Of a stretch of DNA of 64,000 nucleotides, positions 1 to 64,000 are shown piece after piece. Within the stretch, counting starts at the first letter, position 1. Each line of letters opens with the position of its first letter. The translations under genes and the position numbers were made by a program. The notes beneath the pieces were generated by a model. It was not told the origin of the DNA, searched no databases, and saw only the letters and a list, made by a program, of their open reading frames with translations. This DNA is from Halosimplex salinum (GTDB taxonomy: Archaea > Halobacteriota > Halobacteria > Halobacteriales > Haloarculaceae): positions 62,001 through 126,000 of the forward strand of contig NZ_QWGG01000002.1 of assembly GCF_003730195.1 (NCBI RefSeq), in the 5' to 3' direction.

Positions 1-2
1 CG

Positions 3-683
3 TACATCGCCACGGAGCCGATGGACGCCCGAAATTTCGCGGACGGGTGGTGGGAGCGAGACACCTACGATCAGGCGCGAGCGATCCGGCGGGTGGGGGC
101 CGCGCTGGCGGCCCTCCACGCCCGCGAGTTCGACCGCCACGGCCACGTCGTCGGCGGCGGCGCGGACGGACTCGTCCTCGACGAGGGTAGCTGGACGGAC
201 GTGCTCGTCGACCTCGTCGACGCCCAGCACGAGCGAGCCGCGACCGACCGCTTCGAGCACTACGTCGACGAGGTCGCTGCGGCGGTCGAAGCCAACAGGG
301 ACCGACTCGGCGGGACGCCCGCGGCGCTGGTCCACGGCGACCCCGCCCATCCGAACCTCTTCGACGACGGCGCTCGCATCGGGTTCGTCGACTGGGAGCG
401 CGCCCACGTCGGCGACCCGGCCCGCGAACTCAACCGCGCCGAGAAGCAAATGGTCCACGACGACACCGATCGGATACGGACAGCCCTCCGCGAGGGGTAC
501 ACCGACCGCGCCGGCTCGCTCCCCGACGGCTTCGAGGCGCGAAAACCGGTCTACGACGCGGTCTGGCACCTCGTCAAACTGGGGTCGTTCGAGACGTGGG
601 TCGAGAAGACCGACGAGCACCCGGAGGAGGCCGCGGAGTCGGCCGCGGCGGAGATGGAGCGGCTCCTCGACGCCGTTCGATAG
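3..683 (+). CDS. APH/ChoK-type phosphotransferase, 5' end outside window
   Basis: The reading frame is open to the first base of the window, so the N-terminal part (the ATP-binding lobe) is missing; an internal ATG at 21 is unlikely to be the true start. The visible part carries the two catalytic signatures of aminoglycoside/choline/fructosamine kinase-like enzymes: the loop HGDPAHPN (catalytic Asp, metal-binding Asn) and, about 20 residues on, FVDWERA, equivalent to the metal-binding DWE. Such enzymes phosphorylate small hydroxyl or amino substrates with ATP in the cytoplasm. The substrate cannot be told from sequence. It converges on the next gene, with 11 bases between the two stops. Confidence 0.75.
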   Translation, partial: YIATEPMDARNFADGWWERDTYDQARAIRRVGAALAALHAREFDRHGHVVGGGADGLVLDEGSWTDVLVDLVDAQHERAATDRFEHYVDEVAAAVEANRDRLGGTPAALVHGDPAHPNLFDDGARIGFVDWERAHVGDPARELNRAEKQMVHDDTDRIRTALREGYTDRAGSLPDGFEARKPVYDAVWHLVKLGSFETWVEKTDEHPEEAAESAAAEMERLLDAVR

Positions 684-694
684 GCGAGGAGCGC

Positions 695-1594
695 CTACAG
701 CGACCGTAACTGCACCCGCCAGAACTCCCGGAACGCGTCCTCGAGCGCGGCTTCCGGGTCGCCGCTGGCGCTGACGGTCGACACCGTGTCGGCCACGTCC
801 GCGAACTCGTCGAGCACCGTGCGCTCGCCGACGACGATCAGTCGGTCGGTGTCGCTCTCAGCCAGCGCGACCCGGCACCGTTCGAGGTGGTTGTCGATCT
901 GTTCGTCGCGCAGGCGCTCGAAGCGGGCCTGCGAGTAGCCGCCCTTCGAGTGTTGACTCTTCAGTTGCGAGTCGAACCCCTGGTATGCGACCCGCTCGGC
1001 GCCGTCGTACTCGCCCATGGCGAACAGATCCGAGCGGACCAGGGCGAAGGTGAACGAGCCGGTCGGTTCGAACCAGGACCGCTCGAACGCGAAGGCGTCG
1101 TCCCACGTCGCGAAGGCCTCGGGTGGGTTCGGCACGGAGAGGCAGGCGTCCACGAGCGCGGCGTCGTCGGTGACGGCGAGACAGGGGGCGGCGCGGCCGA
1201 CGAGCGCCGCGCGGTCGCCGAACGCCTCCCTGACGGCCTCGGAGAGGTCGCGGCCGTCGGCGACGTAGGCGGTGAACGCCCCCTCCGGGTCGGTCTCGAC
1301 CGACTCCAGCCGGTCGATGACGGCCCGGAGACGACCGTCCTGGAGCGTCTCGGTGGCGGCAAAGGAGCGGTCGACGCCGTCCTGGTCGTCGCGGCGGCGC
1401 TCGACCTCGCCCTCGAGTTCGGCGATGCGGTCTTCGAGGCGGTTGACCCGCTGTTCGGCCTCCTGGCGGTCGCTGGCGGCGTCGGCCCGGCGCTCCTGTT
1501 CGGCCTCGAGCTGGCGCTCGCGGTGTTCGAGCTCCTCTTCCAGGTCCGCGATGCGCTCTTTCAATCGTGCGCGTCCGAGCAGCCGGTCCAGCAT
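695..1594 (-). CDS. Vms1/ANKZF1-type release factor homologue (VLRF1 family)
   Basis: About 299 residues. Residues 1-75 form a highly charged Glu/Arg-rich coiled coil; the rest is a globular domain related to eRF1 domain 2. The conserved catalytic-loop region reads SKGGYSQARFERLRDEQ at about residues 215-231, matching the Gly-Gly, Gln and Arg pattern of the VLRF1 family. Eukaryotic Vms1 cleaves peptidyl-tRNA on stalled 60S subunits during ribosome quality control; an archaeal homologue would be expected to release stalled nascent chains. The start is ATG at 1594; a GTG directly before it (1597) is possible. The gene stands alone and is tail-to-tail with the kinase fragment. Confidence 0.75.
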   Translation of the reverse strand: MLDRLLGRARLKERIADLEEELEHRERQLEAEQERRADAASDRQEAEQRVNRLEDRIAELEGEVERRRDDQDGVDRSFAATETLQDGRLRAVIDRLESVETDPEGAFTAYVADGRDLSEAVREAFGDRAALVGRAAPCLAVTDDAALVDACLSVPNPPEAFATWDDAFAFERSWFEPTGSFTFALVRSDLFAMGEYDGAERVAYQGFDSQLKSQHSKGGYSQARFERLRDEQIDNHLERCRVALAESDTDRLIVVGERTVLDEFADVADTVSTVSASGDPEAALEDAFREFWRVQLRSL

Positions 1595-1676
1595 CACCGG
1601 AAGGCCACGCCGTGTCGGGTTAAAACTACAGGTCTCTCCGGGAGTCTTCCCCGCCCCCGACCGTTCACGCCGACGC

Positions 1677-2111
1677 TCAGATCCCGGTCGGTCCGTCGAA
1701 CGTGCCGTCGCCGAACGGTCCGCCGTCGAACGGGTGGTCGGGGACGGCCGCGTCCATCGCCTCGTCGCTGGTCGGCGTGCCGGCCGCGACCGAGAGCAAC
1801 TGCTTCGCGCGCTCGGCCTTGGCGAGGAACACCTCGCGGAGCGCGGGCGGGTTGCGGATGCGCGTCTCCTCGACGAGTTCCTCGGGGACCGCGATGGTGT
1901 CCGCCGGGACGCGCTCGTCGCCGTAGACGGTGAAGTGTGTGTTCTCCAGTTTCATCACCAGCGGGAGGTCCGTGCGCTCGATTCCCTCCCCCGCGTACAA
2001 CTGCTCGTTGACCTGCTCGTGCTGGGTACGTGCGATCGCCGCCGCGTCGTCGTCCCGGGGTTCCACGTAGAGCCGCCCCAGGTAGTAGCCGCTGGAGAAC
2101 TGTTCGAACAT
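1677..2111 (-). CDS. Conserved haloarchaeal protein (DUF5802-like)
   Basis: A 144-residue soluble acidic protein beginning MFEQFSSGYYLGRLYVEP. I recognise this opening as a small haloarchaea-specific family, which I recall being named DUF5802; no function is known to me. No membrane segment, signal peptide or metal motif is seen. The C-terminal 30 residues are rich in Gly, Asp, Pro and Phe (PFDGGPFGDGTFDG) and are probably disordered. The start is the only ATG before the conserved opening. It lies 80 bases upstream of the release factor homologue on the same strand and is divergent from the DUF1405 gene. Confidence 0.65.
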   Translation of the reverse strand: MFEQFSSGYYLGRLYVEPRDDDAAAIARTQHEQVNEQLYAGEGIERTDLPLVMKLENTHFTVYGDERVPADTIAVPEELVEETRIRNPPALREVFLAKAERAKQLLSVAAGTPTSDEAMDAAVPDHPFDGGPFGDGTFDGPTGI

Positions 2112-2230
2112 TGCTGTGCGAGTGGATCACAACCACGGACGCTGATAAGCCTTCCCCGGTACCCTTATGCCGACCCGCATTCAGACCGCGCGACGCCGCC
2201 GCGCTGTCGGGTTGGGAGCCGCCCTCCGGG

Positions 2231-2290
2231 TCGCTGCAGGGACCGCGCTTCGAGTCGCCGCAGGAACCGCGCTTCGAGTCGCCGCTGCCC
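2231..2290 (+). repeat. 24-bp tandem repeat, 2.5 copies
   Basis: Two 24-base units (2231-2254 and 2255-2278) differ at two positions and are followed by a half unit. Each ends in accgcgcttcgag. The period equals eight codons, but the repeat lies in front of the chosen start of the DUF1405 gene and is probably non-coding spacer. Confidence 0.7.
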
Positions 2291-2332
2291 GGGTTCGACA
2301 TGGCTTTGTGTGCGGCCCCCTCCCCGTCTGGC

Positions 2333-3004
2333 ATGGACCGGTCGCTGGCCGGCGAGGGCCGGAGAGACGTGATCCCGCGGCGCTGGGCGCGCTACTACCT
2401 GGAGAACGCGCCCAGTCTCGTCTGGCTGATCTTCGCCAACGTCGCGGGCATCTTCGTCGGCTTCTTCTTCTACCTCTCCGTCGAGAGCCCCGCGCTCGCG
2501 GACGTGGACACGCTCCTGTGGCCGCTGTACATGGACTCGCCCGTCGCGACGCTGTTGATGGCGCTCGCGCTGGCGACGCTCCTTCCGAACCTCGGCCGCC
2601 GGCTCGACTCGGCACCGAGCAATCTGGTGCTCGCCTACCTGCACACGATAACGTTCGTCTGGCTGGTGGAGACGGGCATGTGGACGGCGCTGGCGCTCAA
2701 CCTCCACGTGGGTCTCTACTTCCCCGACCTCTGGCGGTACTTCGGCGTCCTCGTCACCCACGTCCTCTTTATCCCGGAGGCGTACCTCCTCCCGCATTTC
2801 GGCCACACCACCCGCGGCGCGCTGGGACTGGCGCTGGCGCTCGCGCTGTTCAACGACGTACTGGACTACGGGTTCGGCCTCCACCCGCCGCTCAGGTACG
2901 ACCCCGGCCCCGTCCTCGTCGCGGGGAGCGTCGCCACCTCCGTCCTCGCGGTGGGCCTGGCCGCCCACGCGTTCGGCCGTCTCCCGGCCGAACCGGCGGA
3001 GTGA
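2333..3004 (+). CDS. DUF1405 (YpjA-like) integral membrane protein
   Basis: A 223-residue polytopic membrane protein with about six hydrophobic segments. The opening ARYYLENAPSLVWLIFANV and the later WPLYMDSPVATLLMALALAT are typical of the DUF1405/YpjA family, whose role is unknown. The frame is open further upstream, including over the 24-bp repeat, so the start is a judgement: ATG at 2333 places the family core directly after a short charged N-terminus, and ATG at 2300 is the alternative. The conserved Asp, Tyr and Pro residues around YMDSP and LDYGFG look like functional membrane positions. Confidence 0.7.
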   Translation: MDRSLAGEGRRDVIPRRWARYYLENAPSLVWLIFANVAGIFVGFFFYLSVESPALADVDTLLWPLYMDSPVATLLMALALATLLPNLGRRLDSAPSNLVLAYLHTITFVWLVETGMWTALALNLHVGLYFPDLWRYFGVLVTHVLFIPEAYLLPHFGHTTRGALGLALALALFNDVLDYGFGLHPPLRYDPGPVLVAGSVATSVLAVGLAAHAFGRLPAEPAE

Positions 3005-3057
3005 CGGGCTCCCGACCGTGAGGTCACCGCAGACCGGCGTCGCGGCGGTGGGGTAGG

Positions 3058-3066
3058 CTTATACAC
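3058..3066 (+). promoter_or_regulatory. TATA box of the ArsR-type regulator gene
   Basis: The sequence cttatacac is centred 27 bases before the ATG at 3089, the spacing expected for a leaderless haloarchaeal transcript. Confidence 0.6.
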
Positions 3067-3088
3067 CTCGACCACGAACTTCAGGTGA

Positions 3089-3736
3089 ATGGACTCCGCC
3101 GAACTGCTCGACCTGCTGGGCAACGCCAACCGTCGGCGGATCCTCCGGTTGCTCGCGCACAAGCCCTGTTACGTCACCGAGATCAGCGAGTACATCGGCG
3201 TCAGTCCGAAGGCGGTCATCGACCACCTCGAACGGCTGGAGGACGCCGGCCTCGTCGAGAGCCACACCGACGACCAGCGCCGGAAGTACTTCCGCATCGC
3301 CCGCAACCTCCGCCTCGAAGTCACCGTCTCGCCCTACCAGTTCGGCACCAAGAGCGGCTACCCCGGCAGTTCCATCGACGTGGCCTCCTGCCGGCACATC
3401 TCGATCGACGCCGAGATTCAGGAGAGCCCCGACACGCGAGAACTCGCGGCGGAACTCGACCGCCTGCAGGACCTCGACCGGGAGCTCTCGCTGGCCCAGC
3501 GGTGGGTCCACGGCCGACTCGCCGAGGTGATGGAGGACCTCACCGACCAGTTCGAGGGCGAGGACGCTCGCCTCCTGGGCGACGTGGTTTCGGCGCTCGC
3601 GACCCGGTCGGGCACCGTCGAGGAGGTCAGCCGCCGCGTCGAGGCGCCGCCGGAAGTCGTCGAGGAGGCGCTGAACCGACTCGCCGAGGAGGACATCGCC
3701 GAGCGCGACGGCGACGAGTGGCAGTTGCCCGGCTGA
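3089..3736 (+). CDS. ArsR-type winged-helix transcriptional regulator
   Basis: 215 residues. Residues 1-75 form a winged helix-turn-helix: LLDLLGNANRRRILRLLAHK followed by the recognition region SEYIGVSPKAVIDHLERLE and a wing ending in RRKYFRIA. The middle has a small-ligand or dimerisation segment (ISIDAEIQES) and a coiled-coil stretch, and the C-terminus (about 160-212) looks like a second small winged helix (VSRRVEAPPEVVEEALNRLAEE). It should bind DNA in the cytoplasm; the ligand and targets are unknown. A clear TATA box and no Shine-Dalgarno sequence support a leaderless start at 3089. Confidence 0.8.
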   Translation: MDSAELLDLLGNANRRRILRLLAHKPCYVTEISEYIGVSPKAVIDHLERLEDAGLVESHTDDQRRKYFRIARNLRLEVTVSPYQFGTKSGYPGSSIDVASCRHISIDAEIQESPDTRELAAELDRLQDLDRELSLAQRWVHGRLAEVMEDLTDQFEGEDARLLGDVVSALATRSGTVEEVSRRVEAPPEVVEEALNRLAEEDIAERDGDEWQLPG

Positions 3737-3740
3737 CCCG

Positions 3741-4088
3741 TCACCCGACTTCGAGGCCGTACTGCCGCGCCGCGTCGTGTCGGAAGACGCTCCGCTCGAC
3801 GAGTTCCGGGACCAGCGCTTCGCCGTCGTCGCCACCGACCAACAGCGCCGCGGCGACGATCCCGCCACCGAGAAGGCCGAGCAACGGCGATTCGGTCAGC
3901 AACCCGTAGCCGACGCTCGTGAGCGCGACGGCGACGCCCACCGCCCACCGGAGGGACCGGCGCTTGCGGAGCTCTCGCTCGTGGGCCGCGACGACGGCCT
4001 CGCCGTCACCGGCGGGCACGGCGCGATACACCGGCCCGTCGTCGGTCTGGTAGCGCAGTACGTCGACCGTCGAGCCGTCCGGTTCCAT
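3741..4088 (-). CDS. Small membrane protein of unknown function
   Basis: 115 residues. The N-terminal half is soluble and acidic with a basic patch (HERELRKRRSLRW) just before two hydrophobic segments at about 47-85 that form a hairpin (WAVGVAVALTSVGYGLL and LLGLLGGGIVAAALLVG). The C-terminal tail is soluble. I do not recognise a named family. It lies 26 bases downstream of the next membrane protein gene on the same strand, so the two may be co-transcribed, and it converges on the ArsR gene with only four bases between the stops. Confidence 0.55.
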   Translation of the reverse strand: MEPDGSTVDVLRYQTDDGPVYRAVPAGDGEAVVAAHERELRKRRSLRWAVGVAVALTSVGYGLLTESPLLGLLGGGIVAAALLVGGDDGEALVPELVERSVFRHDAARQYGLEVG

Positions 4089-4114
4089 CGGTCAGCGCTG
4101 GTCGCGCCGGGTGA

Positions 4115-4762
4115 TTAAACGTCCCGGGTCAGCCCCGAGCGCAGGTCGCGGCCGAAGTAGTGGCCGATGACCGCGGCTGCGATACCCGTCGTGGCGCCGA
4201 GCGCGGCGGTCGGGCCGGCGCCCAGCGTCTCGACGATGGTCAGGGTGAGCACCCCCTGCATCGCGGTGGCGCCGACGGCGGCGGCCGCACCGGCCACCGC
4301 GACCGGGAGGTACCGGCGTTTCCCGCTCCCCAGCCCCAGGAGGAAGGCACCGGCAAAGAGGCCGATCAGGCTGGTGACCGACCCGATCAGCGGGACGGCG
4401 CTCCCGGCGAGCATTCCACCGACCACGAGCGCGAACGCGAGCAGGAACGAGCGGAGCGAGGGGAGGGCCGGCGAGAGCGACGGCCGGCTCAGCGACGGCG
4501 TCAGCCGCGATATCAGTCCCGGCCCGGACTGCGAACGCGATTCGACCGCCGGCTCCGCGGACTCCGTCGCTCCGCTCCCACCGCCCACGTCGCTGGTCAG
4601 CGCGTCCACGTCGACGCCGAGTTCGTCGTCGTCGAGACCGACATCTCCGCCGGCGCCGCCGCCGACGTCGCCGCCGACGTCGCCGCCGACATCGCCGCGG
4701 AAATCGTCGTCGAGGAGGTCCTCGGCGTCGTCGGACGCTCGTTCGTCCGTCCGCTCAGACAT
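4115..4762 (-). CDS. Membrane protein with disordered acidic N-terminus
   Basis: 215 residues. Residues 1-100 are low complexity: an Asp/Gly tract with repeated GGDVGGDV units, then a Ser/Pro-rich linker with SLSRPSLSPALPSL. Residues 105-200 contain about four hydrophobic, Gly/Ala-rich helices (GGMLAGSAVPLIG, LIGLFAGAFLLGLG), ending with a basic HYFGRDLRSG tail. No family could be assigned; it resembles haloarchaeal DUF456-like small polytopic proteins. The GGDV repeat comes from a short tandem DNA repeat at about 4630-4705 that could vary in copy number. Confidence 0.55.
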   Translation of the reverse strand: MSERTDERASDDAEDLLDDDFRGDVGGDVGGDVGGGAGGDVGLDDDELGVDVDALTSDVGGGSGATESAEPAVESRSQSGPGLISRLTPSLSRPSLSPALPSLRSFLLAFALVVGGMLAGSAVPLIGSVTSLIGLFAGAFLLGLGSGKRRYLPVAVAGAAAAVGATAMQGVLTLTIVETLGAGPTAALGATTGIAAAVIGHYFGRDLRSGLTRDV

Positions 4763-4919
4763 ATCTCACTCTCGGAGTCGAACCGTCATGTGGCTTTCCC
4801 TCCCGTCCTCGCGGCGGCGACACAACAGTGACGCACGGTCCGGGGCCGGTCCGTCGGGCCACCGTCCGCGTGCTTCCGGCGCCCACACGTTTTTGCGGCC
4901 GATCCGCGTACGCGTTCCC

Positions 4920-5768
4920 ATGACAGTCGAGCCGCAGTTGCCGGCGGACTGGACGGAGGGCTTCGTCGAGGTCGAGGACGGCGTGCGACTGCACTACGCG
5001 CGCACCGGCGGCGACGGCCCGCCGCTGGTCGTCGCTCACGGCGTCTTCGACGACGGGCTCTGTCGAACGCCGCTCGCCCGCGACCTCGAGGACGACTACG
5101 ACGTGATTCTGTACGACGCGCGCGGTCACGGCCAGTCCGACGCGCCGGAGTCGGGCTACGGCGCCGACGACCGCGCCGCGGACCTGATCGGCCTGCTCGA
5201 CGGCCTCGACGTCGAGGACCCGATCCTGTTCGGCCACTCGATGGGCGGTGACACGGTGCTCGCGACGGCCGCGAACTACCCCGACCGGCCGCGCGCGGTC
5301 GTCTCGGTCGATCCGGCGGGCCTCCTGCAGCACAACCGCGACAACCGGGACGGCGACGGCGTCGGCGAGGAGGAGATAGAGGGCGTCCGCCAGCAGGTCC
5401 TGTGGTGGCACGACCACTCGAAGGCGGAACTGCTGGAGGTCGACGACGAACTCGCCGGCCACGTCGAAGCGGGCGAGACGGAACTGGCGAGCCGGCTGGC
5501 CGACGCGCGCCTCCGAGTCAGCGCGAATATTACGGAAGTGTTCCGGGGCGGGTGGGCGGACCCCGAAGCGGTCTACCCGGACGTCGAGGCGCCGACGCTC
5601 GTCCTCCGCGCCGACGTGGACGAGGAAGCGAGAGAGCGCGACGGCGAGAGTGTCGCACTGATCGAGGACGGGCGGCTGGTCCACGTCGACGGCGCGGGCC
5701 ACTGCGTGTTCCGCGACGAGCGGGCGGTCGCGACCGAGGAGCTCCGGGCGTTTCTGGACGAGATCTGA
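4920..5768 (+). CDS. Alpha/beta hydrolase
   Basis: 282 residues with the full alpha/beta hydrolase pattern: oxyanion-hole region LVVAHGVFDDG (about 40-50), strand and turn YDARGHGQSD, nucleophile elbow GHSMGGD (Ser near 105), the acid in APTLVLRADVD (about 225-235) and the catalytic His in GAGHCVFRDE near the end. It is a cytoplasmic hydrolase of esterase or haloperoxidase type; the substrate is unknown. The frame is open far upstream, but ATG at 4920 sits 28 bases after a T-rich TATA-like stretch (about 4888-4896) and gives the normal family length. Confidence 0.85.
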   Translation: MTVEPQLPADWTEGFVEVEDGVRLHYARTGGDGPPLVVAHGVFDDGLCRTPLARDLEDDYDVILYDARGHGQSDAPESGYGADDRAADLIGLLDGLDVEDPILFGHSMGGDTVLATAANYPDRPRAVVSVDPAGLLQHNRDNRDGDGVGEEEIEGVRQQVLWWHDHSKAELLEVDDELAGHVEAGETELASRLADARLRVSANITEVFRGGWADPEAVYPDVEAPTLVLRADVDEEARERDGESVALIEDGRLVHVDGAGHCVFRDERAVATEELRAFLDEI

Positions 5769-5974
5769 GCGGGCGAGAGAGGGGGGCGAGCGGGCGGAAC
5801 TGGGGACGGCGACCGCGCTCTCCCTTGCCTGCTGTTGCAGGGTCGACACTGACGGGGGAGTCGGCCGAGGATCGGATCCGAGCGTCGTCGCTCCGCTCCG
5901 TCGGTCGAGACGGGGAGGAGTCGACGCGCCGTCGCACGGTCGCGACATTCGTGAGCCGTGCGGGTGAGCTTTCG

Positions 5975-6748
5975 ATGACCAGTCAACACACACAGCGAGG
6001 CGAACGGGAATCGTCGAAGGAGAGATCAGGCCGTTCGACCGGGAGAACAGACTCGGGACGAGGGAGGCGCGTCGCCGCGGGCGTCGCCGGCGGCGCCCTC
6101 CTCCTCTACGGTGTCGCCCGTCGGTCGGTCCGCGGGGTGGCCGCGGCCGTGGCCGGCGGCTGGCTCCTGAATCGGGCGATCCGCGGGAGGTCCTCCGGCG
6201 GCGGGTCCGCCGGCTGGACCGCCGCCGAGGAGCGACCCGCGAAGGGCGCGCCGCGCGACTCGCTCGACGTCCAGCGGTCGATGACCGTCGAGCGGCCGGC
6301 GGCGGAACTGTACGACCGGTGGCGCGACCCCGAGACACACGAGCAGATGTGGGCCCACTTCGCCGAGGTCGACCAGATCGGCGAGGACCGCCAGCACTGG
6401 GCCATCGCCGGTCCGCGCGGTATCTCCCTGGAGTGGGACGCGGAGGTCGTCGCCGCCGACCCGGGGGAGTTCCTGCGCTGGAAGTCCCTGCCGGGCGCGC
6501 AGGTGCCCAACGAGGGGTCGGTCCGCTTCCTCGAGCGCGGGGACGGCGAGGAGACGGAAGTGACGCTGCACCTCCGCTTCGACCCGCCGGGCGGGCGCGT
6601 CGCGACGACCGTGATTGACCGACTCGACTTGCTCCCGGACGCGGCCGCCGGCAAGGCGCTCCGCCGGTTCAAGAGCCTCGTCGAGACGGGCGAGACGCCG
6701 ACGCTCGAAGGGAACCCGTCGGCGCGCGGGCAGGGTGACCTGCTGTGA
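5975..6748 (+). CDS. SRPBCC-fold protein with N-terminal membrane anchor
   Basis: 257 residues. Residues 1-30 are Ser/Arg-rich; residues 32-65 contain two short hydrophobic helices (VAAGVAGGALLLYGVA and VRGVAAAVAGGWLLNRAI). Residues 95-245 form a START-like SRPBCC domain: VQRSMTVERPAAELYDRWRD opens it and WDAEVVAADPGEFLRWKSL is the central beta region. Such domains bind hydrophobic ligands. It shares four bases with the alcohol dehydrogenase gene downstream, so the two are translationally coupled. About 200 bases of non-coding DNA precede it, with no clear TATA box. Confidence 0.7.
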   Translation: MTSQHTQRGERESSKERSGRSTGRTDSGRGRRVAAGVAGGALLLYGVARRSVRGVAAAVAGGWLLNRAIRGRSSGGGSAGWTAAEERPAKGAPRDSLDVQRSMTVERPAAELYDRWRDPETHEQMWAHFAEVDQIGEDRQHWAIAGPRGISLEWDAEVVAADPGEFLRWKSLPGAQVPNEGSVRFLERGDGEETEVTLHLRFDPPGGRVATTVIDRLDLLPDAAAGKALRRFKSLVETGETPTLEGNPSARGQGDLL

Positions 6749-7959
6749 GCGACGCCACCAGCGGGACCGGTACGGAGGGGATCGGCGAGATGCGGGCGCT
6801 GTGCTGGCACGGGACGAACGACCTGCGGGTGGACTCCGTGCCGCGGCCGTCGCTCGTCAACCCGAACGACGCCGTCCTGCGGGTCACGGCGTCGACCGCC
6901 TGCGGTTCCGACCTGCACATCGTCGACGGCTACCTCCCGACGATGCGCGAGGGCGACGTGCTCGGCCACGAGTTCGTCGGCGAAGTCGCCGAGACCGGCG
7001 AAGGCGTCGAGGGCGTGGAAGCGGGCGAGCGCGTCGTCGTCCCCTCGTTCATCGGCTGTGGCGCCTGCGCCTACTGCCAGGACGACCTCTGGTCGCTGTG
7101 TGACAACACGAATCCCAACGCCGAGATGCAGGAACCGATCCTCGGCGACTCGACGGCGGGAATCTACGGCTACACGCACGCGTTCGGTGGCTACGCCGGT
7201 TCGCACGCCGAGTACATCCGCGTCCCCCACGCCGACGAGAACTGCTTCCAGGTGCCCGACGAACTCGACGACACGCAGGCCCTGTTCGTCTCCGACGCGT
7301 GGCCGACGGGGTACATGGGCGCGGACTTCTGTGACATCGAGGACGGCGACACCGTCGCGGTGTGGGGGTGTGGCGGCGTCGGCCTCATGGCCCAGCACAG
7401 CGCCGATCTCATGGGCGCCGAGCAGGTGATCGGGATCGACCGCTTCCCCGCGCGCCTGCACGCGGCCCGCGAGCACGCCGGCGCGGAGACCATCGACTAC
7501 ACCGAGGTCGACAGCGTCCTCGACAGGTTAGACGCGCTGACCGGCGGGCGCGGCCCCGACGCCTGTATCGACGCCGTCGGCATGGAGGCCCACGGGACCG
7601 GCGTCGCCCACGCCTACGACAGGGCGAAACAGCAGTTCGGCCTGCACACCGACCGCGGCGAGGCGCTCCGGCAGGCCATGGTCGCCTGCCGAAAGGGCGG
7701 CACCCTCTCGATCCTCGGCGTCTACGGCCTGATGGACAAGTTCCCCCTCGGTATCCTGATGAACAAGGGGATCACCGTCCGCACCGCCCAGCAGCACGGC
7801 CAGCGGTACGTCCCCGAACTGCTCGACTACGCCGTCGAGGGCGAGCTGGACCCCTCGTATCTGGCGACCCACGAGTTCTCGCTGGAGGACGGCCCGGAGG
7901 CCTACCGGATGTTCCGGGAGAAAGAGGACGGGATGATCCGGCCGGTGTTCCGCCCCTGA
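6745..7959 (+). CDS. Zinc-dependent alcohol dehydrogenase (MDR family)
   Basis: 404 residues, medium-chain dehydrogenase/reductase. The catalytic zinc ligands lie in STACGSDLH (Cys) and LGHEFVGEV (His, Glu). The usual four-cysteine structural-zinc loop is reduced to GCGACAYCQDDLWSLC, which still offers four cysteines. The NAD(P) site is VWGCGGVGLMAQ with acidic D in GIDRF, suggesting NAD. The length and the insert around 110-150 resemble glutathione-independent formaldehyde dehydrogenases. The start is a GTG that overlaps the previous stop. It probably oxidises an alcohol or aldehyde in the cytoplasm. Confidence 0.8.
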   Translation: MSDATSGTGTEGIGEMRALCWHGTNDLRVDSVPRPSLVNPNDAVLRVTASTACGSDLHIVDGYLPTMREGDVLGHEFVGEVAETGEGVEGVEAGERVVVPSFIGCGACAYCQDDLWSLCDNTNPNAEMQEPILGDSTAGIYGYTHAFGGYAGSHAEYIRVPHADENCFQVPDELDDTQALFVSDAWPTGYMGADFCDIEDGDTVAVWGCGGVGLMAQHSADLMGAEQVIGIDRFPARLHAAREHAGAETIDYTEVDSVLDRLDALTGGRGPDACIDAVGMEAHGTGVAHAYDRAKQQFGLHTDRGEALRQAMVACRKGGTLSILGVYGLMDKFPLGILMNKGITVRTAQQHGQRYVPELLDYAVEGELDPSYLATHEFSLEDGPEAYRMFREKEDGMIRPVFRP

Positions 7960-8011
7960 GTGGGGGCGGGAAACAAATGGGTTCAAGTCGGCGGCGGCGG
8001 TACGGCGGGAC

Positions 8012-9265
8012 ATGAACGCAGGAGACCGCGTCCGCGTGGAACGCGCGGACCAGACCCACGAGGGCGTCCTCATGCCCTCGACGACCGGGGAGCACCTGGT
8101 CGTCAAACTCGAAGGGGGGTACAACGTCGGGATCGACCGCGACGAGGCCGACGTGGAAGTCCTCGAATCGGACGTGTACGACGTCGAGGACGCCCAGGCC
8201 GAGAGCGACCGCTCGACCATCGAGTTCGACGACGACCTGCCCACGGTCTCGCTCATCTCCACCGGCGGGACCATCGCCTCGACCGTCGACTACCGCACCG
8301 GCGCCGTCACCGCGCAGTTCGACGCCGAGGACGTCCTCCGCGCCGTTCCGGATCTGGCGGGGATGGCCAACTACCGCGGGCGCGTCGTCGCGAATATCCT
8401 CTCGGAGAACATGACGCCCGACGTCTGGCAGGACCTGGCCCACGCGATCCACGAGGAGATCGAGGCCGGCGCCGACGGCGTCGTCGTCATGCACGGCACC
8501 GACACGATGCAGTTCTCCGCCAGCGCGATGGCCTTCATGCTCGACACGCCGGTCCCCATCGTCTTCACCGGGAGCCAGCGCTCTGCAGATCGCCCGTCCT
8601 CGGACAACGTGATGAACGCCGTCTGCGCCGTCGAAGCGGCCAAGTCCGACTGCGCCGAGGTCCTGATCTGCATGCACGCCGACGAGTCCGACGACCGCTG
8701 CGCCCTCCACCGCGGCGTCCGCGCCCGCAAGAACCACACCTCGCGCCGGGACGCCTTCGAGACCGTCGGCGCGAAACCGCTCGGCGAGGCCGACTACAGC
8801 ATCGACGGCGACCCCGAGATCACCTTCCGCCGCGAGCACCGCGAGCGCGACGCGACCGAACTGGACGTCGACCCCGACCTCGCGACCGACGTGGAACTCC
8901 TGAAGTTCACGCCCGGCACCGACCCGGCCTTCCTCGATGCCCTCGAAGGCAAATCGGGTGTCGTGCTGGAGGGGACGGGACTCGGGCACGTCCACACGGA
9001 CTGGATCCCGCGCATCGAGGAACTCGTCGCCGACGGGACGACGGTCGTGATGACGAGCCAGTGTCTCGAGGGGCGGGTCTGCGACCGGGTGTACGACACC
9101 GGGCGCGACCTGCTCGACGCGGGTATCGTCGAGGGCGAGGACACCCTGCCGGGGACGGCCAAGGTCAAGTTGATGTGGGCGCTGGCGAACACTGAGAGCG
9201 TCGAGGAGGCGATGGCAACCTCGCTCGCCGGCGAGATCCAGGACCGCTCGGTCCCCTGGACGTAG
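8012..9265 (+). CDS. gatD: Glu-tRNA(Gln) amidotransferase subunit D
   Basis: 417 residues. An N-terminal beta-barrel domain (1-70) precedes an L-asparaginase-like domain. Catalytic signatures are STGGTIAST (first Thr, about residue 89), HGTDTMQFSA (Thr-Asp pair, about 165) and the Lys in AVEAAKSD. In archaea GatD, with GatE, hydrolyses glutamine and channels ammonia to convert Glu-tRNA(Gln) into Gln-tRNA(Gln); the organism then needs no GlnRS. gatE is not in the window. The acetyltransferase gene follows after one base, so the two are probably transcribed together. Confidence 0.92.
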   Translation: MNAGDRVRVERADQTHEGVLMPSTTGEHLVVKLEGGYNVGIDRDEADVEVLESDVYDVEDAQAESDRSTIEFDDDLPTVSLISTGGTIASTVDYRTGAVTAQFDAEDVLRAVPDLAGMANYRGRVVANILSENMTPDVWQDLAHAIHEEIEAGADGVVVMHGTDTMQFSASAMAFMLDTPVPIVFTGSQRSADRPSSDNVMNAVCAVEAAKSDCAEVLICMHADESDDRCALHRGVRARKNHTSRRDAFETVGAKPLGEADYSIDGDPEITFRREHRERDATELDVDPDLATDVELLKFTPGTDPAFLDALEGKSGVVLEGTGLGHVHTDWIPRIEELVADGTTVVMTSQCLEGRVCDRVYDTGRDLLDAGIVEGEDTLPGTAKVKLMWALANTESVEEAMATSLAGEIQDRSVPWT

Positions 9266-9266
9266 G

Positions 9267-10214
9267 ATGGAGGTCCGTCAGGCCCGCGCGAGCGACCACG
9301 ACGACATCGCGGCGTTCACCAGCGACACGTGGGGCGACCGCTTCGACCGCGGCGACTACATCGCGGACGTGTTCCCCGAGTGGATCGAGAGCGACGGTCC
9401 CGGACAGCGCACTGTCGTCGCCGAGTCGGACGGGCGGGTTATCGGCGTCTGTCAGGTCGTCCTGCTCTCCGAGCACGAGGCGTGGGCGCAGGGGATGCGC
9501 GTGGCCGACGACGCCCGCGCCGGCGGCGTCGCCGAGGCGATGAACGGGGCCTGTTTCGACTGGGCGCGCGAGCGCGGCGCGACGGTCTGTCGGAACATGG
9601 TGTTCTCGTGGAACGTCGCCGGCCTCGGCGCCGCCCGCGGGGTGGGATACGACCCGGCCACCGAGTTCCGCTGGGCCCATCCCGACCCCGACGTCGACGC
9701 CTGCGCCGACAGCGACGGGGCGAGCGGGCTGGAAGCGGTCCCCGATCCCGACGCGGCGTGGAGCTACTGGCAGCGCAGCGACGCCGACCGCGAACTCGCG
9801 GGGTTGACGCTCGACCCCGAGGAGTCGTGGGCGCTCTCGGAGTGTTCCAGAGAACGGTTCCGCGAGGCCGCCGCCGAGACCGCGGTGTTCGCCGTCCAGG
9901 GCACCGACGGGACCTGCGGCGCCGCGTATCGGACGCGCGACTACGAACGAGAGAGCGGGAGCGGTGAGGACGACGGGGAGAGCGGGGAGACCGAGCGATG
10001 GGTCGAGTACGGCGTCGGCGCGTGGGACGGCGTCCCCGCCGCGCAGTCGCTGTTCGCCGCTATCGCTCGCGACGCGGCCGATATCGGTGCGGATCGGACG
10101 CGAGTCCTGATCCCCGAGACCGCCCGACACGTCTCCGACGCCGCCTACGCCGGCATCGCCGTCAGCGAGAACCCCGACTTCGTCATGGCCGCGGATCTGA
10201 CGGGCCGGGTTTGA
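9267..10214 (+). CDS. GNAT-family N-acetyltransferase
   Basis: 315 residues. Residues 1-150 are a GNAT domain: MEVRQARASDHDDIAAFT opens beta 1/alpha 1, and MRVADDARAGGVAEAMN corresponds to the acetyl-CoA pyrophosphate loop, followed by VFSWNVAGLGAARGVGY at the motif B position. The C-terminal half (170-315) is a second, weaker GNAT-like or substrate-recruiting domain, so this is a double-domain acetyltransferase. The substrate is unknown. Its ATG starts one base after the gatD stop. Confidence 0.72.
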   Translation: MEVRQARASDHDDIAAFTSDTWGDRFDRGDYIADVFPEWIESDGPGQRTVVAESDGRVIGVCQVVLLSEHEAWAQGMRVADDARAGGVAEAMNGACFDWARERGATVCRNMVFSWNVAGLGAARGVGYDPATEFRWAHPDPDVDACADSDGASGLEAVPDPDAAWSYWQRSDADRELAGLTLDPEESWALSECSRERFREAAAETAVFAVQGTDGTCGAAYRTRDYERESGSGEDDGESGETERWVEYGVGAWDGVPAAQSLFAAIARDAADIGADRTRVLIPETARHVSDAAYAGIAVSENPDFVMAADLTGRV

Positions 10215-10262
10215 GATCGGGAGTGGCTGTAGCCAGCACTGGAAGCGACCAGCAAACTACAA

Positions 10263-10579
10263 ACAGCGTGAAAGCCCCGACCCGCTGGACTCGGGCGGCT
10301 CGTTGCGCTCCTCGGCTTCGCCTGCGGTGCTTACTTCGCCGGCCTTCGTCCAGCGGGTCGCCCCTTTCATTCCCACCCGCACAGACTGTCGAAGCAGCCG
10401 ACACGGGTGGGAATGAAAGGGGCGGCCGGTTCGAGGTGCGAGACGACGCAAGCACCGTGGTTCGAGAGAGCGAAGCTCTCTCGTCATCACGAAAGAGCGC
10501 TTCGCGCTCTTTCGAACGACAACGGAGTGAGGAGCGCAGCGAGTCGCAGCCCTCGAACCGGTCGGGGCTTTCACGCTGT
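10263..10579. repeat. Composite inverted-repeat element (family member A)
   Basis: A 20-bp perfect inverted repeat (acagcgtgaaagccccgacc at 10263-10282, complement at 10560-10579) bounds 317 bases without a convincing gene. Inside is a second perfect 21-bp inverted repeat (10359-10379 against 10404-10424) with a 24-base loop, and a 12-bp stem (gacccgctggac at 10279-10290 against 10348-10359). It thus looks like two half elements joined head to head. The same outer ends and similar filling occur at 61323-61524. It fills most of the gap between the acetyltransferase and thioesterase genes. Confidence 0.8.
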
Positions 10580-10656
10580 ACTGAGCCACGATCACGAGTG
10601 CGGTGCTGTCTCCAGCAACGCGAGCGGTTCTATCAGACACACCCACCCATCGACCG

Positions 10657-10669
10657 GAGATTTACACAG
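10657..10669 (+). promoter_or_regulatory. TATA box of the thioesterase gene
   Basis: gagatttacacag is centred about 30 bases before ATG 10692, giving a leaderless transcript. It lies 78 bases beyond the inverted-repeat element. Confidence 0.6.
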
Positions 10670-10691
10670 AGCCGGCCCGAACCACTCGCAC

Positions 10692-11087
10692 ATGGACGTG
10701 GAGACCTTCTTCGAGGAGATGCCGTTCGCGGACCTCCTCGGGATCGAACTCACGGAGATCGACGACGGCCACGCCGAGGGACGTCTCGAAATGCGCAACG
10801 AGCTGTCGTGGCACAGCGAACGCGTGCTGGCCCACGGCGGCGTCACGTACACGCTGGCGGACACCGTCGGCGGCGCGGCGCTGGTCTCGCTGGTCGACCG
10901 ACCGGTCCCGACGGTGGACATGCGGATGGACTACCTCGAAGCGGGCACCGGCGACCTGACCGCGGAAGCGGACGTCCTCCGGCAGGGGAGCGACGTGGGC
11001 GTCGTCGACGTCGACGTGTACGCCGACGACGGTGAGGCGCATCTCGCGAGCGCCCGGGGAGTTTATAAGACCGGCACGAGCGAGTGA
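10692..11087 (+). CDS. PaaI-type hotdog thioesterase
   Basis: 131 residues, normal for a single hotdog domain. The family signature HGGVTYTLADTVGGAAL (about residues 47-63) carries the His-Gly-Gly and acidic residue of PaaI-like acyl-CoA thioesterases; the beta strands VDMRMDYLEAGTGDLTAEADVLRQG follow. It should hydrolyse acyl- or aryl-CoA thioesters in the cytoplasm. The frame extends upstream into the inverted-repeat element, but the TATA box at -30 fixes the start at 10692. The gene stands between two repeat-rich gaps. Confidence 0.85.
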   Translation: MDVETFFEEMPFADLLGIELTEIDDGHAEGRLEMRNELSWHSERVLAHGGVTYTLADTVGGAALVSLVDRPVPTVDMRMDYLEAGTGDLTAEADVLRQGSDVGVVDVDVYADDGEAHLASARGVYKTGTSE

Positions 11088-11629
11088 GGGCGAATCGTTC
11101 GATCTGGCGTCGGTGCTGGGCTACTGGTTGAAGTGACCGCAACCGCGGCACAGCGACGAAAGCTCTCGGCTCGCTTGCTAGCAGTTGATTCGACCGCGCT
11201 CGACGGCAAGCGACGAAAGCTCTCGGCTCGCTCGCTCACGGCTCGCTACGCTCCCCGTTCGCGTGTCGAGGTGCTCGCTTCGCTCGCACCTCGCTCTCGC
11301 GGTCGCTGAGCAGGATATTCTCGGTCGCTCCGCTCCCTCGAATAGAGCCTGCTCAGACGACTGAACTAAACGCGAGCGAGCCTCGCCCTTTCAGTCCACC
11401 AGGACAGCAGTGCCTCCGCACAGCACCGTAGACGGCCTCACACCTCCCCAGCCGACTCCTTCGCTCACTCCGTTCGCTCAGTCATCCACCGGAAGACTCC
11501 CTCCGGTCATCTTCCGAGCCTTCGCTCGTTTCACTCGCGAAGACCTCGCACGGTGCTGTCGCGAGACGGGACTCGCGACAGCGCGCGCCAGAAGACTTAC
11601 GCAGTGTTTCACGACACCGACCGTTCTTG
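11088..11629. other. Gene-free stretch rich in direct and inverted repeats
   Basis: No credible gene is seen. A 24-base direct repeat agcgacgaaagctctcggct(cgct) occurs at 11152-11175 and 11209-11232. Dyads include gaggtgc...gcacctc (11268-11292) and ctgagcagg...cctgctcag (11306-11356). The rest is full of short tcgctcg/cgagcga palindromes, which makes spurious proteins rich in Arg and Ser in all frames. Its style matches dispersed haloarchaeal intergenic repeats. Confidence 0.6.
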
Positions 11630-12631
11630 TCACACTCGCGGTGCGACCTCGTCGCCCAGGCGTTCGACGCACTCGGCCATCGCGTCGGTGCCGATACCGG
11701 GGTAGTAGGTCCGCAGGATCACGTGGATATCGTCACCGAGCGCCTCGCCGTACCAGTCTAACTCCTCGACAACGTCGTCCGGCGTGCCGAAGACCGCCTC
11801 GTCCTTCAACTCGGAGCGGCGCTCCGCGGGGAGCTCGTCGATCGACTCGCCCTCGTACCACTCGGCGTAGCGCCGCTGGAGGTAGAAGTAGCCGTCGCGC
11901 ATCGCCTCCCACGCGTCTTCCATCGAATCTCCCACGAAACCGTGCTTGATGAGGTATATCTGGAAATCGCCGTCGATTCCCTCTTCGTCACGCACGGTTC
12001 GGATGTCCTCGACGCGTTTTCTGACCCCTTCCAGTGACAGCGAGGAGGGCGCACACCAGCCGTCGCCGATGCGGGCCGCCCGGCGGACCGCCGGTTTCGC
12101 CGCACCGCCGAGAAATATCGGCGGGTCGCCGGCCGGTTTCGGAGTCACAGAGGTTCCAGCGTCGATAGCGTGGAACTCGGGGTCGACGCCGACGGGGCCG
12201 TCGGACCACGCGCCGCGGAGGATATCGACGGCGTCCTCGGTGCGCTCGGTGCGTTCGGCCTTCGGGACGCCGAAGTTCTCGAACTCCTCGTCGCGGTAGC
12301 CGATGGAGAGGCCGAGCGCGAGGCGACCGCCCGACAGGAGGTCGACCGTGGCGGCGTCCTCCGCGAGTCGGACGGGGTCGTACAGCGGCGCGAGCGCGAT
12401 ACACGTCCCGAGCGTGATGTCGTCGGTGGCGCTCGCGAGCGCGCCGAGTGCCGGCATCGTCCCCGAGAGGTAGTCGTCGTCGGTGAAGTGGTGCTCCGAG
12501 ACCCACGCCGAGGCGAGACCGGCGTCGTCGATGGCCTCGCCGAGGGCGAGCAACTCGTCGTAGATGGCCTCGGAGGAGCGGTCGTCGTCGGGGCGGCGCT
12601 GGCAGGTGAACAGCCCGGTACCGAGGTCCAT
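11630..12631 (-). CDS. LLM-class flavin-dependent oxidoreductase
   Basis: 333 residues with a bacterial-luciferase-like (beta/alpha)8 barrel: opening MDLGTGLFTCQRR, the SAWVSEHHFTDDDYLSG segment that holds conserved flavin/substrate-contact His residues, LGTCIALAPLYDPVRLAEDAATVDLLSGGRLALGLS at the family signature (about 95-130), and PIFLGGAAKPAVRRAARIGDGWC. Members use F420 or FMNH2; haloarchaea have F420, so an F420-dependent reaction is plausible but not shown. The last residues overlap the edge of the repeat-rich gap. Confidence 0.85.
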   Translation of the reverse strand: MDLGTGLFTCQRRPDDDRSSEAIYDELLALGEAIDDAGLASAWVSEHHFTDDDYLSGTMPALGALASATDDITLGTCIALAPLYDPVRLAEDAATVDLLSGGRLALGLSIGYRDEEFENFGVPKAERTERTEDAVDILRGAWSDGPVGVDPEFHAIDAGTSVTPKPAGDPPIFLGGAAKPAVRRAARIGDGWCAPSSLSLEGVRKRVEDIRTVRDEEGIDGDFQIYLIKHGFVGDSMEDAWEAMRDGYFYLQRRYAEWYEGESIDELPAERRSELKDEAVFGTPDDVVEELDWYGEALGDDIHVILRTYYPGIGTDAMAECVERLGDEVAPRV

Positions 12632-12710
12632 ACGCCCCGTTCGTCCGGCCGCCGGTTAACGGTCCGGGCCGATCGCCGGTCGAGAGAGCGACGGCGAGGT
12701 TCACGCTCGA

Positions 12711-12720
12711 AAGATACAAC
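12711..12720 (+). promoter_or_regulatory. TATA box of the GNAT gene
   Basis: aagatacaac is centred 29 bases before ATG 12744. The spacing favours ATG 12744 over the in-frame GTG at 12729. Confidence 0.55.
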
Positions 12721-12743
12721 CGTTCACCGTGCCAATTGTTGCC

Positions 12744-13247
12744 ATGCGCGAGCAGGTCTCGTACCGGGCGGCGACGACGGCCGACGCGCCCGCCATCGAG
12801 GACGTGGCGAGGGACTGCTGGGAGCACGACTATCCCGACGTGATCAGCCGCGAGAGCATCCGCGCGGGCGTCTCGGAGTGGTACGACGTCGACCGGCTGG
12901 CGGCCGCTATCGAGGACGACACGACGCTCGTGCTGGTCGCCGAAACCGAGTCCGGCGCGGTCGTCGGGTTCGCTCACGCCGTCGTCGACCTGGAGATGGG
13001 GGACATCCTCCGGCTCTACGTCGCGCCGAGTCATCGCGGAGAGGGCACTGGCCGGGAGTTGCTCCGCGAGACCGTCGACGAACTCGCCGCCGAGGGCGCA
13101 GACACGATACGGGCGATGGTCCTCGCGGAGAACGACACCGGCACCGAGTTCTATCGCTCGACCGGGTTCGAGCGCGTCGACGAGAGCGAGACGCGCATCG
13201 GCGACGAGTCGTACCGGGAGGCGGTCTTCGAGCGAACGGCCGAATGA
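12744..13247 (+). CDS. GNAT-family N-acetyltransferase
   Basis: 167 residues, the usual length of a single GNAT domain. Beta 4 and the acetyl-CoA loop read LRLYVAPSHRGEGTGRELLRE (about 93-113), a nearly ideal Arg/Gln-x-x-Gly-x-Gly/Ala motif; NDTGTEFYRSTGFERV is the motif B helix typical of RimI-like enzymes. The acceptor is unknown. The start at 12744 agrees with the TATA position. It is divergent from the flavin oxidoreductase and convergent with the M24 gene. Confidence 0.85.
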   Translation: MREQVSYRAATTADAPAIEDVARDCWEHDYPDVISRESIRAGVSEWYDVDRLAAAIEDDTTLVLVAETESGAVVGFAHAVVDLEMGDILRLYVAPSHRGEGTGRELLRETVDELAAEGADTIRAMVLAENDTGTEFYRSTGFERVDESETRIGDESYREAVFERTAE

Positions 13248-13286
13248 GCGGCGACGAGCGGCGACTGTATCGGTCTCGACACTCGG

Positions 13287-14555
13287 TCAGTACTCTATCT
13301 GCGTGATCTCGGCGACCGGCCACTGGCTCAGCACCTCGACGCCGTCCTCGCGGACGACGACCATCTCCTCGACGCGCACGCCCTGTCGGTCGGCGGGCTC
13401 CTGCGTCTCGACGGCCATCGTCATCCCCTCCTCGATCTCGATCGGGTGGTCCGGCGAGACGCCGCGCCAGACCAGCGGCACCTCGTAGAGCTGGAGCCCC
13501 AGCCCGTGGGCCCAGTGGTTCGTCGTCAGCTGCCAGTGCTCGTCGGCGTCGTACCAGTCGGCGTGCTCGCCCGCCATGTCCGGGAAGTGGGCGGCGACCT
13601 CGTCGGTCGTGACGCCGGGTTCGATCGCCTCCAGCACCCGGTAGAGGTTGTCGACGGCGGTCTCGTAGGCGTCGCGCTGGGCGTCGGACGGGGGTCCGAG
13701 CGAGAACGTGCGGTAGTAACAGGAGCGATAGCCCAGATACCCGACGTTGTAGAAGTCGGCGTAGACGAGGTCGCCGGGCCGCATCGCGCGGTCGGTCGTG
13801 TTGGCCTGGTGTTTCGGCCAGGTGTTCGGGCCGGAGGTGAGGTAGCCGCCGCCGACGGTCGCGCCGTGACGATACAGTTCCCTGACCGCCTCGCCCCAGA
13901 CCTCGGACTCGCGCCGGCCGGGGCGGGCGGTCTCGGTGATCCGCTGGAAGCCCGCCTCGCAGATCGCGGCGACCTGTCGGAGACACTCGATCTCGTCGCG
14001 TGTCTTGGTCTTCCGGGCGTCGTGCATGAGGTCGGTGGCGTCCTTCGTCCGGGTCTCGACGCCGCGCTCCTCCAGGGCGTCGTGGAGTCGTCGAGACCCC
14101 ACGTCGACGCCCAGCGGCAGATCGTCGACGCCGTACTCGGCCATCGCGTCACTCACGAGGTCGGCCATCTTCCCGGCGAGGAAGGCGCGCGCCGAGTCGC
14201 TGCCCGAGGCGCGCGGGACGTTTCCGAGGCCGGGCGCGGCGTAGCGGATATCGTCGAGCCAGGGGCAGTTGTACCGCTGGTTGGCGGCGTGGTCGGCGGT
14301 GTCCCAGTGGACCACGTCGCCGTCCTCGGTGAGCAGGGTGTAGTGGTCGGCGCCGCTCCCGCCGGTCATCGCCAGCCCCGTTACGTAGCGGATGTTGGGG
14401 TCCGAGACGAGCAGCAGGGCGCCGAGCGGCGAGTCGTCGAGGCGGTCGAGCGCCCGCTCGTAGCGCTCGCGGCGCAGTCGCCGGACGTCGATGCGCTCCT
14501 CCCAGTCGACGGCCATCGTCCCCCGCGTCCCCGCCATGTACTCGCGCTCGTGCAT
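13287..14555 (-). CDS. M24 (creatinase/aminopeptidase P-like) family protein
   Basis: 422 residues. An N-terminal creatinase-like domain (about 20-165, with LLLVSDPNIRYVTGLAM) is followed by a pita-bread domain. Expected metal ligands: one Asp is present in VYADFYN, His in NHWAHGLGL (about 350), Glu in AVETQEP (about 383) and Glu in RVEEMVVV (about 396). At the position of the second Asp the protein has GYRSCYYRTF instead of the usual GY-x-x-D-x-x-R-T-F, so the two-metal site seems incomplete. It may be a metal-free or one-metal hydrolase rather than a prolidase. Start chosen at the ATG before HEREY; ATG at 14516 (AVDWEERIDV) is an alternative. Confidence 0.75.
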   Translation of the reverse strand: MHEREYMAGTRGTMAVDWEERIDVRRLRRERYERALDRLDDSPLGALLLVSDPNIRYVTGLAMTGGSGADHYTLLTEDGDVVHWDTADHAANQRYNCPWLDDIRYAAPGLGNVPRASGSDSARAFLAGKMADLVSDAMAEYGVDDLPLGVDVGSRRLHDALEERGVETRTKDATDLMHDARKTKTRDEIECLRQVAAICEAGFQRITETARPGRRESEVWGEAVRELYRHGATVGGGYLTSGPNTWPKHQANTTDRAMRPGDLVYADFYNVGYLGYRSCYYRTFSLGPPSDAQRDAYETAVDNLYRVLEAIEPGVTTDEVAAHFPDMAGEHADWYDADEHWQLTTNHWAHGLGLQLYEVPLVWRGVSPDHPIEIEEGMTMAVETQEPADRQGVRVEEMVVVREDGVEVLSQWPVAEITQIEY

Positions 14556-14618
14556 GGGACGGGATACGGTCGCCGGCCCAATCAAGTTACGGCAACATTT
14601 GCGAGAGGGCGGAGGCAG

Positions 14619-15707
14619 TCACTCGGAGGGTTCCGGGGTGATCGGCTCGGTCGTGGTCGCGGTGGGGGTCGGTGTCTCGGTCGGCGGGTCGGTCTCGGTT
14701 CGGGTGCCGCCGCGTCCGTCCGTTCTCGTGCTCCCGTCCGGATCCGTGGCGGTCCCTGCCGGTTCGGTCCCCTGCGTCTGTGTCCCGTCGAGCGAGTCGG
14801 TCCCCTGCGTCCGTGTGCCGTCGTCCGAGTCCGTCCCTATCGCGACCGTCACCTGCTGGTCCGCGGAGTCGTCCCGCCAGTACAGCCAGAGGCGCAGCTC
14901 GCCGCTCCCCTCGTAGCCCACGTCGTCGACCGTGACCTCCCGCTCCCAGGTCGCGGTCTCGCCGGCCGCGACCGGCAGTCGGATCGACGCCACGGGCGCG
15001 TACGCCGGGAAGTTGCGGTTCACGGCGCCGACGAACGTCCCGTCCACGTCGCCGGTGTTCTCGACGGCGAGCGAGAGCGTGAACGTCTCTCCCTGCGTCG
15101 CCGACGCGGGCGCGTCGAAGGACGTGATCTCGAAGGACGCGGGCGGCCGGGCGAGGTCCGCGAGGACGTCGTCGCCGAGCGGGTACTCGCCGCCGGGCCA
15201 GGTGATCGCCGCGCTCTCGACGTCGAGCGGGTCGGGCAACTGGCAGACGACCCAGCCGGCCGGATTGTCGACGGGGTCGTACGCGCCGCCGTAGTCGAAC
15301 AGGGCCCAGCCGCCGTATCCCACGCTGTTCTGCGCGTCGTGCGAGCCCCCGTCGGCGACCAGCGCGATCTCGTCGACGGCCGGCCGCGAGGCCGCCGCTC
15401 CGTCCAGGAGCGCGACCACGTACTGCTCGTCGCGGGCGCCGTAGACGCCGAACGAGTCCGGCGAGTTCGGCGCTGCCAGTTCGGGGACGGCGAACGCTTC
15501 GCGGACGAACTCGCCGGACGCGGTGCCTGTGTCTGTTTCGGTGTCCGGCGTCCCACTGTCCGTCGTGACCGGGACGGTCCCCGTCGGCGTCTGGGTGGGC
15601 GTCGGCGACGGCGACCCGTCGCCCGGGCCGTTCGAGTCGCCGTCGAGACAGCCCGGAACTACGGCCGTCCCGGCAGCGAGAGCGGCCAGGAGTTCGCGTC
15701 GGTTCAT
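14619..15707 (-). CDS. Secreted lipoprotein with Ser/Thr/Pro-rich ends
   Basis: 362 residues. The N-terminus MNRRELLAALAAGTAVVPGC has a twin Arg and a lipobox (VPGC, Cys 20), typical of haloarchaeal Tat-exported lipoproteins. After a Thr/Pro-rich linker (25-65) comes a globular region with a likely beta-sandwich (FTLSLAVENTGDVDGTFVG, about 190-210, CARDB-like). The C-terminal 70 residues are again Thr/Pro/Glu/Asp low complexity with repeated GTQTQGT units, probably a glycosylated cell-surface stalk. Function unknown. It would be anchored on the outer face of the membrane. Confidence 0.75.
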   Translation of the reverse strand: MNRRELLAALAAGTAVVPGCLDGDSNGPGDGSPSPTPTQTPTGTVPVTTDSGTPDTETDTGTASGEFVREAFAVPELAAPNSPDSFGVYGARDEQYVVALLDGAAASRPAVDEIALVADGGSHDAQNSVGYGGWALFDYGGAYDPVDNPAGWVVCQLPDPLDVESAAITWPGGEYPLGDDVLADLARPPASFEITSFDAPASATQGETFTLSLAVENTGDVDGTFVGAVNRNFPAYAPVASIRLPVAAGETATWEREVTVDDVGYEGSGELRLWLYWRDDSADQQVTVAIGTDSDDGTRTQGTDSLDGTQTQGTEPAGTATDPDGSTRTDGRGGTRTETDPPTETPTPTATTTEPITPEPSE

Positions 15708-15807
15708 ATCTCTTCCGTCGGTTCCGCCCGGTAAGTGTCTTCAGAAGGATACGACGACCGTTTGAGCCACGGTCCTCGTCGCACGCCCTCGTCGCGCGGT
15801 CGGCCGC

Positions 15808-16599
15808 TCAGGCCAGTTCCAGTCCGTCGAGCGCGTCGGCCAGCGCGTCGCTCTCGGTGACCTGGTCGCGGACGCCGAGCGGGGAGACGCTCACGTCGCC
15901 GTCGGAGAGGGCGAGCCGGTCGGTCTCGCCCTCGTCGTCCGGGAAGTCCACGTCGAGGTCCTCGCGGAGCGGGTCGTAACTCCGGTCCTCGAACGAGACG
16001 GCGTCACCGTCTCTGGAGACCGTCACGTCGAACGCCTCGTTCGGACGGGTGATCCGGACCGCCGGCGACTCGGCGCGTTCGGTCGGAACGTGGACGTTCA
16101 GGTAGTCGACGGCATCGAAAGCACCCGAATCGGGGAGTCGCTCGCACAGCGCCGTCGTGAACTCCGCGGAGCGGGCGAACGACTCGGGCGTGGGGTCGTC
16201 GACCTCCCCGCCGACGGGGTCGTACGTCGAGACGGCGATCGCAGGGATCCCGAGGTGGGCCGCCTCCACCGCCGCGCCGACGGTTCCCGACCGGCCGAGG
16301 CGGTGCAGGGCGATGTTCGGCCCCGGGTTCGCGCCCGACACCACGAGGTCCGGTCGCTCGTCCAGTCCGCGGAGGCCGAACGCGACGCAGTCCGCGGGCA
16401 TCCCCTCCACGACGTACCCCCACTCGTGGTCGCGCAGGCCCGCGTAGTAGGAGTTCCTCCGGCCGACGCCGCTCTGGTCCTCGGCGGGCGCGACGACCGT
16501 CACGTCGACTGCCTCCGAGAGGTGCTCGTAGAGGACTTCCAGCCCGAGGTCGTCGATGCCGTCGTCGTTCGTCAGGAGCACGTGCGGTGTCTCGTCCAT
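15808..16599 (-). CDS. surE: 5'/3'-nucleotidase SurE
   Basis: 263 residues. SurE signatures are clear: LLTNDDGIDDLG at the start (metal-binding Asp-Asp), VAPAEDQSGVGRRNS (Ser of the metal site), and VVSGANPGPNI with HRLGRSGTVGAAVEA. SurE removes phosphate from nucleoside 5'- and 3'-monophosphates in a Mg/Mn-dependent reaction. The frame is open 22 codons further up, but ATG 16599 puts the conserved core eight residues from the start as in other SurE proteins. It stands alone. Confidence 0.93.
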   Translation of the reverse strand: MDETPHVLLTNDDGIDDLGLEVLYEHLSEAVDVTVVAPAEDQSGVGRRNSYYAGLRDHEWGYVVEGMPADCVAFGLRGLDERPDLVVSGANPGPNIALHRLGRSGTVGAAVEAAHLGIPAIAVSTYDPVGGEVDDPTPESFARSAEFTTALCERLPDSGAFDAVDYLNVHVPTERAESPAVRITRPNEAFDVTVSRDGDAVSFEDRSYDPLREDLDVDFPDDEGETDRLALSDGDVSVSPLGVRDQVTESDALADALDGLELA

Positions 16600-16709
16600 C
16601 GTCGGCGGTTCGCCCGGCACACACACTGGTCTATCGGTCGACACGACGCTTGCCACGGCTGGCAAGTATCGCCGGAAAATTCATCCGCCACCCGGGCGGT
16701 TTGTGAGAC

Positions 16710-17477
16710 ATGTACAAGCACGTCGCCCTGCTGGTCCGCCGCGAGGGGCTGAGCCACGACGAGTTCCGCGAGCGCTGGCTCGACGGGCACACGCCCGTCG
16801 CCCGAGACATCGAAGGGGTCGTCCGGTATCACACCGTCGTGCCGACCGACCCCGGGGCCTCGGAGTTCGACGGGATCGCCGAACTGTACTTCGAGTCGCT
16901 CGACGACCTCCACGACGCGCTCGGGTCCCCCGGGTCGCGTGACTACGACCCCACCAGGGAGGTCGCCGCGAAGGCCCGCGAGGACGTGGACGACTTCCTC
17001 GCCGTCGAAGAGCGGCCCCGATTTATCGGCGAGGAGGTCGTCCAGAAAGACGAGACGGGCGGCGGGGCCGACGACGGCCACGGAGAGTCGGGATACGGTG
17101 ACACGGACGGCCTGTACAAGCACTCGGCATTCCTCGTCCGCAAGTCCGGGATGAGTCACGAGGAGTTCCGCGACTACTGGGAGACCCAGCACACCCCACT
17201 GGCCCGCGACATCGAGGGAGTCGTCCGATATCACACCGTCTATCCCACAGACCCCGAGGCCTCGGAGTTCGACGGCGTCGCCGAACTGTACTTCGAGTCG
17301 CTGGAAGACCTGCACGACGCGCTGGGATCGCCCGGGTCGCGCGACTACGATCCCAGCAGGGAAGTCGCCGCGAAGGCCCGCGAGGACGTGGACAACTTCC
17401 TCGCCGTCGCGGAACGACCGCGGTTCATCGGCCGCGAGACCGTCCAGAAGGACGCGACGGGCACCGAGGCGCACTGA
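16710..17477 (+). CDS. Tandem EthD-domain protein
   Basis: 255 residues made of two near-identical EthD-like ferredoxin-fold domains (about 1-118 and 134-250) joined by a Gly/Asp linker. Each repeat has YKH..LVR, a helix with HEEFR, H(T)P(V/L)ARDIEGVVRYHTV and GSPGSRDYDP. The repeats are so alike in DNA (for example 16889-16990 against 17291-17392) that the duplication looks recent or is homogenised. EthD-like proteins assist ring or ether degradation in bacteria, but the fold is common in small enzymes of unknown role. The HD-domain gene overlaps its stop by one base. Confidence 0.8.
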   Translation: MYKHVALLVRREGLSHDEFRERWLDGHTPVARDIEGVVRYHTVVPTDPGASEFDGIAELYFESLDDLHDALGSPGSRDYDPTREVAAKAREDVDDFLAVEERPRFIGEEVVQKDETGGGADDGHGESGYGDTDGLYKHSAFLVRKSGMSHEEFRDYWETQHTPLARDIEGVVRYHTVYPTDPEASEFDGVAELYFESLEDLHDALGSPGSRDYDPSREVAAKAREDVDNFLAVAERPRFIGRETVQKDATGTEAH

Positions 17478-18082
17478 TGGCCGACGACTCCGACGACTCC
17501 GACTACGAAGCGCAGGTCCGCGACGCGTTCCCCGAACTCGACGCGATCACCGGCGACCGACTCCGCGAGCAGGTCGTCGAGGCGTGGGTGCTCGGCCTCC
17601 GCCGGGGCGGGTGGCGCGACGTTCGCGACGTGCCCTACGCCTGGAACATCGACGAGGTGAGCAACGTCGAACACACCCGCGGCGTGACCGAGATCGCCGT
17701 CGAGTCCGCCGCGGTCCAGCGGAATCGTCACGACGCCGCGGTCGACACCGACACCCTCGTCGCGGCCTGTCTCCTCCACGACGTGGGCAAGTGCTACGAG
17801 TACGTCGGCCACGTCGACGACGAACTCGTGGACCCCGACCCGACCTACGCGAGCGGCGTGATCCCCCACTCGCTGTCCGGGTACGCGCTCGCACACGAGG
17901 TCGGCTGTCCGCTCGCGGTCCAGCGGGCGATCCCTCACTTTATCGGCGAGATACCGGAGCGAACGCTCGAAGCGGAACTCGTCGCGAGCGCCAACGCCGC
18001 CTCGTCGAACGCGATCACGCAGGCGACGATGGGCATCTCACTCGACGAGTGGGTGGACCGATACTCTCAGACTACGGACTGA
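17477..18082 (+). CDS. HD-domain phosphohydrolase-like protein
   Basis: 201 residues. Metal ligands of an HD domain are visible: His in NVEHTRGVTEIA (about 56), the HD pair in ACLLHDVGKCYEYVG (about 97), His in GVIPHSLSGYALAHEVG and a later Asp/His in RAIPHFIGEIP. HD enzymes hydrolyse phosphate esters or, in some cases, carry out other metal-dependent reactions. The ATG overlaps the TGA of the EthD gene, so the two are translationally coupled and may act in one pathway. Confidence 0.78.
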   Translation: MADDSDDSDYEAQVRDAFPELDAITGDRLREQVVEAWVLGLRRGGWRDVRDVPYAWNIDEVSNVEHTRGVTEIAVESAAVQRNRHDAAVDTDTLVAACLLHDVGKCYEYVGHVDDELVDPDPTYASGVIPHSLSGYALAHEVGCPLAVQRAIPHFIGEIPERTLEAELVASANAASSNAITQATMGISLDEWVDRYSQTTD

Positions 18083-18226
18083 CAGCGGTCGCCTGCCGGC
18101 CCTGCCGAACGGGGCCGCCGTCCCCGGAAACGCGGCCTTACCGTCCCGCGCGTACCGGGACGTCTCACGACCGCGAGCGGGCAGCCACTTACCGGTCGAG
18201 TTGGCTCACCGTACCCGTGATAACGC

Positions 18227-18240
18227 GGAGATTACAATGT
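18227..18240 (+). promoter_or_regulatory. TATA box of the SIMPL gene
   Basis: gagattacaatgtg is centred about 29 bases before ATG 18263, favouring this start over the upstream GTG at 18239. Confidence 0.55.
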
Positions 18241-18262
18241 GGGCGGGTCTGCGAGTGAGGCC

Positions 18263-18985
18263 ATGGAGAGCAAACTCACCGCGGTCTTGCTGACGAGCGT
18301 CGTCCTGTTGAGCACCCTCGGCGTCGCCGGGGCCGGGGCGCTACAGAGCCAGAGCGCCGGCAACCAGAGCGCCACGGTCTCCGTCTCGGCGACCGGGACA
18401 GTCACCGCCGAACCGGACCAGGCAGTCGTCCACGTCGCCGTCACCGCCGAAGGAGAGAACGCCAGCGACGCGACCGAGGACCTCGCGTCGAACGTCTCCG
18501 ACCTGCGCGCGGCGCTCGACGACGAGAACCTCTCGGTCACCTCGGTCCGCACGACGGACTACTCGGTCAGCCAGGAGCAGCCCGGAGAGGGACAGGGCCA
18601 GGGGAACGCCCCGACCACCTACGTCGCCCGACAGTCGTTCGCGGTGACGACGAGTGACACCAGCGAGGCCGGTGCCGTGATCGACGCCGCCGTCGCGAAC
18701 GGCGCGACCGAGGTCGGCGGCGTCACGTTCACCCTCTCGGAGGACCGCCGGCAGGATCTCCGCACCGACGCCATCGACGAGGCGGTCGACGACGCGCGCG
18801 TCCAGGCGGAAGCCGTCGCCGACAGCACCGGCCTCTCGCTCGGGAGCGTCGACTCGGTCTCGACCGGGGACCACGTGGGCTTCGTCGGAGACCGTGTCGG
18901 CGCCGAGGAGGGGACGACCATCGACGCCAGCCCCGTCACCGTCTCCGCGTCGGTCACGATCACCTACAACGCGACCGCCGACTGA
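18263..18985 (+). CDS. Secreted SIMPL-domain protein
   Basis: 240 residues. MESKLTAVLLTSVVLLSTLG followed by AGAGALQSQS is a Sec-type signal peptide. The mature part has the SIMPL (DUF541) pattern: VSVSATGTVTAEPDQAVVHVAV at the start, ENASDATEDLASNVSDLRAAL helix, and VEAAVDDAR-like helix (EAVDDARVQAEAVADSTGLSLG) near 185-205. The domain forms oligomeric cages in bacteria; its role in archaea is unknown. It has several Asn-x-Ser/Thr sites compatible with glycosylation at the cell surface. Confidence 0.82.
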   Translation: MESKLTAVLLTSVVLLSTLGVAGAGALQSQSAGNQSATVSVSATGTVTAEPDQAVVHVAVTAEGENASDATEDLASNVSDLRAALDDENLSVTSVRTTDYSVSQEQPGEGQGQGNAPTTYVARQSFAVTTSDTSEAGAVIDAAVANGATEVGGVTFTLSEDRRQDLRTDAIDEAVDDARVQAEAVADSTGLSLGSVDSVSTGDHVGFVGDRVGAEEGTTIDASPVTVSASVTITYNATAD

Positions 18986-19071
18986 CGGATCGAGACGGTC
19001 GAGCCCCCGTATCCAGCGTACTGAAGCGGATACGCCACGAAAGAACAGCCGGACACCACAGCAGAGACGGA

Positions 19072-20040
19072 CTACAGCGGATCCAACCCGTGTTCCTCGC
19101 GCAGGACGGAGACGTATTCCCGGATGCCCGCTTCGAGGTCGTACTCCGGTTCGTAGCCCAGGTCCTCGCGAGCGGGCGTCGTATCGAGCGTCTGGGTCCA
19201 CGGGAGGTCGCCCTCGTCAGACACGGATATCTCGGCGCCGGGGACGACCGACTCGACGGTCTCGGCGGCCTCGCGAATCGTTTGGCACTCGCCGCGGACG
19301 TTGTATATCCGCCGTGAGAGGTCCGATTCAGGCGCGAACGCCGCCCTCCTGAACGCCTGTGCGACGTCGCGGACGTACTGCCAGTCGATGGTCTGGTCGC
19401 CGTACTCGACGGCGAACGACTCATCCAGCGCCGGCTTCTCGATCAGGTCGACCAGAAACGCCGAGCCGCCCGTTTCGCGGTACGGACCGTACGCGACCGT
19501 GGGCCGCAGGCCGACGTGCGAGACGCCGTACTCCTCGTGGTAGACCTGGGCCTGGTGTTCGTTGTATTCCTTGGTCGCGCCGTAGAGGGTGTCCGGGTAC
19601 ACGAGGTCGTCCTCGGTGACCCAGCCGTCTCGGTCGTTCCCGGCGTAGCGCCCGGGCGGGGCGTACACCGCCGCGGAAGAGGCCCACGCGACCCGTTCGA
19701 CCTGGTCCGAGAGGGTCCGGGCCGCCTCGAAGACGTTGTTGGTCCCACCGCAGTTGACCTCCAGCGCCGCTCGCGGGTTTCCGCGCGCACCGTCGGTCAG
19801 TAGCGCCGCCAGGTGGACGACGTGCGTCGCCCCCGTCTCCCGGATCGAACGCACCACTGCCGTCGGGTCCGTCACGTCGCCGCGGACCACCTCGACGTCG
19901 TCCGCCACGCCGAGTTTCGCCAGTCGGGTCTCGTCCGTCGAGAGGTCGAACGCGACCACGTCGTGCCCGTGTTCGACCAGATCCGCCGCGACGTACGCGC
20001 CGATGAAGCCGGTCCCGCCGGTCACCAGTACCGTTGCCAT
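19072..20040 (-). CDS. NAD-dependent epimerase/dehydratase (extended SDR)
   Basis: 322 residues. The nucleotide-binding loop is VLVTGGTGFIGAYVAADL at the N-terminus; AFDLSTDE suggests NAD preference through an acidic residue; the active-site pair is in LYGATKEYNEHQ (Tyr-x-x-x-Lys, about 151-155), with ASSAAVYAP providing Ser. These enzymes act on nucleotide sugars such as UDP-glucose/galactose. The start is ATG 20040, directly before the Rossmann strand. The gene stands alone; no sugar-transfer genes are nearby to narrow the substrate. Confidence 0.85.
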   Translation of the reverse strand: MATVLVTGGTGFIGAYVAADLVEHGHDVVAFDLSTDETRLAKLGVADDVEVVRGDVTDPTAVVRSIRETGATHVVHLAALLTDGARGNPRAALEVNCGGTNNVFEAARTLSDQVERVAWASSAAVYAPPGRYAGNDRDGWVTEDDLVYPDTLYGATKEYNEHQAQVYHEEYGVSHVGLRPTVAYGPYRETGGSAFLVDLIEKPALDESFAVEYGDQTIDWQYVRDVAQAFRRAAFAPESDLSRRIYNVRGECQTIREAAETVESVVPGAEISVSDEGDLPWTQTLDTTPAREDLGYEPEYDLEAGIREYVSVLREEHGLDPL

Positions 20041-20225
20041 ACGCGCTGTTCGCCCACGCGGTGGAAAAAGTTGCCGCAACCAGTAGTGCTGACATTTATA
20101 TCGGGAACCGCGACCAACCCCGCCTATGCCGTGAGACCCACCGCGGAGCGGTCAGCGGGAGCGTGGCACGCCGCTTCGCGAATCAGCCGTTGCCACCTGT
20201 TCGCTCTTTCGGACCAGCGACGGCG

Positions 20226-21932
20226 TCACTCGTGGAGTCCGCCGACCTCCTCGTAGAACGACGACGCCAGCTGGTCGGCCATCTGTTCGTCGCGGTCGAT
20301 CCGGACGTCGACGACGGTGGGGCGGTCGGCCCGTTTCCCAGCCTCCAGCGTGGGCTCTAGATCCGCAGGCTCCGTCACTCGTTCGCCCCGGGCACCCATC
20401 GCCTCGGCGACGGCCACGAAGTCGGTATCGTGGAACTCCGTCCCGGGGAGGGCCTCGTCCATCTGGCGGACCATCCCCAGCGAGGTGTCGTTGAGGACGA
20501 CGAACAGCGGCGCCACGTCCTGCTGAACGGCCGTCTCGACCGCCGTCATCGTCATCGCGAAGCCGCCGTCTCCGGCGACGGCGATGCCCTGCCGATCCGT
20601 GACCAGCGCCGCGGCGACCGCCGCCGGCGCCGCCCACCCCATCCCGCCGACGCCGCCGCTCCCGAAGTACGTCCGTCGAGCGGGCGTCTGGAGGTAGTGG
20701 AGCAGCCAGAAACGGTTGTTCCCCGAATCCGCTGTGACGACCGTCTCCGCGTCGACGACGGACTCGATCGCCGCGACGGCTCGCTGGGGCTTTATCGGGA
20801 CGGCGTCGGACTCGCAGGCCGGCGCGGTGAAGCGCTTGCGAGCCGCTCGCGCCCGGTTCAGCGCCCAGTCGCCTCCACCGCCGCGGTCGCTACCCCGACC
20901 GCTCAGCGCGTCGCTGAGGGCGTCGAGCGTCGCCCGTGCGTCGCCGATCAGCCCCACGTCGGCGGGATACACCCACCCGGCGTTGCGCGGGTCGATGTCC
21001 GCGTGGAGGATCGTCTGTTCGTCGGGACGGATAAACGACGCCGCGCCCCAGTTGATGTCCATCGGGTTCAGCCGACAGCCGACGACCAGCAACACGTCGG
21101 CGTCGCTGACGACATGATTCGCGCCCTCGTGGCCGAACGACCCGACGACGCCCGCGGCCCGCTCGTGGGTCTCGGCGATGGTCGATTTCCCGAGGTAGGA
21201 CGTGACGACTGCTGCGTCGGCTGCTTCGGCGACCGCTTCGAGTTCGTCGTAGGCGTTCGCGGCGTGGACGCCGTTGCCTGCGAGCACGACGGGACGGCCA
21301 GCCTCGGTGAGCGCGTCGGCCGCTCGCGACAGGTCGCCGTCGACCGGGCGTGCGTCCCACGTTCTGGTCTGCGCCTCGTCGTCCCACAGCGGCGGCGTCG
21401 GATCCTCGGGGACCTCCTCGGTCACCGCATCGCCGTCGAGGACGACTGCACACGGACCGGGTCGACCCGCAGTGGCGTGCTTGAACGCGAGCTGGAGGCT
21501 TCGGACGGTCTCCGTGGGCGTCCGGGGCTCCCAGTGCTCCGCTGTCACGCCGTCGAGTATCGACGGCAGGTCCAGTCCGCCGTAGTCACCCCTGGCCTGC
21601 TGGTAGGGCGCGAGCGTCGAGTAGTCGCCCCGCTCGCTCATCTCGGTGATCACCACCATCGGCGAGGACCCCAGTCGCGCTTCCATCTGTCCGATCGCAC
21701 CGAGGCTTCCGATCCACGGGCCCTGTCCGGCGAGCACGCCCGGGTCGCGGGTGATCCGGCCCACCGCTTCGGCCATGACGCTGGCCTCGCGTTCGTCGCG
21801 GGGGCGCACCACCTCGACCTCCGACTCCGCCAGCGCGTCGAACACCTCGATGACGCGCCCGCCCGGGTAGCCAAAGACGTACTCCACGTCGAGCGCTTCC
21901 AGCGTGGCGACGATCCGCTCGGCCGTATTCAT
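20226..21932 (-). CDS. Acetolactate-synthase-like thiamine-diphosphate enzyme
   Basis: 568 residues with the three domains of the acetohydroxyacid synthase/oxalyl-CoA decarboxylase superfamily: Pyr domain (1-170, with DEREASVMAEAVGRIT carrying the activating Glu), central domain (about 195-330) and PP domain (370-540) with the Mg/TPP motif GDGGFAMTM...VVLNDTSLG. It lacks the strict acetolactate synthase markers that I would expect for IlvB and no small subunit gene is adjacent, so the reaction is left open. Start ATG 21932 sits at the usual distance from the first helix; the gene is divergent from the MocA-like gene. Confidence 0.8.
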   Translation of the reverse strand: MNTAERIVATLEALDVEYVFGYPGGRVIEVFDALAESEVEVVRPRDEREASVMAEAVGRITRDPGVLAGQGPWIGSLGAIGQMEARLGSSPMVVITEMSERGDYSTLAPYQQARGDYGGLDLPSILDGVTAEHWEPRTPTETVRSLQLAFKHATAGRPGPCAVVLDGDAVTEEVPEDPTPPLWDDEAQTRTWDARPVDGDLSRAADALTEAGRPVVLAGNGVHAANAYDELEAVAEAADAAVVTSYLGKSTIAETHERAAGVVGSFGHEGANHVVSDADVLLVVGCRLNPMDINWGAASFIRPDEQTILHADIDPRNAGWVYPADVGLIGDARATLDALSDALSGRGSDRGGGGDWALNRARAARKRFTAPACESDAVPIKPQRAVAAIESVVDAETVVTADSGNNRFWLLHYLQTPARRTYFGSGGVGGMGWAAPAAVAAALVTDRQGIAVAGDGGFAMTMTAVETAVQQDVAPLFVVLNDTSLGMVRQMDEALPGTEFHDTDFVAVAEAMGARGERVTEPADLEPTLEAGKRADRPTVVDVRIDRDEQMADQLASSFYEEVGGLHE

Positions 21933-22025
21933 GTCACACTGTACCACGTCCGCGGCCTTGGTAGTACCGCGGACCAGGTGAGCTGTGGCGGCAGACACTT
22001 CCCGGAACCGGACGTACTCCGCGGT

Positions 22026-22616
22026 GTGTCCGACGACGCGACCGTCGCGGGCGTGCTTCTGGCTGCGGGCGGGAGCGACCGCTTCGGCGACCGGAACAAG
22101 CTACTCGCCGACCTCGACGGCGTCCCGCTCGTTCGCCACGCCGCCCGGACGCTCGCCGAGGCCGATCTCGGCCCGGTCGCGGCGGTCGTGGACCCCAACG
22201 CAACGGGCGTCAGTGACGCCCTCTCCGGTCTCGGCCTCGACATCGTCGAGACCCCAGACGCCGGCGTCGGACAGGCCACGTCGGTCCGTCAGGGGGTCAC
22301 GTGGGCGCGAGACCGTGCCGACGCAGTGGTATTCGCGCTCGGGGACATGCCGCGGGTGGACGCGACCACCGTCGATCACCTCGTCGCGGCGTATCGGGAC
22401 GGGCACGGTTCGGCGCTTGCGGCCGGGTACGACGGTCAGCGGGGCAATCCCGTCCTCTTCGACGCGGTCCACTTCGAGGGGCTCGCCGCGCTCGACGGCG
22501 ACACGGGCGGCCGCACCGTCTTTCGAGCGGCCGACGACGCCGCGGTCGTCGAGACCGGCGATCCGGGCGTCCGACTGGACGTGGACACGCCCGACGACCT
22601 CGAACGACTGCGGTGA
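22026..22616 (+). CDS. MobA/MocA-like nucleotidyltransferase
   Basis: 196 residues. The NTP-transferase opening VAGVLLAAGGSDRFGDRNKLLADLDGVPLVRH carries the Gly-rich loop and Lys; ALGDMPRVDATTVDHLV contains the metal-binding Asp; GQRGNPVLFDAVHFEGLAAL and the C-terminal LDVDTPDDLERLR complete the MocA pattern. MocA adds CMP to molybdopterin; related proteins act in xanthine dehydrogenase-type cofactor insertion. The first residue differs from GxSxRM in having GSDRFG. The start is GTG 22026; it is about 90 bases from the divergent TPP-enzyme start. Confidence 0.78.
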   Translation: MSDDATVAGVLLAAGGSDRFGDRNKLLADLDGVPLVRHAARTLAEADLGPVAAVVDPNATGVSDALSGLGLDIVETPDAGVGQATSVRQGVTWARDRADAVVFALGDMPRVDATTVDHLVAAYRDGHGSALAAGYDGQRGNPVLFDAVHFEGLAALDGDTGGRTVFRAADDAAVVETGDPGVRLDVDTPDDLERLR

Positions 22617-22631
22617 GCCCCCAATCGGCGG

Positions 22632-23621
22632 TCAGAGCACGTCCGTATCCACCAGCGAGACGGGCTCGCCGACGTCGTGCTCGGTGGCGTACTCGTAGAC
22701 GACGTGGCTGGCCGCCACGTCCTGGATCGCCAGTCCGGTGGAGTCGAAGACGGTGACGCCGGTCTCGGGTGTCCGACCCGGCTTCTCTCCGACGACGACG
22801 TCGCCGAGTTCGCCGTGAATGTCGTCGTCATCGAGGACACCCTGGCTCCAGGGGACGTTGATCTCGCCGGAGTGGGTGCACTGCTCGTAGTCGTCGATGA
22901 CGAGCGTGGCGTCGAGCAGGATCTCGTCGGCGATCTCGTGTTTCCCGGCGGCGTCGGCGCCGATGGCGTTGACGTGCGTGTGGTCGCCGACGCTGTGGAC
23001 GATCGGCTCCTCGACGGGCGTCACCGTCGAGAGCACGTCGCACTGCGCGGCCTCCTCGATGGACCCGCCGCGCACGTCGAACCGGTCGTCGAAGGCGTCG
23101 ACGAACTCGGCGATGGCTTCCTCGTCGCGGTCGGCGACGACCACCTCCTCGATCGGGCGGACCGTCGCGACCGCTTCCAGTTGCGCGTAGGACTGGACGC
23201 CCGCGCCGACGAGACCCATCGTCCGGGCGTGCTCGACGGCGAGGTAGTTCGTCGCGACGGCGGCCGCCGCGCCGGTGCGCTTGCGGGTGATGGTCGTCCC
23301 GTCGAGGAGCGCGAGCGGGAACGCGGTCTCCGGGTCGGAGTAGACGACGGTGCCCATCACCGTCGGCAGATCGTGGTCCGCCGGGTTGTCGGGGTGGACG
23401 TTCACCCACTTGACCGCCGCAGCGTCCCAGTCGCCGGCGTCGAGATAGGCGGGCATCGACCGGAAGTCGCCGTTGTACTCGGGGAGGTCGATGTAGGACT
23501 TGGCGGGCATCTGCGTGTCCCCGCGCGCGTCGGCGACGAACGCCGCTTCGACGGCGTCCACGACCGCCGACGTCTCCGCCGCGGCTTCGACTGCATCGGG
23601 GTCCAGAAGGAGCGTCTGCAT
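22632..23621 (-). CDS. Alanine dehydrogenase/ornithine cyclodeaminase family enzyme
   Basis: 329 residues. The family shows in VKWVNVHPDNPADHDLPTVMGTVVYSD (substrate-binding Lys), ITRKRTGAAAAVATNYLA and the NAD-binding loop GLVGAGVQSYAQLEA (about 132-146), then NAIGADAAGKHEI. Archaeal members of this family (as in Archaeoglobus) are NAD-dependent alanine dehydrogenases; others are cyclodeaminases or imine reductases. The sequence does not settle between these. Stop is 15 bases from the convergent MocA-like gene. Confidence 0.82.
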   Translation of the reverse strand: MQTLLLDPDAVEAAAETSAVVDAVEAAFVADARGDTQMPAKSYIDLPEYNGDFRSMPAYLDAGDWDAAAVKWVNVHPDNPADHDLPTVMGTVVYSDPETAFPLALLDGTTITRKRTGAAAAVATNYLAVEHARTMGLVGAGVQSYAQLEAVATVRPIEEVVVADRDEEAIAEFVDAFDDRFDVRGGSIEEAAQCDVLSTVTPVEEPIVHSVGDHTHVNAIGADAAGKHEIADEILLDATLVIDDYEQCTHSGEINVPWSQGVLDDDDIHGELGDVVVGEKPGRTPETGVTVFDSTGLAIQDVAASHVVYEYATEHDVGEPVSLVDTDVL

Positions 23622-23769
23622 ACCGGTAGTTCCGCCTCCCGATACTTAGAGGTTCGACCGCTCACGCCCGAATCCGCGGCCTTCCGATGCACTGCTGGCT
23701 CTCGTCTACTGGGCATCGGGGGAAGGGTTTTCACACTACTTGTTGTACATTAACGTTGGTGAAATATCC

Positions 23770-24315
23770 ATGTACACAGTCCTGTTGCCGGTCGACACGG
23801 CGGAGTCGCGGGCGACGGCACAGGTAGAGACGGCGATCGGTCTGCCGGACGCGGCGTCGTCGGTCGAAGTGGAGCTGTTGCACGTGTTCGACGAGGCCGA
23901 CCGCACGGAAGACCCGTCGCCGTTACAGCTCAGATCGGGCGAGCAAGCGTACGACCGGCTCCGGGAAGCCGGTCTGTCGGTCGAGACCACGGCTCGCTTC
24001 GGCGACCCGGCGTCGGAGATCCTCGCGGCCGCCGACGAGGCAGACGCCGACATGATCCTGCTGGGCGGGCGCAAGCGGTCGCCGCTGGGCTCCGTGCTGT
24101 TCGGGAGCGTCAGCCAGGAGGTCACGCTCGACTCGCCGCGTCCCGTGGTCGTCACGGGCGACCGGCAGGAACAGGAGATGCCGACCCACCGCTGTCAGAG
24201 CTGTGGCGAGGAGTACTACACGGACCACGACCTCGAGATCACCTCGTGTCGCAACTGCGGCGGGACGAAGGTCGAGCGGATCGCCGACGAGGAGGAACCG
24301 ACGCCACCTGCGTGA
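23770..24315 (+). CDS. Universal stress protein with C-terminal zinc ribbon
   Basis: 181 residues. Residues 1-135 are a UspA fold: MYTVLLPVDTAESRATAQ opens it and the ATP-binding motif appears as MILLGGRKRSPLGSVLFGSVSQEV (Gly-x2-Gly-x9-Gly-Ser). Residues 142-170 form a treble-cysteine zinc ribbon, CQSCGEEYY then CRNCGGTKV, and the protein ends with an acidic tail. The addition of a zinc ribbon to UspA suggests a nucleic-acid or protein contact. The TATA-like ttgtacatt is 24-27 bases before ATG 23770, which favours this start over the earlier ATG at 23740. Confidence 0.85.
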   Translation: MYTVLLPVDTAESRATAQVETAIGLPDAASSVEVELLHVFDEADRTEDPSPLQLRSGEQAYDRLREAGLSVETTARFGDPASEILAAADEADADMILLGGRKRSPLGSVLFGSVSQEVTLDSPRPVVVTGDRQEQEMPTHRCQSCGEEYYTDHDLEITSCRNCGGTKVERIADEEEPTPPA

Positions 24316-24586
24316 CTCGTCGGCGCGAAAACGTGAGAAGGTAGTCAGCGGGCGGTGCGGCAGTCGGTAGTCGACGGGGAGGAATCCGCGCGCCGCAGGC
24401 GCGCGGTTCACCGGTCGCGACCAGCGGGAGCGCCCGGCGTTTTTCACCCATGATTTTGCCGCGAGAGGTACCCGCAGGCGCGCGGAGCGCGCCGAGGATA
24501 CCCCAGCGGCAAAAAGTGGGCTTGCCTCGCGGGTCACTCCGTTCCCCGCTCGGCAGTTCGGAGCGCCTCGCTCGCGCTCGCCGCTC
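24316..24586. repeat. Palindrome-rich spacer downstream of the thermosome gene
   Basis: No gene. Two near-perfect hairpins stand out: ccgcgcgcc-gca-ggcgcgcgg (24386-24406) and ggcgcgc-gga-gcgcgcc (24477-24493). The second lies inside a larger dyad ttttgccgc (24454-24462) against gcggcaaaa (24506-24514). On the minus strand the thermosome transcript would read a T5 run (within ccactttttgccgc) just before this structure, so it could end that transcript. The layout resembles a dispersed haloarchaeal repeat rather than a simple terminator. Confidence 0.6.
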
Positions 24587-26260
24587 CTACATCATGCCGC
24601 CCATACCGCCGCCCATGCCGCCCATGCCGCCCGGGGCGCCGCCGGGGCCGCCCGCACCCTCTTCCTCGCCGCCCGCGGTCGAGAGGTCGCCGGCAGCGAT
24701 GATGTCGTCGATCTTCATGACGAGGTTCGCGGCCTCGGAGGCCGAGGAGACGGCCTGCTCCTTGGCGTGGGCCGGCTCGACGACGCCGGCCTCGAAGGTG
24801 TCGACGACGTCGCCGGAGTAGACGTTCAGGCCGGCGTGCTCGTCGCCGTTCTCGTGAGCGGCGCGGAGGTCGACGAGCGTGTCGATGGAGTCGAGGCCGG
24901 CGTTCTCGGCGAGCACGCGCGGGACGAGCTCGAGCGAGTCGGCGAACGCCTCGACGGCGAGCTGCTCGCGGCCGCTGACGGAGTCGGCGTAGTCGCGGAC
25001 GCGGCCGGCGAGTTCGACCTCGGTTGCGCCGCCGCCCGCGAGGACGCGGCCGTCGGCGACGGTGGAGGCGACGACGTCGAGCGCGTCGTTGATGCCGCGC
25101 TCGAGTTCGTCGACGACGTGGTTGGTCGAGCCGCGGAGGAGGAGGGTCGCGCCGTGACCGTCCTCGCCCTCGACGTAGAACATCTCGTCGTCCTCGTCGC
25201 GGCGGACGGAGCCGCTGGCGACGTCCTCGGACGTGACGGAGTCGATGTCCGAGGCGATGCGCGCGCCGAGAATCTCGGAGACGAACTCGATGTCCGACTT
25301 CTTCACGCGGCGGACGGCGAGGATGCCCTCTTTGGCGAGGTAGTGCTGGGCCATGTCGTCGATGCCCTTCTGGCAGAAGACGACGTTGGCGCCGGAGTCG
25401 GCGATGGTCTGGACCATCTCCTTGAGGCGCTCCTCTTCCTGCTCGATGAAGTCCTGGAGCTGGTCGGGGCTGTCGAGGTTGAGCTGGGCGTCCGTCTCGG
25501 TCTCCTCGACCTCGATGGGCGTGTCCAGCAGGAGGACGTTGGCGTCGTCGACCGTCGACGGCATGTCGCTGTGGACGGCGTCCTTGTCGATGATGCCGCC
25601 GGTCAGCAGGTCGGACTCGGAGACGGAACGGCCCGTCTGGGTGTGGAGCTTGAGGAACTCGAGGTCCGGGACGTGCGAGCCGTCCTCGGCCTCGATGGTG
25701 ACCGCCTGGATCGCCTCGACGACGAGGTCGACGAGGACGTCCTTGTTGAGCTCGGCGCCCTTGCCGGTCATGGAGGTCTCGGCGACGGACTTGAGGATCT
25801 CCTCGTCACTCGGGTCGACGGACGTGGCGATCTCGCCGATCTCGTCTTTGGCCTTCTTGCTGGCCATGTTGAAGCCGCGGATGATCGAGGTCGGGTGGAT
25901 GTCCTGCTCGAGGAGGTCCTCGGCGTTCTTGAGAAGTTCGCCCGCGATCGCGACGGCGGTCGTCGTGCCGTCGCCGGCCTCGTCCTCCTGGGCCTCGGCG
26001 ACCTCGACGATCATCTCGGCCGTCGGGTTGTCGATGTCCATCTCGGTCAGGATGGTCACGCCGTCGTTCGTGACCGTTACGTCGCCCAGGGAGTCGACGA
26101 GCATCTTGTCCATCCCCTTCGGTCCGAGTGTGGAGCGGACCGACTCGGCGACCGCGCGCGCCGCCGAGATGTTGTGACTCTGTGCGTCCTTGTCCTTCAT
26201 CCGCTGGGAGTCGTCACCCAGAATAATCATGGGCTGACCCTGCATTCGCTGCTGACTCAT
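24587..26260 (-). CDS. thsB: Thermosome subunit (group II chaperonin)
   Basis: 557 residues with all group II chaperonin marks: RSTLGPKGMDKMLVDSLGDV and TVTNDGVTILTEMDIDNP near the N-terminus, EVAEAQEDEAGDGTTTAVAIAGELL (ATPase Asp of the GDGTT motif), and LAGGGATEVELAG in the C-terminal equatorial domain. The tail is the usual Gly-Met repeat (GGMGGMGGGMGGMM). It assembles into double eight- or nine-fold rings that fold proteins with ATP. ATG 26260 is preferred to an in-frame TTG at 26266. A second subunit gene is not in the window, so the beta/alpha assignment is tentative. Strong TATA at 26287-26298. Confidence 0.95.
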   Translation of the reverse strand: MSQQRMQGQPMIILGDDSQRMKDKDAQSHNISAARAVAESVRSTLGPKGMDKMLVDSLGDVTVTNDGVTILTEMDIDNPTAEMIVEVAEAQEDEAGDGTTTAVAIAGELLKNAEDLLEQDIHPTSIIRGFNMASKKAKDEIGEIATSVDPSDEEILKSVAETSMTGKGAELNKDVLVDLVVEAIQAVTIEAEDGSHVPDLEFLKLHTQTGRSVSESDLLTGGIIDKDAVHSDMPSTVDDANVLLLDTPIEVEETETDAQLNLDSPDQLQDFIEQEEERLKEMVQTIADSGANVVFCQKGIDDMAQHYLAKEGILAVRRVKKSDIEFVSEILGARIASDIDSVTSEDVASGSVRRDEDDEMFYVEGEDGHGATLLLRGSTNHVVDELERGINDALDVVASTVADGRVLAGGGATEVELAGRVRDYADSVSGREQLAVEAFADSLELVPRVLAENAGLDSIDTLVDLRAAHENGDEHAGLNVYSGDVVDTFEAGVVEPAHAKEQAVSSASEAANLVMKIDDIIAAGDLSTAGGEEEGAGGPGGAPGGMGGMGGGMGGMM

Positions 26261-26286
26261 GTTCAACCGAGAGTATGAATGTGCTT

Positions 26287-26298
26287 CTATATAAAATT
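26287..26298 (-). promoter_or_regulatory. TATA box of the thermosome gene
   Basis: Read on the minus strand the box is ttttatata, centred about 32 bases before ATG 26260. It is one of the strongest TATA boxes in the window. Confidence 0.75.
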
Positions 26299-26385
26299 GG
26301 GTGTTCGAAGCCGAGCGCCACGCCGCCGATACGCCGCGTGTCTCCCCGGATTACCGCCATAGCGCCTCCGATGCCCGGTTTGATG

Positions 26386-26400
26386 TGGTACGTGTTACCA
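26386..26400. promoter_or_regulatory. Dyad upstream of the thermosome promoter
   Basis: TGGTA-cgtgt-TACCA is a perfect 5-bp dyad with a 5-base spacer, about 95 bases upstream of the thermosome TATA box. It could be a regulator site; nothing else supports this. A TATA-like gtttatatg follows at 26427-26435 with no gene at matching distance on either strand. Confidence 0.35.
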
Positions 26401-26502
26401 ACGCGTATTTCGGGGAGTGAGGCGGGGTTTATATGTCTTCGGCGGGAGATCCGGGTCAGTTCGCTCGCGCGCGGGTCGGAGTCGGGCGTCGGCCCCGGGG
26501 GG

Positions 26503-26895
26503 TCAGGAGACGGGCTCCTTCCAGTGAACGATGACGACGCCGACGACGAACGCGTCGGTCGTGGTCGCGTCGCGCTCGACTTTGATCGTGTTCTCGCCCT
26601 CGTGGAGTTCGATCCCCGAGAGGGTGTCCATCCACTGTTGCCAGCCGTCGCTGGGCGGGATGTCGAACCCCGAGAGCGCGGCGCCGTTGACCCGGATCTC
26701 GTGGCCGTACTCCTCGACGTCGTACGCCTGGAGTTCGAGATACGCGTCGGTGGCGTCGTCGGTCGGAACCGTGAACGTCAGCTCGTCTGTCTCGTCGCCG
26801 ACGAACTCCGCCCAGGGGACGGCGAGGCTCTCCTCGTTCTGTCCGAGGTGTTGCTGGAACGGGACGACCGCGTAGTTCGGACGGCGGTCTGCCAT
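26503..26895 (-). CDS. Haloarchaeal beta-sandwich-type protein of unknown function
   Basis: 130 residues. No signal peptide or membrane segment. The pattern of alternating strands and phrases such as YLELQAYDVEEYGHEIRVNGAAL and DTLSGIELHEGENTIKVER resembles jelly-roll carbohydrate-binding modules, in which a ligand or metal is bound by a beta-sandwich. I recall a haloarchaeal family with this pattern (DUF7383-like) but cannot confirm it. A strong TATA box (26916-26928) lies 27 bases before the ATG. Confidence 0.65.
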   Translation of the reverse strand: MADRRPNYAVVPFQQHLGQNEESLAVPWAEFVGDETDELTFTVPTDDATDAYLELQAYDVEEYGHEIRVNGAALSGFDIPPSDGWQQWMDTLSGIELHEGENTIKVERDATTTDAFVVGVVIVHWKEPVS

Positions 26896-26915
26896 ACCGA
26901 CACTTGGCCTTCAGA

Positions 26916-26928
26916 CGATTTATAAGTC
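26916..26928 (-). promoter_or_regulatory. TATA box of the 26895 gene
   Basis: Minus-strand ggacttataaatc is centred about 27 bases before the ATG at 26895: leaderless. Confidence 0.7.
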
Positions 26929-27017
26929 CGGTCCGGTGATGGGTCGTTGGTGTCGATGCCGGTCGGCCGAACGTGTTCGGCCACAGGCCGACGAGTTCCT
27001 GGCCCCTACCGGCGGGT

Positions 27018-28424
27018 ATGAGCGCCATCCCGGGGGCGGTCGACACCGACCAGCAGCCACCGATGACGGTCCCGCTCCGCCACTTCCTCGTCGGACTCGG
27101 CCTGCTCGTCGCCGGCGGCGTCGCGGGCGTGCTCGACGCCCTCGGTGCGCTGCCGGGTCTTTCCGTGCTGGCACACGTCCACCTCCTGCTCGCCGGGTGG
27201 GTCTGCGTGACGATCATGGGCGCGATGGTGCAGTTCGTCCCCGTGTGGTCGAACGCCGCCCTCCACTCCCGGCGGCTCGCGACGGTGCAGCTGTGGCTCG
27301 TCGCCGCCGGCGTCGGCGGGATGGCGGCGTCGTTCGCGGCCGGTGCGCTCGGCTGGGTCCACGCGTTCGGGATACTCGCCGTACTGGGGTTCTGGACGTT
27401 CGTCTACAACGTCGGCCGGACGCTCCTCGGCGCGCGGCCCTGGGACGTGACCGAGCGCCACTTCGCGCTCGCGCTGGGCTTTTTCGCCGTCGTCCCGGCG
27501 ATGGGCTTCGCGCTCGCGATGGACTACTCCGTCCCCGTCCTCTCGTCCGCCGGGCTGGCTCGCCCCCGGGTCTCGGCCGCCCACGCCACGCTGGCGGTGT
27601 TCGGCGCGGTCCTGACGACGGTGCTGGGCGCGCTCTACCAGCTCGCGACGATGTTCACCCAGACCGAACTCCACGGCGTCGACCGCCATCTCCAGCGGTT
27701 CGAAACGGTCGGCTACCCCGTCGGCGTCCTCGCGCTCGCGACCGGCCGGTTCCTCGGGTCGGCACCGCTCGCTCGCGGCGGCGGGCTCCTCGTCGCCGTC
27801 GCGCTCCTGGGCTTCGGCGTCCTCCTCGCGCGCCGGCTGGTCGAGACGGAGGTCGAGTGGACGCCGATGCTCTCGCGCTACGCCGTCGTCGCCGTCGCGA
27901 TGGTCGCCTGGGCGCTGCTCAGCGCCCGGGCCTGGCTGGTCGACCCGCTCTCGCGGACGGCCCTGCTGGGCGGTGGTCCCCGCCACCTGCTCCTGTTCGG
28001 CGTCGTCGGCTTCGTCGTCCTCGGGACGCTGTACCACGTCGTCCCATTCATCGTGTGGGTCCACCGCTACAGCGACCTGCTCGGCTACGAGCAGGTGCCG
28101 ATGATCGACGACCTCTACGACGACCGGGTCGCCGCCGCCGACTTCGTCTGTATCCTCGGCGGCGCCGCGGGCCTCGTCCTCGCGAGCGCGCTCTCGCTCC
28201 CCGCGCTCGTCGCCGCCGGCGCGGGCGCGCTCGCGACCGTCGGGTTCGCCCTCTTCGCCGCCAACATGCTCGTCGTCGTCCGCGAGCACAGCCCCCACTC
28301 GCTCCGGGGCGTGCTCGTCACCAGACTCGCCGAGAGCGGGGCGCCGAGCGGTGCTCCGACCGACGGCCAACAGGGCGCGGCCGACGACACGCCGCCGAGC
28401 GCGCCCGACGACGCGCCGCGGTGA
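27018..28424 (+). CDS. Polytopic membrane protein resembling haem-copper oxidase subunit I/NnrS
   Basis: 468 residues with about twelve hydrophobic segments. Conserved-looking His residues occur inside helices: LRHFLVGLG, LAHVHLLLAGWV, SAAHATLAVFG, and LYHVVPFIVWVHRYSDLLG. The HVHLLLAGW and YHVVPFIVW phrases are like those of cbb3/NOR-type subunit I relatives and NnrS, haem proteins tied to nitric-oxide metabolism. The acidic Asp/Pro-rich C-terminal tail (from about 435) is disordered. Start chosen as ATG 27018, before AIPGAVDTDQQ; an in-frame ATG at 26973 is less likely. Confidence 0.6.
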   Translation: MSAIPGAVDTDQQPPMTVPLRHFLVGLGLLVAGGVAGVLDALGALPGLSVLAHVHLLLAGWVCVTIMGAMVQFVPVWSNAALHSRRLATVQLWLVAAGVGGMAASFAAGALGWVHAFGILAVLGFWTFVYNVGRTLLGARPWDVTERHFALALGFFAVVPAMGFALAMDYSVPVLSSAGLARPRVSAAHATLAVFGAVLTTVLGALYQLATMFTQTELHGVDRHLQRFETVGYPVGVLALATGRFLGSAPLARGGGLLVAVALLGFGVLLARRLVETEVEWTPMLSRYAVVAVAMVAWALLSARAWLVDPLSRTALLGGGPRHLLLFGVVGFVVLGTLYHVVPFIVWVHRYSDLLGYEQVPMIDDLYDDRVAAADFVCILGGAAGLVLASALSLPALVAAGAGALATVGFALFAANMLVVVREHSPHSLRGVLVTRLAESGAPSGAPTDGQQGAADDTPPSAPDDAPR

Positions 28425-28519
28425 CGGCGCGGCGAGGGTCGCGACTCGTCGGTCGCGCCAGTGCGACGCTCCACGCGGTCGTCGCAAGAGGTATCCACGA
28501 GGGGTCCCAGGATACCGGT

Positions 28520-28861
28520 ATGACATTCGACCCGAACGAGAGCCTTCCCCAGGAGGAGGTCGACGAGAGAGTCGACGACGCCATCGAGAACAACGAAGTC
28601 GTCCTGTTCATGAAGGGGACGGAGCTGATGCCCCAGTGTGGCTACTCCGACCGGGCGCTGACGCTGCTCACGCAGTACCGCGACGACGTGGAGGTCGTCG
28701 ACACGCTCGAATCGCTGGACGAGTTCCGCACCGCGCTCGAGCGACACAGCGACCGCGAGACCATCCCGCAGACGTTCGTCGACGGGGAGTTCGTCGGCGG
28801 CAGCGACATCCTCAAACAGCTCGACGAGCGCGGCGACCTCGAACCGAAGCTGACCGCTTGA
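28520..28861 (+). CDS. Monothiol glutaredoxin
   Basis: 113 residues. A Grx4/Grx5-type fold with active site LMPQCGYSDRAL (Cys-Gly-Tyr-Ser in place of Cys-Gly-Phe-Ser), preceded by EVVLFMKGTELMP, then ETIPQTFVDGEFVGGSDILKQL, which holds the cis-Pro and the glutathione-binding GGSD. Monothiol glutaredoxins of this type carry [2Fe-2S] clusters and hand them to target proteins. Haloarchaea use gamma-glutamylcysteine in place of glutathione, which may explain a changed loop. Start is the ATG before TFDPNES. Confidence 0.87.
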   Translation: MTFDPNESLPQEEVDERVDDAIENNEVVLFMKGTELMPQCGYSDRALTLLTQYRDDVEVVDTLESLDEFRTALERHSDRETIPQTFVDGEFVGGSDILKQLDERGDLEPKLTA

Positions 28862-28979
28862 ACCGGGCCGACTGAACCCGATCGCCCGAACCCGAGCGTC
28901 GCCGCGCCCGCGAGGGGGGCCCACGCGGGGTTTCGCTCGCCGGCCGCGCGCTTTTGCTCGCGGTCCGCCTATCGCCGGC

Positions 28980-29495
28980 ATGAGCGACCGGTCGGGCACC
29001 TGGCTGGGCGTCCCGGCAGATATCGTCCCGCTCGCCCGGGCCGGCGTCGTCCTCGGCGTCGGCCTCGGCGGCTTCTTCGACGGGATCGTCCTCCACCAGG
29101 TCCTCCAGTGGCACCACATGCTCTCGGCCCATCCCGACCCGAGCGTCGCCGGCGACCTGCCGCTGAACGTGCTCGCCGACGGGCTCTTCCACGTCGCGGC
29201 GTACGTCTTCACCCTCGCCGGCGTCTGGTTGCTGTGGCGCGCGTGGCGCGACCCCGTCGTCCCACCCTCTGGCCGGACGCTGCTCGGGTCGACGGTCCTC
29301 GGCTGGGGGCTGTTCAATCTCGTCGAGGGCGTCGTCGACCATCACCTGCTCGCGATCCACCACGTCCGACCCGACGGCCCCGGGCCCGTGCTCCTGTGGG
29401 ACCTCGGATTCCTGGCGTGGGGAGCGCTGTTCGTCGTCGCGGGCTACGTGCTGGTCCGCCGCGACAGCGCGACTCGGCTGAGCGAGGCCCGATAG
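28980..29495 (+). CDS. DUF2243 membrane protein
   Basis: 171 residues with four hydrophobic segments. The DUF2243 signature GVGLGGFFDGIVLHQVLQWHHMLS is at about residues 22-45, and the second one, FNLVEGVVDHHLLAIHHVRPD, at about 105-126; both contain His residues on the same side of the membrane that could bind metal or haem. Function unknown. A T-rich TATA-like gcttttgctc lies about 28 bases upstream of ATG 28980. Confidence 0.8.
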   Translation: MSDRSGTWLGVPADIVPLARAGVVLGVGLGGFFDGIVLHQVLQWHHMLSAHPDPSVAGDLPLNVLADGLFHVAAYVFTLAGVWLLWRAWRDPVVPPSGRTLLGSTVLGWGLFNLVEGVVDHHLLAIHHVRPDGPGPVLLWDLGFLAWGALFVVAGYVLVRRDSATRLSEAR

Positions 29496-29554
29496 GAGGA
29501 GAGATCGACACGGACAGACGTGATTTTAAGGCCGTCGCGGTCGCTCCTTCGGAT

Positions 29555-29932
29555 ATGAAACGCATCGTCAGCACCGACGCGGCGCCCGCGGCAGTGGGCG
29601 CGTACAGCCAGGCGACCGAGACGGACGATCTGGTGTTCACCGCGGGCCAGATCCCGATGACGCCGGACGGCGACCTCCTCGACGAGGCCGACATCGACGT
29701 GCAGACCCAGCAGTCGCTAGAGAACGTCGCGGCGATCCTGGAGGAAGCGGGCGCGAGCATGGCCGACGTGCTGAAAGTCACCGTGTACCTCGACGACATC
29801 GACGACTTCGACGCGATGAACGACACCTACGAGGAGTTCTTCGACGACGAGCCGCCGGCCCGGAGCGCCGTCGGCGTCGACGCGCTCCCGAAGGGCGTCG
29901 GCGTCGAGATCGAGGCCGTCGCGACGAAGTGA
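29555..29932 (+). CDS. ridA: RidA-family reactive-imine deaminase
   Basis: 125 residues, full length for the family. Marks are VGAYSQATETDDLVFTAGQIPM near the start, VYLDDIDDFDAMNDTYEEFF and PPARSAVGVDALPKGVGVEIEAVA, which includes the conserved Arg (ARSAV) that holds the substrate carboxylate and the Glu of the active site. RidA removes reactive 2-aminoacrylate and related imines. The TATA-like tgattttaag (29521-29530) is centred 29 bases before ATG 29555. Confidence 0.9.
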   Translation: MKRIVSTDAAPAAVGAYSQATETDDLVFTAGQIPMTPDGDLLDEADIDVQTQQSLENVAAILEEAGASMADVLKVTVYLDDIDDFDAMNDTYEEFFDDEPPARSAVGVDALPKGVGVEIEAVATK

Positions 29933-30129
29933 TGCGCGACTGGCGGCGGTCGGTCGGCTGGGTCGCGCTCGGGGCGCTCAGCTACCTCGTGCTCCTCCAG
30001 GGGTACGAACTGTGGAGCGGCGAGCGCGTGACGCTCCTCGCGAAGGTCGGGACCACGGTCGCCGTCGCCGTGCTCACGCTCGTCGGAACGGCGCTCCTCG
30101 GTCGACGACTCGACGCGCGTGCTCGCTGA
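29932..30129 (+). CDS. Small two-helix membrane protein
   Basis: 65 residues with two hydrophobic segments (about 7-24 and 35-55) and a basic C-terminus (GRRLDARAR). The ATG overlaps the TGA of ridA by one base, so translation is coupled. No family recognised. The position within an operon, the hydrophobic pattern and the absence of stops support it as a gene, but it is short. Confidence 0.5.
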   Translation: MRDWRRSVGWVALGALSYLVLLQGYELWSGERVTLLAKVGTTVAVAVLTLVGTALLGRRLDARAR

Positions 30130-30183
30130 CCTGACTGGTGGACGCGAGGGGGCGACCGAGCGGCGTCGACCGAGAAGCTGTGG

Positions 30184-30193
30184 GTTTTTGGTC
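30184..30193 (+). promoter_or_regulatory. TATA-like box of the thyA-folA pair
   Basis: gtttttggtc is centred about 29 bases before ATG 30217. Confidence 0.45.
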
Positions 30194-30216
30194 GGGCGCT
30201 GCAGATACGCCTCACG

Positions 30217-31215
30217 ATGCAGCAGTATCTGGATCTCGTCCGGGAGGCCGTCGCCGAGGGTACGTACAAGCCGAACCGGACGGGCGTGGACACGCTGTCG
30301 ACGTTCGGCGCACACCACGAGGTCGACCTGCGCGAGGGGTTCCCGCTCCTGACCACCAAGGACCTCTCGGGGTACCGCTGGAACTCCCTCATCCACGAGC
30401 TCCTCTGGTACTTCTCCGGCGAGGAGCACATCCGCACCCTCCGCGAGGAGACGAAGATCTGGAACGAGTGGGCCGACGAGGACGGACGCCTCGACACCGC
30501 CTACGGCCGCTTCTGGCGGCGCTACCCCGTCCCCGAGGGCGGGCTCGACGGCGAGTCCTGGCCCGACGACGCCCACCGCTGGATGAACGAGGACGAGCGC
30601 ACCTTCGACCAGTTCCAGTACGTCCTCGACCAGTTGCGCGAGAACCCGCAGTCGCGCCGGATCGTCGTCAACGCCTGGCACCCCGCCAACGCGGCCGTCA
30701 GCACCCTCCCGCCCTGTCACTACACGTTCGTCTTCAACGTCCAGGGCGACCGGTTGAACCTCCACCTCACGCAGCGCTCGGGCGACATCGCGCTGGGCAT
30801 CCCGTTCAACATCGCCGCCTACTCGCTGGTGACCCACATCGTCGCCCAGCGCACCGGTTTCGAAGTCGGGAAGTTCTCCCACTCCATCGTCGACGCCCAC
30901 GCCTACTGCGGCGAGGGGGCGCGCGGCGAGTGGTACGAGGCCAACCGCGAGGAACTGCGCGAGCGGATGACCGCGGTCGACGAGCGGGCGGAGTACGCGG
31001 GCGTCAGAGACTGGATCCTGACCGAGGCGCCCGACGAACCCGGCACGGAGAACGCCGACCACGTCCCGAACCTGCTGGAGCAGTTGACCCGCGAACCGCG
31101 CGAGCGGCCCACAATCGAGGTGGCCGACAAACCGATCGACGACCTCGCGTTCGAGGACGTCGAGCTCCGGGACTACGACGCCGCGCCCGGACTCGACTTC
31201 GCGGTCGCGGAGTGA
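30217..31215 (+). CDS. thyA: Thymidylate synthase ThyA
   Basis: 332 residues. It makes dTMP from dUMP with methylene-tetrahydrofolate. Marks in order: RTGVDTLSTFGAHHEVDL (folate/phosphate-binding Arg), LIHELLWYFSGEEHIRTL, NPQSRRIVVNAWHPA (dUMP phosphate-binding Arg pair), LPPCHYTFVFNV (catalytic Cys), QRSGDIALGIPFNIA and the C-terminal LRDYDAAP. It is longer than bacterial ThyA because of an insert with many Glu and Asp residues at 245-305. It overlaps the folA gene by one base, giving a dTMP-folate operon. Confidence 0.95.
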   Translation: MQQYLDLVREAVAEGTYKPNRTGVDTLSTFGAHHEVDLREGFPLLTTKDLSGYRWNSLIHELLWYFSGEEHIRTLREETKIWNEWADEDGRLDTAYGRFWRRYPVPEGGLDGESWPDDAHRWMNEDERTFDQFQYVLDQLRENPQSRRIVVNAWHPANAAVSTLPPCHYTFVFNVQGDRLNLHLTQRSGDIALGIPFNIAAYSLVTHIVAQRTGFEVGKFSHSIVDAHAYCGEGARGEWYEANREELRERMTAVDERAEYAGVRDWILTEAPDEPGTENADHVPNLLEQLTREPRERPTIEVADKPIDDLAFEDVELRDYDAAPGLDFAVAE

Positions 31216-31724
31216 TGACGGTGGACTCGGCCGACTCGTCGATGGAGATAGCGCTCGTCGCCGCCGTCGCCGAGAACGACGTCATCGGCGCGGACGGCGA
31301 GATGCCGTGGCACTACCCGGCGGACCTGGCTCACTTCAAGGAGACGACGACGGGCCATCCGGTGATCATGGGCCGGGTGACCTACGAGTCCATCTCGGGA
31401 CAGCTCGGCGGCCCGCTCCCCGGCCGGACGAACGTCGTGCTGACTCGGTCGGGCGTGGACGCGCCGGAAGACGTCGTCCAGGTCGAGGGCGTCGACGCCG
31501 CGGTCAAGGCGGCCGCGGAGACGGGCACCGAGACGGCGTTCGTCGCCGGCGGCGCGACCGTCTACGAGCAGTTCCTGCCCAGAGCGGATCGACTCGTACT
31601 GACCGAGGTTCCACTGGAACCGGAGGGGGACACGCGATTTCCCGAGTGGGACCCGGCGGAGTGGGTCGAGGTCGCCCGCGATGCCGAGGGAGAACTGTCG
31701 TTCGTGACCTACGAGCGCGCCTGA
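31215..31724 (+). CDS. folA: Dihydrofolate reductase
   Basis: 169 residues. VAAVAENDVIGADGEMPWHYPADLAHFKETT holds the Met-20-type loop, the Trp and the catalytic acidic position (here Asp at PADLAHFK); HPVIMGRVTYESI is the NADPH-binding stretch; and FVAGGATVYEQFL is the second. It regenerates tetrahydrofolate consumed by thymidylate synthase, and the overlapping ATGA with thyA fits that. ATG 31215 overlaps the thyA stop; an internal ATG at 31242 (EIALVAAV) would give the more usual N-terminus. Confidence 0.93.
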   Translation: MTVDSADSSMEIALVAAVAENDVIGADGEMPWHYPADLAHFKETTTGHPVIMGRVTYESISGQLGGPLPGRTNVVLTRSGVDAPEDVVQVEGVDAAVKAAAETGTETAFVAGGATVYEQFLPRADRLVLTEVPLEPEGDTRFPEWDPAEWVEVARDAEGELSFVTYERA

Positions 31725-31787
31725 GCGGGTTCCGGGGACACAACGGCTTTGTCGGTGGCGGACCGCTGAGAAGTCGAGCGAGGACAG

Positions 31788-32702
31788 ATGAGCGAGGACG
31801 CCGACACGACGGACGACCGGACGGGCGACGGCGCGACCGTCGTCGCCGACGTCGAACCGCTGTTCGACTACCCCGTCAGAGACACCTCGATCTGTCGCGG
31901 ACCGGACGACACGTACTACCTGACAGGCACCACCGGCGCCCCGGACTGGTGGGGCGTCACCGGCGACCTGCGGGTCTGGCAGTCGCCCGACCTCGAGCGC
32001 TGGGAACCCGTGGTCACCGAACCCCGGGAGCGCTCGGTCGTCTGGAGCGTCGACCGGCAGGGGACCTGGCAGCGCCAGATCCAGGAGCGCGACGGCGCCC
32101 CCTTCCGGCCGCTGTGGGCACCGGAGATCCACTACCTGCGGGACACGTTCTGGATCACCTACAGCATCCCCTGGCTGGGCAACGGGGTCCTGAAGAGCAC
32201 CAGCGGCGAGGCGCGCGGGCCCTACGAGTCGGCGATCGAACCCGACCTGCCGATCAGCGGCGACATCGACGCCTCGCTGTTCGAGGACGACGACGGCACC
32301 GTCTACTTCGTCTGCGGCAACGGGAAGATCGCGCCCATGAACGAGGAGCTGACCGGGATCACCGAGGACCTGACGCACCTCGCTCCGGCGAACGCCGAGG
32401 AGGTCGGGTTCGAGGGGGCGTTCCTGTTTCGGGCGGCGGGGCGCTATCACCTCGCCGCCGCGGACTTCGTCGACGGCGACTACCACTGCTACGTGGCGAG
32501 CGCGGACGACCTCTACGGTCCGTACGGGGACCGCTACCTGGCGATCCCGCACGGCGGGCACAACGTCTTCTTCCGGGACGCGGCCGGCGACCTGTGGAGC
32601 ACGTTCTTCGGCAACGACGAGAACGCCCCGTTCCGCGAGCGACCGGCGGCCCTCCGGGTCGAGTTCGACGACGACGGGCGGATTCGCCCGCTCGATACGT
32701 GA
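31788..32702 (+). CDS. Glycoside hydrolase family 43-like enzyme
   Basis: 304 residues, five-bladed beta-propeller pattern. Likely catalytic acids are the Asp in YPVRDTSICRGPDDTYY (general base, about residue 32), the Asp in SGDIDASLFEDDDG (pKa modulator) and the Glu in GFEGAFLFRAAGRYHL (general acid). WAPEIHYLRDTFWITYS is typical of family 43 beta-xylosidase/arabinofuranosidase. There is no signal peptide, so it would act inside the cell on imported oligosaccharides. It is alone here; other sugar genes lie at 56.3-59.2 kb. Confidence 0.8.
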   Translation: MSEDADTTDDRTGDGATVVADVEPLFDYPVRDTSICRGPDDTYYLTGTTGAPDWWGVTGDLRVWQSPDLERWEPVVTEPRERSVVWSVDRQGTWQRQIQERDGAPFRPLWAPEIHYLRDTFWITYSIPWLGNGVLKSTSGEARGPYESAIEPDLPISGDIDASLFEDDDGTVYFVCGNGKIAPMNEELTGITEDLTHLAPANAEEVGFEGAFLFRAAGRYHLAAADFVDGDYHCYVASADDLYGPYGDRYLAIPHGGHNVFFRDAAGDLWSTFFGNDENAPFRERPAALRVEFDDDGRIRPLDT

Positions 32703-32867
32703 CCCGCGATCCCGGCTCTCGTCGCGGCCGGCACGCGGAGATGCGAACGCCAGGCCACGGCCCCTCGCGCAAACGACCGACCGCTCGCGGTCGGCGGTTC
32801 GACTGGCAGGTGTCGTTCTGCGCGACGAATCGAGAATCGAGCGGTCGCGTCGCGGACGGAGCGACGG

Positions 32868-33419
32868 CTACGCGCGGTCGCAGCGGAGGAGTTCGCGCGC
32901 GCGGTCGGGGTCACCGTCCATGCGTTCGAGGAGGGTGACGAGGCGTTCGCGGACGCCCGCGTCGACGCCGACGTGGACGACGCCCTCGCCGGGCTGGCCG
33001 TAGAGGACGCTCGCGCCGTCGGGCGCGGTGGCGATAGCGGGCAGGGCCGCCAGGTCCTCCTCGCCGTCGACGCGGACGAGCGTTCGCTCGCCGGTCGCGA
33101 GCGCGTCGGCCAGCGCGTCGAGGAGGGCGGCGGTGAGGGTGCCGGCCGGGTTCTCGACCGCGACGACGCGGTCGAACTGCGAGTCCTCGATGGCCTCGCT
33201 GATCTCGTCGTCGACGGCAGTGCGCTCCGTGCGCTCGTCGACGAACGCCACGTCGGGCGTGTGCCCGGCGGCGAGCGTGTGGTAGGTGACGATGTCGCCG
33301 ACGGTGACGAGCGGGTCGCCGGCGTCCGCGAGAACGGCGGCCGTGTCGGTCGAGACGGGACCGAACGGGTCCTTGAGCTCCGATCGAAGCGCGGCCTGGA
33401 GTTCGAGGACGACAGTCAC
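32868..33419 (-). CDS. GTP-dependent dephospho-CoA kinase (DUF359)
   Basis: 183 residues. The family pattern is VTVGDIVTYHTLAAG followed by PDVAFVDERTERTAVDD, with the conserved Asp residues and Arg, and VVAVENPAGTLTAAL. This archaeal family was shown in Thermococcus to phosphorylate dephospho-CoA with GTP, the last step of CoA synthesis. It starts with GTG 33419 one base beyond the spt4 stop, and ends the aIF2 gamma operon. Confidence 0.85.
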   Translation of the reverse strand: MTVVLELQAALRSELKDPFGPVSTDTAAVLADAGDPLVTVGDIVTYHTLAAGHTPDVAFVDERTERTAVDDEISEAIEDSQFDRVVAVENPAGTLTAALLDALADALATGERTLVRVDGEEDLAALPAIATAPDGASVLYGQPGEGVVHVGVDAGVRERLVTLLERMDGDPDRARELLRCDRA

Positions 33420-33420
33420 G

Positions 33421-33618
33421 TTAGCGGACCTTCAGCGCGTACTGCCCGGGTTCGGTGACGCCCATCTCTTCGGCGATGCGACTGCGGTCGGGGTGACCGA
33501 TGACGACGTAGCCCGCCCAGTCCTCCGTCAGCGACGAGGAGCCACACGAGATGCAGGTCTCGGCCTCCTCGGAGTCCTGCACGCGGTGGCACTCGCGACA
33601 GACCAGTCTGTCGGCCAT
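33421..33618 (-). CDS. spt4: Transcription elongation factor Spt4 (RpoE'')
   Basis: 65 residues. A four-cysteine zinc finger, LVCRECHRVQ then ETCISCGSS, is followed by LTEDWAGYVVIGHPDRSRIAEEMG and GQYALKVR, all standard for archaeal Spt4. With Spt5 (NusG) it clamps RNA polymerase to raise processivity. It shares one base with rpoE1 upstream. Confidence 0.95.
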   Translation of the reverse strand: MADRLVCRECHRVQDSEEAETCISCGSSSLTEDWAGYVVIGHPDRSRIAEEMGVTEPGQYALKVR

Positions 33619-34193
33619 CAGTCCTCACCCGCTTGCGCCGCCTCTCGCTTCTGACGGTCCTCTTCGAGCCAGCCGTGCTTGCCGAGGCCGACCTGTTTGG
33701 CCGTGAGGCCGATCTTCGAGTCGCGCGGGTTGCGCTCGTCGATGCTCTTGGTGACGATCCGCGCCCGGACGGCGTCGCCGACCCCGAGCGTGCGGTTGGA
33801 GTCACGCGAGGAGAGCATCTGCCCCTCCTCGTCGTAGGCGAGGTACTCGTCGGAGATCTGCGAGACGTGGAGCAGGCCGTCGACCGGCCCGATGCCGACG
33901 AAGGCGCCGAAGTTGACGACCTCGACGATCTCGCCGTCGACGACCTCCTGCATCTTCGGATCGAAGGTCAGCGCGTCGAACTCGGCGGTGAAGTAGACCC
34001 CTTCCTGCCCGGGGACGACCGCGCCCTCGCCGATATCGTGGACGTCGATCACGGAGACGACCGATCCGACGTCTTCGTCCATTCGTCCTTCCAGCTTGTC
34101 CTGCAGGAGCCGTTTGACCAGCCCCGGCGTCACCTCCGCCAGGTGTGCCGGCGGAACTTCGACCGTGTCGCGGAGTGTAACCCGTTTGTACAT
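33618..34193 (-). CDS. rpoE1: DNA-directed RNA polymerase subunit E' (Rpo7)
   Basis: 191 residues. The N-terminal tip domain (MYKRVTLRDTVEVPP ... LLQDKLEGR) is followed by an S1 RNA-binding domain, GEIVEVVNFGAFVGIGPVDG with LLHVSQIS. With Rpo4 it forms the stalk of archaeal RNA polymerase, which helps open the promoter and guides the RNA. The C-terminus ends in a charged tail. Its ATG is within two bases of the PIN gene stop, consistent with one transcript. Confidence 0.95.
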   Translation of the reverse strand: MYKRVTLRDTVEVPPAHLAEVTPGLVKRLLQDKLEGRMDEDVGSVVSVIDVHDIGEGAVVPGQEGVYFTAEFDALTFDPKMQEVVDGEIVEVVNFGAFVGIGPVDGLLHVSQISDEYLAYDEEGQMLSSRDSNRTLGVGDAVRARIVTKSIDERNPRDSKIGLTAKQVGLGKHGWLEEDRQKREAAQAGED

Positions 34194-34194
34194 G

Positions 34195-34626
34195 TTATGG
34201 TTGAGTGACTGTGAGTTTGTTCTCGGCCCGTAAACTAATTACCGGAACGCTCGCGTCGAGCAGCCGGCGTTTGAGGGGGCCGTCGTTCGTGACCGCGTGT
34301 GAAACGTCGTCGCGCTCGGCGAGCGCGAGCACCGCGTCGTCCGCGTAGTCCTCGTCGTGGGCGACCGACTCACAGCGGTCGCGCGCGAGGTCCAGCCCGA
34401 CGCTGGCCGCGGTGGCTTCTTCGCCCGCCCCGTCCGCGAGTTTCGCGAGTTCGTCGAGGACGGCCTCGGGGACGAGCAGTTCGCTCTGGCCTCGCGGCTC
34501 GTCGCCGCTCGGCGTTTCCGTCGCGCTTTGCGCGACGCCCCCCACCAGCCGCTCCAGTTCCTCGAACACGCGAACGTCGCATTCGACGGGCATCATCAGT
34601 GCGTTCGTGTCCATGACGACCTTCAT
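34195..34626 (-). CDS. PIN-domain RNase-like protein (Fcf1/Utp24-type)
   Basis: 143 residues. Acidic residues of a PIN nuclease are visible: Asp in [11 protein letters not shown], Glu in [12 protein letters not shown], Asp in [12 protein letters not shown], and Asp in [14 protein letters not shown]. The place between aIF2 gamma and rpoE1 is conserved in archaea, and the family resembles Fcf1, a nuclease that processes small-subunit rRNA. The insert with [11 protein letters not shown] is specific. It overlaps the aIF2 gamma stop by four bases (ATGA). Confidence 0.85.
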
Positions 34627-35855
34627 TCCCGCAGCGTACCGATCCCGATGAGCCGCCAGCGGCCGCCCAGCCGTCGGTTGATGGCGATCTTCGCGCCCTC
34701 GCGGGCACAGACCGGGCGCTGGAGCGCGACCTCGGCCTCGCCGCCGCGCGCGCTGGTGACCGAGCCGACCGTCGTGGCCGTGCCGATGGTCATCATCAGC
34801 GGCTCGCCAGTCGAGATCTCCTCGACGTCGCCGGCGTCCTCGCCGACGATGCGGTCGAGCAGGTCCACGTCCATCGTGAACTGCTCGTGGGTCGGCGGGA
34901 GCGTCCCCGGCGGCCCCGCGACCTGTCCGGCGAGCGCGTCGCCTTTCGTGATCGACGGGTCAAGCCCCGTCCCGACGCCGAGCAGTCCACCGGGCGTGGC
35001 CGTCTCGACGCTCTGACCGCCCGCCTGGAGCGACCTGACCGTGGTCTCGACGGGCTGCCACTCGGACTGGCCGCCCTCGTCGACCTCGCGGCCGGGGCGG
35101 AGCTGGATCTCGTCGTCGGCCTCGAGTTCGCCCCGGACGAGCGACCCGCCGAGGACGCCGCCGAGCAGCGAGCCCCACTTCGTGCCGGGCCGGTTGATGT
35201 CGAAGCTCCGCGCGACGAGCATCTCCGCGTCCGCGTCGGGGTCTCGGTCCGGCGTCGGGATCTCGCGCTCGACCGCGTCGATGAGGAGATCCATGTTGAC
35301 GCCCTGCTGGGCGCTGATCGGGACGATCGGCGCCCCCTCGGCGACCGTGCCCTCGACGAACTCCTGGATCTGTTCGTAACTCTCGCGGGCCTGTTCGGCG
35401 TCGACCAGGTCGATCTTGTTCTGGGCGACGACGATGTTGTCGATCCCGATGATGTCCAGCGCCATCAGGTGTTCCTCGGTCTGTGCCTGGGGGACGGGCT
35501 CGCTCGCGCTGACGACCAGGACGGCTCCGTCCATGATCGACGCGCCCGAGAGCATCGTCGCCATCAGCGTCTCGTGGCCCGGAGCGTCGACGAACGAGAC
35601 CGTGCGGAGCACGTCCGTCTCGACGTCGTGCTCGCCGCAGGTCTCCTCGACAGTGTACGCGTCGGGGACGTCCCCGTCCGGACACTGGCGGAAGGTCGCG
35701 TCGGCGTAGCCGAGGCGGATGGAGATCCCGCGCTTCATCTCCTCCGAGTGCTGGTCCGTCCATTCGCCCGACAGGGCTTGCACCAGCGTCGTCTTGCCGT
35801 GGTCTACGTGACCGACGAGTCCGATGTTCACCTCCGGTTGTGTGTTCGTCGTCAT
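34623..35855 (-). CDS. eif2g: Translation initiation factor aIF2 subunit gamma
   Basis: 410 residues. GTPase motifs: G1 [14 protein letters not shown]2 in [12 protein letters not shown]3 [10 protein letters not shown]4 QNKID and G5 ISAQQG. The zinc-knuckle region is reduced to CPDG and CGEH-type cysteines. The C-terminal beta-barrels include [24 protein letters not shown]. It forms the GTP-dependent carrier of initiator Met-tRNA with alpha and beta subunits. ATG 35855 is preferred because the family starts right before the G1 strand. A TATA box at 35892-35902 is 42 bases upstream, giving a short leader. Confidence 0.96.
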
Positions 35856-35891
35856 CTGGAGAGTAATCTTGGGGAATCTTCGCCCTCTGCG

Positions 35892-35902
35892 ACTGATAAA
35901 CC
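35892..35902 (-). promoter_or_regulatory. TATA box of the aIF2 gamma operon
   Basis: Minus-strand ggtttatcagt, centred about 42 bases before ATG 35855, so the transcript should have a leader of about 15 bases. It serves five genes. Confidence 0.6.
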
Positions 35903-35969
35903 TACTGTTTGCGCTCGTCGCGGCCCGCGAAACGCGCTCGTACACCCGCTCGTCGACCGGTCCGACGGG

Positions 35970-36389
35970 TCAACGACCGAGTTCCGCCTCGACTTCCGCC
36001 GCGAGCCGGTCGAATCCACCCGCCGACGGTCCCTTTCGGATGTACTGCGCGCCGCGCTCGCGGGCCCGCTCGGCGACCGACTCGTCGCCGACGCCCGTGA
36101 AGAGCACGAAGGGGACGTCGGGATACGAAGAGCGGACCGCGTCGAGCAGCGCGAGCCCGTCCATCACCGGCATCTCGTAGTCGCTCACGACGCAGTCGAC
36201 CGTCTCGTCGAGCCGCGCGAGCGCGTCCTCGGGGTCGGACGCCGTCCGGACCGCCACGTCCTCGAGCTGCCCCAGATAGGCGCCCGCCAGCGCTGTCAGC
36301 TCCGGGTCGTCGTCCACGACCAGCACGGTTCGCGTCTCACAACGCCCGGTCGACCGGAAACTGGGGCCCGTATCGCTCGATGCACACAT
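35970..36389 (-). CDS. Single-domain response regulator
   Basis: 139 residues, one receiver domain. VLVVDDDPEL holds the acidic metal pocket; CVVSDYEMPVMDGL holds the phospho-acceptor Asp (about residue 69); VLFTGVGD holds the Thr/Ser position; IRKGPS holds the conserved Lys. No output domain is present, so it probably works as a phosphate carrier or a partner of a kinase encoded elsewhere. A GTG at the strand VLVVDDD is an alternative start. Its neighbour, divergent, is the winged-helix regulator gene at 36529. Confidence 0.87.
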   Translation of the reverse strand: MCASSDTGPSFRSTGRCETRTVLVVDDDPELTALAGAYLGQLEDVAVRTASDPEDALARLDETVDCVVSDYEMPVMDGLALLDAVRSSYPDVPFVLFTGVGDESVAERARERGAQYIRKGPSAGGFDRLAAEVEAELGR

Positions 36390-36528
36390 CGTTCACGTCT
36401 TGCGAGTACTCCAAAGTAAGCGGACGCGAGCGTTTTCGCTCGCTGAAACTACCCCGCCGTACTGACAGAAATGCTTCAAAAAACCGCTTCAGGGAACCCT
36501 TTTGGGGAGTGGTGGCAAACGATCGAGT

Positions 36529-37434
36529 ATGAGCAGAGCACGAGACGAGGCCGGCGAGGAGGCCGACGCCGACGCGGCGGCGGTCGACCCCGCAGAGGCG
36601 TTCGGCGTCGTCGCCAACGAGACCCGCCTCGACATTCTGGAGGCGCTCTGGCGCGCCGACGACCGCCCCGTCTCCTTCTCCGCGCTCCACGACGACGTGG
36701 ACATGCGCGACAGCGCGCAGTTCAACTACCACCTCCAGCAGCTCACCGACCAGTTCGTCGCCAAGACCGACGACGGCTACGACCTCCGCCACGCCGGCGC
36801 ACAGGTCGTCCGCGCTGTCCGCGCGGGCACGTTCACCCGCCAGCCCGACGTCGACCCCTTCGAGGTCGAGGGCGCCTGCACCCGCTGTGGCGGCGGCCTC
36901 GAAGCCCGCTACGCCGACGAGCAGTTCCGCATCGACTGCGTCGACTGCGGGAAGTCCCACGGCGAGTACGAGTTCCCCCCTGGGGGACTGGTCGACCGCA
37001 CCGACGCGGAGATCGCGACCGCCTTCGACGAGCGCGTCCGCCACCTCCACTGTCTGGCAGCCGACGGCGTCTGTCCCTCCTGCGCCGGCCGCATCCACAC
37101 CGAGATCGTCCGCGGCGGCGACTGCTGTCTCGACGTGTCGCTGCGCGCCGAACACGTCTGTGAACGCTGTCGCAACGAACTCTGCTCCCCGGTCGGCCTC
37201 GTCCTCCTCGACGAGTCGGTGGTGACGGCGTTCTACGACGACCACGGCATCGACCTGTCCTCACGCCCCTACTGGACGCTCCCGTGGTGCGTCGACGACG
37301 AGTACACCACCGTCGATAGCGTCGACCCCTGGCGCGTCACCGTCGAGATCACCCTCGCCGACGACCGATTGACCGTCACGCTCGACGGAAACCTGGACGT
37401 GGTGGATAGCGACTGCGTCTCCTGCGACGGGTAA
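36529..37434 (+). CDS. Winged-helix regulator with zinc-ribbon C-terminus
   Basis: 301 residues. The N-terminus is acidic; residues 20-85 form a winged helix-turn-helix (FGVVANETRLDILEALWRAD, then the helix with DSAQFNYHLQQLTDQF). The middle carries two zinc ribbons: CTRCGGG with DCVDCGKS, and CPSCAGR with HVCERCRNELC. A beta-rich end (TVEITLADDRLTVTLDGNL) follows. I recall haloarchaeal proteins of this shape annotated as ArsR-type or DUF7351-like. It probably regulates transcription; the target is unknown. Confidence 0.75.
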   Translation: MSRARDEAGEEADADAAAVDPAEAFGVVANETRLDILEALWRADDRPVSFSALHDDVDMRDSAQFNYHLQQLTDQFVAKTDDGYDLRHAGAQVVRAVRAGTFTRQPDVDPFEVEGACTRCGGGLEARYADEQFRIDCVDCGKSHGEYEFPPGGLVDRTDAEIATAFDERVRHLHCLAADGVCPSCAGRIHTEIVRGGDCCLDVSLRAEHVCERCRNELCSPVGLVLLDESVVTAFYDDHGIDLSSRPYWTLPWCVDDEYTTVDSVDPWRVTVEITLADDRLTVTLDGNLDVVDSDCVSCDG

Positions 37435-37647
37435 GATCGTCCTATCGACGAGTGGACGTTCGTTCGCCGGTCGAGTTTTCGTTCGATCCAGTCGCTATCT
37501 GCCGGATTCGCCGACAGTCGTTCCGGGCGACCTGTCGGCAGAAATCCTCTCTGAAAGGGTCTGAGAGGGTAATTCCCCGCTGGCCTCGTTCGGGGCCGAA
37601 AACGTTATCTCACCGTAAGAGAACATTACTACAATCGAGTACTAACG
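37435..37647. other. Spacer before the large pilin-like gene
   Basis: No gene seen. A short dyad cctctc...gagagg (about 37547-37569) and an A/T-rich promoter-like stretch (acattactaca, 37623-37633, about 21 bases before ATG 37648) are the only signals. Confidence 0.45.
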
Positions 37648-39822
37648 ATGCGAAGGGGTGCACATCGGGAGATAGGGTGGCGAGAGTGGCGTGCGCAATC
37701 GAACGTCATCGCCGTGGTACTACTTGCAGGATTGATCGTCGCGGGGGCGACGGTTGTCGTCGTCGCGGGGTCGACGGCGATAAACGAGGCGCAGAGCGAA
37801 TCTTCCTACGAGGCCGCCGAGCAGTCGATGCAATCGCTCGGATCGGAGATCGAGCGAGTGTCTCAGGGGAAAGAGACAGCGAACGTCGAACTCAATGCTC
37901 TCCGTGACGGGTCGGCGAAGGTAGACGAGACTGCAGGTGAGATGACTGTCTCGATCGTCCATCAGGACTCCGGAGCGACGGACTCTGTCACGTTGACGCT
38001 CGGTGAGATCCAGTACGAACAAGACCAGCGAACGCTCGCCTACCAGAACGGTGGGCTCTTCGAAAAAACCGGCAACGGATCGTCGGTCGTCTCACCGCCG
38101 AAAGTGAGTTACAGAGCAGCAGGAGACGGATCGTCACTCACGGTCCCCATCGTCGTCGTTTCAGGAAAGAACGTCGACGACCGGGTGACGCTACGGAGAA
38201 CGAGCGTCGAAGACGTCCTCTCACGTCTGGATGGGAACCCGAAAACCGCGGCCGACGATTCGGTCAACCCACTTACACCGGGGACAGAGGTCCGCATCAC
38301 AATCGAGAGTGAATACTATCGGGCCTGGGGGAGCGCGTTCCGGGATCAGGTCGGAACCGACGTCGACTACGACTCAGACAACGAGCGAGTATCGTTCACG
38401 CTCGAAGGACCGGCAAAGACGGGCGCGACTATCTCCCGGGCCGTGTTCTCGTCTCGCGGCATCGGCTCACACGTCGCCAAGTCGGCGAGTACGACTTGCT
38501 ACGACCCAACCGGTACGACGAGTTGTTCAAGTGGCGATGTGTATCTCAAATCTGCAGAGGGGGGGCTTACGAACTGCTTCACGATCGAGGGAGACTTTGT
38601 CGTGGAAGAATTCCCCGACAGCAAGAAGATATACGGTTCAAGTTCGTGTGGTGGTGTGAATGTTGAAGGGGAGACACTTCTGGGCGAGCGCCGCTCGTCG
38701 AGCTCCGCCTATTCGATAGAGAACGATGTCACCTTTGAAGGGTATACTAACATCCGTGACACAGTCACGTTTCCCAACAGTGGGGTGACGTTCGAGGACG
38801 ACGTGCGGATCGACGGGAAGGTCAAAGCGTTCCGGGGAGTCACGATCGAAGAGTCACTCTACGTCGAGCCCAATCCGAGTAGCAACGAACTGAAGATAGA
38901 GGACGGTACTGAAATAAAAGGAGACCTCGTCGTCAACGGGCGCGTCAGGATCAAAGGCACTGTGACAGTCCACGGAGACATCTACGTCACGGATCAGGTG
39001 AAGGTGACCGGTGGCGCGCAACTTCGGGATTCGAGCGGGAATCCCAAATCGTCGACAGAGATCCACGAGAACCTGCCAGAATCGGACGTCAAGGACAAGA
39101 TGAGCGACGGCCTGCAGGATATGGTCGTCTCGGACCAACCTGAAGAAGTTGACATTACGAATGAAGAACCGAGTGTCGGCGACAGTGCGTCGGACATCTC
39201 TTCAGGTACTCTCGACTGCGACCCCGACGGGACGTCGGAGTCCTGCACACTCGACGATGGAACGTATAAACTGAATCACCTGCGCCTGGGACAGGGCGAC
39301 GACCTGACACTCGACACGAGAGACGGGGCCATCAAAATATACGTCGAAGAAAACGTCGATATTCCGAAAAATGCCGAAATCAACGTCATCGGGAACAACG
39401 ACAACCGCGTCGCGGTGTTCGTCGAAGGTGCCGGAACGAGCACCTCGCTGCATATGGACGGTGGTTCATCGACCGACCCGGATTCGGGCGGTGAGGTTAC
39501 GACGCCAAGCGACAAGGCGGCAAAGTTCTGGGTGTATCTGGATCCCGATGACGAAGTGAAGATCAAGGAGCACGCCGTCTTCACAGGTGTGATCTACGGT
39601 CCCGGAAGTGGGAGCGACGGCGACGGGACCGACGTGTATCTAGACAAACATGCAACAGTACGAGGAGGTATCGTTGCGAACTTGGAACACTTCACGAACG
39701 ACGCGACCATCGAGTACGACATGACGCTGAAGAACGAAGCGGCGCTCACGATTGGTACATCGAAGAAAGGTCGAATCGCGTACCTCCGAACGTCTGCTCG
39801 CGTCGTCTCGGTCGAAGATTGA
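37648..39822 (+). CDS. Large pilin-like surface protein with beta-helix-type repeats
   Basis: 724 residues. R15-A16-Q17-S18 followed by the hydrophobic segment NVIAVVLLAGLIVAGATVVVV is the pattern of a prepilin cleaved by PibD after Ala/Gly. Residues 45-200 are an acidic coiled region with EIERVSQ and pilin-like strands. Residues 290-460 have repeats such as GVTFEDDVRIDGKVKAF and IKGDLVVNGRVRIKGTVTVH, typical of a right-handed beta-helix or bactofilin-like stacking. Four Cys at 275-320 could form disulfides. Third-position A/T use is higher than in neighbouring genes. It converges on the pilin operon. Confidence 0.7.
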   Translation: MRRGAHREIGWREWRAQSNVIAVVLLAGLIVAGATVVVVAGSTAINEAQSESSYEAAEQSMQSLGSEIERVSQGKETANVELNALRDGSAKVDETAGEMTVSIVHQDSGATDSVTLTLGEIQYEQDQRTLAYQNGGLFEKTGNGSSVVSPPKVSYRAAGDGSSLTVPIVVVSGKNVDDRVTLRRTSVEDVLSRLDGNPKTAADDSVNPLTPGTEVRITIESEYYRAWGSAFRDQVGTDVDYDSDNERVSFTLEGPAKTGATISRAVFSSRGIGSHVAKSASTTCYDPTGTTSCSSGDVYLKSAEGGLTNCFTIEGDFVVEEFPDSKKIYGSSSCGGVNVEGETLLGERRSSSSAYSIENDVTFEGYTNIRDTVTFPNSGVTFEDDVRIDGKVKAFRGVTIEESLYVEPNPSSNELKIEDGTEIKGDLVVNGRVRIKGTVTVHGDIYVTDQVKVTGGAQLRDSSGNPKSSTEIHENLPESDVKDKMSDGLQDMVVSDQPEEVDITNEEPSVGDSASDISSGTLDCDPDGTSESCTLDDGTYKLNHLRLGQGDDLTLDTRDGAIKIYVEENVDIPKNAEINVIGNNDNRVAVFVEGAGTSTSLHMDGGSSTDPDSGGEVTTPSDKAAKFWVYLDPDDEVKIKEHAVFTGVIYGPGSGSDGDGTDVYLDKHATVRGGIVANLEHFTNDATIEYDMTLKNEAALTIGTSKKGRIAYLRTSARVVSVED

Positions 39823-39918
39823 AAAGTCGACCGCCGTCAGAGAGGGCAGTGACAGGATCTCGTCGCAAGTAATTCCGCAATCGCGCTTGGAGACTTCGGG
39901 GACGCCAGAACAAGATAG

Positions 39919-40713
39919 CTACCGCAATTCGTAATCGATCTCCGCGTGTGAGATGACAACCCGGTCCGTCGCGACGATACAGGTGACGTATCCCGGTTCC
40001 GGCCGCTTGCACGCTGGACGACCGGCGAGCGGTGCGCTGGGAGGGCGGACCATATCGCCGACACTCTCGTTAAGTTGGCGCTCCCACACGTCCACTCGGT
40101 CGGGAACGCTCTGGACAGTCACGTTCAGTCGCACGCTATCTCCGGACTTGCTAGTCAGCGACTCGGCTGTGCTGCCGTTCAACATTGCGTTGACCTGCTG
40201 AGTGCTCCCGCCGACGCTCTGGACGGAGGCGTTCGTCTCGACGACCGGGATGACCGCACGATGGTCGGAGATAGATACGAGCGGTTCGTTGACGGCGACC
40301 GAACCTCGCGCCTGGTCACGGACGATAAGTGTGTTCTCGTAGGCGATCGCCACGTCGTCGGTCTTGTAAACGATCGGCCTGAACGTCCGGTTGGTAGCTA
40401 CTTTCGTGCCCCCACGGTTGGCCGTGACGTTGACGATCGTCGGCGCACCGGTTTCGAGCGTCGCCGATTCGAGCGTGAGCTCCGTATTGCGACTCGTGGC
40501 CGTTCCGTAGTACAGCGCTTCCATGTCGGCCGACACCGACTGCATCGCGAACTCGCCGCTGTCGGCGACGGTCGCCGACTGCACCTCGTCCAGAGCGGTT
40601 ACCCCGAACGTGACGACCGACCCGATGGCCAGGATGACCGCCGAGAACACCAGTACGTAGCCGATGAGTTCGCTCTGCCCGCGCTCGCTCGATCGGAGGG
40701 ATTCCTCACGCAT
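39919..40713 (-). CDS. Pilin-like protein, last gene of cassette
   Basis: 264 residues. R11-G12-Q13-S14-E15 then LIGYVLVFSAVILAIGSVV gives the type III prepilin signature, with Glu at position 5 of the motif as in classical pilins. The extracellular part is beta-rich, with many Asn-x-Ser/Thr sites and two Cys near the end (RPACKRP, VTCIVA). In my memory this position in the cluster corresponds to the DUF7289 family. It overlaps the next gene upstream by eight bases. Confidence 0.7.
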   Translation of the reverse strand: MREESLRSSERGQSELIGYVLVFSAVILAIGSVVTFGVTALDEVQSATVADSGEFAMQSVSADMEALYYGTATSRNTELTLESATLETGAPTIVNVTANRGGTKVATNRTFRPIVYKTDDVAIAYENTLIVRDQARGSVAVNEPLVSISDHRAVIPVVETNASVQSVGGSTQQVNAMLNGSTAESLTSKSGDSVRLNVTVQSVPDRVDVWERQLNESVGDMVRPPSAPLAGRPACKRPEPGYVTCIVATDRVVISHAEIDYELR

Positions 40714-41167
40714 GCTCGATCACCACTTCGTCGGTGGCATCGACGTACGTGACACGGAGAGTCCCGCCGTTGACCCGTACGGGACGCAGGTCCGAATCGG
40801 CGGTTCGAACGGGCACCGTAACGTTCGTGTTGGAGTCGACAGCGTCGAGATAGAGCGTGTACCGGCCGGCGTCTCTGTCGTCGACGAGTACACCGACCTG
40901 GTACTGCGACCCCGCCGCACGCTGGGGAAACTGTCGCGTTATCGCGGCCGTCTCCGGGACCGCTTCGGTCTCGTTGAACCGGTCGACGTTCATGACCGTC
41001 GAGGCGAGTTGCTGGCCGACGACTTCGAGTTGCTGGCGGGCGGTGTCCTGGCGCTGGTTCTCGACGAGCGACTCCGTCCCGAGAACGAGCCCCGTCGTCA
41101 ACGTGAACGCGAGTGCGATGATGAGGACGTACGAGACTGCCGACGATACTGCGCGGTCGTCCATCAT
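40706..41167 (-). CDS. Pilin-like protein (DUF7266-like)
   Basis: 153 residues. R5-A6-V7-S8 with SAVSYVLIIALAFTLTTGLVL gives a very short prepilin-type leader. The rest has QQLEVVGQQLASTVMNVDRF, a coiled helix typical of pilin-like stems, and short beta strands. Two ATG codons follow each other at the start (41167 and 41164). It overlaps its neighbours by a few bases, as expected for a tightly coupled operon. Confidence 0.7.
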   Translation of the reverse strand: MMDDRAVSSAVSYVLIIALAFTLTTGLVLGTESLVENQRQDTARQQLEVVGQQLASTVMNVDRFNETEAVPETAAITRQFPQRAAGSQYQVGVLVDDRDAGRYTLYLDAVDSNTNVTVPVRTADSDLRPVRVNGGTLRVTYVDATDEVVIEHA

Positions 41168-42174
41168 GATATCTCCCGATGTGCGATGTCGATGTTGGTC
41201 TCGTAGGCGACCGTCCCCGAGTGATAGCGATATCTGACGCGGGCACCGAACAGAACTGGTTCTGCGGTCGACCGGGTACCGGCTGCGAATTTCGAGTTGA
41301 GAGTCGGACTCCCTTCTGTCGGTGGTTTGTCGACGATCATCCAGTACTTCCCGAATACTTTCTCGCCGCGAGTGAAGTTGAGCGTGTACTTGTGACGGCC
41401 AGGATCGATCGGGGTCAACGCATCACAGTCGTCTCCGTTAACCGTGCCATTGTGGAGATGGATCGTGGCCTTTTTCGAAGAAGAACTCGAGACTTCATCT
41501 CTATAGCAGGTTCGAACAGTATCGGTAGGGCTTCTACTTCTGATGATTAGCTCCTCACCGGACGGCCTGCTGAAATCCTCGTACACGACAAAACTCCAGT
41601 TTCCGCCGGCGGCCGCCGGCGTATCGAGACTCATATTGAATGCTTCTTCGGGTTGATTCCCGCCCAGTATGTTATTGACCACTATCGTCGCATTTCTCAG
41701 TTCGACGTTCTCGGCGGGATACCAGTAGTCCGTTCCCCCGGTTCCACCGCCCGCTGGCTGCGTAAATTTCTGGAACGGCTCTACCTGTTTGAATCGCGTC
41801 CCTTCGATGAACATCCCCCCGCTCGGTGGTTCCGTCACGTTGACCATCCGCCCTCGACTCGCGTAGTGGGTATTGGTCTCGTTCCCAATCGGGAAGAGGA
41901 CTGATTTGAACTGTGCCCGGCGATTGCTGGGTGCGTAATTTTCGAAGACGTATCGGAAGTGTCTGGTCAGGTCGGTGTCGACCGAGTCGCGAACTGTGAT
42001 CGCATCACTACCGCGGACGACCTCGCTTTCCTGGCTGGCCAGAGTTCCGGTGTAACTGCTCGACGTGAGGACGACGGTCAGACCGATGAGCGCGACCGCC
42101 AACACGAACGCACCGGCGAGCAGGAGTTGCCCACGCTCTATCTCCCTCGATTCACCGAACGCTACCCCTGCCAT
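41164..42174 (-). CDS. Pilin-like protein (DUF7261-like)
   Basis: 336 residues. R14-G15-Q16 followed by LLLAGAFVLAVALIGLTVVL is the anchor segment. The outer part contains many Ser/Thr/Asn, NETNTHY and NVTEPPSGG, with two Cys (VRTCYRDE, GDDCDALTP) that could pair. It is one of the larger members of the cassette, and it starts within the previous gene's end (13 bases shared). Confidence 0.7.
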   Translation of the reverse strand: MAGVAFGESREIERGQLLLAGAFVLAVALIGLTVVLTSSSYTGTLASQESEVVRGSDAITVRDSVDTDLTRHFRYVFENYAPSNRRAQFKSVLFPIGNETNTHYASRGRMVNVTEPPSGGMFIEGTRFKQVEPFQKFTQPAGGGTGGTDYWYPAENVELRNATIVVNNILGGNQPEEAFNMSLDTPAAAGGNWSFVVYEDFSRPSGEELIIRSRSPTDTVRTCYRDEVSSSSSKKATIHLHNGTVNGDDCDALTPIDPGRHKYTLNFTRGEKVFGKYWMIVDKPPTEGSPTLNSKFAAGTRSTAEPVLFGARVRYRYHSGTVAYETNIDIAHREIS

Positions 42175-42722
42175 GCGACCACCTCGACTTCGAGAACGTT
42201 GTACAGTTCCGTGCTCGGACTCACGTCTTCGGCGTAGAACGTCCCTGGATTCGAAACGTCGCGATCGTACAAGGTCAGAGTCGTCGAACTCCGAACGGCC
42301 CCGTCGCCGGGCGCACCGTTGTAGATGAAGCGTGTTTGCTGGTGGCCGTCCATCGGCTGACGGTGATAGATGAGAACGTTAACTGTGACCGTCGGTCCGA
42401 GTCCCTGCTCCAGCGCGGTCCCGAAATCGTTCGACGGATACGAACCGGTGTACCATTGCCCGGCCGACCCCGAGAAACCGGCGCCACCCCAGTCGTTGAC
42501 GAGCGCCGTTTGAAGTTCCCCGTTTTCGGCCGCCGTCGTGAGAATGCTATTGACCATCGTCGCATCGGCGGGTGCTTCTGTCGCCCCGCTCGTCGACGGC
42601 GTGAGTACCGTGGCTTGCAGTGCGAACGCGATCCCCGCGAGCACAACCAGTGCAGCCAGCAATCCCTCGAGTGCGAACAACTGCCCCCTCTCTTCCGTCG
42701 TGTACTTGTTGTCCCCGATCAT
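42162..42722 (-). CDS. Pilin-like protein (DUF7288-like)
   Basis: 186 residues. R12-G13-Q14-L15 with LFALEGLLAALVVLAGIAFAL is the anchor; ALEG with Glu five residues after the motif is close to the classical pilin Glu. The mature part is rich in Gly, Ser, Thr and Tyr (GGAGFSGSAGQWYTGSYPSN). There is one base between it and the first gene of the operon. Confidence 0.7.
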   Translation of the reverse strand: MIGDNKYTTEERGQLFALEGLLAALVVLAGIAFALQATVLTPSTSGATEAPADATMVNSILTTAAENGELQTALVNDWGGAGFSGSAGQWYTGSYPSNDFGTALEQGLGPTVTVNVLIYHRQPMDGHQQTRFIYNGAPGDGAVRSSTTLTLYDRDVSNPGTFYAEDVSPSTELYNVLEVEVVAWQG

Positions 42723-42723
42723 C

Positions 42724-43296
42724 TTACCACGTCCTGACGACGACGAACACGTCTCTACCTTCCAGTCGGTCGAATCTCGTGGCCGTCACGTAGTTCTGGT
42801 TCGCGGTCGCACTCGACCCGCCAGTGAACGACGTGTCTGCAGGATCGCCGCAGTTCGCGACACGGGCCAGCGTCTCCGCACTCTGGTCCCAGCAGAGCAG
42901 GTCACGAACGCCGTCACCGTCGATGTCTCCCTCGATCGTCACGTTGAGTGGTTGCGTCGAGGCACGTACCGAATCCTCCGATAGCGAGTTTCTCGTTTCG
43001 AATCCACACTCCGCAGTGTTACGGAAGTACGCTATCGTGCAGACCCGACTCAGACCTCTCGATGAGTTCGACGCCGCCAACGACGTCCCGACGAGGTGGT
43101 CCGCGACACGCTCGGCTGCGAGCTTGTCCTCGTTGCTGACCCCCGCATCGTCGTTTATCGATCCGAACGCCGTCGGCACGAACACCAGCACGCCGAGCAC
43201 GACGACCAGAAAGAGGGTCACACCGATCGAGAAGTCGAAGACTGACTGTGCCCGTTCGGTGAACCCGACCCGCCGTCCGCCACTGTCCCGTTCCAT
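42724..43296 (-). CDS. Pilin-like protein, first gene of cassette (DUF7287-like)
   Basis: 190 residues. R15-A16-Q17-S18 followed by VFDFSIGVTLFLVVVLGVLVFVP. The mature region has DKLAAERVADHLVGTSL (helical stem) and Cys residues at about 88, 99, 139 and 149 that could form disulfides. A TAG stop lies nine codons upstream in frame, so the ATG 43296 is the plausible start. It leads the five-gene operon, whose promoter seems to be near 43418-43452, about 100 bases further up. Confidence 0.7.
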   Translation of the reverse strand: MERDSGGRRVGFTERAQSVFDFSIGVTLFLVVVLGVLVFVPTAFGSINDDAGVSNEDKLAAERVADHLVGTSLAASNSSRGLSRVCTIAYFRNTAECGFETRNSLSEDSVRASTQPLNVTIEGDIDGDGVRDLLCWDQSAETLARVANCGDPADTSFTGGSSATANQNYVTATRFDRLEGRDVFVVVRTW

Positions 43297-43417
43297 CAGT
43301 CCCTCGGTCGCGAGCGACGACTACCGGCCGCCAGCGACCCCTCCGTGAGTCACGTCGGCGTCCGACTCCCGGCCTGCGGGTCCCAGCCCGCATGCCCCCA
43401 TGTCGTCACCCCTGTTT

Positions 43418-43452
43418 GTCGTATATGACATAGCTTAACAGATTTACATAGT
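43418..43452 (-). promoter_or_regulatory. A/T-rich promoter region of the pilin-like operon
   Basis: Read on the minus strand: ctatgtaaatctg (43440-43452) and gtcatatacgac (43418-43429), the latter nearly palindromic. Both look like TATA boxes. With either, the operon would have a leader of about 100 bases or more. A 26-codon frame (MGACGLGPAG...) starts at 43401, 23 bases from the closer box, and may or may not be translated. Confidence 0.45.
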
Positions 43453-43545
43453 TCTTTCGCCATTTCGATGCGGATACTGGCCAGTTACTCCACTTCGGTC
43501 GCCGCCAGTGAACGTCCGTCGCCAGCGGACGGCCGCCGCCAGCGG

Positions 43546-43555
43546 GCTTATATCC
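43546..43555 (+). promoter_or_regulatory. TATA box of the nuclease-like gene
   Basis: gcttatatcc is centred 26 bases before GTG 43576: leaderless. Confidence 0.65.
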
Positions 43556-43575
43556 GCTCGCGCTAACGCCCGGAC

Positions 43576-44592
43576 GTGCAGGAGTTCGCGTTCGAACTCG
43601 CGCTGTGTGCCCACCTCGAGCGGCCCGACCGCGTCGTGGGTCGACAGCTCGGCGCCGCGGTCCACGGTCGGCGAGTCGCCGACGTGGTCTGCGTCGAGCC
43701 GGGGCCCGAGTTCGACCGCCGTGCGGCCATCACGCCCGAAACGATCCCGCCGCTGGCCATCGAGAGCCGGGTCGGGCCGGGCACCGCGCGGTCGGTCACT
43801 GCGGCCTTCGATTGCCACCCGGACCGCGCTCGCGCCGTCGCGGAGCGGGCGGTCGAACTCGGCTTCTTCGAGCGCGAGCGCAGCGGGTCGAGCACGGCGG
43901 TGCGCCAGACCGTCCGCTACCCCGACTGGTTCGACTCGCTGGTCGGGATCGAGAACAAACCGGACCTCGACCGCCCGGGCGACCTGCGCGACCAGTTGCG
44001 TATCGACGTCTCACTCGGGGTGTTCGACGAGGTCGTCCTCGCGACCGAGACGTACGTCACCGGCGCGCACCTCAACCGGCTCCCAGCGGAAGTCGGGGTC
44101 TGGCGGTTCGACCCCGAGACGGGCGAGCGGGAAGTCGTCCGCGAGGCCGAGCCGCTGGCGACCGACGAGCCGGGCATCGAACTGCTCGACCGCGAGCCCG
44201 GACGGACAGACGTGCGGCCCGCGACGGTCGCCGAGAAGCGGCGACAGCGCCGCCGCATCGCCGAGCGCGCCTACGGGAAGGGCTGGCGGACCTACGACCT
44301 ACCGGACTGTGCGCGCTGTGTCCCCGACGCGGCAGAGCCGGCCGACCACGCGGACGCGGGGCTCCCGTGGTGCGAGTGGAAGGCGAAACTCGTCCGGCCG
44401 GTCGCGGACTGCGGGCCGGCGTGTCCGGCGTACGAACCGGTCGACGAGGCGGAGAGAGACGATGCGGAAGCGGACGAAGACGAGGCGAAAGAGACGGAAG
44501 CGGAAGCGATCCGGGCGCGGCGGAGCGCGTGGGAGCCCGACCCGGCCGGCGTCGCTCGGCGGCAGTCGGGGCTGGGCAGATTTCTGGAGTGA
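43576..44592 (+). CDS. Nuclease-like protein (DUF5787-type) with Cys cluster
   Basis: 338 residues. The N-terminal part (1-185) has features of a PD-(D/E)xK nuclease: RQLGAAVHGRRVADVVCVEPG (Asp after a strand), then LVGIENKPDLDRPGDLRDQLRID, in which E-N-K would be the ExK pair and Q-L-R a following Gln. A winged-helix-like stretch (AERAVELGFFERE) lies between them. The C-terminal part has DCARCVPDAA, PWCEWKAKL and DCGPACPAYE, a cluster of six Cys likely to bind zinc or iron-sulfur, then an acidic coiled tail. I recall the haloarchaeal name DUF5787 for it. It starts at GTG 43576. Confidence 0.65.
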   Translation: MQEFAFELALCAHLERPDRVVGRQLGAAVHGRRVADVVCVEPGPEFDRRAAITPETIPPLAIESRVGPGTARSVTAAFDCHPDRARAVAERAVELGFFERERSGSSTAVRQTVRYPDWFDSLVGIENKPDLDRPGDLRDQLRIDVSLGVFDEVVLATETYVTGAHLNRLPAEVGVWRFDPETGEREVVREAEPLATDEPGIELLDREPGRTDVRPATVAEKRRQRRRIAERAYGKGWRTYDLPDCARCVPDAAEPADHADAGLPWCEWKAKLVRPVADCGPACPAYEPVDEAERDDAEADEDEAKETEAEAIRARRSAWEPDPAGVARRQSGLGRFLE

Positions 44593-44593
44593 G

Positions 44594-44857
44594 TCACTCG
44601 TCGGCGGGGTCGACGGCGTCGGCCGTGCCGTCACCGCTGTCGCCGCTGTCGCCGTCAGCCCCTCGGCTCTGCAGGTAGCGGTTGCCCCCGACGTAGACGA
44701 GCGTGAATATCAGGACGAACGCGGCCGTCTCGGCCAGTGCCACCTCGCCGTCGAGGACGAGCTGGATACCGGCGTACGCGGCGGTGGCAACGGCCGCGAC
44801 GACGGCCGTCGCCGCGGCGGGTCGCTCGTCGATAAATTCGTCGGCGTCCACGTTCAT
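44594..44857 (-). CDS. Small membrane protein
   Basis: 87 residues with two hydrophobic segments (about 15-35 and 43-63) and an acidic tail (GADGDSGDSGDGTADAVD). The start is ATG 44857 (NVDADEFIDERP); a TATA box cctacaattatgc (minus strand, 44881-44893) is centred about 29 bases upstream. Function unknown. It ends one base from the stop of the nuclease-like gene. Confidence 0.6.
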   Translation of the reverse strand: MNVDADEFIDERPAAATAVVAAVATAAYAGIQLVLDGEVALAETAAFVLIFTLVYVGGNRYLQSRGADGDSGDSGDGTADAVDPADE

Positions 44858-44951
44858 GCCACGTTCCAGACGGTGTATCGGCATAATTGTAGGGGTCGAA
44901 CGGACCGGCGCCACGGGCGCGGAACGAGCGGGTCGAACCGCGACGGTCGCC

Positions 44952-45665
44952 TCACTCCGGTCGCGAGTAGGCGGTGGCGTCGGCGGTCTTCCCGGAGCGG
45001 ACGGCGGCGACGACGGCGTAGACGAAGGGCGTGTCGACGACGGCGACGAGGAGTTTGAAGACGTACTGGCCGGCGATCAGGGTGACGGCGGTCGAGAAGG
45101 TGGTCTCGCCGAGCAGGACGAAGCCGACGGAGACGAAGATGACGGTGTCGAGCAGCTGGCTCGTGGCCGTCGACCCGATGTTGCGCAGCCAGAGGTACTC
45201 GCCGTCGGTGTAGTCGCGGATCCAGTGGAAGACGAACACGTCCCAGTTCTGACTGACGAGGTACGCCGAGAGGCTGGCGGCGACGATCGCCGTACTGGAC
45301 CCGAGGACGCTCTCGAAGGCCGCGAGATCGATCTGGCCGGGGGCGGCCTGCGGGAGCGCCGGCGCGGCGATGGTGCTCCAGACGAGCACGAGGAGCACGG
45401 CGTTCATCACGAAACCGACGTTGACGACGACGGTGGCGGCCTTGCGACCGTACAGTTCGGCGTAACAGTCCGACGCGAAGAACGTGACCGCGTACGCGAG
45501 CGCCGCGCCGGGGAGCACGAGCGACCCGCCCGCGAGCGGCAGTTCGAACGGGAGGCCGAACTGCAGGAGCTTCGAGGCGGTCACCTGCGCGGTCACGAGC
45601 GCCGTGACGAACAGTCCGATGAGGCCGACCTGGACCGGCGACGGCGCGGGGCGGGCGTCGGTCAC
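44952..45665 (-). CDS. Queuosine/archaeosine-precursor transporter (YhhQ family)
   Basis: 237 residues, about six membrane segments. The DUF165/YhhQ pattern is visible: LVTAQVTASKLLQFGL, FFASDCYAELYGRKAATVVVNVGF (with the conserved Asp-Cys and Glu-Tyr-Gly), and AYLVSQNWDVFVFHWIRD, plus LRNIGSTATSQLLDTVIFVSVGF. In bacteria YhhQ imports preQ0/preQ1; haloarchaea use preQ0 for archaeosine in tRNA, so the substrate is probably preQ0 or a related base. The start is GTG 45665, overlapping the stop of the ribbon-helix-helix gene. Confidence 0.87.
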   Translation of the reverse strand: MTDARPAPSPVQVGLIGLFVTALVTAQVTASKLLQFGLPFELPLAGGSLVLPGAALAYAVTFFASDCYAELYGRKAATVVVNVGFVMNAVLLVLVWSTIAAPALPQAAPGQIDLAAFESVLGSSTAIVAASLSAYLVSQNWDVFVFHWIRDYTDGEYLWLRNIGSTATSQLLDTVIFVSVGFVLLGETTFSTAVTLIAGQYVFKLLVAVVDTPFVYAVVAAVRSGKTADATAYSRPE

Positions 45666-45838
45666 GTCTCCTCCTCCAGTCGCCCCTGCCGGGAGTCGAT
45701 GTCGTCGAGCAGGTCGAGCGTCTTGCGCATCGAGGCGCGGATGGCCTCGCTCCGGTTGACGAACTTCCCGTCCTCCCCGACGTGCTCGTCCAGGTCCTCG
45801 AGCAGTTCCTGTGGCACCTCCACGCTGATCTTCGGCAT
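45662..45838 (-). CDS. Ribbon-helix-helix (CopG-type) regulator
   Basis: 58 residues, a minimal ribbon-helix-helix fold: strand MPKISVEVPQELLEDLDEHV, then the second helix after NRSEAIRASMRKTLDLL. The Asn-Arg-Ser-Glu-Ala-Ile-Arg stretch is the conserved DNA-binding core. Its GTGA overlap with the transporter gene suggests that it controls the transporter operon, perhaps its own promoter. A TATA box (minus ctatattctc, 45861-45870) lies 29 bases upstream. Confidence 0.82.
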   Translation of the reverse strand: MPKISVEVPQELLEDLDEHVGEDGKFVNRSEAIRASMRKTLDLLDDIDSRQGRLEEET

Positions 45839-45860
45839 GATATTATCCAGAGGCTCCTCC

Positions 45861-45870
45861 GAGAATATAG
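45861..45870 (-). promoter_or_regulatory. TATA box of the RHH-transporter operon
   Basis: Minus ctatattctc, centred 28 bases before ATG 45838. The ATG is also preceded by an A/T patch (ggataatatc). Confidence 0.6.
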
Positions 45871-45948
45871 CTGGTTCGCTTCGGCCGGAGCCGAGCGGCT
45901 CCGGGCCCCTGTTCCGCGCACGGAGACGGTGTCCCGCTACCGGCGGTG

Positions 45949-45958
45949 CGTTTATTTG
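45949..45958 (+). promoter_or_regulatory. TATA box of histidine kinase 1
   Basis: cgtttatttg is centred about 28 bases before ATG 45981. Confidence 0.6.
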
Positions 45959-45980
45959 CGATACCGGCATAGTCGGGGCC

Positions 45981-47903
45981 ATGCCTCGCTCGGGTGACAT
46001 CTCGGCACGGGTCGCGGTCGTCGCGGCGGACGCGACGGTCCGCGACGCGGCGGTCGCGGCGCTGGAGGGGGACTCGTCGCTCGCCGTCACGACGCCGTCG
46101 GGTCAGGGACCGGACGCGGCCCGTCAGGGCGTCGAGGACGGTGCGGCCTGCATCGTCTGCGGGCCGGACGAGACGGTGTACGACGCCGTCAGGGAGACCG
46201 ACCGGGCGCGACCGGTGGTCGTGCTGGACCCGGGCGGCGAGCGCGTGCCGGCGGACCTGCTCGACCGTGTGCTCGACGACCCGGTGGCGGCGTACGTCGC
46301 CGACGGCGACCACACCGAACGCCTCGTGCGCTCGCGAGTGCGGGACTTTGTCGAGCACGAGCGCGACGAGGTGGGCTGGCACCTCGCGGACCTGAGCGAC
46401 GAGGCGATCGTCTCGTTCGAACTCGAAAGCTACGCCGTCCGCGAGGCCAACGACGCCTTCTTCGAGCACTGGGCGCTCGATCCGGCGGACCTGGAGGACG
46501 CGACGCTGGCGGACCTGCGCGAGACCGACATCACGCACCAGCTCCGCGGCCAGGGCCGGGGCGAGCCCGGCGAGGAAGAACTGGAGTGGATCAGAGACGG
46601 CGGGCCGGTCGAGACGTTCGTCGAGGGGGCGATGACCGGCGACTTCGAGCGCCGAGAGTGGCACTGCGCCGGCGTCGACGGGGCGTTCAAGAGCGAGGTG
46701 GAGATCGTCGCCGACCGCTCGGCGGGGATCGGCTACCTCGTCGCGACGGTGCCAGACGACGACCCGGACGCCGACTACGACGAGGCAGCGATGCTGCGCT
46801 CGGTCATGGAACACGTCCCGATGTCGGTGTACTTCGAGGACACGCGGGGCCGACACGTCCAGGTGAGCGAGGACCTCGTCGAGCCGTTCATCGAGGGGAC
46901 CGACGGGAAGATCATGCACACGCCCGACGACGTCCACGGCAAGACGTACTTCGACCTCTACCCCCTCGACGTGGCCGAGGAGGCGACCGCCGACAACCAG
47001 CGGATCATGGAGAGCGGCGAGCCGTTGCGCGACAAAGAGAAACACGTCCAGCCGCCCCACGGCCGGGACCTGTGGTTCTCGACGAACAAGGCGCCGTGGT
47101 ACGACGAGTCCGGCCGTCTCCGGGGGATCGTCGGCATCACCGTCGACGTCACCGACCAGAAGCGCCGCGAGCGCGAACTCGACCGGCAGAACGAGCGCCT
47201 CGACGAGTTCGCCAGCATCGTCTCTCACGACCTGCGCAACCCGCTGAACGTCGCCCAGGGGCGGCTCGACCTCTACCGCCAGTCGGGAGACGAGTCCGAA
47301 CTCGACGTGATAGCGGAGATGCACGACCGCATCGAGTCGATCGTCGACGACGTGCTCACCTACGCCCGCAAAGGGAGTCGGGTCGAACAGACGGAGTGGC
47401 TCGACGGCGCCACGGTCGCAGCGCGGGCCTGGGGGAGCGTCGCCACCGCGACCGCGACGCTCGAGCAGGACTGGGAGTACGCCATCGAGGCCGACGCCGA
47501 ACGGCTCGCGCGCCTCTTCGAGAACCTCTTTCGCAACGCCGTGGAACACGGTTCCACGAGCAGTCGGCCAGAGGCCGACGACGCCGGCGAGGACGTGACC
47601 GTCCGCGTCGGCACGCTCGACGACGACCCCGGGTTCTACGTCGAGGACGACGGCCCCGGCATCGAGCTATCGAACCCCGGCACGGCGTTCCAGCGGGGCG
47701 TCACCACCGAGGACGGCGGCACCGGGTTCGGCCTCGCCGTCGTCAGGGAGATCGCCGAGGCCCACGGCTGGACGGCCAGGGTCGCCGACGGCGCCCGGAG
47801 CGCCTCAGACGGCGACACCCCCGATCCGGACACGGAGCCCGCCAAGCGCGACCGTGGCGCGCGCTTCGAGTTCAGGGGCGTGCCGCGCGGCGACGACCTC
47901 TGA
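45981..47903 (+). CDS. PAS sensor histidine kinase 1 of tandem pair
   Basis: 640 residues, no membrane helix, so a cytoplasmic sensor. Residues 1-110 resemble a degenerate receiver (VAVVAADATVRDAAVAAL). A PAS-like domain is at about 130-255 (FELESYAVREANDAFFEHW) and another at about 270-390 (VPMSVYFEDTRGRHVQVSEDL). The HisKA box is FASIVSHDLRNPLNVAQGRL (His about 422), and the ATPase has N box NLFRNAVEHG, G1 VEDDGPGI and G2 GGTGFGLAVVREIAEAHGW. Related to the bacterio-opsin activator-like halophile kinases. It shares a near-identical HisKA region with the next gene. No regulator gene is adjacent. Confidence 0.87.
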   Translation: MPRSGDISARVAVVAADATVRDAAVAALEGDSSLAVTTPSGQGPDAARQGVEDGAACIVCGPDETVYDAVRETDRARPVVVLDPGGERVPADLLDRVLDDPVAAYVADGDHTERLVRSRVRDFVEHERDEVGWHLADLSDEAIVSFELESYAVREANDAFFEHWALDPADLEDATLADLRETDITHQLRGQGRGEPGEEELEWIRDGGPVETFVEGAMTGDFERREWHCAGVDGAFKSEVEIVADRSAGIGYLVATVPDDDPDADYDEAAMLRSVMEHVPMSVYFEDTRGRHVQVSEDLVEPFIEGTDGKIMHTPDDVHGKTYFDLYPLDVAEEATADNQRIMESGEPLRDKEKHVQPPHGRDLWFSTNKAPWYDESGRLRGIVGITVDVTDQKRRERELDRQNERLDEFASIVSHDLRNPLNVAQGRLDLYRQSGDESELDVIAEMHDRIESIVDDVLTYARKGSRVEQTEWLDGATVAARAWGSVATATATLEQDWEYAIEADAERLARLFENLFRNAVEHGSTSSRPEADDAGEDVTVRVGTLDDDPGFYVEDDGPGIELSNPGTAFQRGVTTEDGGTGFGLAVVREIAEAHGWTARVADGARSASDGDTPDPDTEPAKRDRGARFEFRGVPRGDDL

Positions 47904-47961
47904 GTCCGGGGCGACCCTGGTGTGCCACCGTCGAATTTGTCAGTATCCGATCCGTTACCGG

Positions 47962-47973
47962 GAGATATTTGAA
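47962..47973 (+). promoter_or_regulatory. TATA box of histidine kinase 2
   Basis: gagatatttgaa is centred about 29 bases before ATG 47997. Kinase 2 thus has its own promoter and is not simply in an operon with kinase 1. Confidence 0.6.
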
Positions 47974-47996
47974 TCGAACTGGCAAATAAGGTCCCA

Positions 47997-49820
47997 ATGT
48001 CAGACCCGGGGGACGGAGCGACCCGTGTCGCCGTCGTCGCGCCAGGCGACCGGCGGACACCTCTCGTCGCGGCGCTTTCGGGGGAGAGCGGCGTGACGGT
48101 CACCGACGACGACCGACTCGACGACGCGCTCTCGGACGAGTCGCTCGACTGTGTGGTCTGTTCGAGCGCGGCGGCGTACGAACAACTCAGGGAGAGCGAC
48201 GAGGCGACGCCGGTCGTGGTCGCGGCCGACCTCGATCGGGGGGACGTGGAGACGGTGGTCGGCGACCCACGGGCCGACCACGTCCGTCCGGGAGCCGACC
48301 TCGCGACGACGCTTCCGGTTCGGCTCGCCCACCTCGTCGAGGTCACGGGCTCGACGACCGCGTGGCGACTGGCGGACTTCGCGGACGAGGCCGTCGTCGA
48401 GTTCGACCCGGAGACGCTCGCGCTCCGCGAGGCCAACGAGCGGTTCTACGAGCGCTGGGGGTGGAACGAGGCCGACCTCGCGGGGTCGACGATCGAGGAC
48501 CTCCTGGTGACCGACATCACGCACGAACTCCGCGGGCAGGGCCGCGGCGCGTCCGGCGAGGAGGAACTGGAGTGGATCGACGACGAGGACGCCGTGGCGT
48601 CGATGGTCGAACGGGCACGCGGCGGCAACTACGAGACCCGGGAGTGGCACTGCAACGCGACCGACGGGACCGCGTTCAAGACCGAGGTCGACCTCGTCGT
48701 CGACGAGCGCGGCGGGACCGGGTACCTCGTCGCCACGGTGCCCGAGCCATCGGACGACCGGACCGGCGACGGCCCGCTCGACCACGACGAGGCGGCCATG
48801 TTGCGCTCGCTCGTCGAGCACGTCCCGATGTCGGTGTACTTCAAGGACGACCGGAGCCGGCACGTCCTCGTCAGCGACGACGTCGTCGAGCCGTTCATCG
48901 AGTCGCCCGAGGGGAAGATCATCCACACGCCCGAGGGGGTCCACGGGAAGACGGACTTCGACCTCTACGAGATGCACCTCGCCGAGGAGGCGGTCGAAGA
49001 CGACCGACAGGTCATCGAGAGCGGCGAGCCGATCCGCAACCGGGTGGAACACGCCCAGCCGCCCAACGGGAGGGATCTGTTCTACCAGACCACCAAGGCG
49101 CCGTGGTACGACAGCGACGGCGTCGCCCAAGGCATCATCGGCGTCACCGTCGACATCACCGACCAGAAACACCGCGAGCGCGAACTCGACCGGCAGAACG
49201 AGCGCCTCGACGAGTTCGCCAGCATCGTCTCCCACGACCTGCGCAACCCGCTGAACGTCGCCCAGGGGCGCCTCGACCTCTACCGCCAGTCGGGAGACGA
49301 GTCCGAACTGGACGCCGTCGAGGAGATGCACGAGCGCATCGAGTCGATCATCGAGGAGGTCCTCGCCTACGCTCGCGAGGGGAGTCACATCGAGGAGATG
49401 GAGTGGTTCGACGCCACCGACGTCGCCGCCGGCGCCTGGGAGGGGGTCGCCACCGCTGCCGCGTCGTTCGACCAGAACTGGGAGTACGCGATCAAGGGCG
49501 ACCCGAGCCGACTCGCGCGCCTCTTCGAGAACCTCTTTCGCAACGCAGTCGAGCACGGCGGCGAGGACGTGACCGTCCGCGTCGGCACGCTCGACGACGT
49601 CCCCGGATTCTACGTCGAAGACGATGGCCCCGGGATCCCCGAAGCGGAGCGCGACGAGGTGTTCGAACGGGGCGTCACGACCAACGAGGACGGCACCGGG
49701 TTCGGCCTCGCCATCGTCCGGGAGATCGCCGAGGCCCACGGCTGGTCGGTGCAGGCGACCGACGGCGAGCAGCTCCCCGGCGCGCGCTTCGAGTTCACCG
49801 GCGTCACGCGCGGGGAGTAA
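47997..49820 (+). CDS. PAS sensor histidine kinase 2 of tandem pair
   Basis: 607 residues, with the same domain order as kinase 1: degenerate receiver-like N-terminus (VAVVAPGDRRTPLVAAL), PAS-like domain (FDPETLALREANERFYERW), second PAS (VPMSVYFKDDRSRHVLVS), HisKA FASIVSHDLRNPLNVAQGRL, N box NLFRNAVEHGG, G1 VEDDGPGIPE and G2 DGTGFGLAIVREIAEAHGW. The two copies differ mostly in the N-terminal and linker parts, so the input may differ. The HisKA DNA block is nearly identical to that of kinase 1. Confidence 0.87.
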   Translation: MSDPGDGATRVAVVAPGDRRTPLVAALSGESGVTVTDDDRLDDALSDESLDCVVCSSAAAYEQLRESDEATPVVVAADLDRGDVETVVGDPRADHVRPGADLATTLPVRLAHLVEVTGSTTAWRLADFADEAVVEFDPETLALREANERFYERWGWNEADLAGSTIEDLLVTDITHELRGQGRGASGEEELEWIDDEDAVASMVERARGGNYETREWHCNATDGTAFKTEVDLVVDERGGTGYLVATVPEPSDDRTGDGPLDHDEAAMLRSLVEHVPMSVYFKDDRSRHVLVSDDVVEPFIESPEGKIIHTPEGVHGKTDFDLYEMHLAEEAVEDDRQVIESGEPIRNRVEHAQPPNGRDLFYQTTKAPWYDSDGVAQGIIGVTVDITDQKHRERELDRQNERLDEFASIVSHDLRNPLNVAQGRLDLYRQSGDESELDAVEEMHERIESIIEEVLAYAREGSHIEEMEWFDATDVAAGAWEGVATAAASFDQNWEYAIKGDPSRLARLFENLFRNAVEHGGEDVTVRVGTLDDVPGFYVEDDGPGIPEAERDEVFERGVTTNEDGTGFGLAIVREIAEAHGWSVQATDGEQLPGARFEFTGVTRGE

Positions 49821-49890
49821 CGGCGTCACGTGCGAGCAGTGGAGGAGTCACGCGCAAACAGCGGAGGAGCCACGCACGAACAGGTCGCCA
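49803..49890. repeat. Imperfect 22-bp tandem repeat after kinase 2
   Basis: About four units beginning gtcacg or gccacg at 49803, 49824, 49847 and 49869, with internal cag-ggagga parts. The first unit is the end of the kinase gene. Nothing is known of its role. Confidence 0.5.
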
Positions 49891-49953
49891 CACGCTGGTA
49901 GGCGGGTTCTGACTGGTCGGCTGTCGCCGACGGAGGAATACGGACCGGGCGCG

Positions 49954-52161
49954 TCAGTCGGCGGCTTCGCCTTCGCGGCGCGGCGTGCGTCGGCCGCCGA
50001 GCGTGTACAGCCAGAGGATGCCGAGACCGACCATGTACGCGCCGGCCGTCGGGATGGAGAACACGAGCATCGTGAGCAAGCTGGACGGGGTGATGAAGGC
50101 GGCTGTGACGATGATAGCCATGACGACCGTCCGCCAGCGGTCGAACATGCTCTGGAAGGTGATCAGCCGGCCCCGGTGGAAGAGGAACATCGTCACGGGC
50201 ACCTCGACGAGCAGCCCGACGCCGACGGTCGTGGCGACGACCAGCCAGCCGAAGTTGTTGATCCGGTAGTGGATGACCATGCTCGACTGGATGGCGTCGG
50301 CCGCCAGCCACGAGATGATCGCCGGCGCGACGTAGAGGAAGCCGAAGAGGCTCCCGCCGACGATGCCGACGAGCAGCGTCACGGCCCACACGCCGAGCAG
50401 GCGGCGGTCGCCGCCCACGAGCCCGCGCTCTTTGAGCGCCGGCCAGATGTAGTAGAGGATCAGCGGCAGCGTCGCCACCAGCCCGAGTAACGTGGCGAAC
50501 TTGATCTCGAAGATGAGCGCCTCCGCGGGGTGGAGCGTCACGATGTTGGCCTGGACCTCCTGGCTCTCGGGCATCCGGCTGAAGAAGACCTCCTTGAGCG
50601 TCCCGATCCCGCCCTGGTAGAGGAAGACGAACGTCGCGGCCATGACGACGCCGAACACGGCGACGAGTCGGAACGCCCGCGAGGTGAGGCTCTCGAGGAT
50701 GAACGCGATGTCGTAGTAGTAGCCGCCGATGTCGTCCTCGGTGGTCTCCTCCTCGGTGAACGAGTCGACGACGCCCGCCGTCGTCGAGGAGAGGATGCCG
50801 CCCCCCTCCTCGTCGTCCGCGGTCGCGCCGTCGCTCCCGTCGGCCGTCCCCTCGCCGCCCTCGCTCTCGGCTTCGGCGCGGGCCTCCTGGGCCTCCTGGA
50901 CCTCGTCGAAGCGGTCGAGGATGGCCTGTGCCTTGTCGGGGTCTTCCTGGTCCTGGAGGGCCTCCCGGGCGAGTTCGGTCGCTTCGCCCTCGTTCATCTC
51001 CTCGAAGCGCTCGGGCGGCGTGGCCGGGATGGCCGCCGCGTCGAGAGCGAGCAGGTCGATGTCCGAGGGGGAGCCCATCGGTTCCGTGGGGTCGCGCGCG
51101 GCGTCGAGTTCGCGGAACGCGAAGGCGAACAGGCCGACGCCGAGCGCGACGAGCGCGACGACGATCCCGACGAGCACGGCGACGAGCTGCGGGTCCAGTC
51201 CCGTCGCCTCGGCGATGCTCGGGAAGGGACCACGCTGGTACTGCTCGGGGAGTATCGCGAACGCCTCGTTGACCGCGGTAACGCCGTAGCGGGCGACGAC
51301 GAGGTAGCCGAGGCCGAAGGCGAGGACGACCAGCGCCGCCAGTTCGTTCCAGTGGTTGCCGACGACCAGCCTGGCCGACACCTCGTCCGCCGAGCGCCGC
51401 AGGAGTTCGGCGAAGCGGGCGAGTGCGAGGCTGAAGGCGTAGAGGCCGACGAGCGGGAGCGCCCACATGATCTGGGTGAGCGGGTCCGGCGGGGAGAAGA
51501 AGGCGCCGAACACGAAGATACCCATCACCGCGTAGCGCCAGCGGTCGCGCATCGCCTGGTAGCTGGCGATGCGCAGGTACGCCAGCAGGCTCATCACGAG
51601 GGGCAACTGGGCCGCGAGGCCAAAGGAGAGCCCGAGGAACGCGATGAACTGCGTCCACTTGACGATCGACCACGTGGGCTCGAAGCCGGCGTTGACGGCG
51701 TTCCCGGCGAGGAAGCCGAGCATGAGCGGGAAGAAGAGGTAGTAGGCGTAGGCGAGGCCGCCAGCGAACAGGACCACCGAGAGGGTCGCGGGGAAGGCGA
51801 GCTTCCAGCGCGGCACGTCCTCGGCGGGCCACCAGCCACGCGCCCGCAGGGCGTCGCGGCCGTAGTAGATGAGGACGGGGATAGTGATCAGTATGCCGAC
51901 GAAGATCCCGATCTTCGCCTGCAGGAGGATCACGTCGAAGGGGGTGGTGGCGACGATCCGGATCTCTTCGTGCTGGTTGAGGTCGGCCTTGAGATTGTCC
52001 CAGACGTAGAGTCTGAGCGCGTAGAACGTCCCCATGAACCCGAACACGAAGACGAGGAACGCCTTTCGCAGGTCGTCGCGGGCGCTGCCGATCAGAGACC
52101 CGAGGGTCGCGCGACCCTGTGCGACAGTCTGCTTGGTGTCCTCGTCGATCGCTGCAGCCAT
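49954..52161 (-). CDS. tatC2: Twin-domain Tat translocase subunit TatC2 (TatCt)
   Basis: 735 residues made of two TatC domains: domain A about 30-295 (DVILLQAKIGIFVGILITIP; PLVMSLLAYLRIASYQAMRDRWRYAVMGIFVFGAFFSPPDP) and domain B about 475-725 (ALIFEIKFATLLGLVATLPLILYYIWPALK; LITFQSMFDRWRTVVMAIIVTAAFITPSS), separated by an acidic linker with TADGSDGATADDEEGGG. Only haloarchaea have such a fused TatC. It forms the receptor for twin-arginine signal peptides in the membrane and pairs with TatA. ATG 52161 is chosen; the frame stays open far upstream because of GC bias. It is divergent from tatC. Confidence 0.93.
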   Translation of the reverse strand: MAAAIDEDTKQTVAQGRATLGSLIGSARDDLRKAFLVFVFGFMGTFYALRLYVWDNLKADLNQHEEIRIVATTPFDVILLQAKIGIFVGILITIPVLIYYGRDALRARGWWPAEDVPRWKLAFPATLSVVLFAGGLAYAYYLFFPLMLGFLAGNAVNAGFEPTWSIVKWTQFIAFLGLSFGLAAQLPLVMSLLAYLRIASYQAMRDRWRYAVMGIFVFGAFFSPPDPLTQIMWALPLVGLYAFSLALARFAELLRRSADEVSARLVVGNHWNELAALVVLAFGLGYLVVARYGVTAVNEAFAILPEQYQRGPFPSIAEATGLDPQLVAVLVGIVVALVALGVGLFAFAFRELDAARDPTEPMGSPSDIDLLALDAAAIPATPPERFEEMNEGEATELAREALQDQEDPDKAQAILDRFDEVQEAQEARAEAESEGGEGTADGSDGATADDEEGGGILSSTTAGVVDSFTEEETTEDDIGGYYYDIAFILESLTSRAFRLVAVFGVVMAATFVFLYQGGIGTLKEVFFSRMPESQEVQANIVTLHPAEALIFEIKFATLLGLVATLPLILYYIWPALKERGLVGGDRRLLGVWAVTLLVGIVGGSLFGFLYVAPAIISWLAADAIQSSMVIHYRINNFGWLVVATTVGVGLLVEVPVTMFLFHRGRLITFQSMFDRWRTVVMAIIVTAAFITPSSLLTMLVFSIPTAGAYMVGLGILWLYTLGGRRTPRREGEAAD

Positions 52162-52185
52162 CTCGGGGAGTGGTAACCGAGTGAC

Positions 52186-52196
52186 TGTTATCAATC
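52186..52196 (-). promoter_or_regulatory. TATA box of tatC2
   Basis: Minus agattgataac, centred about 30 bases before ATG 52161. Confidence 0.5.
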
Positions 52197-52286
52197 TATT
52201 CATCACGAGACAAACGGCGGGACGACTCGGTGCGACGAGGCGCCGAGCGGCGGTCACGGCCCGCTGTGAGGTGACGCGAAAAGAAG

Positions 52287-52296
52287 GCTTACAATA
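52287..52296 (+). promoter_or_regulatory. TATA box of tatC
   Basis: gcttacaata centred 28 bases before ATG 52320. Together with the tatC2 box it forms a divergent promoter pair in a 158-base gap. Confidence 0.6.
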
Positions 52297-52319
52297 GGGG
52301 GGCGCAAACCCAGCGACGA

Positions 52320-54035
52320 ATGACTGACGAGCGGCCCGGCGACTCGGACGACAACGAGGAAGCCGCCGGTCCGCCAGACGAGTCGATCCCCGGCGACCCC
52401 GACAGGCACGACCCCACGGACGAACGCCGGACCGACGACGAAGCGGGCGGCGATTCCGAGGCGAGCGGCGACGGCGGAGACGGAGATGGAGACGGAGACG
52501 GCGACGAGCCCGGACCGCCGCCCGACGAGACCTACGACTCCGACCGCTGGGACGACGAGGACGAGAGCGAGAGCGAGAGCGACGGCCACGACGGGCGCGA
52601 CGCCAACCCCTCTCCCACACCCGACGCCCTCCCAGGGGTCGACGACGACGAGGCCCCCGGCGATCCGTCGGAGTATCGTGACGACGATGCCGACGACGAC
52701 GCCACGGCGGACGGCGGGTCCGAGGCCACGGAGTTCGGCGGGGACATCAACCCGCACGTCGACCCGTCGACAGGCGGGCCCGCGGAGGGCGCGCCGGCCG
52801 CCCCGGAGGACGCCGGCGGGCTCGGCGGCGCACCGGACGACGAGGAGATGCCGCTGGCCCAGCACATCGAGGAGATGGTCCGCCGCCTCGGCATCGTCAT
52901 CGTCGTGATGGCGCTCGTCAGCGGGCTGACGTTCCCCTTCGCCGACCGGCTCATCACCTTCCTGTGGTACTCGTTCCTCTCGGGGTCCCCCGAGGTGTGT
53001 CCGACCACCGACACCACCGCCGCGGCCTGTCCGCACCTCTTCCACCCGCTCGCGCTGATGTTCGCCCGGCTGAAGGTCGCCTCGCTGGTCGGCTTCATCG
53101 CCGCGCTGCCCCTCACCGTCTACCAGTCGTACCTCTTCATGCGTCCCGGTCTCTACCCCCGCGAGCGACGCTACTACCTCGCGTCGGTCCCGACGAGCCT
53201 CGTCCTGGCCGGCGTCGGCGTCCTCTTCGCGTACCTGCTCATCCTGCCGACGCTGTTCGTCTACTTCACCGGCTACACGGAACAGGCCGCGGAGGTCACG
53301 TTCAGCCTGACCGAGACGTTCAACCTCATCGTGATGATGCTCGGCTTCTTCGCGCTCGTCTTCCAGATCCCGCTGCTCATCATGCTCGCGGTCATGATGG
53401 GCGTCACCTCGCGGCGCTGGCTGGCCGGCCGCCGCATCTACTTCTGGGGCGGGTTCGCGACCGTCGCCTTCCTCTTCAGCCCGGACCCGACCGGGATGGC
53501 GCCTATCCTCGTCGCCGCGACGATGATCCTCCTGTTCGAGGGGACGCTCCTGCTCCTCTACTGGACGGGCGAGGCGACGACCCTGCCCGAGGCCGAGGCC
53601 GTCGCGGCCCGCCGGCCGTTCGCGTGGCTCGTCTCGGTCGTCGCCGGCTACGCGGTCAGCACCGCGCCGCTCCCGCAGGGGTACTACGACCGGTTGCCCG
53701 CCGCCCTCACGGAGACGCTCGCGCAGGTGGGCATGACCCGCATGACGCCGCTCCTGATCGGCGTCGCCCTGATCGGGACGTACGAAGGGGTACTGTACCT
53801 CTACCGTCGCTTCGGTGACAGCGCCCGCACGTACGGCCGACTCGCGAGGGCGCGCGTGGCCGTCTGGCCGCTCTCGCTGTTCGTCGGCTACCTCGGGAGC
53901 CCCGACCCCGAACTGCTCCAGCGGGTCGGCGCGGTGGACCTCGCGCCGGTCGAGGCCGCGGGCGTCGTCGTCGGACTGGTCGTCACGTTCGAGTTCGTCG
54001 TCGTCGTCCTCGACTGGTACCAGAACCGAGGGTGA
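52320..54035 (+). CDS. tatC: Tat translocase subunit TatC (TatCo) with long acidic N-terminus
   Basis: 571 residues. Residues 1-170 are disordered and extremely acidic (Asp/Glu/Gly/Pro). From MPLAQHIEEMVRRLGIVIVV a normal TatC core follows with six helices; the first periplasmic-side loop contains CPTTDTTAAACPHLF, which could form a disulfide; PLTVYQSYLFMRPGLYPRERR and FSLTETFNLIVMMLGFF are the conserved signal-peptide-binding parts. About 120 extra residues with two or three hydrophobic segments follow the core. The histidine phosphatase gene starts inside its stop. Confidence 0.92.
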   Translation: MTDERPGDSDDNEEAAGPPDESIPGDPDRHDPTDERRTDDEAGGDSEASGDGGDGDGDGDGDEPGPPPDETYDSDRWDDEDESESESDGHDGRDANPSPTPDALPGVDDDEAPGDPSEYRDDDADDDATADGGSEATEFGGDINPHVDPSTGGPAEGAPAAPEDAGGLGGAPDDEEMPLAQHIEEMVRRLGIVIVVMALVSGLTFPFADRLITFLWYSFLSGSPEVCPTTDTTAAACPHLFHPLALMFARLKVASLVGFIAALPLTVYQSYLFMRPGLYPRERRYYLASVPTSLVLAGVGVLFAYLLILPTLFVYFTGYTEQAAEVTFSLTETFNLIVMMLGFFALVFQIPLLIMLAVMMGVTSRRWLAGRRIYFWGGFATVAFLFSPDPTGMAPILVAATMILLFEGTLLLLYWTGEATTLPEAEAVAARRPFAWLVSVVAGYAVSTAPLPQGYYDRLPAALTETLAQVGMTRMTPLLIGVALIGTYEGVLYLYRRFGDSARTYGRLARARVAVWPLSLFVGYLGSPDPELLQRVGAVDLAPVEAAGVVVGLVVTFEFVVVVLDWYQNRG

Positions 54036-54649
54036 CGGCGACGGTCCTACTGGTCCGGCACGGCGAGACCACGTGGAACCGCGCCGGCCGGATCCAGGGG
54101 TGGGCCGACTCGACGCTCACCGACCGCGGTCGCGACCAGGCCCGCGCGGTCGGCTCGCATCTCCTCGACGACTACGCGGTCGACCGGCTGGTCGTCTCCG
54201 ACCTGAAACGCACCCGTGAGACCGCCGAAGTACTGCGGGAAACGGGCCTCGACGTCGGGCCCTCGCCGTCGCGGGCGTGGCGCGAGCGGCACTTCGGCGA
54301 ACTGCAGGGGGCGACCCGGACCGACGCCGCCAGTCGCCACGCGACCTTTCACCGCGAGGGGTCCCTGCTGGCCGTGCAGTCGGTCCCCGGCGGAGAGAGC
54401 CTGCCCGCCTTCGAGACGCGCGTCCGCGAGGGCTGGCGGGCGCTGGTCGACGCGGTGGACGCGGGCGAGACCGCCGTGGTCGTCACGCACGGCGGCCCCA
54501 TCCGCGCCGTCCTCGCCGAGATAACGGGCCGCGACCTGTCGTCGTTCGCCGCGGACTTCTCGCCGTCGAACTGCGGCGTCACCGCGATCGAGTGCCGGAC
54601 CGAGCCGTCGCTCGTCGCCCGGGACCGGACCGAACACCTCCCGGGGTGA
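54032..54649 (+). CDS. Histidine phosphatase superfamily protein
   Basis: 205 residues. LLVRHGETTWNRAGRIQGW holds the phospho-acceptor His (RHG, about residue 10); the partner Arg is in DLKRTRETAE, the acid in WRERHFGELQG and the second His in VVVTHGGPIRAVL. These are phosphoglycerate-mutase or cobalamin-phosphatase-like enzymes; the substrate is unknown. It starts at GTG 54032, overlapping the tatC stop, which gives a coupled pair with no obvious functional tie. Confidence 0.87.
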   Translation: MTATVLLVRHGETTWNRAGRIQGWADSTLTDRGRDQARAVGSHLLDDYAVDRLVVSDLKRTRETAEVLRETGLDVGPSPSRAWRERHFGELQGATRTDAASRHATFHREGSLLAVQSVPGGESLPAFETRVREGWRALVDAVDAGETAVVVTHGGPIRAVLAEITGRDLSSFAADFSPSNCGVTAIECRTEPSLVARDRTEHLPG

Positions 54650-54688
54650 CGGGACGGACACTCGTGAAAAGGCGGCGACGCCGACGAC

Positions 54689-55012
54689 TTACAGCCAGTC
54701 GGGCGGCAGTTCCTCCGCGTGGTCGTCGAGCAGTTCGAGCAGCGGCCTGATCTCGTCGAACTTCGGCCCTTTCGCCACCTCGTGGGACTCCTTGTCCCAG
54801 TCGATGAACCCGTACTCCGCGAGTTTCGGCAGGTGGATGTGCTGCATCTCGATCAACTGCCCGACGGCGTCCTCGTCGCTCCCGACGACGGCCACCGGTG
54901 TATCGTCCTGCGGATTGTGGTCCATCAGCGCGACCAACAGTTTCCGCCGTTGCACGTTCGCCAGAGAGTCGACCATCTCGTCGAAAGAAAGCGTCCCGCT
55001 CCTACTTCTCAT
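54689..55012 (-). CDS. Small winged-helix regulator cut off from its promoter
   Basis: 107 residues. A haloarchaeal winged helix: SFDEMVDSLANVQRRKLLVALMDH, then VGSDEDAVGQLIEMQHIHLPKLAEYGFIDWD, which I recall as DUF7344-like. The protein itself is intact. Its ATG lies at 55010-55012, inside the left copy of the target duplication of the IS element, and the natural TATA box (minus agttatacttg) is now at 55977-55987, more than 960 bases away. Without the insertion it would lie about 25 bases from the ATG. Expression now depends on read-through from the transposase, which runs in the same direction. Confidence 0.78.
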   Translation of the reverse strand: MRSRSGTLSFDEMVDSLANVQRRKLLVALMDHNPQDDTPVAVVGSDEDAVGQLIEMQHIHLPKLAEYGFIDWDKESHEVAKGPKFDEIRPLLELLDDHAEELPPDWL

Positions 55013-55016
55013 ACGT

Positions 55017-55955
55017 GGGCCGTGGTGAATCGCCAGACATAGCTTGATTTCACGGCTTCAGAGTCTTCTTGATATTGTGAACCGCACACATCAGGACGAG
55101 TTCACGAAATTCACCGTACCAGGTTCGCGCACGCACGGCGTCGCCGAGCGTGCGCTTGATCGTGGAGAAGACGGTCTCACACATTGCTCTCTGGCGGTAG
55201 CGAGGCCCATCGATCCGCGCGTTATGCGCGTGATCGATGGGCCGGAACTCACGATGTTTGATCAGCGGTCTTACGTCCTCTTCACGAAGTTTCTCGCGTA
55301 AATCCATCCAGTCATAGCCTTTGTCAGCAGCGAGGCTGGCGAGGTCGCCCGCGTTGCGGCGGGCGACCTGCCAGCCGAGCTGTGTGTCGTGGCGTTTCTC
55401 CGTCGTACAGTGAACGTCCAGAATGGCGTGGTTTTCTGTGTCGACGAGAGCAGTTGCTTTGAGCGTCTGAACCCGGTAATTCGTCCGCCGACAGTAGTGT
55501 TTGCTAGCGTTTTCGCGGTCGAAAAACGTCGCATCGATGGCGGCGTGACCGCTTGGCTCGTGCAGCTGCGCCGAAAGGCGCAGCAGCACTCGCCAGAGCG
55601 CTGTCTTGATTCTGTCAAACCACTTGACTAGCGTGGAGTGGTCGGGGAGATCGGCCGCGTTGAGGCCGATCTCCCCGAGTATTTGCGGCATCTCGCTTAG
55701 CAAATCGAGTGCTTCTCGGTAGGATTTTTCCAGGTAAACCCGCAGACAGTGCAGCGACACTACCGCATACTCGGCGAAGCCGCCACCCCCTTCGGGGGCG
55801 GCGACTTCGCCTCGCCCACCAACAGCATTTTTAGCTAACTGAACGACTTTGCTCGTGAAGCGGGAAATTTTCGACATAGGCATCGACGGTTTCCCGCTTC
55901 ATCTTCCTAGTTCTGACGGTCGAAGCCGACGCAGTCTAGCGATTCACCAGAGCCC
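55017..55955 (-). mobile_element. IS5-type insertion sequence, complete, 939 bp
   Basis: The ends are imperfect inverted repeats that match at 19 of 22 positions: gggccgtggtgaatcgccag(ac) at 55017-55038 and, on the other strand, gggctctggtgaatcgctag(ac) at 55955-55934. They are flanked by a direct repeat atacgt (55011-55016 and 55956-55961), extended by one base on one side if the ends are shifted. Inside is one transposase gene. Both ends and the target duplication are intact, so insertion was probably recent. Confidence 0.85.
55050..55883 (-). CDS. IS5-family transposase
   Basis: 277 residues. The DDE residues are visible: Asp in HAAIDATFFDRE (about 118), Asp in LAADKGYDWMDLRE (about 187), and Glu in QRAMCETVFSTIKRTLG (about 235), with the Tyr-Arg-Glu style helix at the end (HNIKKTLKP). 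The N-terminal part has the usual VSLHCLRVYLEKSYREALDLL helix-turn-helix. It cuts and pastes the element. ATG 55883 or ATG 55877 (SKISRF) may be the start. The gene is intact, so the element may be active. Confidence 0.9.
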   Translation of the reverse strand: MPMSKISRFTSKVVQLAKNAVGGRGEVAAPEGGGGFAEYAVVSLHCLRVYLEKSYREALDLLSEMPQILGEIGLNAADLPDHSTLVKWFDRIKTALWRVLLRLSAQLHEPSGHAAIDATFFDRENASKHYCRRTNYRVQTLKATALVDTENHAILDVHCTTEKRHDTQLGWQVARRNAGDLASLAADKGYDWMDLREKLREEDVRPLIKHREFRPIDHAHNARIDGPRYRQRAMCETVFSTIKRTLGDAVRARTWYGEFRELVLMCAVHNIKKTLKP

Positions 55956-56327
55956 ATACGTGTAATATCTTGCGTACAAGTATAACTCCCCCATATTTTC
56001 TACTTTGCTGAACGTTTGAGTAAGTGAGTGACAGCCTAGTAGTCGAGTACTCGATCAGTATGTGGAATTCACAGAGAGCCACTACGCCCACGATCCGACA
56101 CCGGTCCTGTCGGCACGTTTGGCGTTTAGACCCCACTGAAACACAGTTTCTTTCGAAACCAGCCGGCGGATAGTAACGACCAGTACGCTGACTCATTTGA
56201 AAAAAACCCGTGGAGAGAGAGCCGAACCGACCGCTGTGATACGGAGCGTGAAACACAGACCGGTTCTGCCGTGCGAGGGAGCACACTGGGTCACACGGTG
56301 GGCATACGGTCGGTCACGCCCGGTCGG
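55956..56327. other. A/T-richer gap with the displaced promoter
   Basis: 372 bases without a gene. It begins with the right copy of the target duplication, then the TATA box (minus agttatacttg, 55977-55987) that would have served the winged-helix gene before the IS landed. A tandem tcggtcacgcccgg repeat (two copies, 56310-56337) lies at the end and touches the stop of the next gene. The rest has no feature I can name. Confidence 0.5.
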
Positions 56328-57539
56328 TCACGCCCGGTCGAAGTGCACGTCGGCGAAGTCGAGGATCGCGTCGACGTAGCCGGCGTCGAGGGTGTGTTCG
56401 GTCTCGCGGCGGAACTGACAGACCGCCCCGACCGTCTCCTCGCTCATCTCGTCGCCCTCGTGGAGCGGGAGGTCGTCGGCGGCCCCGTCCTCGCCGAGGA
56501 GTTCCCAGACCGGTTCGGCCGCCCGGAGCGCGTCGAGCGCGCGGCCGGGGTTAGCCCAGTAGTCGCGAGCGCCTTCGGTGTCGATCAGCGGGCGCGGGGC
56601 GACGAGCGCGGCGAGGCAGTGCGCGTCGACGGGGAGCCGGTCGACCTGCCCGTGGAACGCCGAGAAGGTGTCGGCGAACCAGTGAGGGAACGTGCCGGTG
56701 ATGTCGCCGACGGACTCCTGCCCGTTGTCGCGGCTGAGCGCCGTCCCGCCGGTCCCGGACTGGTGGGGCGCGACGAGGCCGATCCGCTCGTCGGTCGCGC
56801 CGGCGAGGAGCGCGGCCTTGCCACAGCGGGAGTGACCGGTGACGGCGATCTCGTCGCTCCGTACGCCGTCGCGCTCGCGGAGGGCGTCGACACAGCGCTG
56901 GAGCCCCCACGCCCACGCGGCGAGGCTGCCCCACTCCGTCCCGGGCGGCCCTGGCAGTTCGTCGTCGAAGTACGGGCGGATCCCGTCGGCGCGGTCCGGG
57001 TTGTCGGGGTCGACGTCGGCGAGGTGGTAGGTGGCGAAGCCGTACCCCCGGGAGAGGACCCGGTCCACGCACCAGTAGTCGCTGGCGACGCCGCGCTCGT
57101 CGGCGCCGTACTCGCGGGCGCGGTCGGTGATCGTGACCGCCTCGTCCGCGACCGCCGCGTGGTTCCCACCCCAGTTGAGCCCGAGCAGGACGGGGGCCGA
57201 CTCGTCGGCGTCGGCAACCTCGGTCGGGAGGTAGAGCGCGAGCGTGATCGACGGCGCGTCGGCGGGCAGGTCGGGGAACCCGATCTCGGTCTCGACGAGC
57301 GTCGCCGCGCCGTCGAGAACCCCCGCGGTGCGCTCCGTTTCGGTCTCGATGTCGGGCGCCTCGGGCGCGTAGCCGTACACGTAGTGGCGGAGGAGTCGTC
57401 GGAGCTCGCGCCGCCGTTCGCGCCAGTCCTCGGCGGTCCTGACGCGGTCGCCGTCGAGCGGTTCGAGCGGGTCGGGGAGTTCGTCTCGCGGTTCCAGTCG
57501 GGAGACGGCGGGGAGCGCCCGCGGGGCGTCTTCGTCCAT
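56328..57539 (-). CDS. Glucuronoyl-esterase-like (CE15-type) alpha/beta hydrolase
   Basis: 403 residues. Core features: VLLGLNWGGNHAAV near 145, VLSRGYGFATYHLADVDPD, nucleophile elbow VTGHSRCGKAALLAGATDERIGLV (Ser near 240), HQSGTGGTAL and a likely acid His/Glu region in VDAHCLAALVAPRPLID. The CE15 family cleaves ester bonds between lignin and 4-O-methyl-glucuronic acid; close relatives act on pectins or are of unknown use. The Cys after Arg is unusual (family: GCSRxG). No signal peptide is seen, so it would act inside the cell. Start ATG 57539. Confidence 0.75.
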   Translation of the reverse strand: MDEDAPRALPAVSRLEPRDELPDPLEPLDGDRVRTAEDWRERRRELRRLLRHYVYGYAPEAPDIETETERTAGVLDGAATLVETEIGFPDLPADAPSITLALYLPTEVADADESAPVLLGLNWGGNHAAVADEAVTITDRAREYGADERGVASDYWCVDRVLSRGYGFATYHLADVDPDNPDRADGIRPYFDDELPGPPGTEWGSLAAWAWGLQRCVDALRERDGVRSDEIAVTGHSRCGKAALLAGATDERIGLVAPHQSGTGGTALSRDNGQESVGDITGTFPHWFADTFSAFHGQVDRLPVDAHCLAALVAPRPLIDTEGARDYWANPGRALDALRAAEPVWELLGEDGAADDLPLHEGDEMSEETVGAVCQFRRETEHTLDAGYVDAILDFADVHFDRA

Positions 57540-57643
57540 CGCTACCGGACGGGTGGACGCCCCCGACCGAAAAGCCACCGCCGGGAACCGGCGCGACTCA
57601 CTGGGAGGCCAACGCCTTTCGGCGAGCCGACCCACCTCTCGAT

Positions 57644-58372
57644 ATGACTCGCTCGGCCGTCCAGCTGTACACGCTCCGCGACGTGGACCGCCCGTTCACC
57701 GAGGTGCTCGAACTCGTCGCCGACGCCGGCTTCGAGGGTGTCGAGTTCGCCTACCGCGTCACCGAGGCCGACCCGGATGCGGTCCGGGCGACCCTCGACG
57801 AGACGGGCCTCGACGTGGCCGGCGCACACGTCGGGCTCGACGCGCTCGAAGACGACTTCGACGAGACGGTCGCCTTCTACGACGACCTCGGCGTCGACCA
57901 CGTCGTCGTCCCGTGGCTCGACGCCGAACACTTCGAGTCGGTGGCGGCCGTCGAAGCCGCGGCCGCCCGCCTCGCGAAACTCGCGGACGAACTCTCCGCC
58001 CACGGGATGGCGCTCCACTACCACAACCACGACCACGAGTACACCGACCTGGGCGACCGGACCGGCTTCGACGCCTTCGTCGACGAGACGTCGTTCGGCA
58101 TCGAACTCGACCTCGGGCTGGCGCTCGCGGCGGGCGACGACGTAGTCGAGCGTCTGCACGCGCTCGGCGACCGCTCGCGGCTCGTCCACCTGAAAGACTA
58201 CGACGTGGACGCCGGGGAGTCGGTCCCGGTCGGCGAGGGCGACCTCGACCTGGACGCGGTCGCCGACGCGGTCGACGAGAACGACAGCGAGTGGCTGATC
58301 TACGAGTACGAGGGGGCGAATCCGCTCGACTCGCTGGAGCGGGCCGGGTCGCGGACGAACGAACTCGTCTGA
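57644..58372 (+). CDS. Sugar-phosphate isomerase/epimerase-type TIM barrel
   Basis: 242 residues, xylose-isomerase-like TIM barrel. Marks are SAVQLYTLRDVDRPFTEVLELVADAGFEGVEFA, VAGAHVGLD, ALHYHNHDHEYTDLG (metal-binding His), SFGIELDLGLAL (metal Asp) and LVHLKDYDVDAGESVPVGEGDLD. Such enzymes isomerise or epimerise sugars or their acids. It is divergent from the glucuronoyl-esterase-like gene with 104 bases between starts; the two together with the aldo/keto reductase suggest a uronic acid or pentose route. Confidence 0.85.
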   Translation: MTRSAVQLYTLRDVDRPFTEVLELVADAGFEGVEFAYRVTEADPDAVRATLDETGLDVAGAHVGLDALEDDFDETVAFYDDLGVDHVVVPWLDAEHFESVAAVEAAAARLAKLADELSAHGMALHYHNHDHEYTDLGDRTGFDAFVDETSFGIELDLGLALAAGDDVVERLHALGDRSRLVHLKDYDVDAGESVPVGEGDLDLDAVADAVDENDSEWLIYEYEGANPLDSLERAGSRTNELV

Positions 58373-58402
58373 GCGGCGCCGACCGCGGCCGGCGGGGGCC
58401 CG

Positions 58403-59206
58403 TCAGTTCCAGGGGCCGAAGTCGGGGTCGATGACGCGGTGTTCGCGTTCGATCCCGTCGATGCGCGCGAGGTCTTCGCCGTCGAGGGACAGGTCGCGAG
58501 CGGCGAAATTCTGTCGCTGATGCTCGCGACTGCTCGCCTTCGGGATGACGGCGACGTTGTCCTTCGAGAGCAGCCACGCCAGCGACACCTGTGCGGGCGA
58601 CGCGTCGTGTTTCTCGGCGACGTCTGCGATCACGGGCTCGTCGAACACCGCTCCCTGCGCCAGCGGCGAGTAGGCGACGAGCCAGTGGTCGTGCTCGCGG
58701 GCGTACTCGCGGAGTTCGTCCTGCTGGAGGAGCGGGTGACACTCCGCCTGGTGGGCGGCGACCGGCGCGTCGAGGCGGTCGCGGGCCTCGTCGAGGAGTT
58801 CCGGCGAGAAGTTCGACAGCCCGACGTGGTCGATCGTCCCCGCGTCGTGGAGTTCGTCGAGCGCGCGCAGGGTCCCGTCGGGGTCGTAAGCGCCGACCGG
58901 CCAGTGGACGTAGAGGAGGTCGAGGGACTCGACCCCGAGTCGGTCGAGACTGTCCTCGGTCGTGGCGAGCACGTCGTCGTAGGCGAGGTTCCCGGTCGCG
59001 AGTTTCGTGGCGAGGAACACCTCGTCGCGGTCCACGTCCGCGGTGGCGAGGCCGTCGCCGACGTACCGCTCGTTGCCGTAGTCCTGTGCGGTGTCGAGGT
59101 GGCGATACCCCTCGTCGAGCGCGGTGGCGACGTTGTCGCGCCACTGCTCGCGGTCGTCGTCGGAGTAGGTGCCCAGCCCGATCCGGGGGAGCGCGTCCGT
59201 TGGCAT
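58403..59206 (-). CDS. Aldo/keto reductase
   Basis: 267 residues. Catalytic tetrad: Asp-Tyr in HLDTAQDYGNER, Lys in VFLATKLATGNL, His in LLYVHWPVGAYD; the NADPH-binding end is VIPKASSREHQRQNF. It reduces aldehydes or ketones, often sugars. It starts at ATG 59206, because the preceding frame is open but the strand PRIGLGTYSDDD follows directly. Stop is 30 bases from the convergent sugar isomerase gene. Confidence 0.9.
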   Translation of the reverse strand: MPTDALPRIGLGTYSDDDREQWRDNVATALDEGYRHLDTAQDYGNERYVGDGLATADVDRDEVFLATKLATGNLAYDDVLATTEDSLDRLGVESLDLLYVHWPVGAYDPDGTLRALDELHDAGTIDHVGLSNFSPELLDEARDRLDAPVAAHQAECHPLLQQDELREYAREHDHWLVAYSPLAQGAVFDEPVIADVAEKHDASPAQVSLAWLLSKDNVAVIPKASSREHQRQNFAARDLSLDGEDLARIDGIEREHRVIDPDFGPWN

Positions 59207-59333
59207 CGTCCGCGGATCGGCGCCCGACCCCTTCGGCGTGCCGGTCGCGGAACCCGCGGCCCGCGTCGCGACCGCGGCACGGCAGCGCCCGGCATCACCT
59301 GCCCACCGGTCAAACGGTCGCTTGATCCACCTG

Positions 59334-59345
59334 AAGATACTTTTC
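59334..59345 (+). promoter_or_regulatory. TATA box of the 59371 lipoprotein gene
   Basis: aagatacttttc, centred about 31 bases before ATG 59371. Confidence 0.5.
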
Positions 59346-59370
59346 CGCAGGCTGTCGTCGATCGAACACG

Positions 59371-60345
59371 ATGGACGACGACCGACGACGATACCTCGGA
59401 CTGGTCGCCGGCGTCGCGGCCGGGTTCGGGGGCTGTCTCGCGAGCGACGACGCCACCGACGCCTCGTCGACCGCGACGCCGACGGACACGCCCGCCGAGA
59501 CGCCGACCGAGGCGCGCTCTCCGACGTCGACCGGCACCGCGACCGACGGGTCCACCCGAACGCCGAGCGGGACGCCGGCCGACCCGTCGCTCGTGCTCGA
59601 CCCCGGCGATCCGTCGGGTGACGCGCCGCTGACCGTCTACCCGCCGAAACTGGCCTCGATCCTCCGGGGCGCCGCGACCGGCGACGGACCGGTCCGCGCG
59701 GCCGCCGACGCGTTCGTCTACGCGCCCGAACCGGTCCTCCCGGCGTTCGACGCGGTCGAGATCGTCGACCCCGTCGGCGACGCCGGCGGCGTCTACGAGA
59801 TCTCGGCCGAGGGCGGCCCACGGCACAGGATGGGCCTGAAAGCCGAGGAGGCGACCCCGCCCGACGACGCCTCGGTGACGCCCGTTTCGGAGATACCGGG
59901 GGCCCACCGCGAGGTCGTCGTCGAGGCCCTCGACGACTCTCGCGACTGGCCGTCAGTCTACCCCGAGACGGAGACCGGCGAGTGGGTGCGCGAGCACTTC
60001 TTCGGCGAGTACGTCAGTCAGAAGGGGACGACCTACCGCGGGAGCGAGATCCACGCGACCGACGCGGTCTTCTTCAGCACGGAGGTCTGGTACGTCCTCA
60101 CGCTGTCGCCGGTCGACGACGCCGACGACCCGGTGGAACTCCGATTACCCGAGGTCGAGTCGTCGGTCCGCACCGTCGTCGACGGGGCGCTACAGGACTG
60201 GAAGAAGACCGCCGGCACCCCCGCCGTCTCGGGTCCGCCCGTCTCTGAGGCTGTCCACGAGTTCGCCGACGACACGGCGCGGCTCCTCACCAACACGCAC
60301 GCCTACGAGGTCAGCGTCGAACCGTGGGACGACGAATCGGAGTGA
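59371..60345 (+). CDS. Secreted lipoprotein of unknown function
   Basis: 324 residues. The N-terminus DDDRRRYLGLVAGVAAGFGGC has a triple Arg and a lipobox (GFGGC, Cys about 22), a Tat-type lipoprotein signal. A Thr/Pro/Ser stalk (30-68) follows, then a globular domain with no motif I recognise; it contains EVSEIPGAHREVVVEALDDSRDW-like helix-strand parts and ends with VSVEPWDDESE. It would be anchored at the outer membrane face. Possibly taken out through the Tat machinery encoded at 50-54 kb. Confidence 0.7.
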   Translation: MDDDRRRYLGLVAGVAAGFGGCLASDDATDASSTATPTDTPAETPTEARSPTSTGTATDGSTRTPSGTPADPSLVLDPGDPSGDAPLTVYPPKLASILRGAATGDGPVRAAADAFVYAPEPVLPAFDAVEIVDPVGDAGGVYEISAEGGPRHRMGLKAEEATPPDDASVTPVSEIPGAHREVVVEALDDSRDWPSVYPETETGEWVREHFFGEYVSQKGTTYRGSEIHATDAVFFSTEVWYVLTLSPVDDADDPVELRLPEVESSVRTVVDGALQDWKKTAGTPAVSGPPVSEAVHEFADDTARLLTNTHAYEVSVEPWDDESE

Positions 60346-60433
60346 GCCGAGCGGCCGTTCCACCCGAAACGGGGGCGGATGCCCTCGCCGCCGACCGCAC
60401 CCTTTAGGCGCCCACCTCCCCTTGCCTCGGCCG

Positions 60434-61258
60434 ATGGAGGTCACCCTCCTCGGAACGGGCGACACGACGGGGACGCCGACGCCCGGCTGTGACTGCGAGA
60501 CCTGCGACCGAGCGGACGCACTGGGCGTCGAGCGCTCCCGCTTCTCCGTCCACGTCCGCAACGAACGCACCGGCGAGTCCCTGCTGGTCGACACCAGCCC
60601 CGACTTCCGCCACCAGTTTCTCGCCCGCGACGTGCCCCTCCCCGACGCGGCGGTGATCACGCACATCCACTTCGACCATCTGGACGGGCTGGGCCACGTC
60701 TACCGCCTGATCGACCACCTGCCAGTGTACGCCGCCGACGAGACCGACCCGCAGACCGGCGAGAGCGTCGCCGAGACCGTCCGCCGGCGCTACGACTACC
60801 TCGAACAGGTCGAGGAGGTCCCGACGACCCCCTTCGAACCCGTCGAGACCTGCGGGTTCGAGGTGACGCTCGTCCCCGTCGACCACCCGCCGCTCGTGTG
60901 CTACGGCCTCGCCATCGAGGACCCCGAGACCGGCGCGAAGCTCTCGATTTCGGGGGACTCGACGTACGGTATCGGCGAGGAGTCCCGCACCGCCCTCGCC
61001 GACCCGGACCTGTTGCTGGCCGACGGCATCGTCACCGCCGACCTCTGTGCGCACCACCCCGCCGGCGGCGCGCACTTCGACGACGACGGCGTCCCGCGCA
61101 CCTTCGGCACGAAGCACATGACCGTCGAAGGCGCACAGGCGCTCGGCGAGGATCTCGACGCGGCCGAAACGAGGGTTGTCCACGTCTCGCACTTCCTCGA
61201 CGCCGACGACGCGTTCGAGGAGCCACTCGCCGTCGACGGCGAGTACTTCGAGTTGTGA
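60434..61258 (+). CDS. PhnP-like metallo-beta-lactamase-fold hydrolase
   Basis: 274 residues. It opens with LLGTGDTTGTPTPGCDCETCDRAD, the Cys-rich structural-zinc loop of PhnP, followed by ITHIHFDHLDGLGHVYRL (metal ligands), VPVDHPPLVCYGLAIED and SISGDSTYGIGEESR (Asp), with HVSHFLDADD at the end. PhnP removes phosphate from phosphoribosyl cyclic phosphate; related enzymes are used in carbon-phosphorus metabolism or tRNA maturation. ATG 60434 is chosen; a TTG at 60422 is in frame. A TATA-like cctttaggcg (60401-60410) is 30 bases upstream. Confidence 0.83.
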   Translation: MEVTLLGTGDTTGTPTPGCDCETCDRADALGVERSRFSVHVRNERTGESLLVDTSPDFRHQFLARDVPLPDAAVITHIHFDHLDGLGHVYRLIDHLPVYAADETDPQTGESVAETVRRRYDYLEQVEEVPTTPFEPVETCGFEVTLVPVDHPPLVCYGLAIEDPETGAKLSISGDSTYGIGEESRTALADPDLLLADGIVTADLCAHHPAGGAHFDDDGVPRTFGTKHMTVEGAQALGEDLDAAETRVVHVSHFLDADDAFEEPLAVDGEYFEL

Positions 61259-61322
61259 GTGGGATACGTCGAGTCTCGGGGAGGGGTGCTTCGGACCAGT
61301 CGAGCGACCGCAGTCAGAACGA

Positions 61323-61524
61323 CCGCGAACAGCGTGAAAGCCCCCGAGCGCTCGTCCGGTTCCGACTCGCTGCGCTCCTCGTTCTCCGGTCACTGCGGTG
61401 CTTGCGTCGTCAGGAACCGGACGAGCACGCGTTCGGCCCGGGCGACGTAAGCACGCGAACGGAGTGAGCGCGCGCAGCGATCCCCGGACGGTCGAACGCG
61501 TCGGGGCTTTCACGCTGTTCGCGG
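61323..61524. repeat. Inverted-repeat element (family member B)
   Basis: A 22-bp perfect inverted repeat (61323-61344 against 61503-61524) includes the core acagcgtgaaagcccc shared with the element at 10263-10579. Inside, ctcgtccggttcc (61351-61363) pairs with ggaaccggacgag (61413-61425). The filler (tgcgctcctcg, cactgcggtgctt, cggagtgagcg) also resembles that of element A. It has no gene and is 202 bases long; it lies between the PhnP-like gene and the trpS leader. Confidence 0.8.
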
Positions 61525-61565
61525 CTCCGTTCGAGCTAGCGGTCGCTGTAGCGGACGCTCGTTCA

Positions 61566-61585
61566 GAGCACGGGACTCCGTGCTC
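61566..61585. repeat. Short hairpin upstream of the trpS leader
   Basis: gagcacgg-gact-ccgtgctc: an 8-bp stem with a 4-base loop, 21 bases before the leader TATA box. It may end transcripts from the left or serve as a binding site. Confidence 0.45.
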
Positions 61586-61602
61586 ACGACTGTGCTCCGA
61601 AA

Positions 61603-61612
61603 CGTATTTCTA
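61603..61612 (+). promoter_or_regulatory. TATA box of the trpS leader transcript
   Basis: cgtatttcta is centred 29 bases before ATG 61636, the start of the small leader frame, and 192 bases before the trpS ATG. No better TATA box is seen nearer to trpS. Confidence 0.6.
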
Positions 61613-61635
61613 CGCGAACAGAATACCGTGAACCG

Positions 61636-61719
61636 ATGAGAGAGTCCGCTCTCGGGTGGCGCTGGCGTGCGCGTGCTTCGAGAGCGGACAGTGTCGTGAC
61701 CGTGGGCGTCCGGGCGTAA
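61636..61719 (+). CDS. Putative Trp-containing leader peptide
   Basis: 27 codons, MRESALGWRWRARA and onwards to TAA at 61717-61719. Trp codons are codons 8 and 10 (61657-61659, 61663-61665), a strong excess for so short a frame. The ATG sits at leaderless distance from the TATA box. The Trp codons lie in the loop of the stem 61644-61654/61679-61689 and the stop codon in the loop of the next hairpin. I infer that it senses charged tRNA(Trp) to control trpS, 80 bases downstream; no experiment or homologue is known to me. Confidence 0.6.
   Translation: MRESALGWRWRARASRADSVVTVGVRA
61644..61689 (+). promoter_or_regulatory. Leader stem 1:2 around the Trp codons
   Basis: gtccgctctcg (61644-61654) is a perfect 11-base complement of cgagagcggac (61679-61689), with a 24-base loop that contains both Trp codons. 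A ribosome stalled on those codons would cover the left arm and open the stem. The right arm end cggac can also pair with gtccg at 61708-61712, part of the next hairpin. Confidence 0.6.
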
Positions 61720-61730
61720 CCCGGCCGCCC
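61704..61730 (+). terminator. GC-rich hairpin at the leader stop codon
   Basis: gggcg-t-ccggg / cccgg-c-cgccc forms two 5-bp stems separated by one mismatch, with the 5-base loop cgtaa that contains the TAA stop. The T-content after it (ctcactcgttcttcc) is only moderate, so its use as a terminator is uncertain; it could also block the ribosome or RNA processing. Confidence 0.45.
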
Positions 61731-61798
61731 GGGGCGCGGTGCTCACTCGTTCTTCCGACCGATTCGCCCGCCAGCCACCGCAGATCCCACAGAGACAC

Positions 61799-63016
61799 AT
61801 GCACGACGACACAGCCACCGACGCACAGCACGCCGACCAGAACACCCCCGCCACCGAACCGTCCGGATCGGACTCCGACGAGTTCACCGTCACGCCCTAC
61901 GACGTCGAGGGGACGGTCGACTACGACCGCCTGCTGGAGCAGTTCGGCGCCGACCGACTCACCGACGAGCAGGTCGGACGGTTCCCCGACCATCCGATGC
62001 TCCGCCGACGGGTCTTCTACGCCGGGCGCGACGTCGACCCCTATCTCGGCGCCGCCGAGGCCGGCGAGACACACTCGATCGTCACCGGGATCGGACCCTC
62101 CGGCCCGATGCACCTCGGGCACGTCCTCGTCTTCTACCTCGCGAAGCGACTGCAGGAGGCGACGGGCGCGTACGTCTACGTCCCGCTCTCGGACGACGAG
62201 AAGTTCTACGCGAAGGACCTCTCCTTTTCGGAGATCGAGGCCGCGACCCGGAGCAACCTGCGGGACCTCCTCGCCGTCGGCTTCGACCCCGAGCGCACGC
62301 GCATCGTCGTCGACCGCCTCGACGCCGACGCCCTCTACCCGCAGGCCGCGCGCGTCGCCGCGGACATCACGCAGTCCACCGTCGACGCGACCTACGGCGA
62401 CCCCGACAACGTCGGTCTCTCCTTCTATCCGGCGATGCAGGCCACCCACCTGCTCCTCCCCCAGCTGGTCCACGGGCGCCACCCGACGCTGGTCCCCATC
62501 GCCGTCGACCAGGACCCGCACGTCCGGGTCTGTCGCGACGTGGCCGCCAAGGAGCGATTTGCGGTGGACAAACCCGGCGCGCTCCTCGGGAAGTTCCTCC
62601 CCGCCCTCGACGGACCGGGGAAGATGTCCTCCTCCTCGGACGCGCCTGCTATCGAGTTGACCGACGACCGCGACACCGTCCGGGAGAAGATCATGCAGTA
62701 CGCCCACTCCGGGGGACGGGTCGATATCGAGGAACACCGCGAGCACGGCGGCGACCCCGCCGTGGACGTGGCCTACCAGTACCTGCACACGTTCTTCGAA
62801 CCCGACGACGAGCGCGTCGAGGACCTCGCGGCGCAGTATCGCTCGGGCGAGTTGCTGACGGGCGAACTGAAGGAAGTCGCCGCCGAGCGGATCGGGGAGT
62901 TCCTGGCCGAGCATCAGGAGCGTCGAGAGGCGCTCGGCGACCTGCGCGAGGAACTCGGCCCGTATCGGCTGACCGAGGAAGAGCGCGAGCGACTGCGGCC
63001 GTCGGTGTTCGACTGA
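61799..63016 (+). CDS. trpS: Tryptophanyl-tRNA synthetase
   Basis: 405 residues, class I synthetase. The HIGH-type motif is GIGPSGPMHLGHVL (about 102-115) and the KMSKS-type motif is PGKMSSSSD (about 278-286). VPLSDDEKFYAKDLS and PIAVDQDPHVRVCRDVA are further conserved parts of the archaeal/eukaryal TrpRS type. It attaches Trp to tRNA(Trp). The N-terminal 30 residues are acidic and poorly conserved; ATG 61799 is chosen, with an in-frame ATG at 61739 less likely. The long upstream region has the leader described at 61603-61730. Confidence 0.95.
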   Translation: MHDDTATDAQHADQNTPATEPSGSDSDEFTVTPYDVEGTVDYDRLLEQFGADRLTDEQVGRFPDHPMLRRRVFYAGRDVDPYLGAAEAGETHSIVTGIGPSGPMHLGHVLVFYLAKRLQEATGAYVYVPLSDDEKFYAKDLSFSEIEAATRSNLRDLLAVGFDPERTRIVVDRLDADALYPQAARVAADITQSTVDATYGDPDNVGLSFYPAMQATHLLLPQLVHGRHPTLVPIAVDQDPHVRVCRDVAAKERFAVDKPGALLGKFLPALDGPGKMSSSSDAPAIELTDDRDTVREKIMQYAHSGGRVDIEEHREHGGDPAVDVAYQYLHTFFEPDDERVEDLAAQYRSGELLTGELKEVAAERIGEFLAEHQERREALGDLREELGPYRLTEEERERLRPSVFD

Positions 63017-63043
63017 GCGGGTCGGACGGTGGTCGACGCGAAG

Positions 63044-64000
63044 TCACCGGACCGCTTCGGCCAGTTCCACCAGTTCCGCCCGCGTGAGGTCGCCGACCAC
63101 CGCTCGCGTGACGCCGTCGTCCTCCCAGACGACCGCAGAGCCGTCGTCGCGCTCGACGTAGGTCGCGTTCTCGCCGTTCACGGAGACCGACTCTCCCTCG
63201 GTCGCGTTCAGTCCGCCGGGCAGGTCGTCGGCGGTGGCGACGACACTCACGTCCGCGTCGCCGGTGTACTCCTGCGCGACGACCGTCTGTCCGGCGCGGG
63301 TGACGACGGTCGCGCCGTCGAAGTCGTACCCCTCCGCGTCGAGGCGCTGGAGTGTGAGGTCGGTGCCCTCCTGTGCGGCCTCGAAGCTATCGTAACGCTC
63401 CTGCGAGACGGTCGTCACCGAGGCGTCGTCGGGCGGTCGAAACGTGCTCTCGTGGACGCTGGCGTTGAACTGCACCCCGTCGAAGGCGACGGTCGTTCGG
63501 TTCTCGCCGTAACTCGCCCGGAACTGGTGGACGCGGTAGTCGTCGGTGTCGACCCACAGCGTCGCGTTCCCGCGATACGACTCGTTGTCGTGTTCGAGCC
63601 CGACGACGTAGGTCTCGGCGCCGTCGAGCGTCGTCGTTCGGAGCAGTTCGGCGCTCACGTTCTCCTCGAGGAGTCGCTCGACGGAGACGTTCGCCGGGCC
63701 GTCGGTCCCGTTCTCGTCGGCCCAGGCGTGGGTCCCGTTCCAGGTGTGGTTTCCGTGCGCTTTCGAGTAGTTCCCGTACGCTTCGGAGTGATTCCACGCG
63801 CTCTCGTTGTCGGGGAGTTTGCGCACGCGGACGGTCTCGTTCGCGGGGTCGTAGGCCCACGCGACCGTGCCGTTCGTGCCGACGACGTACTCGCTTCCGT
63901 TTTTCACGACTGATAACCGGGTGCTGTTGGGTTTCTCGGCGACGAAGGAGACGTTCGCCGACCGCTCGGCGGTGGCGTTCTCGGTCGTGATCGTCGCGTC
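63044..64000 (-). CDS. LolA-like secreted protein, 5' end outside window
   Basis: At least 318 residues; the frame is open to the window edge with no start, so the N-terminus is missing. The visible part begins TTENATAERSANVSFVAEKP and continues as a LolA/LppX-type half-barrel (STRLSVVKNGSEYVVGTNGTVAWAYDPANETVRV), with an Asn/His/Trp-rich middle (WNHSEAYGNYSKAHGNHTWN), then a DUF4367-like end (GVTRAVVGDLTRAELVELAEAV). Many Asn-x-Ser/Thr sites suit surface glycosylation. In haloarchaea such proteins are membrane-anchored and of unknown role. An internal GTG at 63907 is not the true start. Confidence 0.75.
   Translation of the reverse strand, partial: DATITTENATAERSANVSFVAEKPNSTRLSVVKNGSEYVVGTNGTVAWAYDPANETVRVRKLPDNESAWNHSEAYGNYSKAHGNHTWNGTHAWADENGTDGPANVSVERLLEENVSAELLRTTTLDGAETYVVGLEHDNESYRGNATLWVDTDDYRVHQFRASYGENRTTVAFDGVQFNASVHESTFRPPDDASVTTVSQERYDSFEAAQEGTDLTLQRLDAEGYDFDGATVVTRAGQTVVAQEYTGDADVSVVATADDLPGGLNATEGESVSVNGENATYVERDDGSAVVWEDDGVTRAVVGDLTRAELVELAEAVR

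Follow-up and report, generated by a model that had tools for sequence, protein, structure and literature searches.

A dispersed haloarchaeal repeat with a conserved fold, present as a divergent pair of units in Halosimplex salinum

The nested inverted repeat that we call element A, from Halosimplex salinum, is made up of two divergent copies of a single unit of ~140-200 nt. The fold of this unit is real, and its pairing has been kept by compensating changes, with one preferred strand, at genomic places that stay unchanged over species divergence. Because the fold is kept after insertion, a structured repeat with a function or a partner is favored over mere debris, and we lean toward reading element A as a divergent pair of a dispersed, structure-conserved repeat of Halobacteria with a putative partner, resembling the REP/BIMEs of bacteria. 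Dispersed palindromes are usually dismissed as transposon debris; here, the covariation, the strand preference and the slow evolution in place concern a fold kept at dozens of positions between genes throughout an archaeal class.

Results

Element A and its neighbors

The window is the whole stretch of 64,000 nucleotides that was analyzed (C21:62001-126000), taken from the 5.07-Mb genome of this member of the genus Halosimplex (G000). The outer arms of element A (10263-10282/10560-10579) form a perfect inverted repeat of 20 bp and the inner arms (10359-10379/10404-10424) one of 21 bp; perfect inverted repeats in random 317-nt stretches from this window extended to no more than 15 bp (300 drawn, those near element A skipped, n=299 scored). 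The region has an RNA fold z of -12.7, with 0 of 100 shuffles equally stable. A first-pass annotation had reported these dyads together with a 12-bp stem in the left half, and all three are exact. Its picture of two head-to-head half elements is borne out too, the right half having a 12-bp stem of its own (10424-10435/10552-10563), and there is indeed no gene inside. It had further seen a likeness between gtgaaagcccc in the outer and atgaaaggggc in the inner arms, as though one unit had been inverted and copied. The likeness is real, but the two are better explained as the paired end motifs of one unit than as inverted copies of each other: the "outer" and "inner" arm motifs are its paired 3' and 5' ends (TGAAAGGGGC ... 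GGGGCTTTCA).

The left unit (10260..10400, minus strand) matches our covariance model R1 with 142.5 bits (E 7e-29 in the window) and has a type-I interior without a nested cassette; the right unit (10383..10582, plus strand; R1, 107.8 bits, E 2e-21) combines a type-I interior with a nested 62-nt cassette. The 5' motif of the left unit, GGGTGGGAATGAAAGGGGC (10360..10378, minus), and the identical 19-mer of the right unit (10405..10423, plus) are exact matches. Between the units, comparison of copies delimits a 24-nt spacer (10380..10403), which forms the upstream segment (GGCTG..CAGTC / ACTG..CAGCC) for both of them. The 12-bp stem, P1, joins the 5' arm GACCCGCTGGAC (10348..10359, minus) to the 3' arm GTCCAGCGGGTC (10279..10290, minus) in the left unit, with 12/12 pairs, and GGCCGGTTCGAG (10424..10435, plus) to CTCGAACCGGTC (10552..10563, plus) in the right unit, again with 12/12 pairs, one of them G.T. 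A motif search places the 3' motif GGGGCTTTC at 10270..10278 (minus) in the left unit and at 10564..10572 (plus) in the right. The nested cassette is a three-way junction, TGGTTCGA-hairpin-GTCATCACGA-hairpin-GAACGA (10458..10519, plus); its site is CG|CA in the right unit's loop, and other units have the same cassette at CG|CA as well.

Element A is flanked by genes for a GNAT acetyltransferase (9267-10214) and a 4HBT thioesterase (10692-11087), with a GatD-like asparaginase upstream. Two further occurrences lie in the window. Element B (61326..61521) is a decayed head-to-head pair without the central 19-mers, whose units R1 places at 61466-61326 (minus) and 61387-61521 (plus) with 66.4 and 47.9 bits. 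A unit of the GGTGGACTGAAAGGGC subfamily, with a type-II interior (CTATTC/GAATAT loop), was recognized by its motif at 11215..11400 (minus) and has an arm pairing of 10/10. Beside it, at 11150-11215, are tandem partial repeats of its 3' end (GCGACGAAAGCTCTCGGCTCGC x2), which resemble downstream tandem repeats in other genera.

Architecture of the unit and its modules

From the center of a pair outward, the unit reads GGGTGGGA[A/C]TGAAAGGGGC, then one arm of the stem, conserved GAAG..GACGyAAGCACCG, a hairpin that varies, GAGGAGCGCAGCGAG, the second arm, GGGGCTTTC and TGTT; the 12-bp stem is variable in sequence and the two internal loops are conserved. Our genome of origin holds 26 exact copies of GTGAAAGCCCC and 27 of GCCCCTTTCATTCCCACCC (≤3 mismatches), mostly as plus/minus pairs, with the central arms 45 bp apart in nearly every pair (44-46 in most pairs of the genus). 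Over all loci examined there were 215 motif matches, 171 of which have an arm paired at ≥10/12 positions beside GGGGCTTTC. In these 171 units, the offset of the paired arm to GGGGCTTTC is zero in all but two (169/171) and stem positions 1-10 show 92-96% Watson-Crick pairing, with 121 distinct 10-nt P1 arms; positions 13 and 14 are mostly tandem G.A/A.G (98 and 84 units, respectively). By interior, these units, all of the main end type, divide into 123 that satisfy the type-I rule only, 16 type II only, 1 both and 31 neither. The 16-mer of a second end type, CCTGGTGGACTGAAAGGGCGAG...CGAGGGCTTTC, occurs 28 times in the same genome and is present in 9 of the 145 genomes searched. The interior joined to this end type is either type I or a type II with CTATC/GATAT loops, and 13 of the 15 motif matches there satisfy the arm rule.

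Units are further diversified by insertions. The cassette of element A was found inserted at CG|CA within units, with CG|CAG or CG|CAA at 12 of 33 matches; since the cassette is a palindrome, most of its copies are counted on both strands. In Natribaculum, comparison of paralogues that have or lack it reveals a clean insertion without target duplication; a different cassette, at GACGAC|AAGCAC, gives the same picture among Halomontanus paralogues. Yet another two-hairpin insert, GTTGTCGGCG..CGCCGAC-TGCTC-GGGAGAGC..GCTCTCCC-GGTGG, occupies the base of P1 at five loci (L122, L152, L173, L192, L194). Directly upstream of the unit at L049, L052 and L116-L118 lies a conserved hairpin module, CGAGGGATGAG..GTCGGCTGGGGAGGTGTG, that looks like a separate common haloarchaeal repeat. 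In G224 (L084-L096) and G200 (L097-L103), tandem ~27-bp repeats (AATCGCCCGGTGACACAATCCACCG) precede several units, and GTAGCGAGCGGGCGGGGGCTTTC repeats with ~33-nt variable spacers follow several. GTGGGACTGAAAG may resemble the ends of haloarchaeal CRISPR repeats. At L118, L129, L158, L181, L228 and L234, units have shrunk to or nearly to GGGACTGAAAGGGGC-(0-5 nt)-GGGGCTTTC; these are units whose hairpins were deleted between short GGGGC repeats.

The fold and its preferred strand

On the GGGTGGGA[A/C]TGAAAGGGGC...GGGGCTTTC strand, the unit folds into an irregular hairpin consisting, in order, of an outer GAAAG/CTTTC helix, a G-rich internal loop, the 12-bp P1, and further short helices, internal loops and an apical hairpin. 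The inner internal loops read GACGyAAGCAC / GCGCAGCGAG, and the sequence of P1 is free. Covariation was scored on alignment A2, comprising 61 non-redundant units without nested cassettes, obtained from the 171 by filtering for type-I interior, length and redundancy (its first row is 26 nt short and lacks the 3' end). Over the 32 pairs tested, 95.4% of cells are standard pairs versus 73.8% when shuffled, and 394 cells are two-sided versus 124; two-sided change is found in 23 of the 32 pairs. Covariation amounts to 0.522, as against 0.150 in shuffled alignments and 0.05-0.07 in slid structures, a score that 0 of 500 shuffles reach. The P1 helices of the modeled units were partly selected for complementarity (≥10/12), whereas the inner helices were subject to no such selection; in helix 3, 6 of 6 pairs vary on both sides. 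The unit thus displays compensatory covariation of its helices, as a structured RNA would. The outer GAAAG/CTTTC helix is invariant in A2; two units at L128 have GGAAG/CTTCC instead, and one Haloarcula unit has the wobble intermediate GGAAG/CTTTC.

The GGGTGGGA strand contains 50 G.T against 23 A.C mispairs (p 0.002), with G.T in excess in 28 sequences and in deficit in 5. This excess marks the GGGTGGGA strand as the one that folds, and indicates that the conserved form is a folded single strand, either RNA or ssDNA. The RNA structure suggested by the first-pass annotation is therefore supported insofar as it is a folded single strand, and the covariation fits RNA and ssDNA alike. Three units, L105, L176 (2623-2782, plus) and L191 (2850-3037, minus), have a G-rich internal loop turned perfectly palindromic (GAAAGCCCC/GGGGCTTTC, or the other way round), which gives the impression that one arm served as template for the other; hence, part of the two-sided change may represent hairpin-templated correction rather than selection.

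Copies and distribution

With R1 at E up to 0.01, the genome has at least 32 units, in the form of 10 singles and 11 head-to-head pairs, in every one of which the 5' ends face each other; the number is a lower bound because 150 of 8410 first-look candidates were scored. The genome search proposed in the first-pass annotation thus found a multi-copy repeat, and the objection that it had itself foreseen, a single-copy element, falls away. The 19-mer (≤1 mismatch) is present in 8 of 8 genomes of the genus, and the 15-mer GGGA[A/C]TGAAAGGGGC in 161 of 292 Halobacteria genomes, representing 53 of 76 genera; its reversed control gave one match over all 292. Counts of the 15-mer peak at 75 (G224) and are uneven within genera: in g21 they are 0 in G031, G044 and G056, 26 in G078, 42 in G067 and 61 in G316, and in g2 they are 19, 13, 20, 0, 0 and 1. 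A scan of named stretches recovered at least 115, and all 80 among the matches listed are haloarchaeal; R1 was run on 100 of these stretches, and 98 of 117 matches were used for the exact-motif check. Matches occur in 44 haloarchaeal plasmid records. IMG/VR viral contigs gave 0 exact motif matches and the right unit had no match in INPHARED phage records, so we discarded a viral or phage carrier. Rfam 15 had 0 matches at the gathering threshold for the window and five sampled unit loci, with weak miRNA hairpin matches alone below threshold, and we found no description of the family in Rfam or in the literature searched.

Conservation in place

At the site orthologous to element A in H. aquaticum (G001), the right unit is present and the left has been deleted to a ...CTGT|GCGGGTCGGGGCTTTCACGC scar. 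Of 12 sampled copies in that genome, 6, element A included, have both flanks orthologous to copies in H. salinum. Same-locus comparison of P1 in five units (60 pairs) recovers 19 two-sided and 3 one-sided changes; a 388k minus-strand comparison with 9 apparent two-sided changes proved spurious, one extra G having shifted the register, and was left out of the count, and a seventh unit, compared by eye, has three one-sided changes, all involving G.T. In other genomes, the flanking genes of element A are ~70 bp apart without a unit (G003), a single unit directly follows the GNAT gene (G007), or other genes and no unit lie between the flanking genes (G005). The GNAT gene end in G005 reads GGGGTGGGACTGA (L329 2430-2460), possibly what is left of a lost unit, located where G007 has one.

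We traced one Haloarcula unit locus through 32 genomes of that genus, six of which align through the unit. Four of these species have the hairpin in common; among them, 38 of 702 compared sites differ in the unit (5.4%), 144 of 529 in the upstream intergenic sequence (27.2%), 63 of 270 downstream (23.3%) and 13.3% of sites at the end of the neighboring gene; this measure of in-place conservation comes from that one locus, where two of the six species have a different hairpin. These two retain the same flanks, show 10 differences over 110 unit sites and 17 over 96 upstream ones when compared with each other, and have a compensating T-A to C-G change in P1. Of nine further Haloarcula loci inspected, one (G162) has the scar GGGTGGGACTTTCTGGCTG only and eight have no unit. 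Sites without the element were found in G003, G068 and G166; such sites and the uneven counts imply that dispersal must have happened. We saw no target-site duplication at sites in Haloarcula and Halosimplex, where the empty counterparts are too diverged for base-exact ends. The first-pass annotation had proposed checking aligned copies for sharp ends and duplicated target sites; neither showed up in this comparison, and the stems vary between copies, unlike constant terminal repeats.

Helpers and gene context

A transposon with a Y1 helper was rejected on a PF01797 census of 44 genomes, which does not track copy number: the family is absent from G009, G102, G200, G274 and G143, which have 22-71 motif copies each, and has five members in G042, which has zero. 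A longer autonomous version was likewise rejected: downstream of 44 motif matches without a well-paired near partner, there was no gene-sized element at the same locus, and arm matches of 9-10/12 were found within ~320 nt. The help in trans envisaged by the first-pass annotation is compatible with everything observed, but no helper was found.

Of 138 placed units, 44 lie between divergent, 36 + 29 between tandem and 29 between convergent genes, the background being 101, 242 and 86 of 429; 22 units overlapping ORFs (some owing to over-long starts) were set aside, and those without genes on both sides were uncounted. No gene-orientation rule emerges among the 138. We found no T-run after the stems and noticed no promoter-like conservation upstream of units.

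Discussion

The steps from the fold to a function are ones that we infer. A structure-reading partner, probably a protein, would recognize the invariant loops whenever the folding strand lies open, whether within a transcript or as single-stranded DNA, and through head-to-head pairing each strand would have one unit in the folding sense. Copies would arise by rare dispersal, with putative machinery acting in trans, and then be retained; later, deletion may remove their hairpins, nested cassettes may alter them, and copies may exchange them. As a counterpoint, copy number varies strongly between congeners, which is suggestive of a mobile element. More broadly, and tentatively, the repeats may constitute a new modular class of functional structured nucleic acid (RNA or folding ssDNA), read by a dedicated structure-specific partner and kept by compensatory evolution, with at least two kinds of end loops, at least two interiors and three-way-junction cassettes.

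It is unlikely, although by no means negligibly so, that the repeat is wholly selfish, a non-autonomous element (MITE-, SMR- or PATE-like) mobilized in trans, its fold being a need of the enzyme and the resident copies idle. Such an origin would account for copy numbers of 0 to 61 within one genus, the element-free sites, the lack of a gene-orientation rule, and cassettes nested without target duplication, as PMC3119063 describes for the small mobile repeats of Haloquadratum. It accords poorly with the divergence in place of 5.4% versus 23-27% in the flanks, the half of the sampled copies common to H. aquaticum, compensation at fixed loci, the lack of visible target duplication, and the want of a Y1 transposase in the five high-copy genomes named above. 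We consider it rather improbable that pairing is kept by hairpin-templated repair (intrastrand template switching) or gene conversion between copies, with the fold unselected. The loops palindromized in either direction, the block changes at the base of P1, and the hairpin swapped between Haloarcula groups with flanks kept would be natural products of these processes; yet the G.T excess over A.C fits single-strand selection via wobble intermediates, the invariant loops are left unexplained, and it is the whole unit that diverges little in place.

A bidirectional transcription terminator or UTR stabilizer, to which the intergenic position and strong fold might point, is very improbable, as no T-run follows the stems and units occur between divergent, tandem and convergent genes alike; the termination role raised by the first-pass annotation finds no support on these grounds. 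The haloarchaeal cytoplasm is high in potassium, which would aid a G-quadruplex (GGG-T-GGG-n7-GGGG-hairpin-GGGG), and the main subfamily has four G tracts that hardly vary, though most of its units were found by a pattern that contains three of them. The first or second tract is shortened in some units, and the 28-copy GGTGGACTGAAAGGGC subfamily of the same genome has only GG, GG and GGG, which rules out the quadruplex as a general principle and makes it scarcely credible as the explanation. The structured repeat with a putative partner, which we prefer, bears on how small transposase-free haloarchaeal repeats spread, and it makes testable, in cultivable haloarchaea, which protein or process reads the folded strands, and whether as RNA or DNA.

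Bacterial REP/BIMEs are imperfect hairpins of small size that recur many times between genes, frequently as inverse pairs around a short spacer, and one of their strands is the structured one. The haloarchaeal repeat shares with them its many intergenic hairpin copies and inverse pairs (32 units, 11 head-to-head pairs), but its unit is 140-200 nt long, with internal loops that are conserved, stems that vary and cassettes nested inside, and it is not tied to a Y1/RAYT transposase (PF01797, 44 genomes). Integron attC sites offer another parallel: one folded strand is recognized via loops and bulges, the stem sequence being free. Constant loops with free stem sequence are common to both, recognition being putative in our case; unlike attC, no cassette array was noticed beside the units. 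The constant terminal inverted repeats of MITEs are not found here, the outer arms being conserved only in motif (121 P1 arms in 171 units). The description of PATEs in PMC3119063 is of palindromic, transposase-free haloarchaeal elements without target duplication. The repeat is like these and IS200-IS605 ends in the first three respects, and no target duplication was seen for it either; by that description, it is set apart in having no transposase gene in its units and no PF01797 link. The closest description in the same source is that of the Haloquadratum walsbyi SMR-A/B, of ~110 bp, with prominent inverted repeats, no target duplication and up to 54 copies, which are transposase-free, enter palindromes and have a mobilization called enigmatic there (PMC3119063). 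Compared by this description alone, the general features agree (inverted repeats, non-coding, no target duplication seen), but SMR copies of one type are commonly >95% identical with constant terminal repeats (PMC3119063), whereas the stems of the present repeat differ between copies and only its loops and end motifs are constant.

Follow-up and report, generated by a model that had tools for sequence, protein, structure and literature searches.

Upstream of trpS2, a tryptophan-tRNA ligase (TrpRS) gene in a 64,000-nucleotide stretch of a Halosimplex genome (hereafter the window), lies a short reading frame with two Trp codons. This raises the question of whether the frame belongs to a switch through which the translating ribosome senses tryptophan. 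According to a 2021 paper, neither attenuation nor antitermination is known in archaea (PMC8448881), and a literature search with thin coverage of subscription journals returned no later report of archaeal attenuation. The assignment of the gene is given below; its TIGR00233 and NF008927 scores both exceed the cut-off.

61799 to 63016, forward strand: trpS2, a 405-residue tryptophan-tRNA ligase (TIGR00233, 211 bits; NF008927, 543 bits; PF00579)

The same genome carries a second TrpRS gene, trpS1, with a frame of 595 residues. Among genomes, trpS2 is patchily distributed and trpS1 is widespread.

A promoter-spaced leader frame with Trp codons precedes trpS2

The region in front of the gene contains the following two elements:

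61598 to 61612, forward strand: promoter of the leader, with BRE (CGAAA) and a TATA-like element, placed by A+T peaks and a match to the haloarchaeal motif
61636 to 61719, forward strand: leader ORF of 27 codons, MRESALGWRWRARASRADSVVTVGVRA, with Trp codons 8 (61657-61659) and 10 (61663-61665)

Inspection of the sequence and the ORF list confirmed the frame and both Trp codons exactly as described in the initial annotation. We then searched the DNA upstream of the loci encoding TrpS2 relatives, which comprised 62 distinct haloarchaeal trpS2 loci, of which 60 carry a short W-x-W or WW frame, mostly WRW, adjoining a conserved core. The small frame with Trp codons is thus kept across haloarchaea, including Halosimplex, Halovenus, Halorussus, Natrialba, Natrinema, Haloferax, Halogranum and Halobacterium; the laboratory species Halobacterium salinarum (L094) and also Haloferax elongans (L078) are among the species with the element. 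The outcome that the initial annotation had named as a refutation, homologous regions devoid of the frame or of its Trp codons, was therefore not what the comparison gave. Of the two loci outside the 60, L055 shows, by eye, a frame that opens with GTG and contains one Trp; in L057 (Halomarina) the leader, MTELCRWRWRAPSPADSSDRVVVAA, is clear and was missed by the core finder only. No W-x-W frame was found upstream of the TrpRS relatives L097 and L099 from ANME-1/Methanophagales (~45% identity).

The leaders hold on average 2.25 in-frame TGG codons, compared to 0.18 and 0.05 in the other two frames, and all 60 contain at least two, counts that have to be read with the selection of these leaders for W-x-W or WW. 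A selection-free control gave the same picture: directly upstream of trpS2, 53 of 62 stretches have a W-x-W frame that starts with ATG and runs for 12-40 residues, and further upstream at the same loci none of 475 flanking stretches has a W-x-W frame. Within the window, 4 of 1274 overlapping 300-nt stretches contain a short W-x-W ATG ORF, two of the four being the leader at 61636-61719 itself. The sole other such frame in this control, MPNDVSSTKASKPVRSPRSVYSWSWLW at 58018-58101 on the minus strand, shares its DNA with a long ORF and probably arose by chance.

The BRE/TATA sequence CGAAACGTATTT at 61598-61609 lies ~30 nt 5' of the leader ATG. The initial annotation had proposed a TATA box at leaderless distance from the small frame, in agreement with what 60 leaders show when numbered from their start: A+T peaks at -36 to -34 (BRE) and -31 to -26 (TATA), and a WW pair at -12/-11. 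Haloarchaeal promoters are known to employ TTWT, CGAAA and WW at -10, and 72% of the protein-coding transcripts of Haloferax volcanii are leaderless (PMC4983044). Corresponding A+T peaks before the trpS start were not found in the 60 loci. As the promoter elements are placed for a start at the leader ATG, this ATG is most likely also the start of the trpS transcript.

The leader RNA forms conserved and covarying helices

The 100-nt leader RNA is predicted to fold more stably than expected from its composition (z = -5.27; none of 200 shuffles equally stable), and the larger stretch of 174 nt is not unusual (z = -1.0). The helices P1 to P3 and the conserved motifs beside them are as follows:

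61644 to 61654, forward strand: strand 1, left arm of P1, GTCCGCTCTCG, supported by P1 covariation
61679 to 61689, forward strand: strand 2, right arm of P1, CGAGAGCGGAC; its part 61680-61687 also pairs with strand 4 in the alternative helix
61686 to 61692, forward strand: conserved GGACAGU motif joining P1 to P2, kept in Halorussus despite a different reading frame
61690 to 61698, forward strand: left arm of P2, supported by covariation
61712 to 61722, forward strand: P3 hairpin GGGCGUAACCC, motif GGGCNUMACCC, containing the leader stop codon
61735 to 61743, forward strand: right arm of P2, supported by covariation
61741 to 61744, forward strand: 3' edge of P2 with GCUC, the same in 78 of 78 sequences

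P1 corresponds to the perfect 11-bp stem (61644-61654 with 61679-61689) that had been proposed to hold the Trp codons in its loop, and it is present exactly as drawn. For most structure counts we excluded L052, a degenerate copy, and L057, in which the stem is shifted. Over an alignment of 58 leaders, 92.6% of the cells of P1, P2 and P3 are paired, and a shift of the partner by 1-3 columns lowers the value to 39-46%. Twelve pairs have changed on both sides, comprising 120 such cells, a result reached by none of 500 shuffles. P1 varies as a unit, with arms such as UCCGCUCUC/GAGAGCGGA, UCCGCUCCC/GGGAGCGGA, UCCACUUCC/GGAAGUGGA and UCCACUCCC/GGGAGUGGA. A wider set of 78 sequences shows P2 and two P3 pairs at 85.9% pairing, again above all 500 shuffles, with a double-change count for P2/P3 that 37 of the 500 shuffles matched. 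Halorussus offers a separate view, because its frame is shifted after WRW (..GERTVS*) while the right arm of P1 and GGACAGU are unchanged; these parts are therefore kept as RNA and not as peptide.

The GC-rich hairpin of the initial annotation (61704-61730) fared less well. It is present with the stop codon TAA in its loop, but the full form as drawn is not conserved, and only the inner GGGCNUMACCC motif persists, even where the stop codon lies outside it. As a terminator, the role given to it, the hairpin lacks both full conservation and a following U-run. Judged from sequence comparison, the Trp-codon leader together with the covarying P1/P2 RNA is very likely functional.

The element is widespread in haloarchaea and tied to TrpRS genes

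A covariance model of the element (R1), run on 392 genomes of the class from 86 genera, matched in 164 genomes and 50 genera; a second model without the P1 loop matched in 158 of the 392 and gave the same picture. The window's own genome contains one real copy. In a phylum-wide sample the sole match outside the order was weak (24.6 bits) and after inspection we judged it to be chance, as we did for the opposite-strand matches at the same place and those of ~20-32 bits elsewhere in whole genomes.

Among 91 distinct matches inspected, 88 directly precede a TrpRS gene, either trpS2 or the paralogous trpS1. Where a genome has no trpS2 match, the element often stands before trpS1, and upstream of the Halosimplex trpS1 it was not found. 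A common RNA before two distinct TrpRS genes ties the element to the charging of Trp-tRNA. Two features of a leader-peptide attenuator are present here, clustered Trp codons (60 of 62 loci) and a downstream gene for the same amino acid (88 of 91).

The remaining three matches are one ABC exporter locus and two loci of a GNAT acetyltransferase. The exporter belongs to another Halosimplex (L172; G004, C1:1344100-1344244, minus strand), with the leader MSATGLGPVLWHGSTVADSALA and one Trp codon. Both acetyltransferase loci, L228:844-978 and L229 (G154, C2:2009689-2009830, minus strand), come from one genus, and their leaders, MSAPNASAGRSRERTVRSAA and MSALSTFAVTSRERTVRSAA, contain no Trp codon. That these two loci have the RNA and lack the Trp codons counts against a Trp switch.

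An alternative helix may hide a pyrimidine-rich strand

Trp-type attenuation had been suggested for this locus from the start. The promoter-spaced Trp leader in a stem loop before trpS stands, but the antiterminator and terminator hairpin named for it are not supported: CGGAC (61685-61689) and GTCCG (61708-61712) can pair here, and by eye this pairing is not visible in the alignment of relatives. We propose a different partner for strand 2 beyond P2:

61747 to 61754, forward strand: strand 4, pyrimidine/U-rich, pairing with 61680-61687 in the alternative state; proposed termination or cleavage signal

A perfect 8-bp helix of strands 2 and 4 would be possible in 48 of 59 sequences. With strand 4 shuffled the mean was 6.8 and the maximum 16; over 500 swaps between species the mean was 38.4 and the maximum 45, so that the covariation is only modestly above swaps and may be inflated by relatedness; moreover, a purine-rich strand pairs readily with any pyrimidine-rich strand. 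Predicted folding places strand 2 in P1 in the whole leader (mean probability 0.89) and, with strand 1 removed, in the helix with strand 4 (0.93), a value that speaks for feasibility more than for specificity since shuffled strand 4 still reaches 0.75. In 46 of the 60 leaders, 14 or 17 nt separate the last TGG from strand 2. Given the footprint of a ribosome, a stall at the last Trp codon would cover strand 1 and end before strand 2. The leader thus appears to hold two mutually exclusive helices sharing strand 2 beside the Trp codons, with strong covariation for P1 and weaker covariation for the 2:4 helix. The latter, which would exclude P1 and enclose P2, is proposed with less strong support than P1 and P2.

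Strand 4 is enriched in U (75% and 72% T at its two best positions), and 12 of 60 leaders have a run of at least four T there, compared to ~1.5% in coding DNA. It is pyrimidine-rich and not a clean U-tract: the enrichment 3' of P2 does not amount to a consistent U-tract across leaders, and the window copy has no run of four T. A GC-rich hairpin followed by poly-U, as in bacterial intrinsic terminators, was found neither at the window locus nor in the alignment. U-rich RNA is the archaeal signal for termination dependent on FttA/aCPSF1 (PMC11616081, PMC8716108), a factor known for general termination and not as part of a regulated attenuator, and it may act at trpS2.

We propose a cis-acting, ribosome-sensed tryptophan switch upstream of trpS2, in which the stall at Trp codons, the end of transcription at strand 4 and the sign of the response are inferred. 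The RNA would begin with the leader ATG or right beside it, and the leaderless small frame would be loaded with a ribosome. With ample Trp-tRNA it would read through, P1 would re-form, P2/P3 would fold and strand 4 would be exposed, leading to an early end of transcription via the U-tract and/or FttA/aCPSF1. When Trp-tRNA is scarce, the ribosome would stall at the Trp codons and mask strand 1; the freed strand 2 would pair with strand 4 around P2, the signal would be hidden and trpS2 would be transcribed. Comparison supports well the promoter position, the coded Trp leader, P1, P2 and the link to TrpRS. Sensing of Trp by ribosome stalling at the leader is very probable, attenuation of transcription at strand 4 is only slightly favoured, and the mechanism as a whole appears moderately probable.

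Conserved spacing and rival explanations

In 58 of 60 loci, 115-152 nt separate the core from the trpS ATG, and the interval from GCUC to the ATG is nearly constant as well (mostly 53-70 nt), alike at trpS2, trpS1 and GNAT loci. A purely transcriptional switch has no obvious need for such spacing, which counts against it. The conserved spacing makes control at the level of translation a serious rival, in which the fold changed by the stalled ribosome would open the trpS start or protect the RNA from cleavage or decay; the many members without a clean U-tract fit this reading too. Yet we found no conserved pairing between the element and the start region, and by eye the complementary stretches near the start are lineage-specific (GAGUGAGC in a few species, CCAGC in others). 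The spacing may instead reflect the ~36 nt that an FttA terminator requires (PMC11616081). FttA binds U-rich RNA, the best position of the U-rich part being -30 to -36 relative to the 3' end of the RNA (PMC11616081). Strand 4 occupies roughly GCUC+10 to +15, which would put the RNA polymerase at roughly GCUC+46 to +51, shortly ahead of where the trpS ATG usually lies (GCUC+53 to +70). Control of trpS translation or RNA stability seems unlikely, though it is the foremost rival to attenuation of transcription.

The leader might also answer to stalling in general, caused for example by inhibitors of TrpRS or translation, with trpS2 as an inducible, resistant second TrpRS. This would suit a patchy trpS2 beside a widespread trpS1, the candidate attenuator before trpS2 of Streptomyces avermitilis (PMC1262725), and the occurrence of the same RNA before an exporter with one Trp codon and an acetyltransferase with none. 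The idea of an inhibitor is itself conjecture, and the leaders at the TrpRS genes, which make up nearly all inspected matches, keep their Trp codons; we consider this explanation improbable.

T-boxes bind tRNA directly and do not need translation of a leader. As proposed for the present element, they control aminoacyl-tRNA synthetase genes by the charging of the cognate tRNA, and the highly conserved UGG triplets in the P1 loop, before genes for TrpRS, could be read as one UGG pairing with the CCA anticodon of tRNA-Trp and another with its NCCA end. Against this, the start codon sits at the position set by the promoter, the frame is open in 60 of 62 loci, the Trp triplets share one frame, and the phase from ATG to strand 2 is equal in 53 of 60 leaders despite variable loop length. 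Furthermore, Rfam gave no T-box or other match above the gathering score in five loci and none of relevance in the window at E values up to 1. Such direct sensing of tRNA is very improbable. A final reading, that the element arose by chance or is a neutral part of GC-rich intergenic DNA, might be suggested by the commonness of inverted repeats at the local GC content and the ordinary stability of the 174-nt region. It is refuted by the conservation, with compensatory changes, in 50 of the 86 genera sampled, and its probability is negligible.

Comparison with known attenuators

In the E. coli trp attenuator, a stall on Trp codons frees a strand that disrupts the terminator hairpin. The proposed switch is alike in that a Trp stall would mask one arm of a stem and let the other pair downstream; it differs in that the freed strand would hide an unstructured pyrimidine/U-rich strand, and in that many of the haloarchaeal stop codons lie beyond strand 2 and not between strands 1 and 2. 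Candidate Trp attenuators have been described before trp operons and trpS2 of the Actinobacteria Streptomyces and Corynebacterium (PMC1262725). These share a short leader with repeated UGG (double or triple there), alternative helices and a TrpRS gene or trp operon downstream (PMC1262725). They possess a GC-rich terminator hairpin and poly-U, whereas in haloarchaea the alternative helix would form around P2/P3, a domain of its own; the small frame seems to be leaderless, and archaeal machinery probably recognises a pyrimidine/U-rich strand as the signal. Homology at the level of RNA sequence is not expected. Bacterial Trp attenuators are the nearest kind, and the features that sequence comparison can address agree with them apart from the putative terminator, which is not of the bacterial intrinsic type.

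The broadest claim is that we are dealing with the first ribosome-sensed amino-acid attenuator in Archaea, a family absent from Rfam and found in no fewer than 50 of the haloarchaeal genera sampled, where a stalled ribosome would hide a pyrimidine/U-rich signal probably read by FttA, and whose platform was reused before an exporter and an acetyltransferase, possibly there to sense something other than Trp. We regard this claim as evenly poised. Should the switch act as envisaged, coupling of archaeal transcription and translation would be tight enough for a stalled ribosome to decide on termination, and leader-peptide attenuation would have arisen in both prokaryotic domains. As a specific and widely conserved candidate, the element brings a question of archaeal gene regulation within direct experimental reach in laboratory species.

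Further trpS2 copies and the trp biosynthesis genes

Three genomes contain second trpS2 copies (L173, L175 and L176), whose GTG-started leaders have a single Trp codon (e.g., VSTSPETDERRWR) and are possibly weakened sensors. Two partial trpS2 matches, L174 (G328 C6) and L014 (G006 C1:2892555), are probably decayed copies, and the L174 copy retains its leader. Before trpC, trpD and a second trpD-like gene of the window's own genome no W-rich leader was found. Promoter-near inverted repeats lie upstream of trpD (GATGTAC-TGATTC-GTACATC; L249, G000 C11:108182-109153) and of trpC (CTGTCC-GTTAGT-GGACAG; L248, G000 C3:22156), which suggests a DNA-binding regulator of the trp biosynthesis genes in place of a leader peptide.
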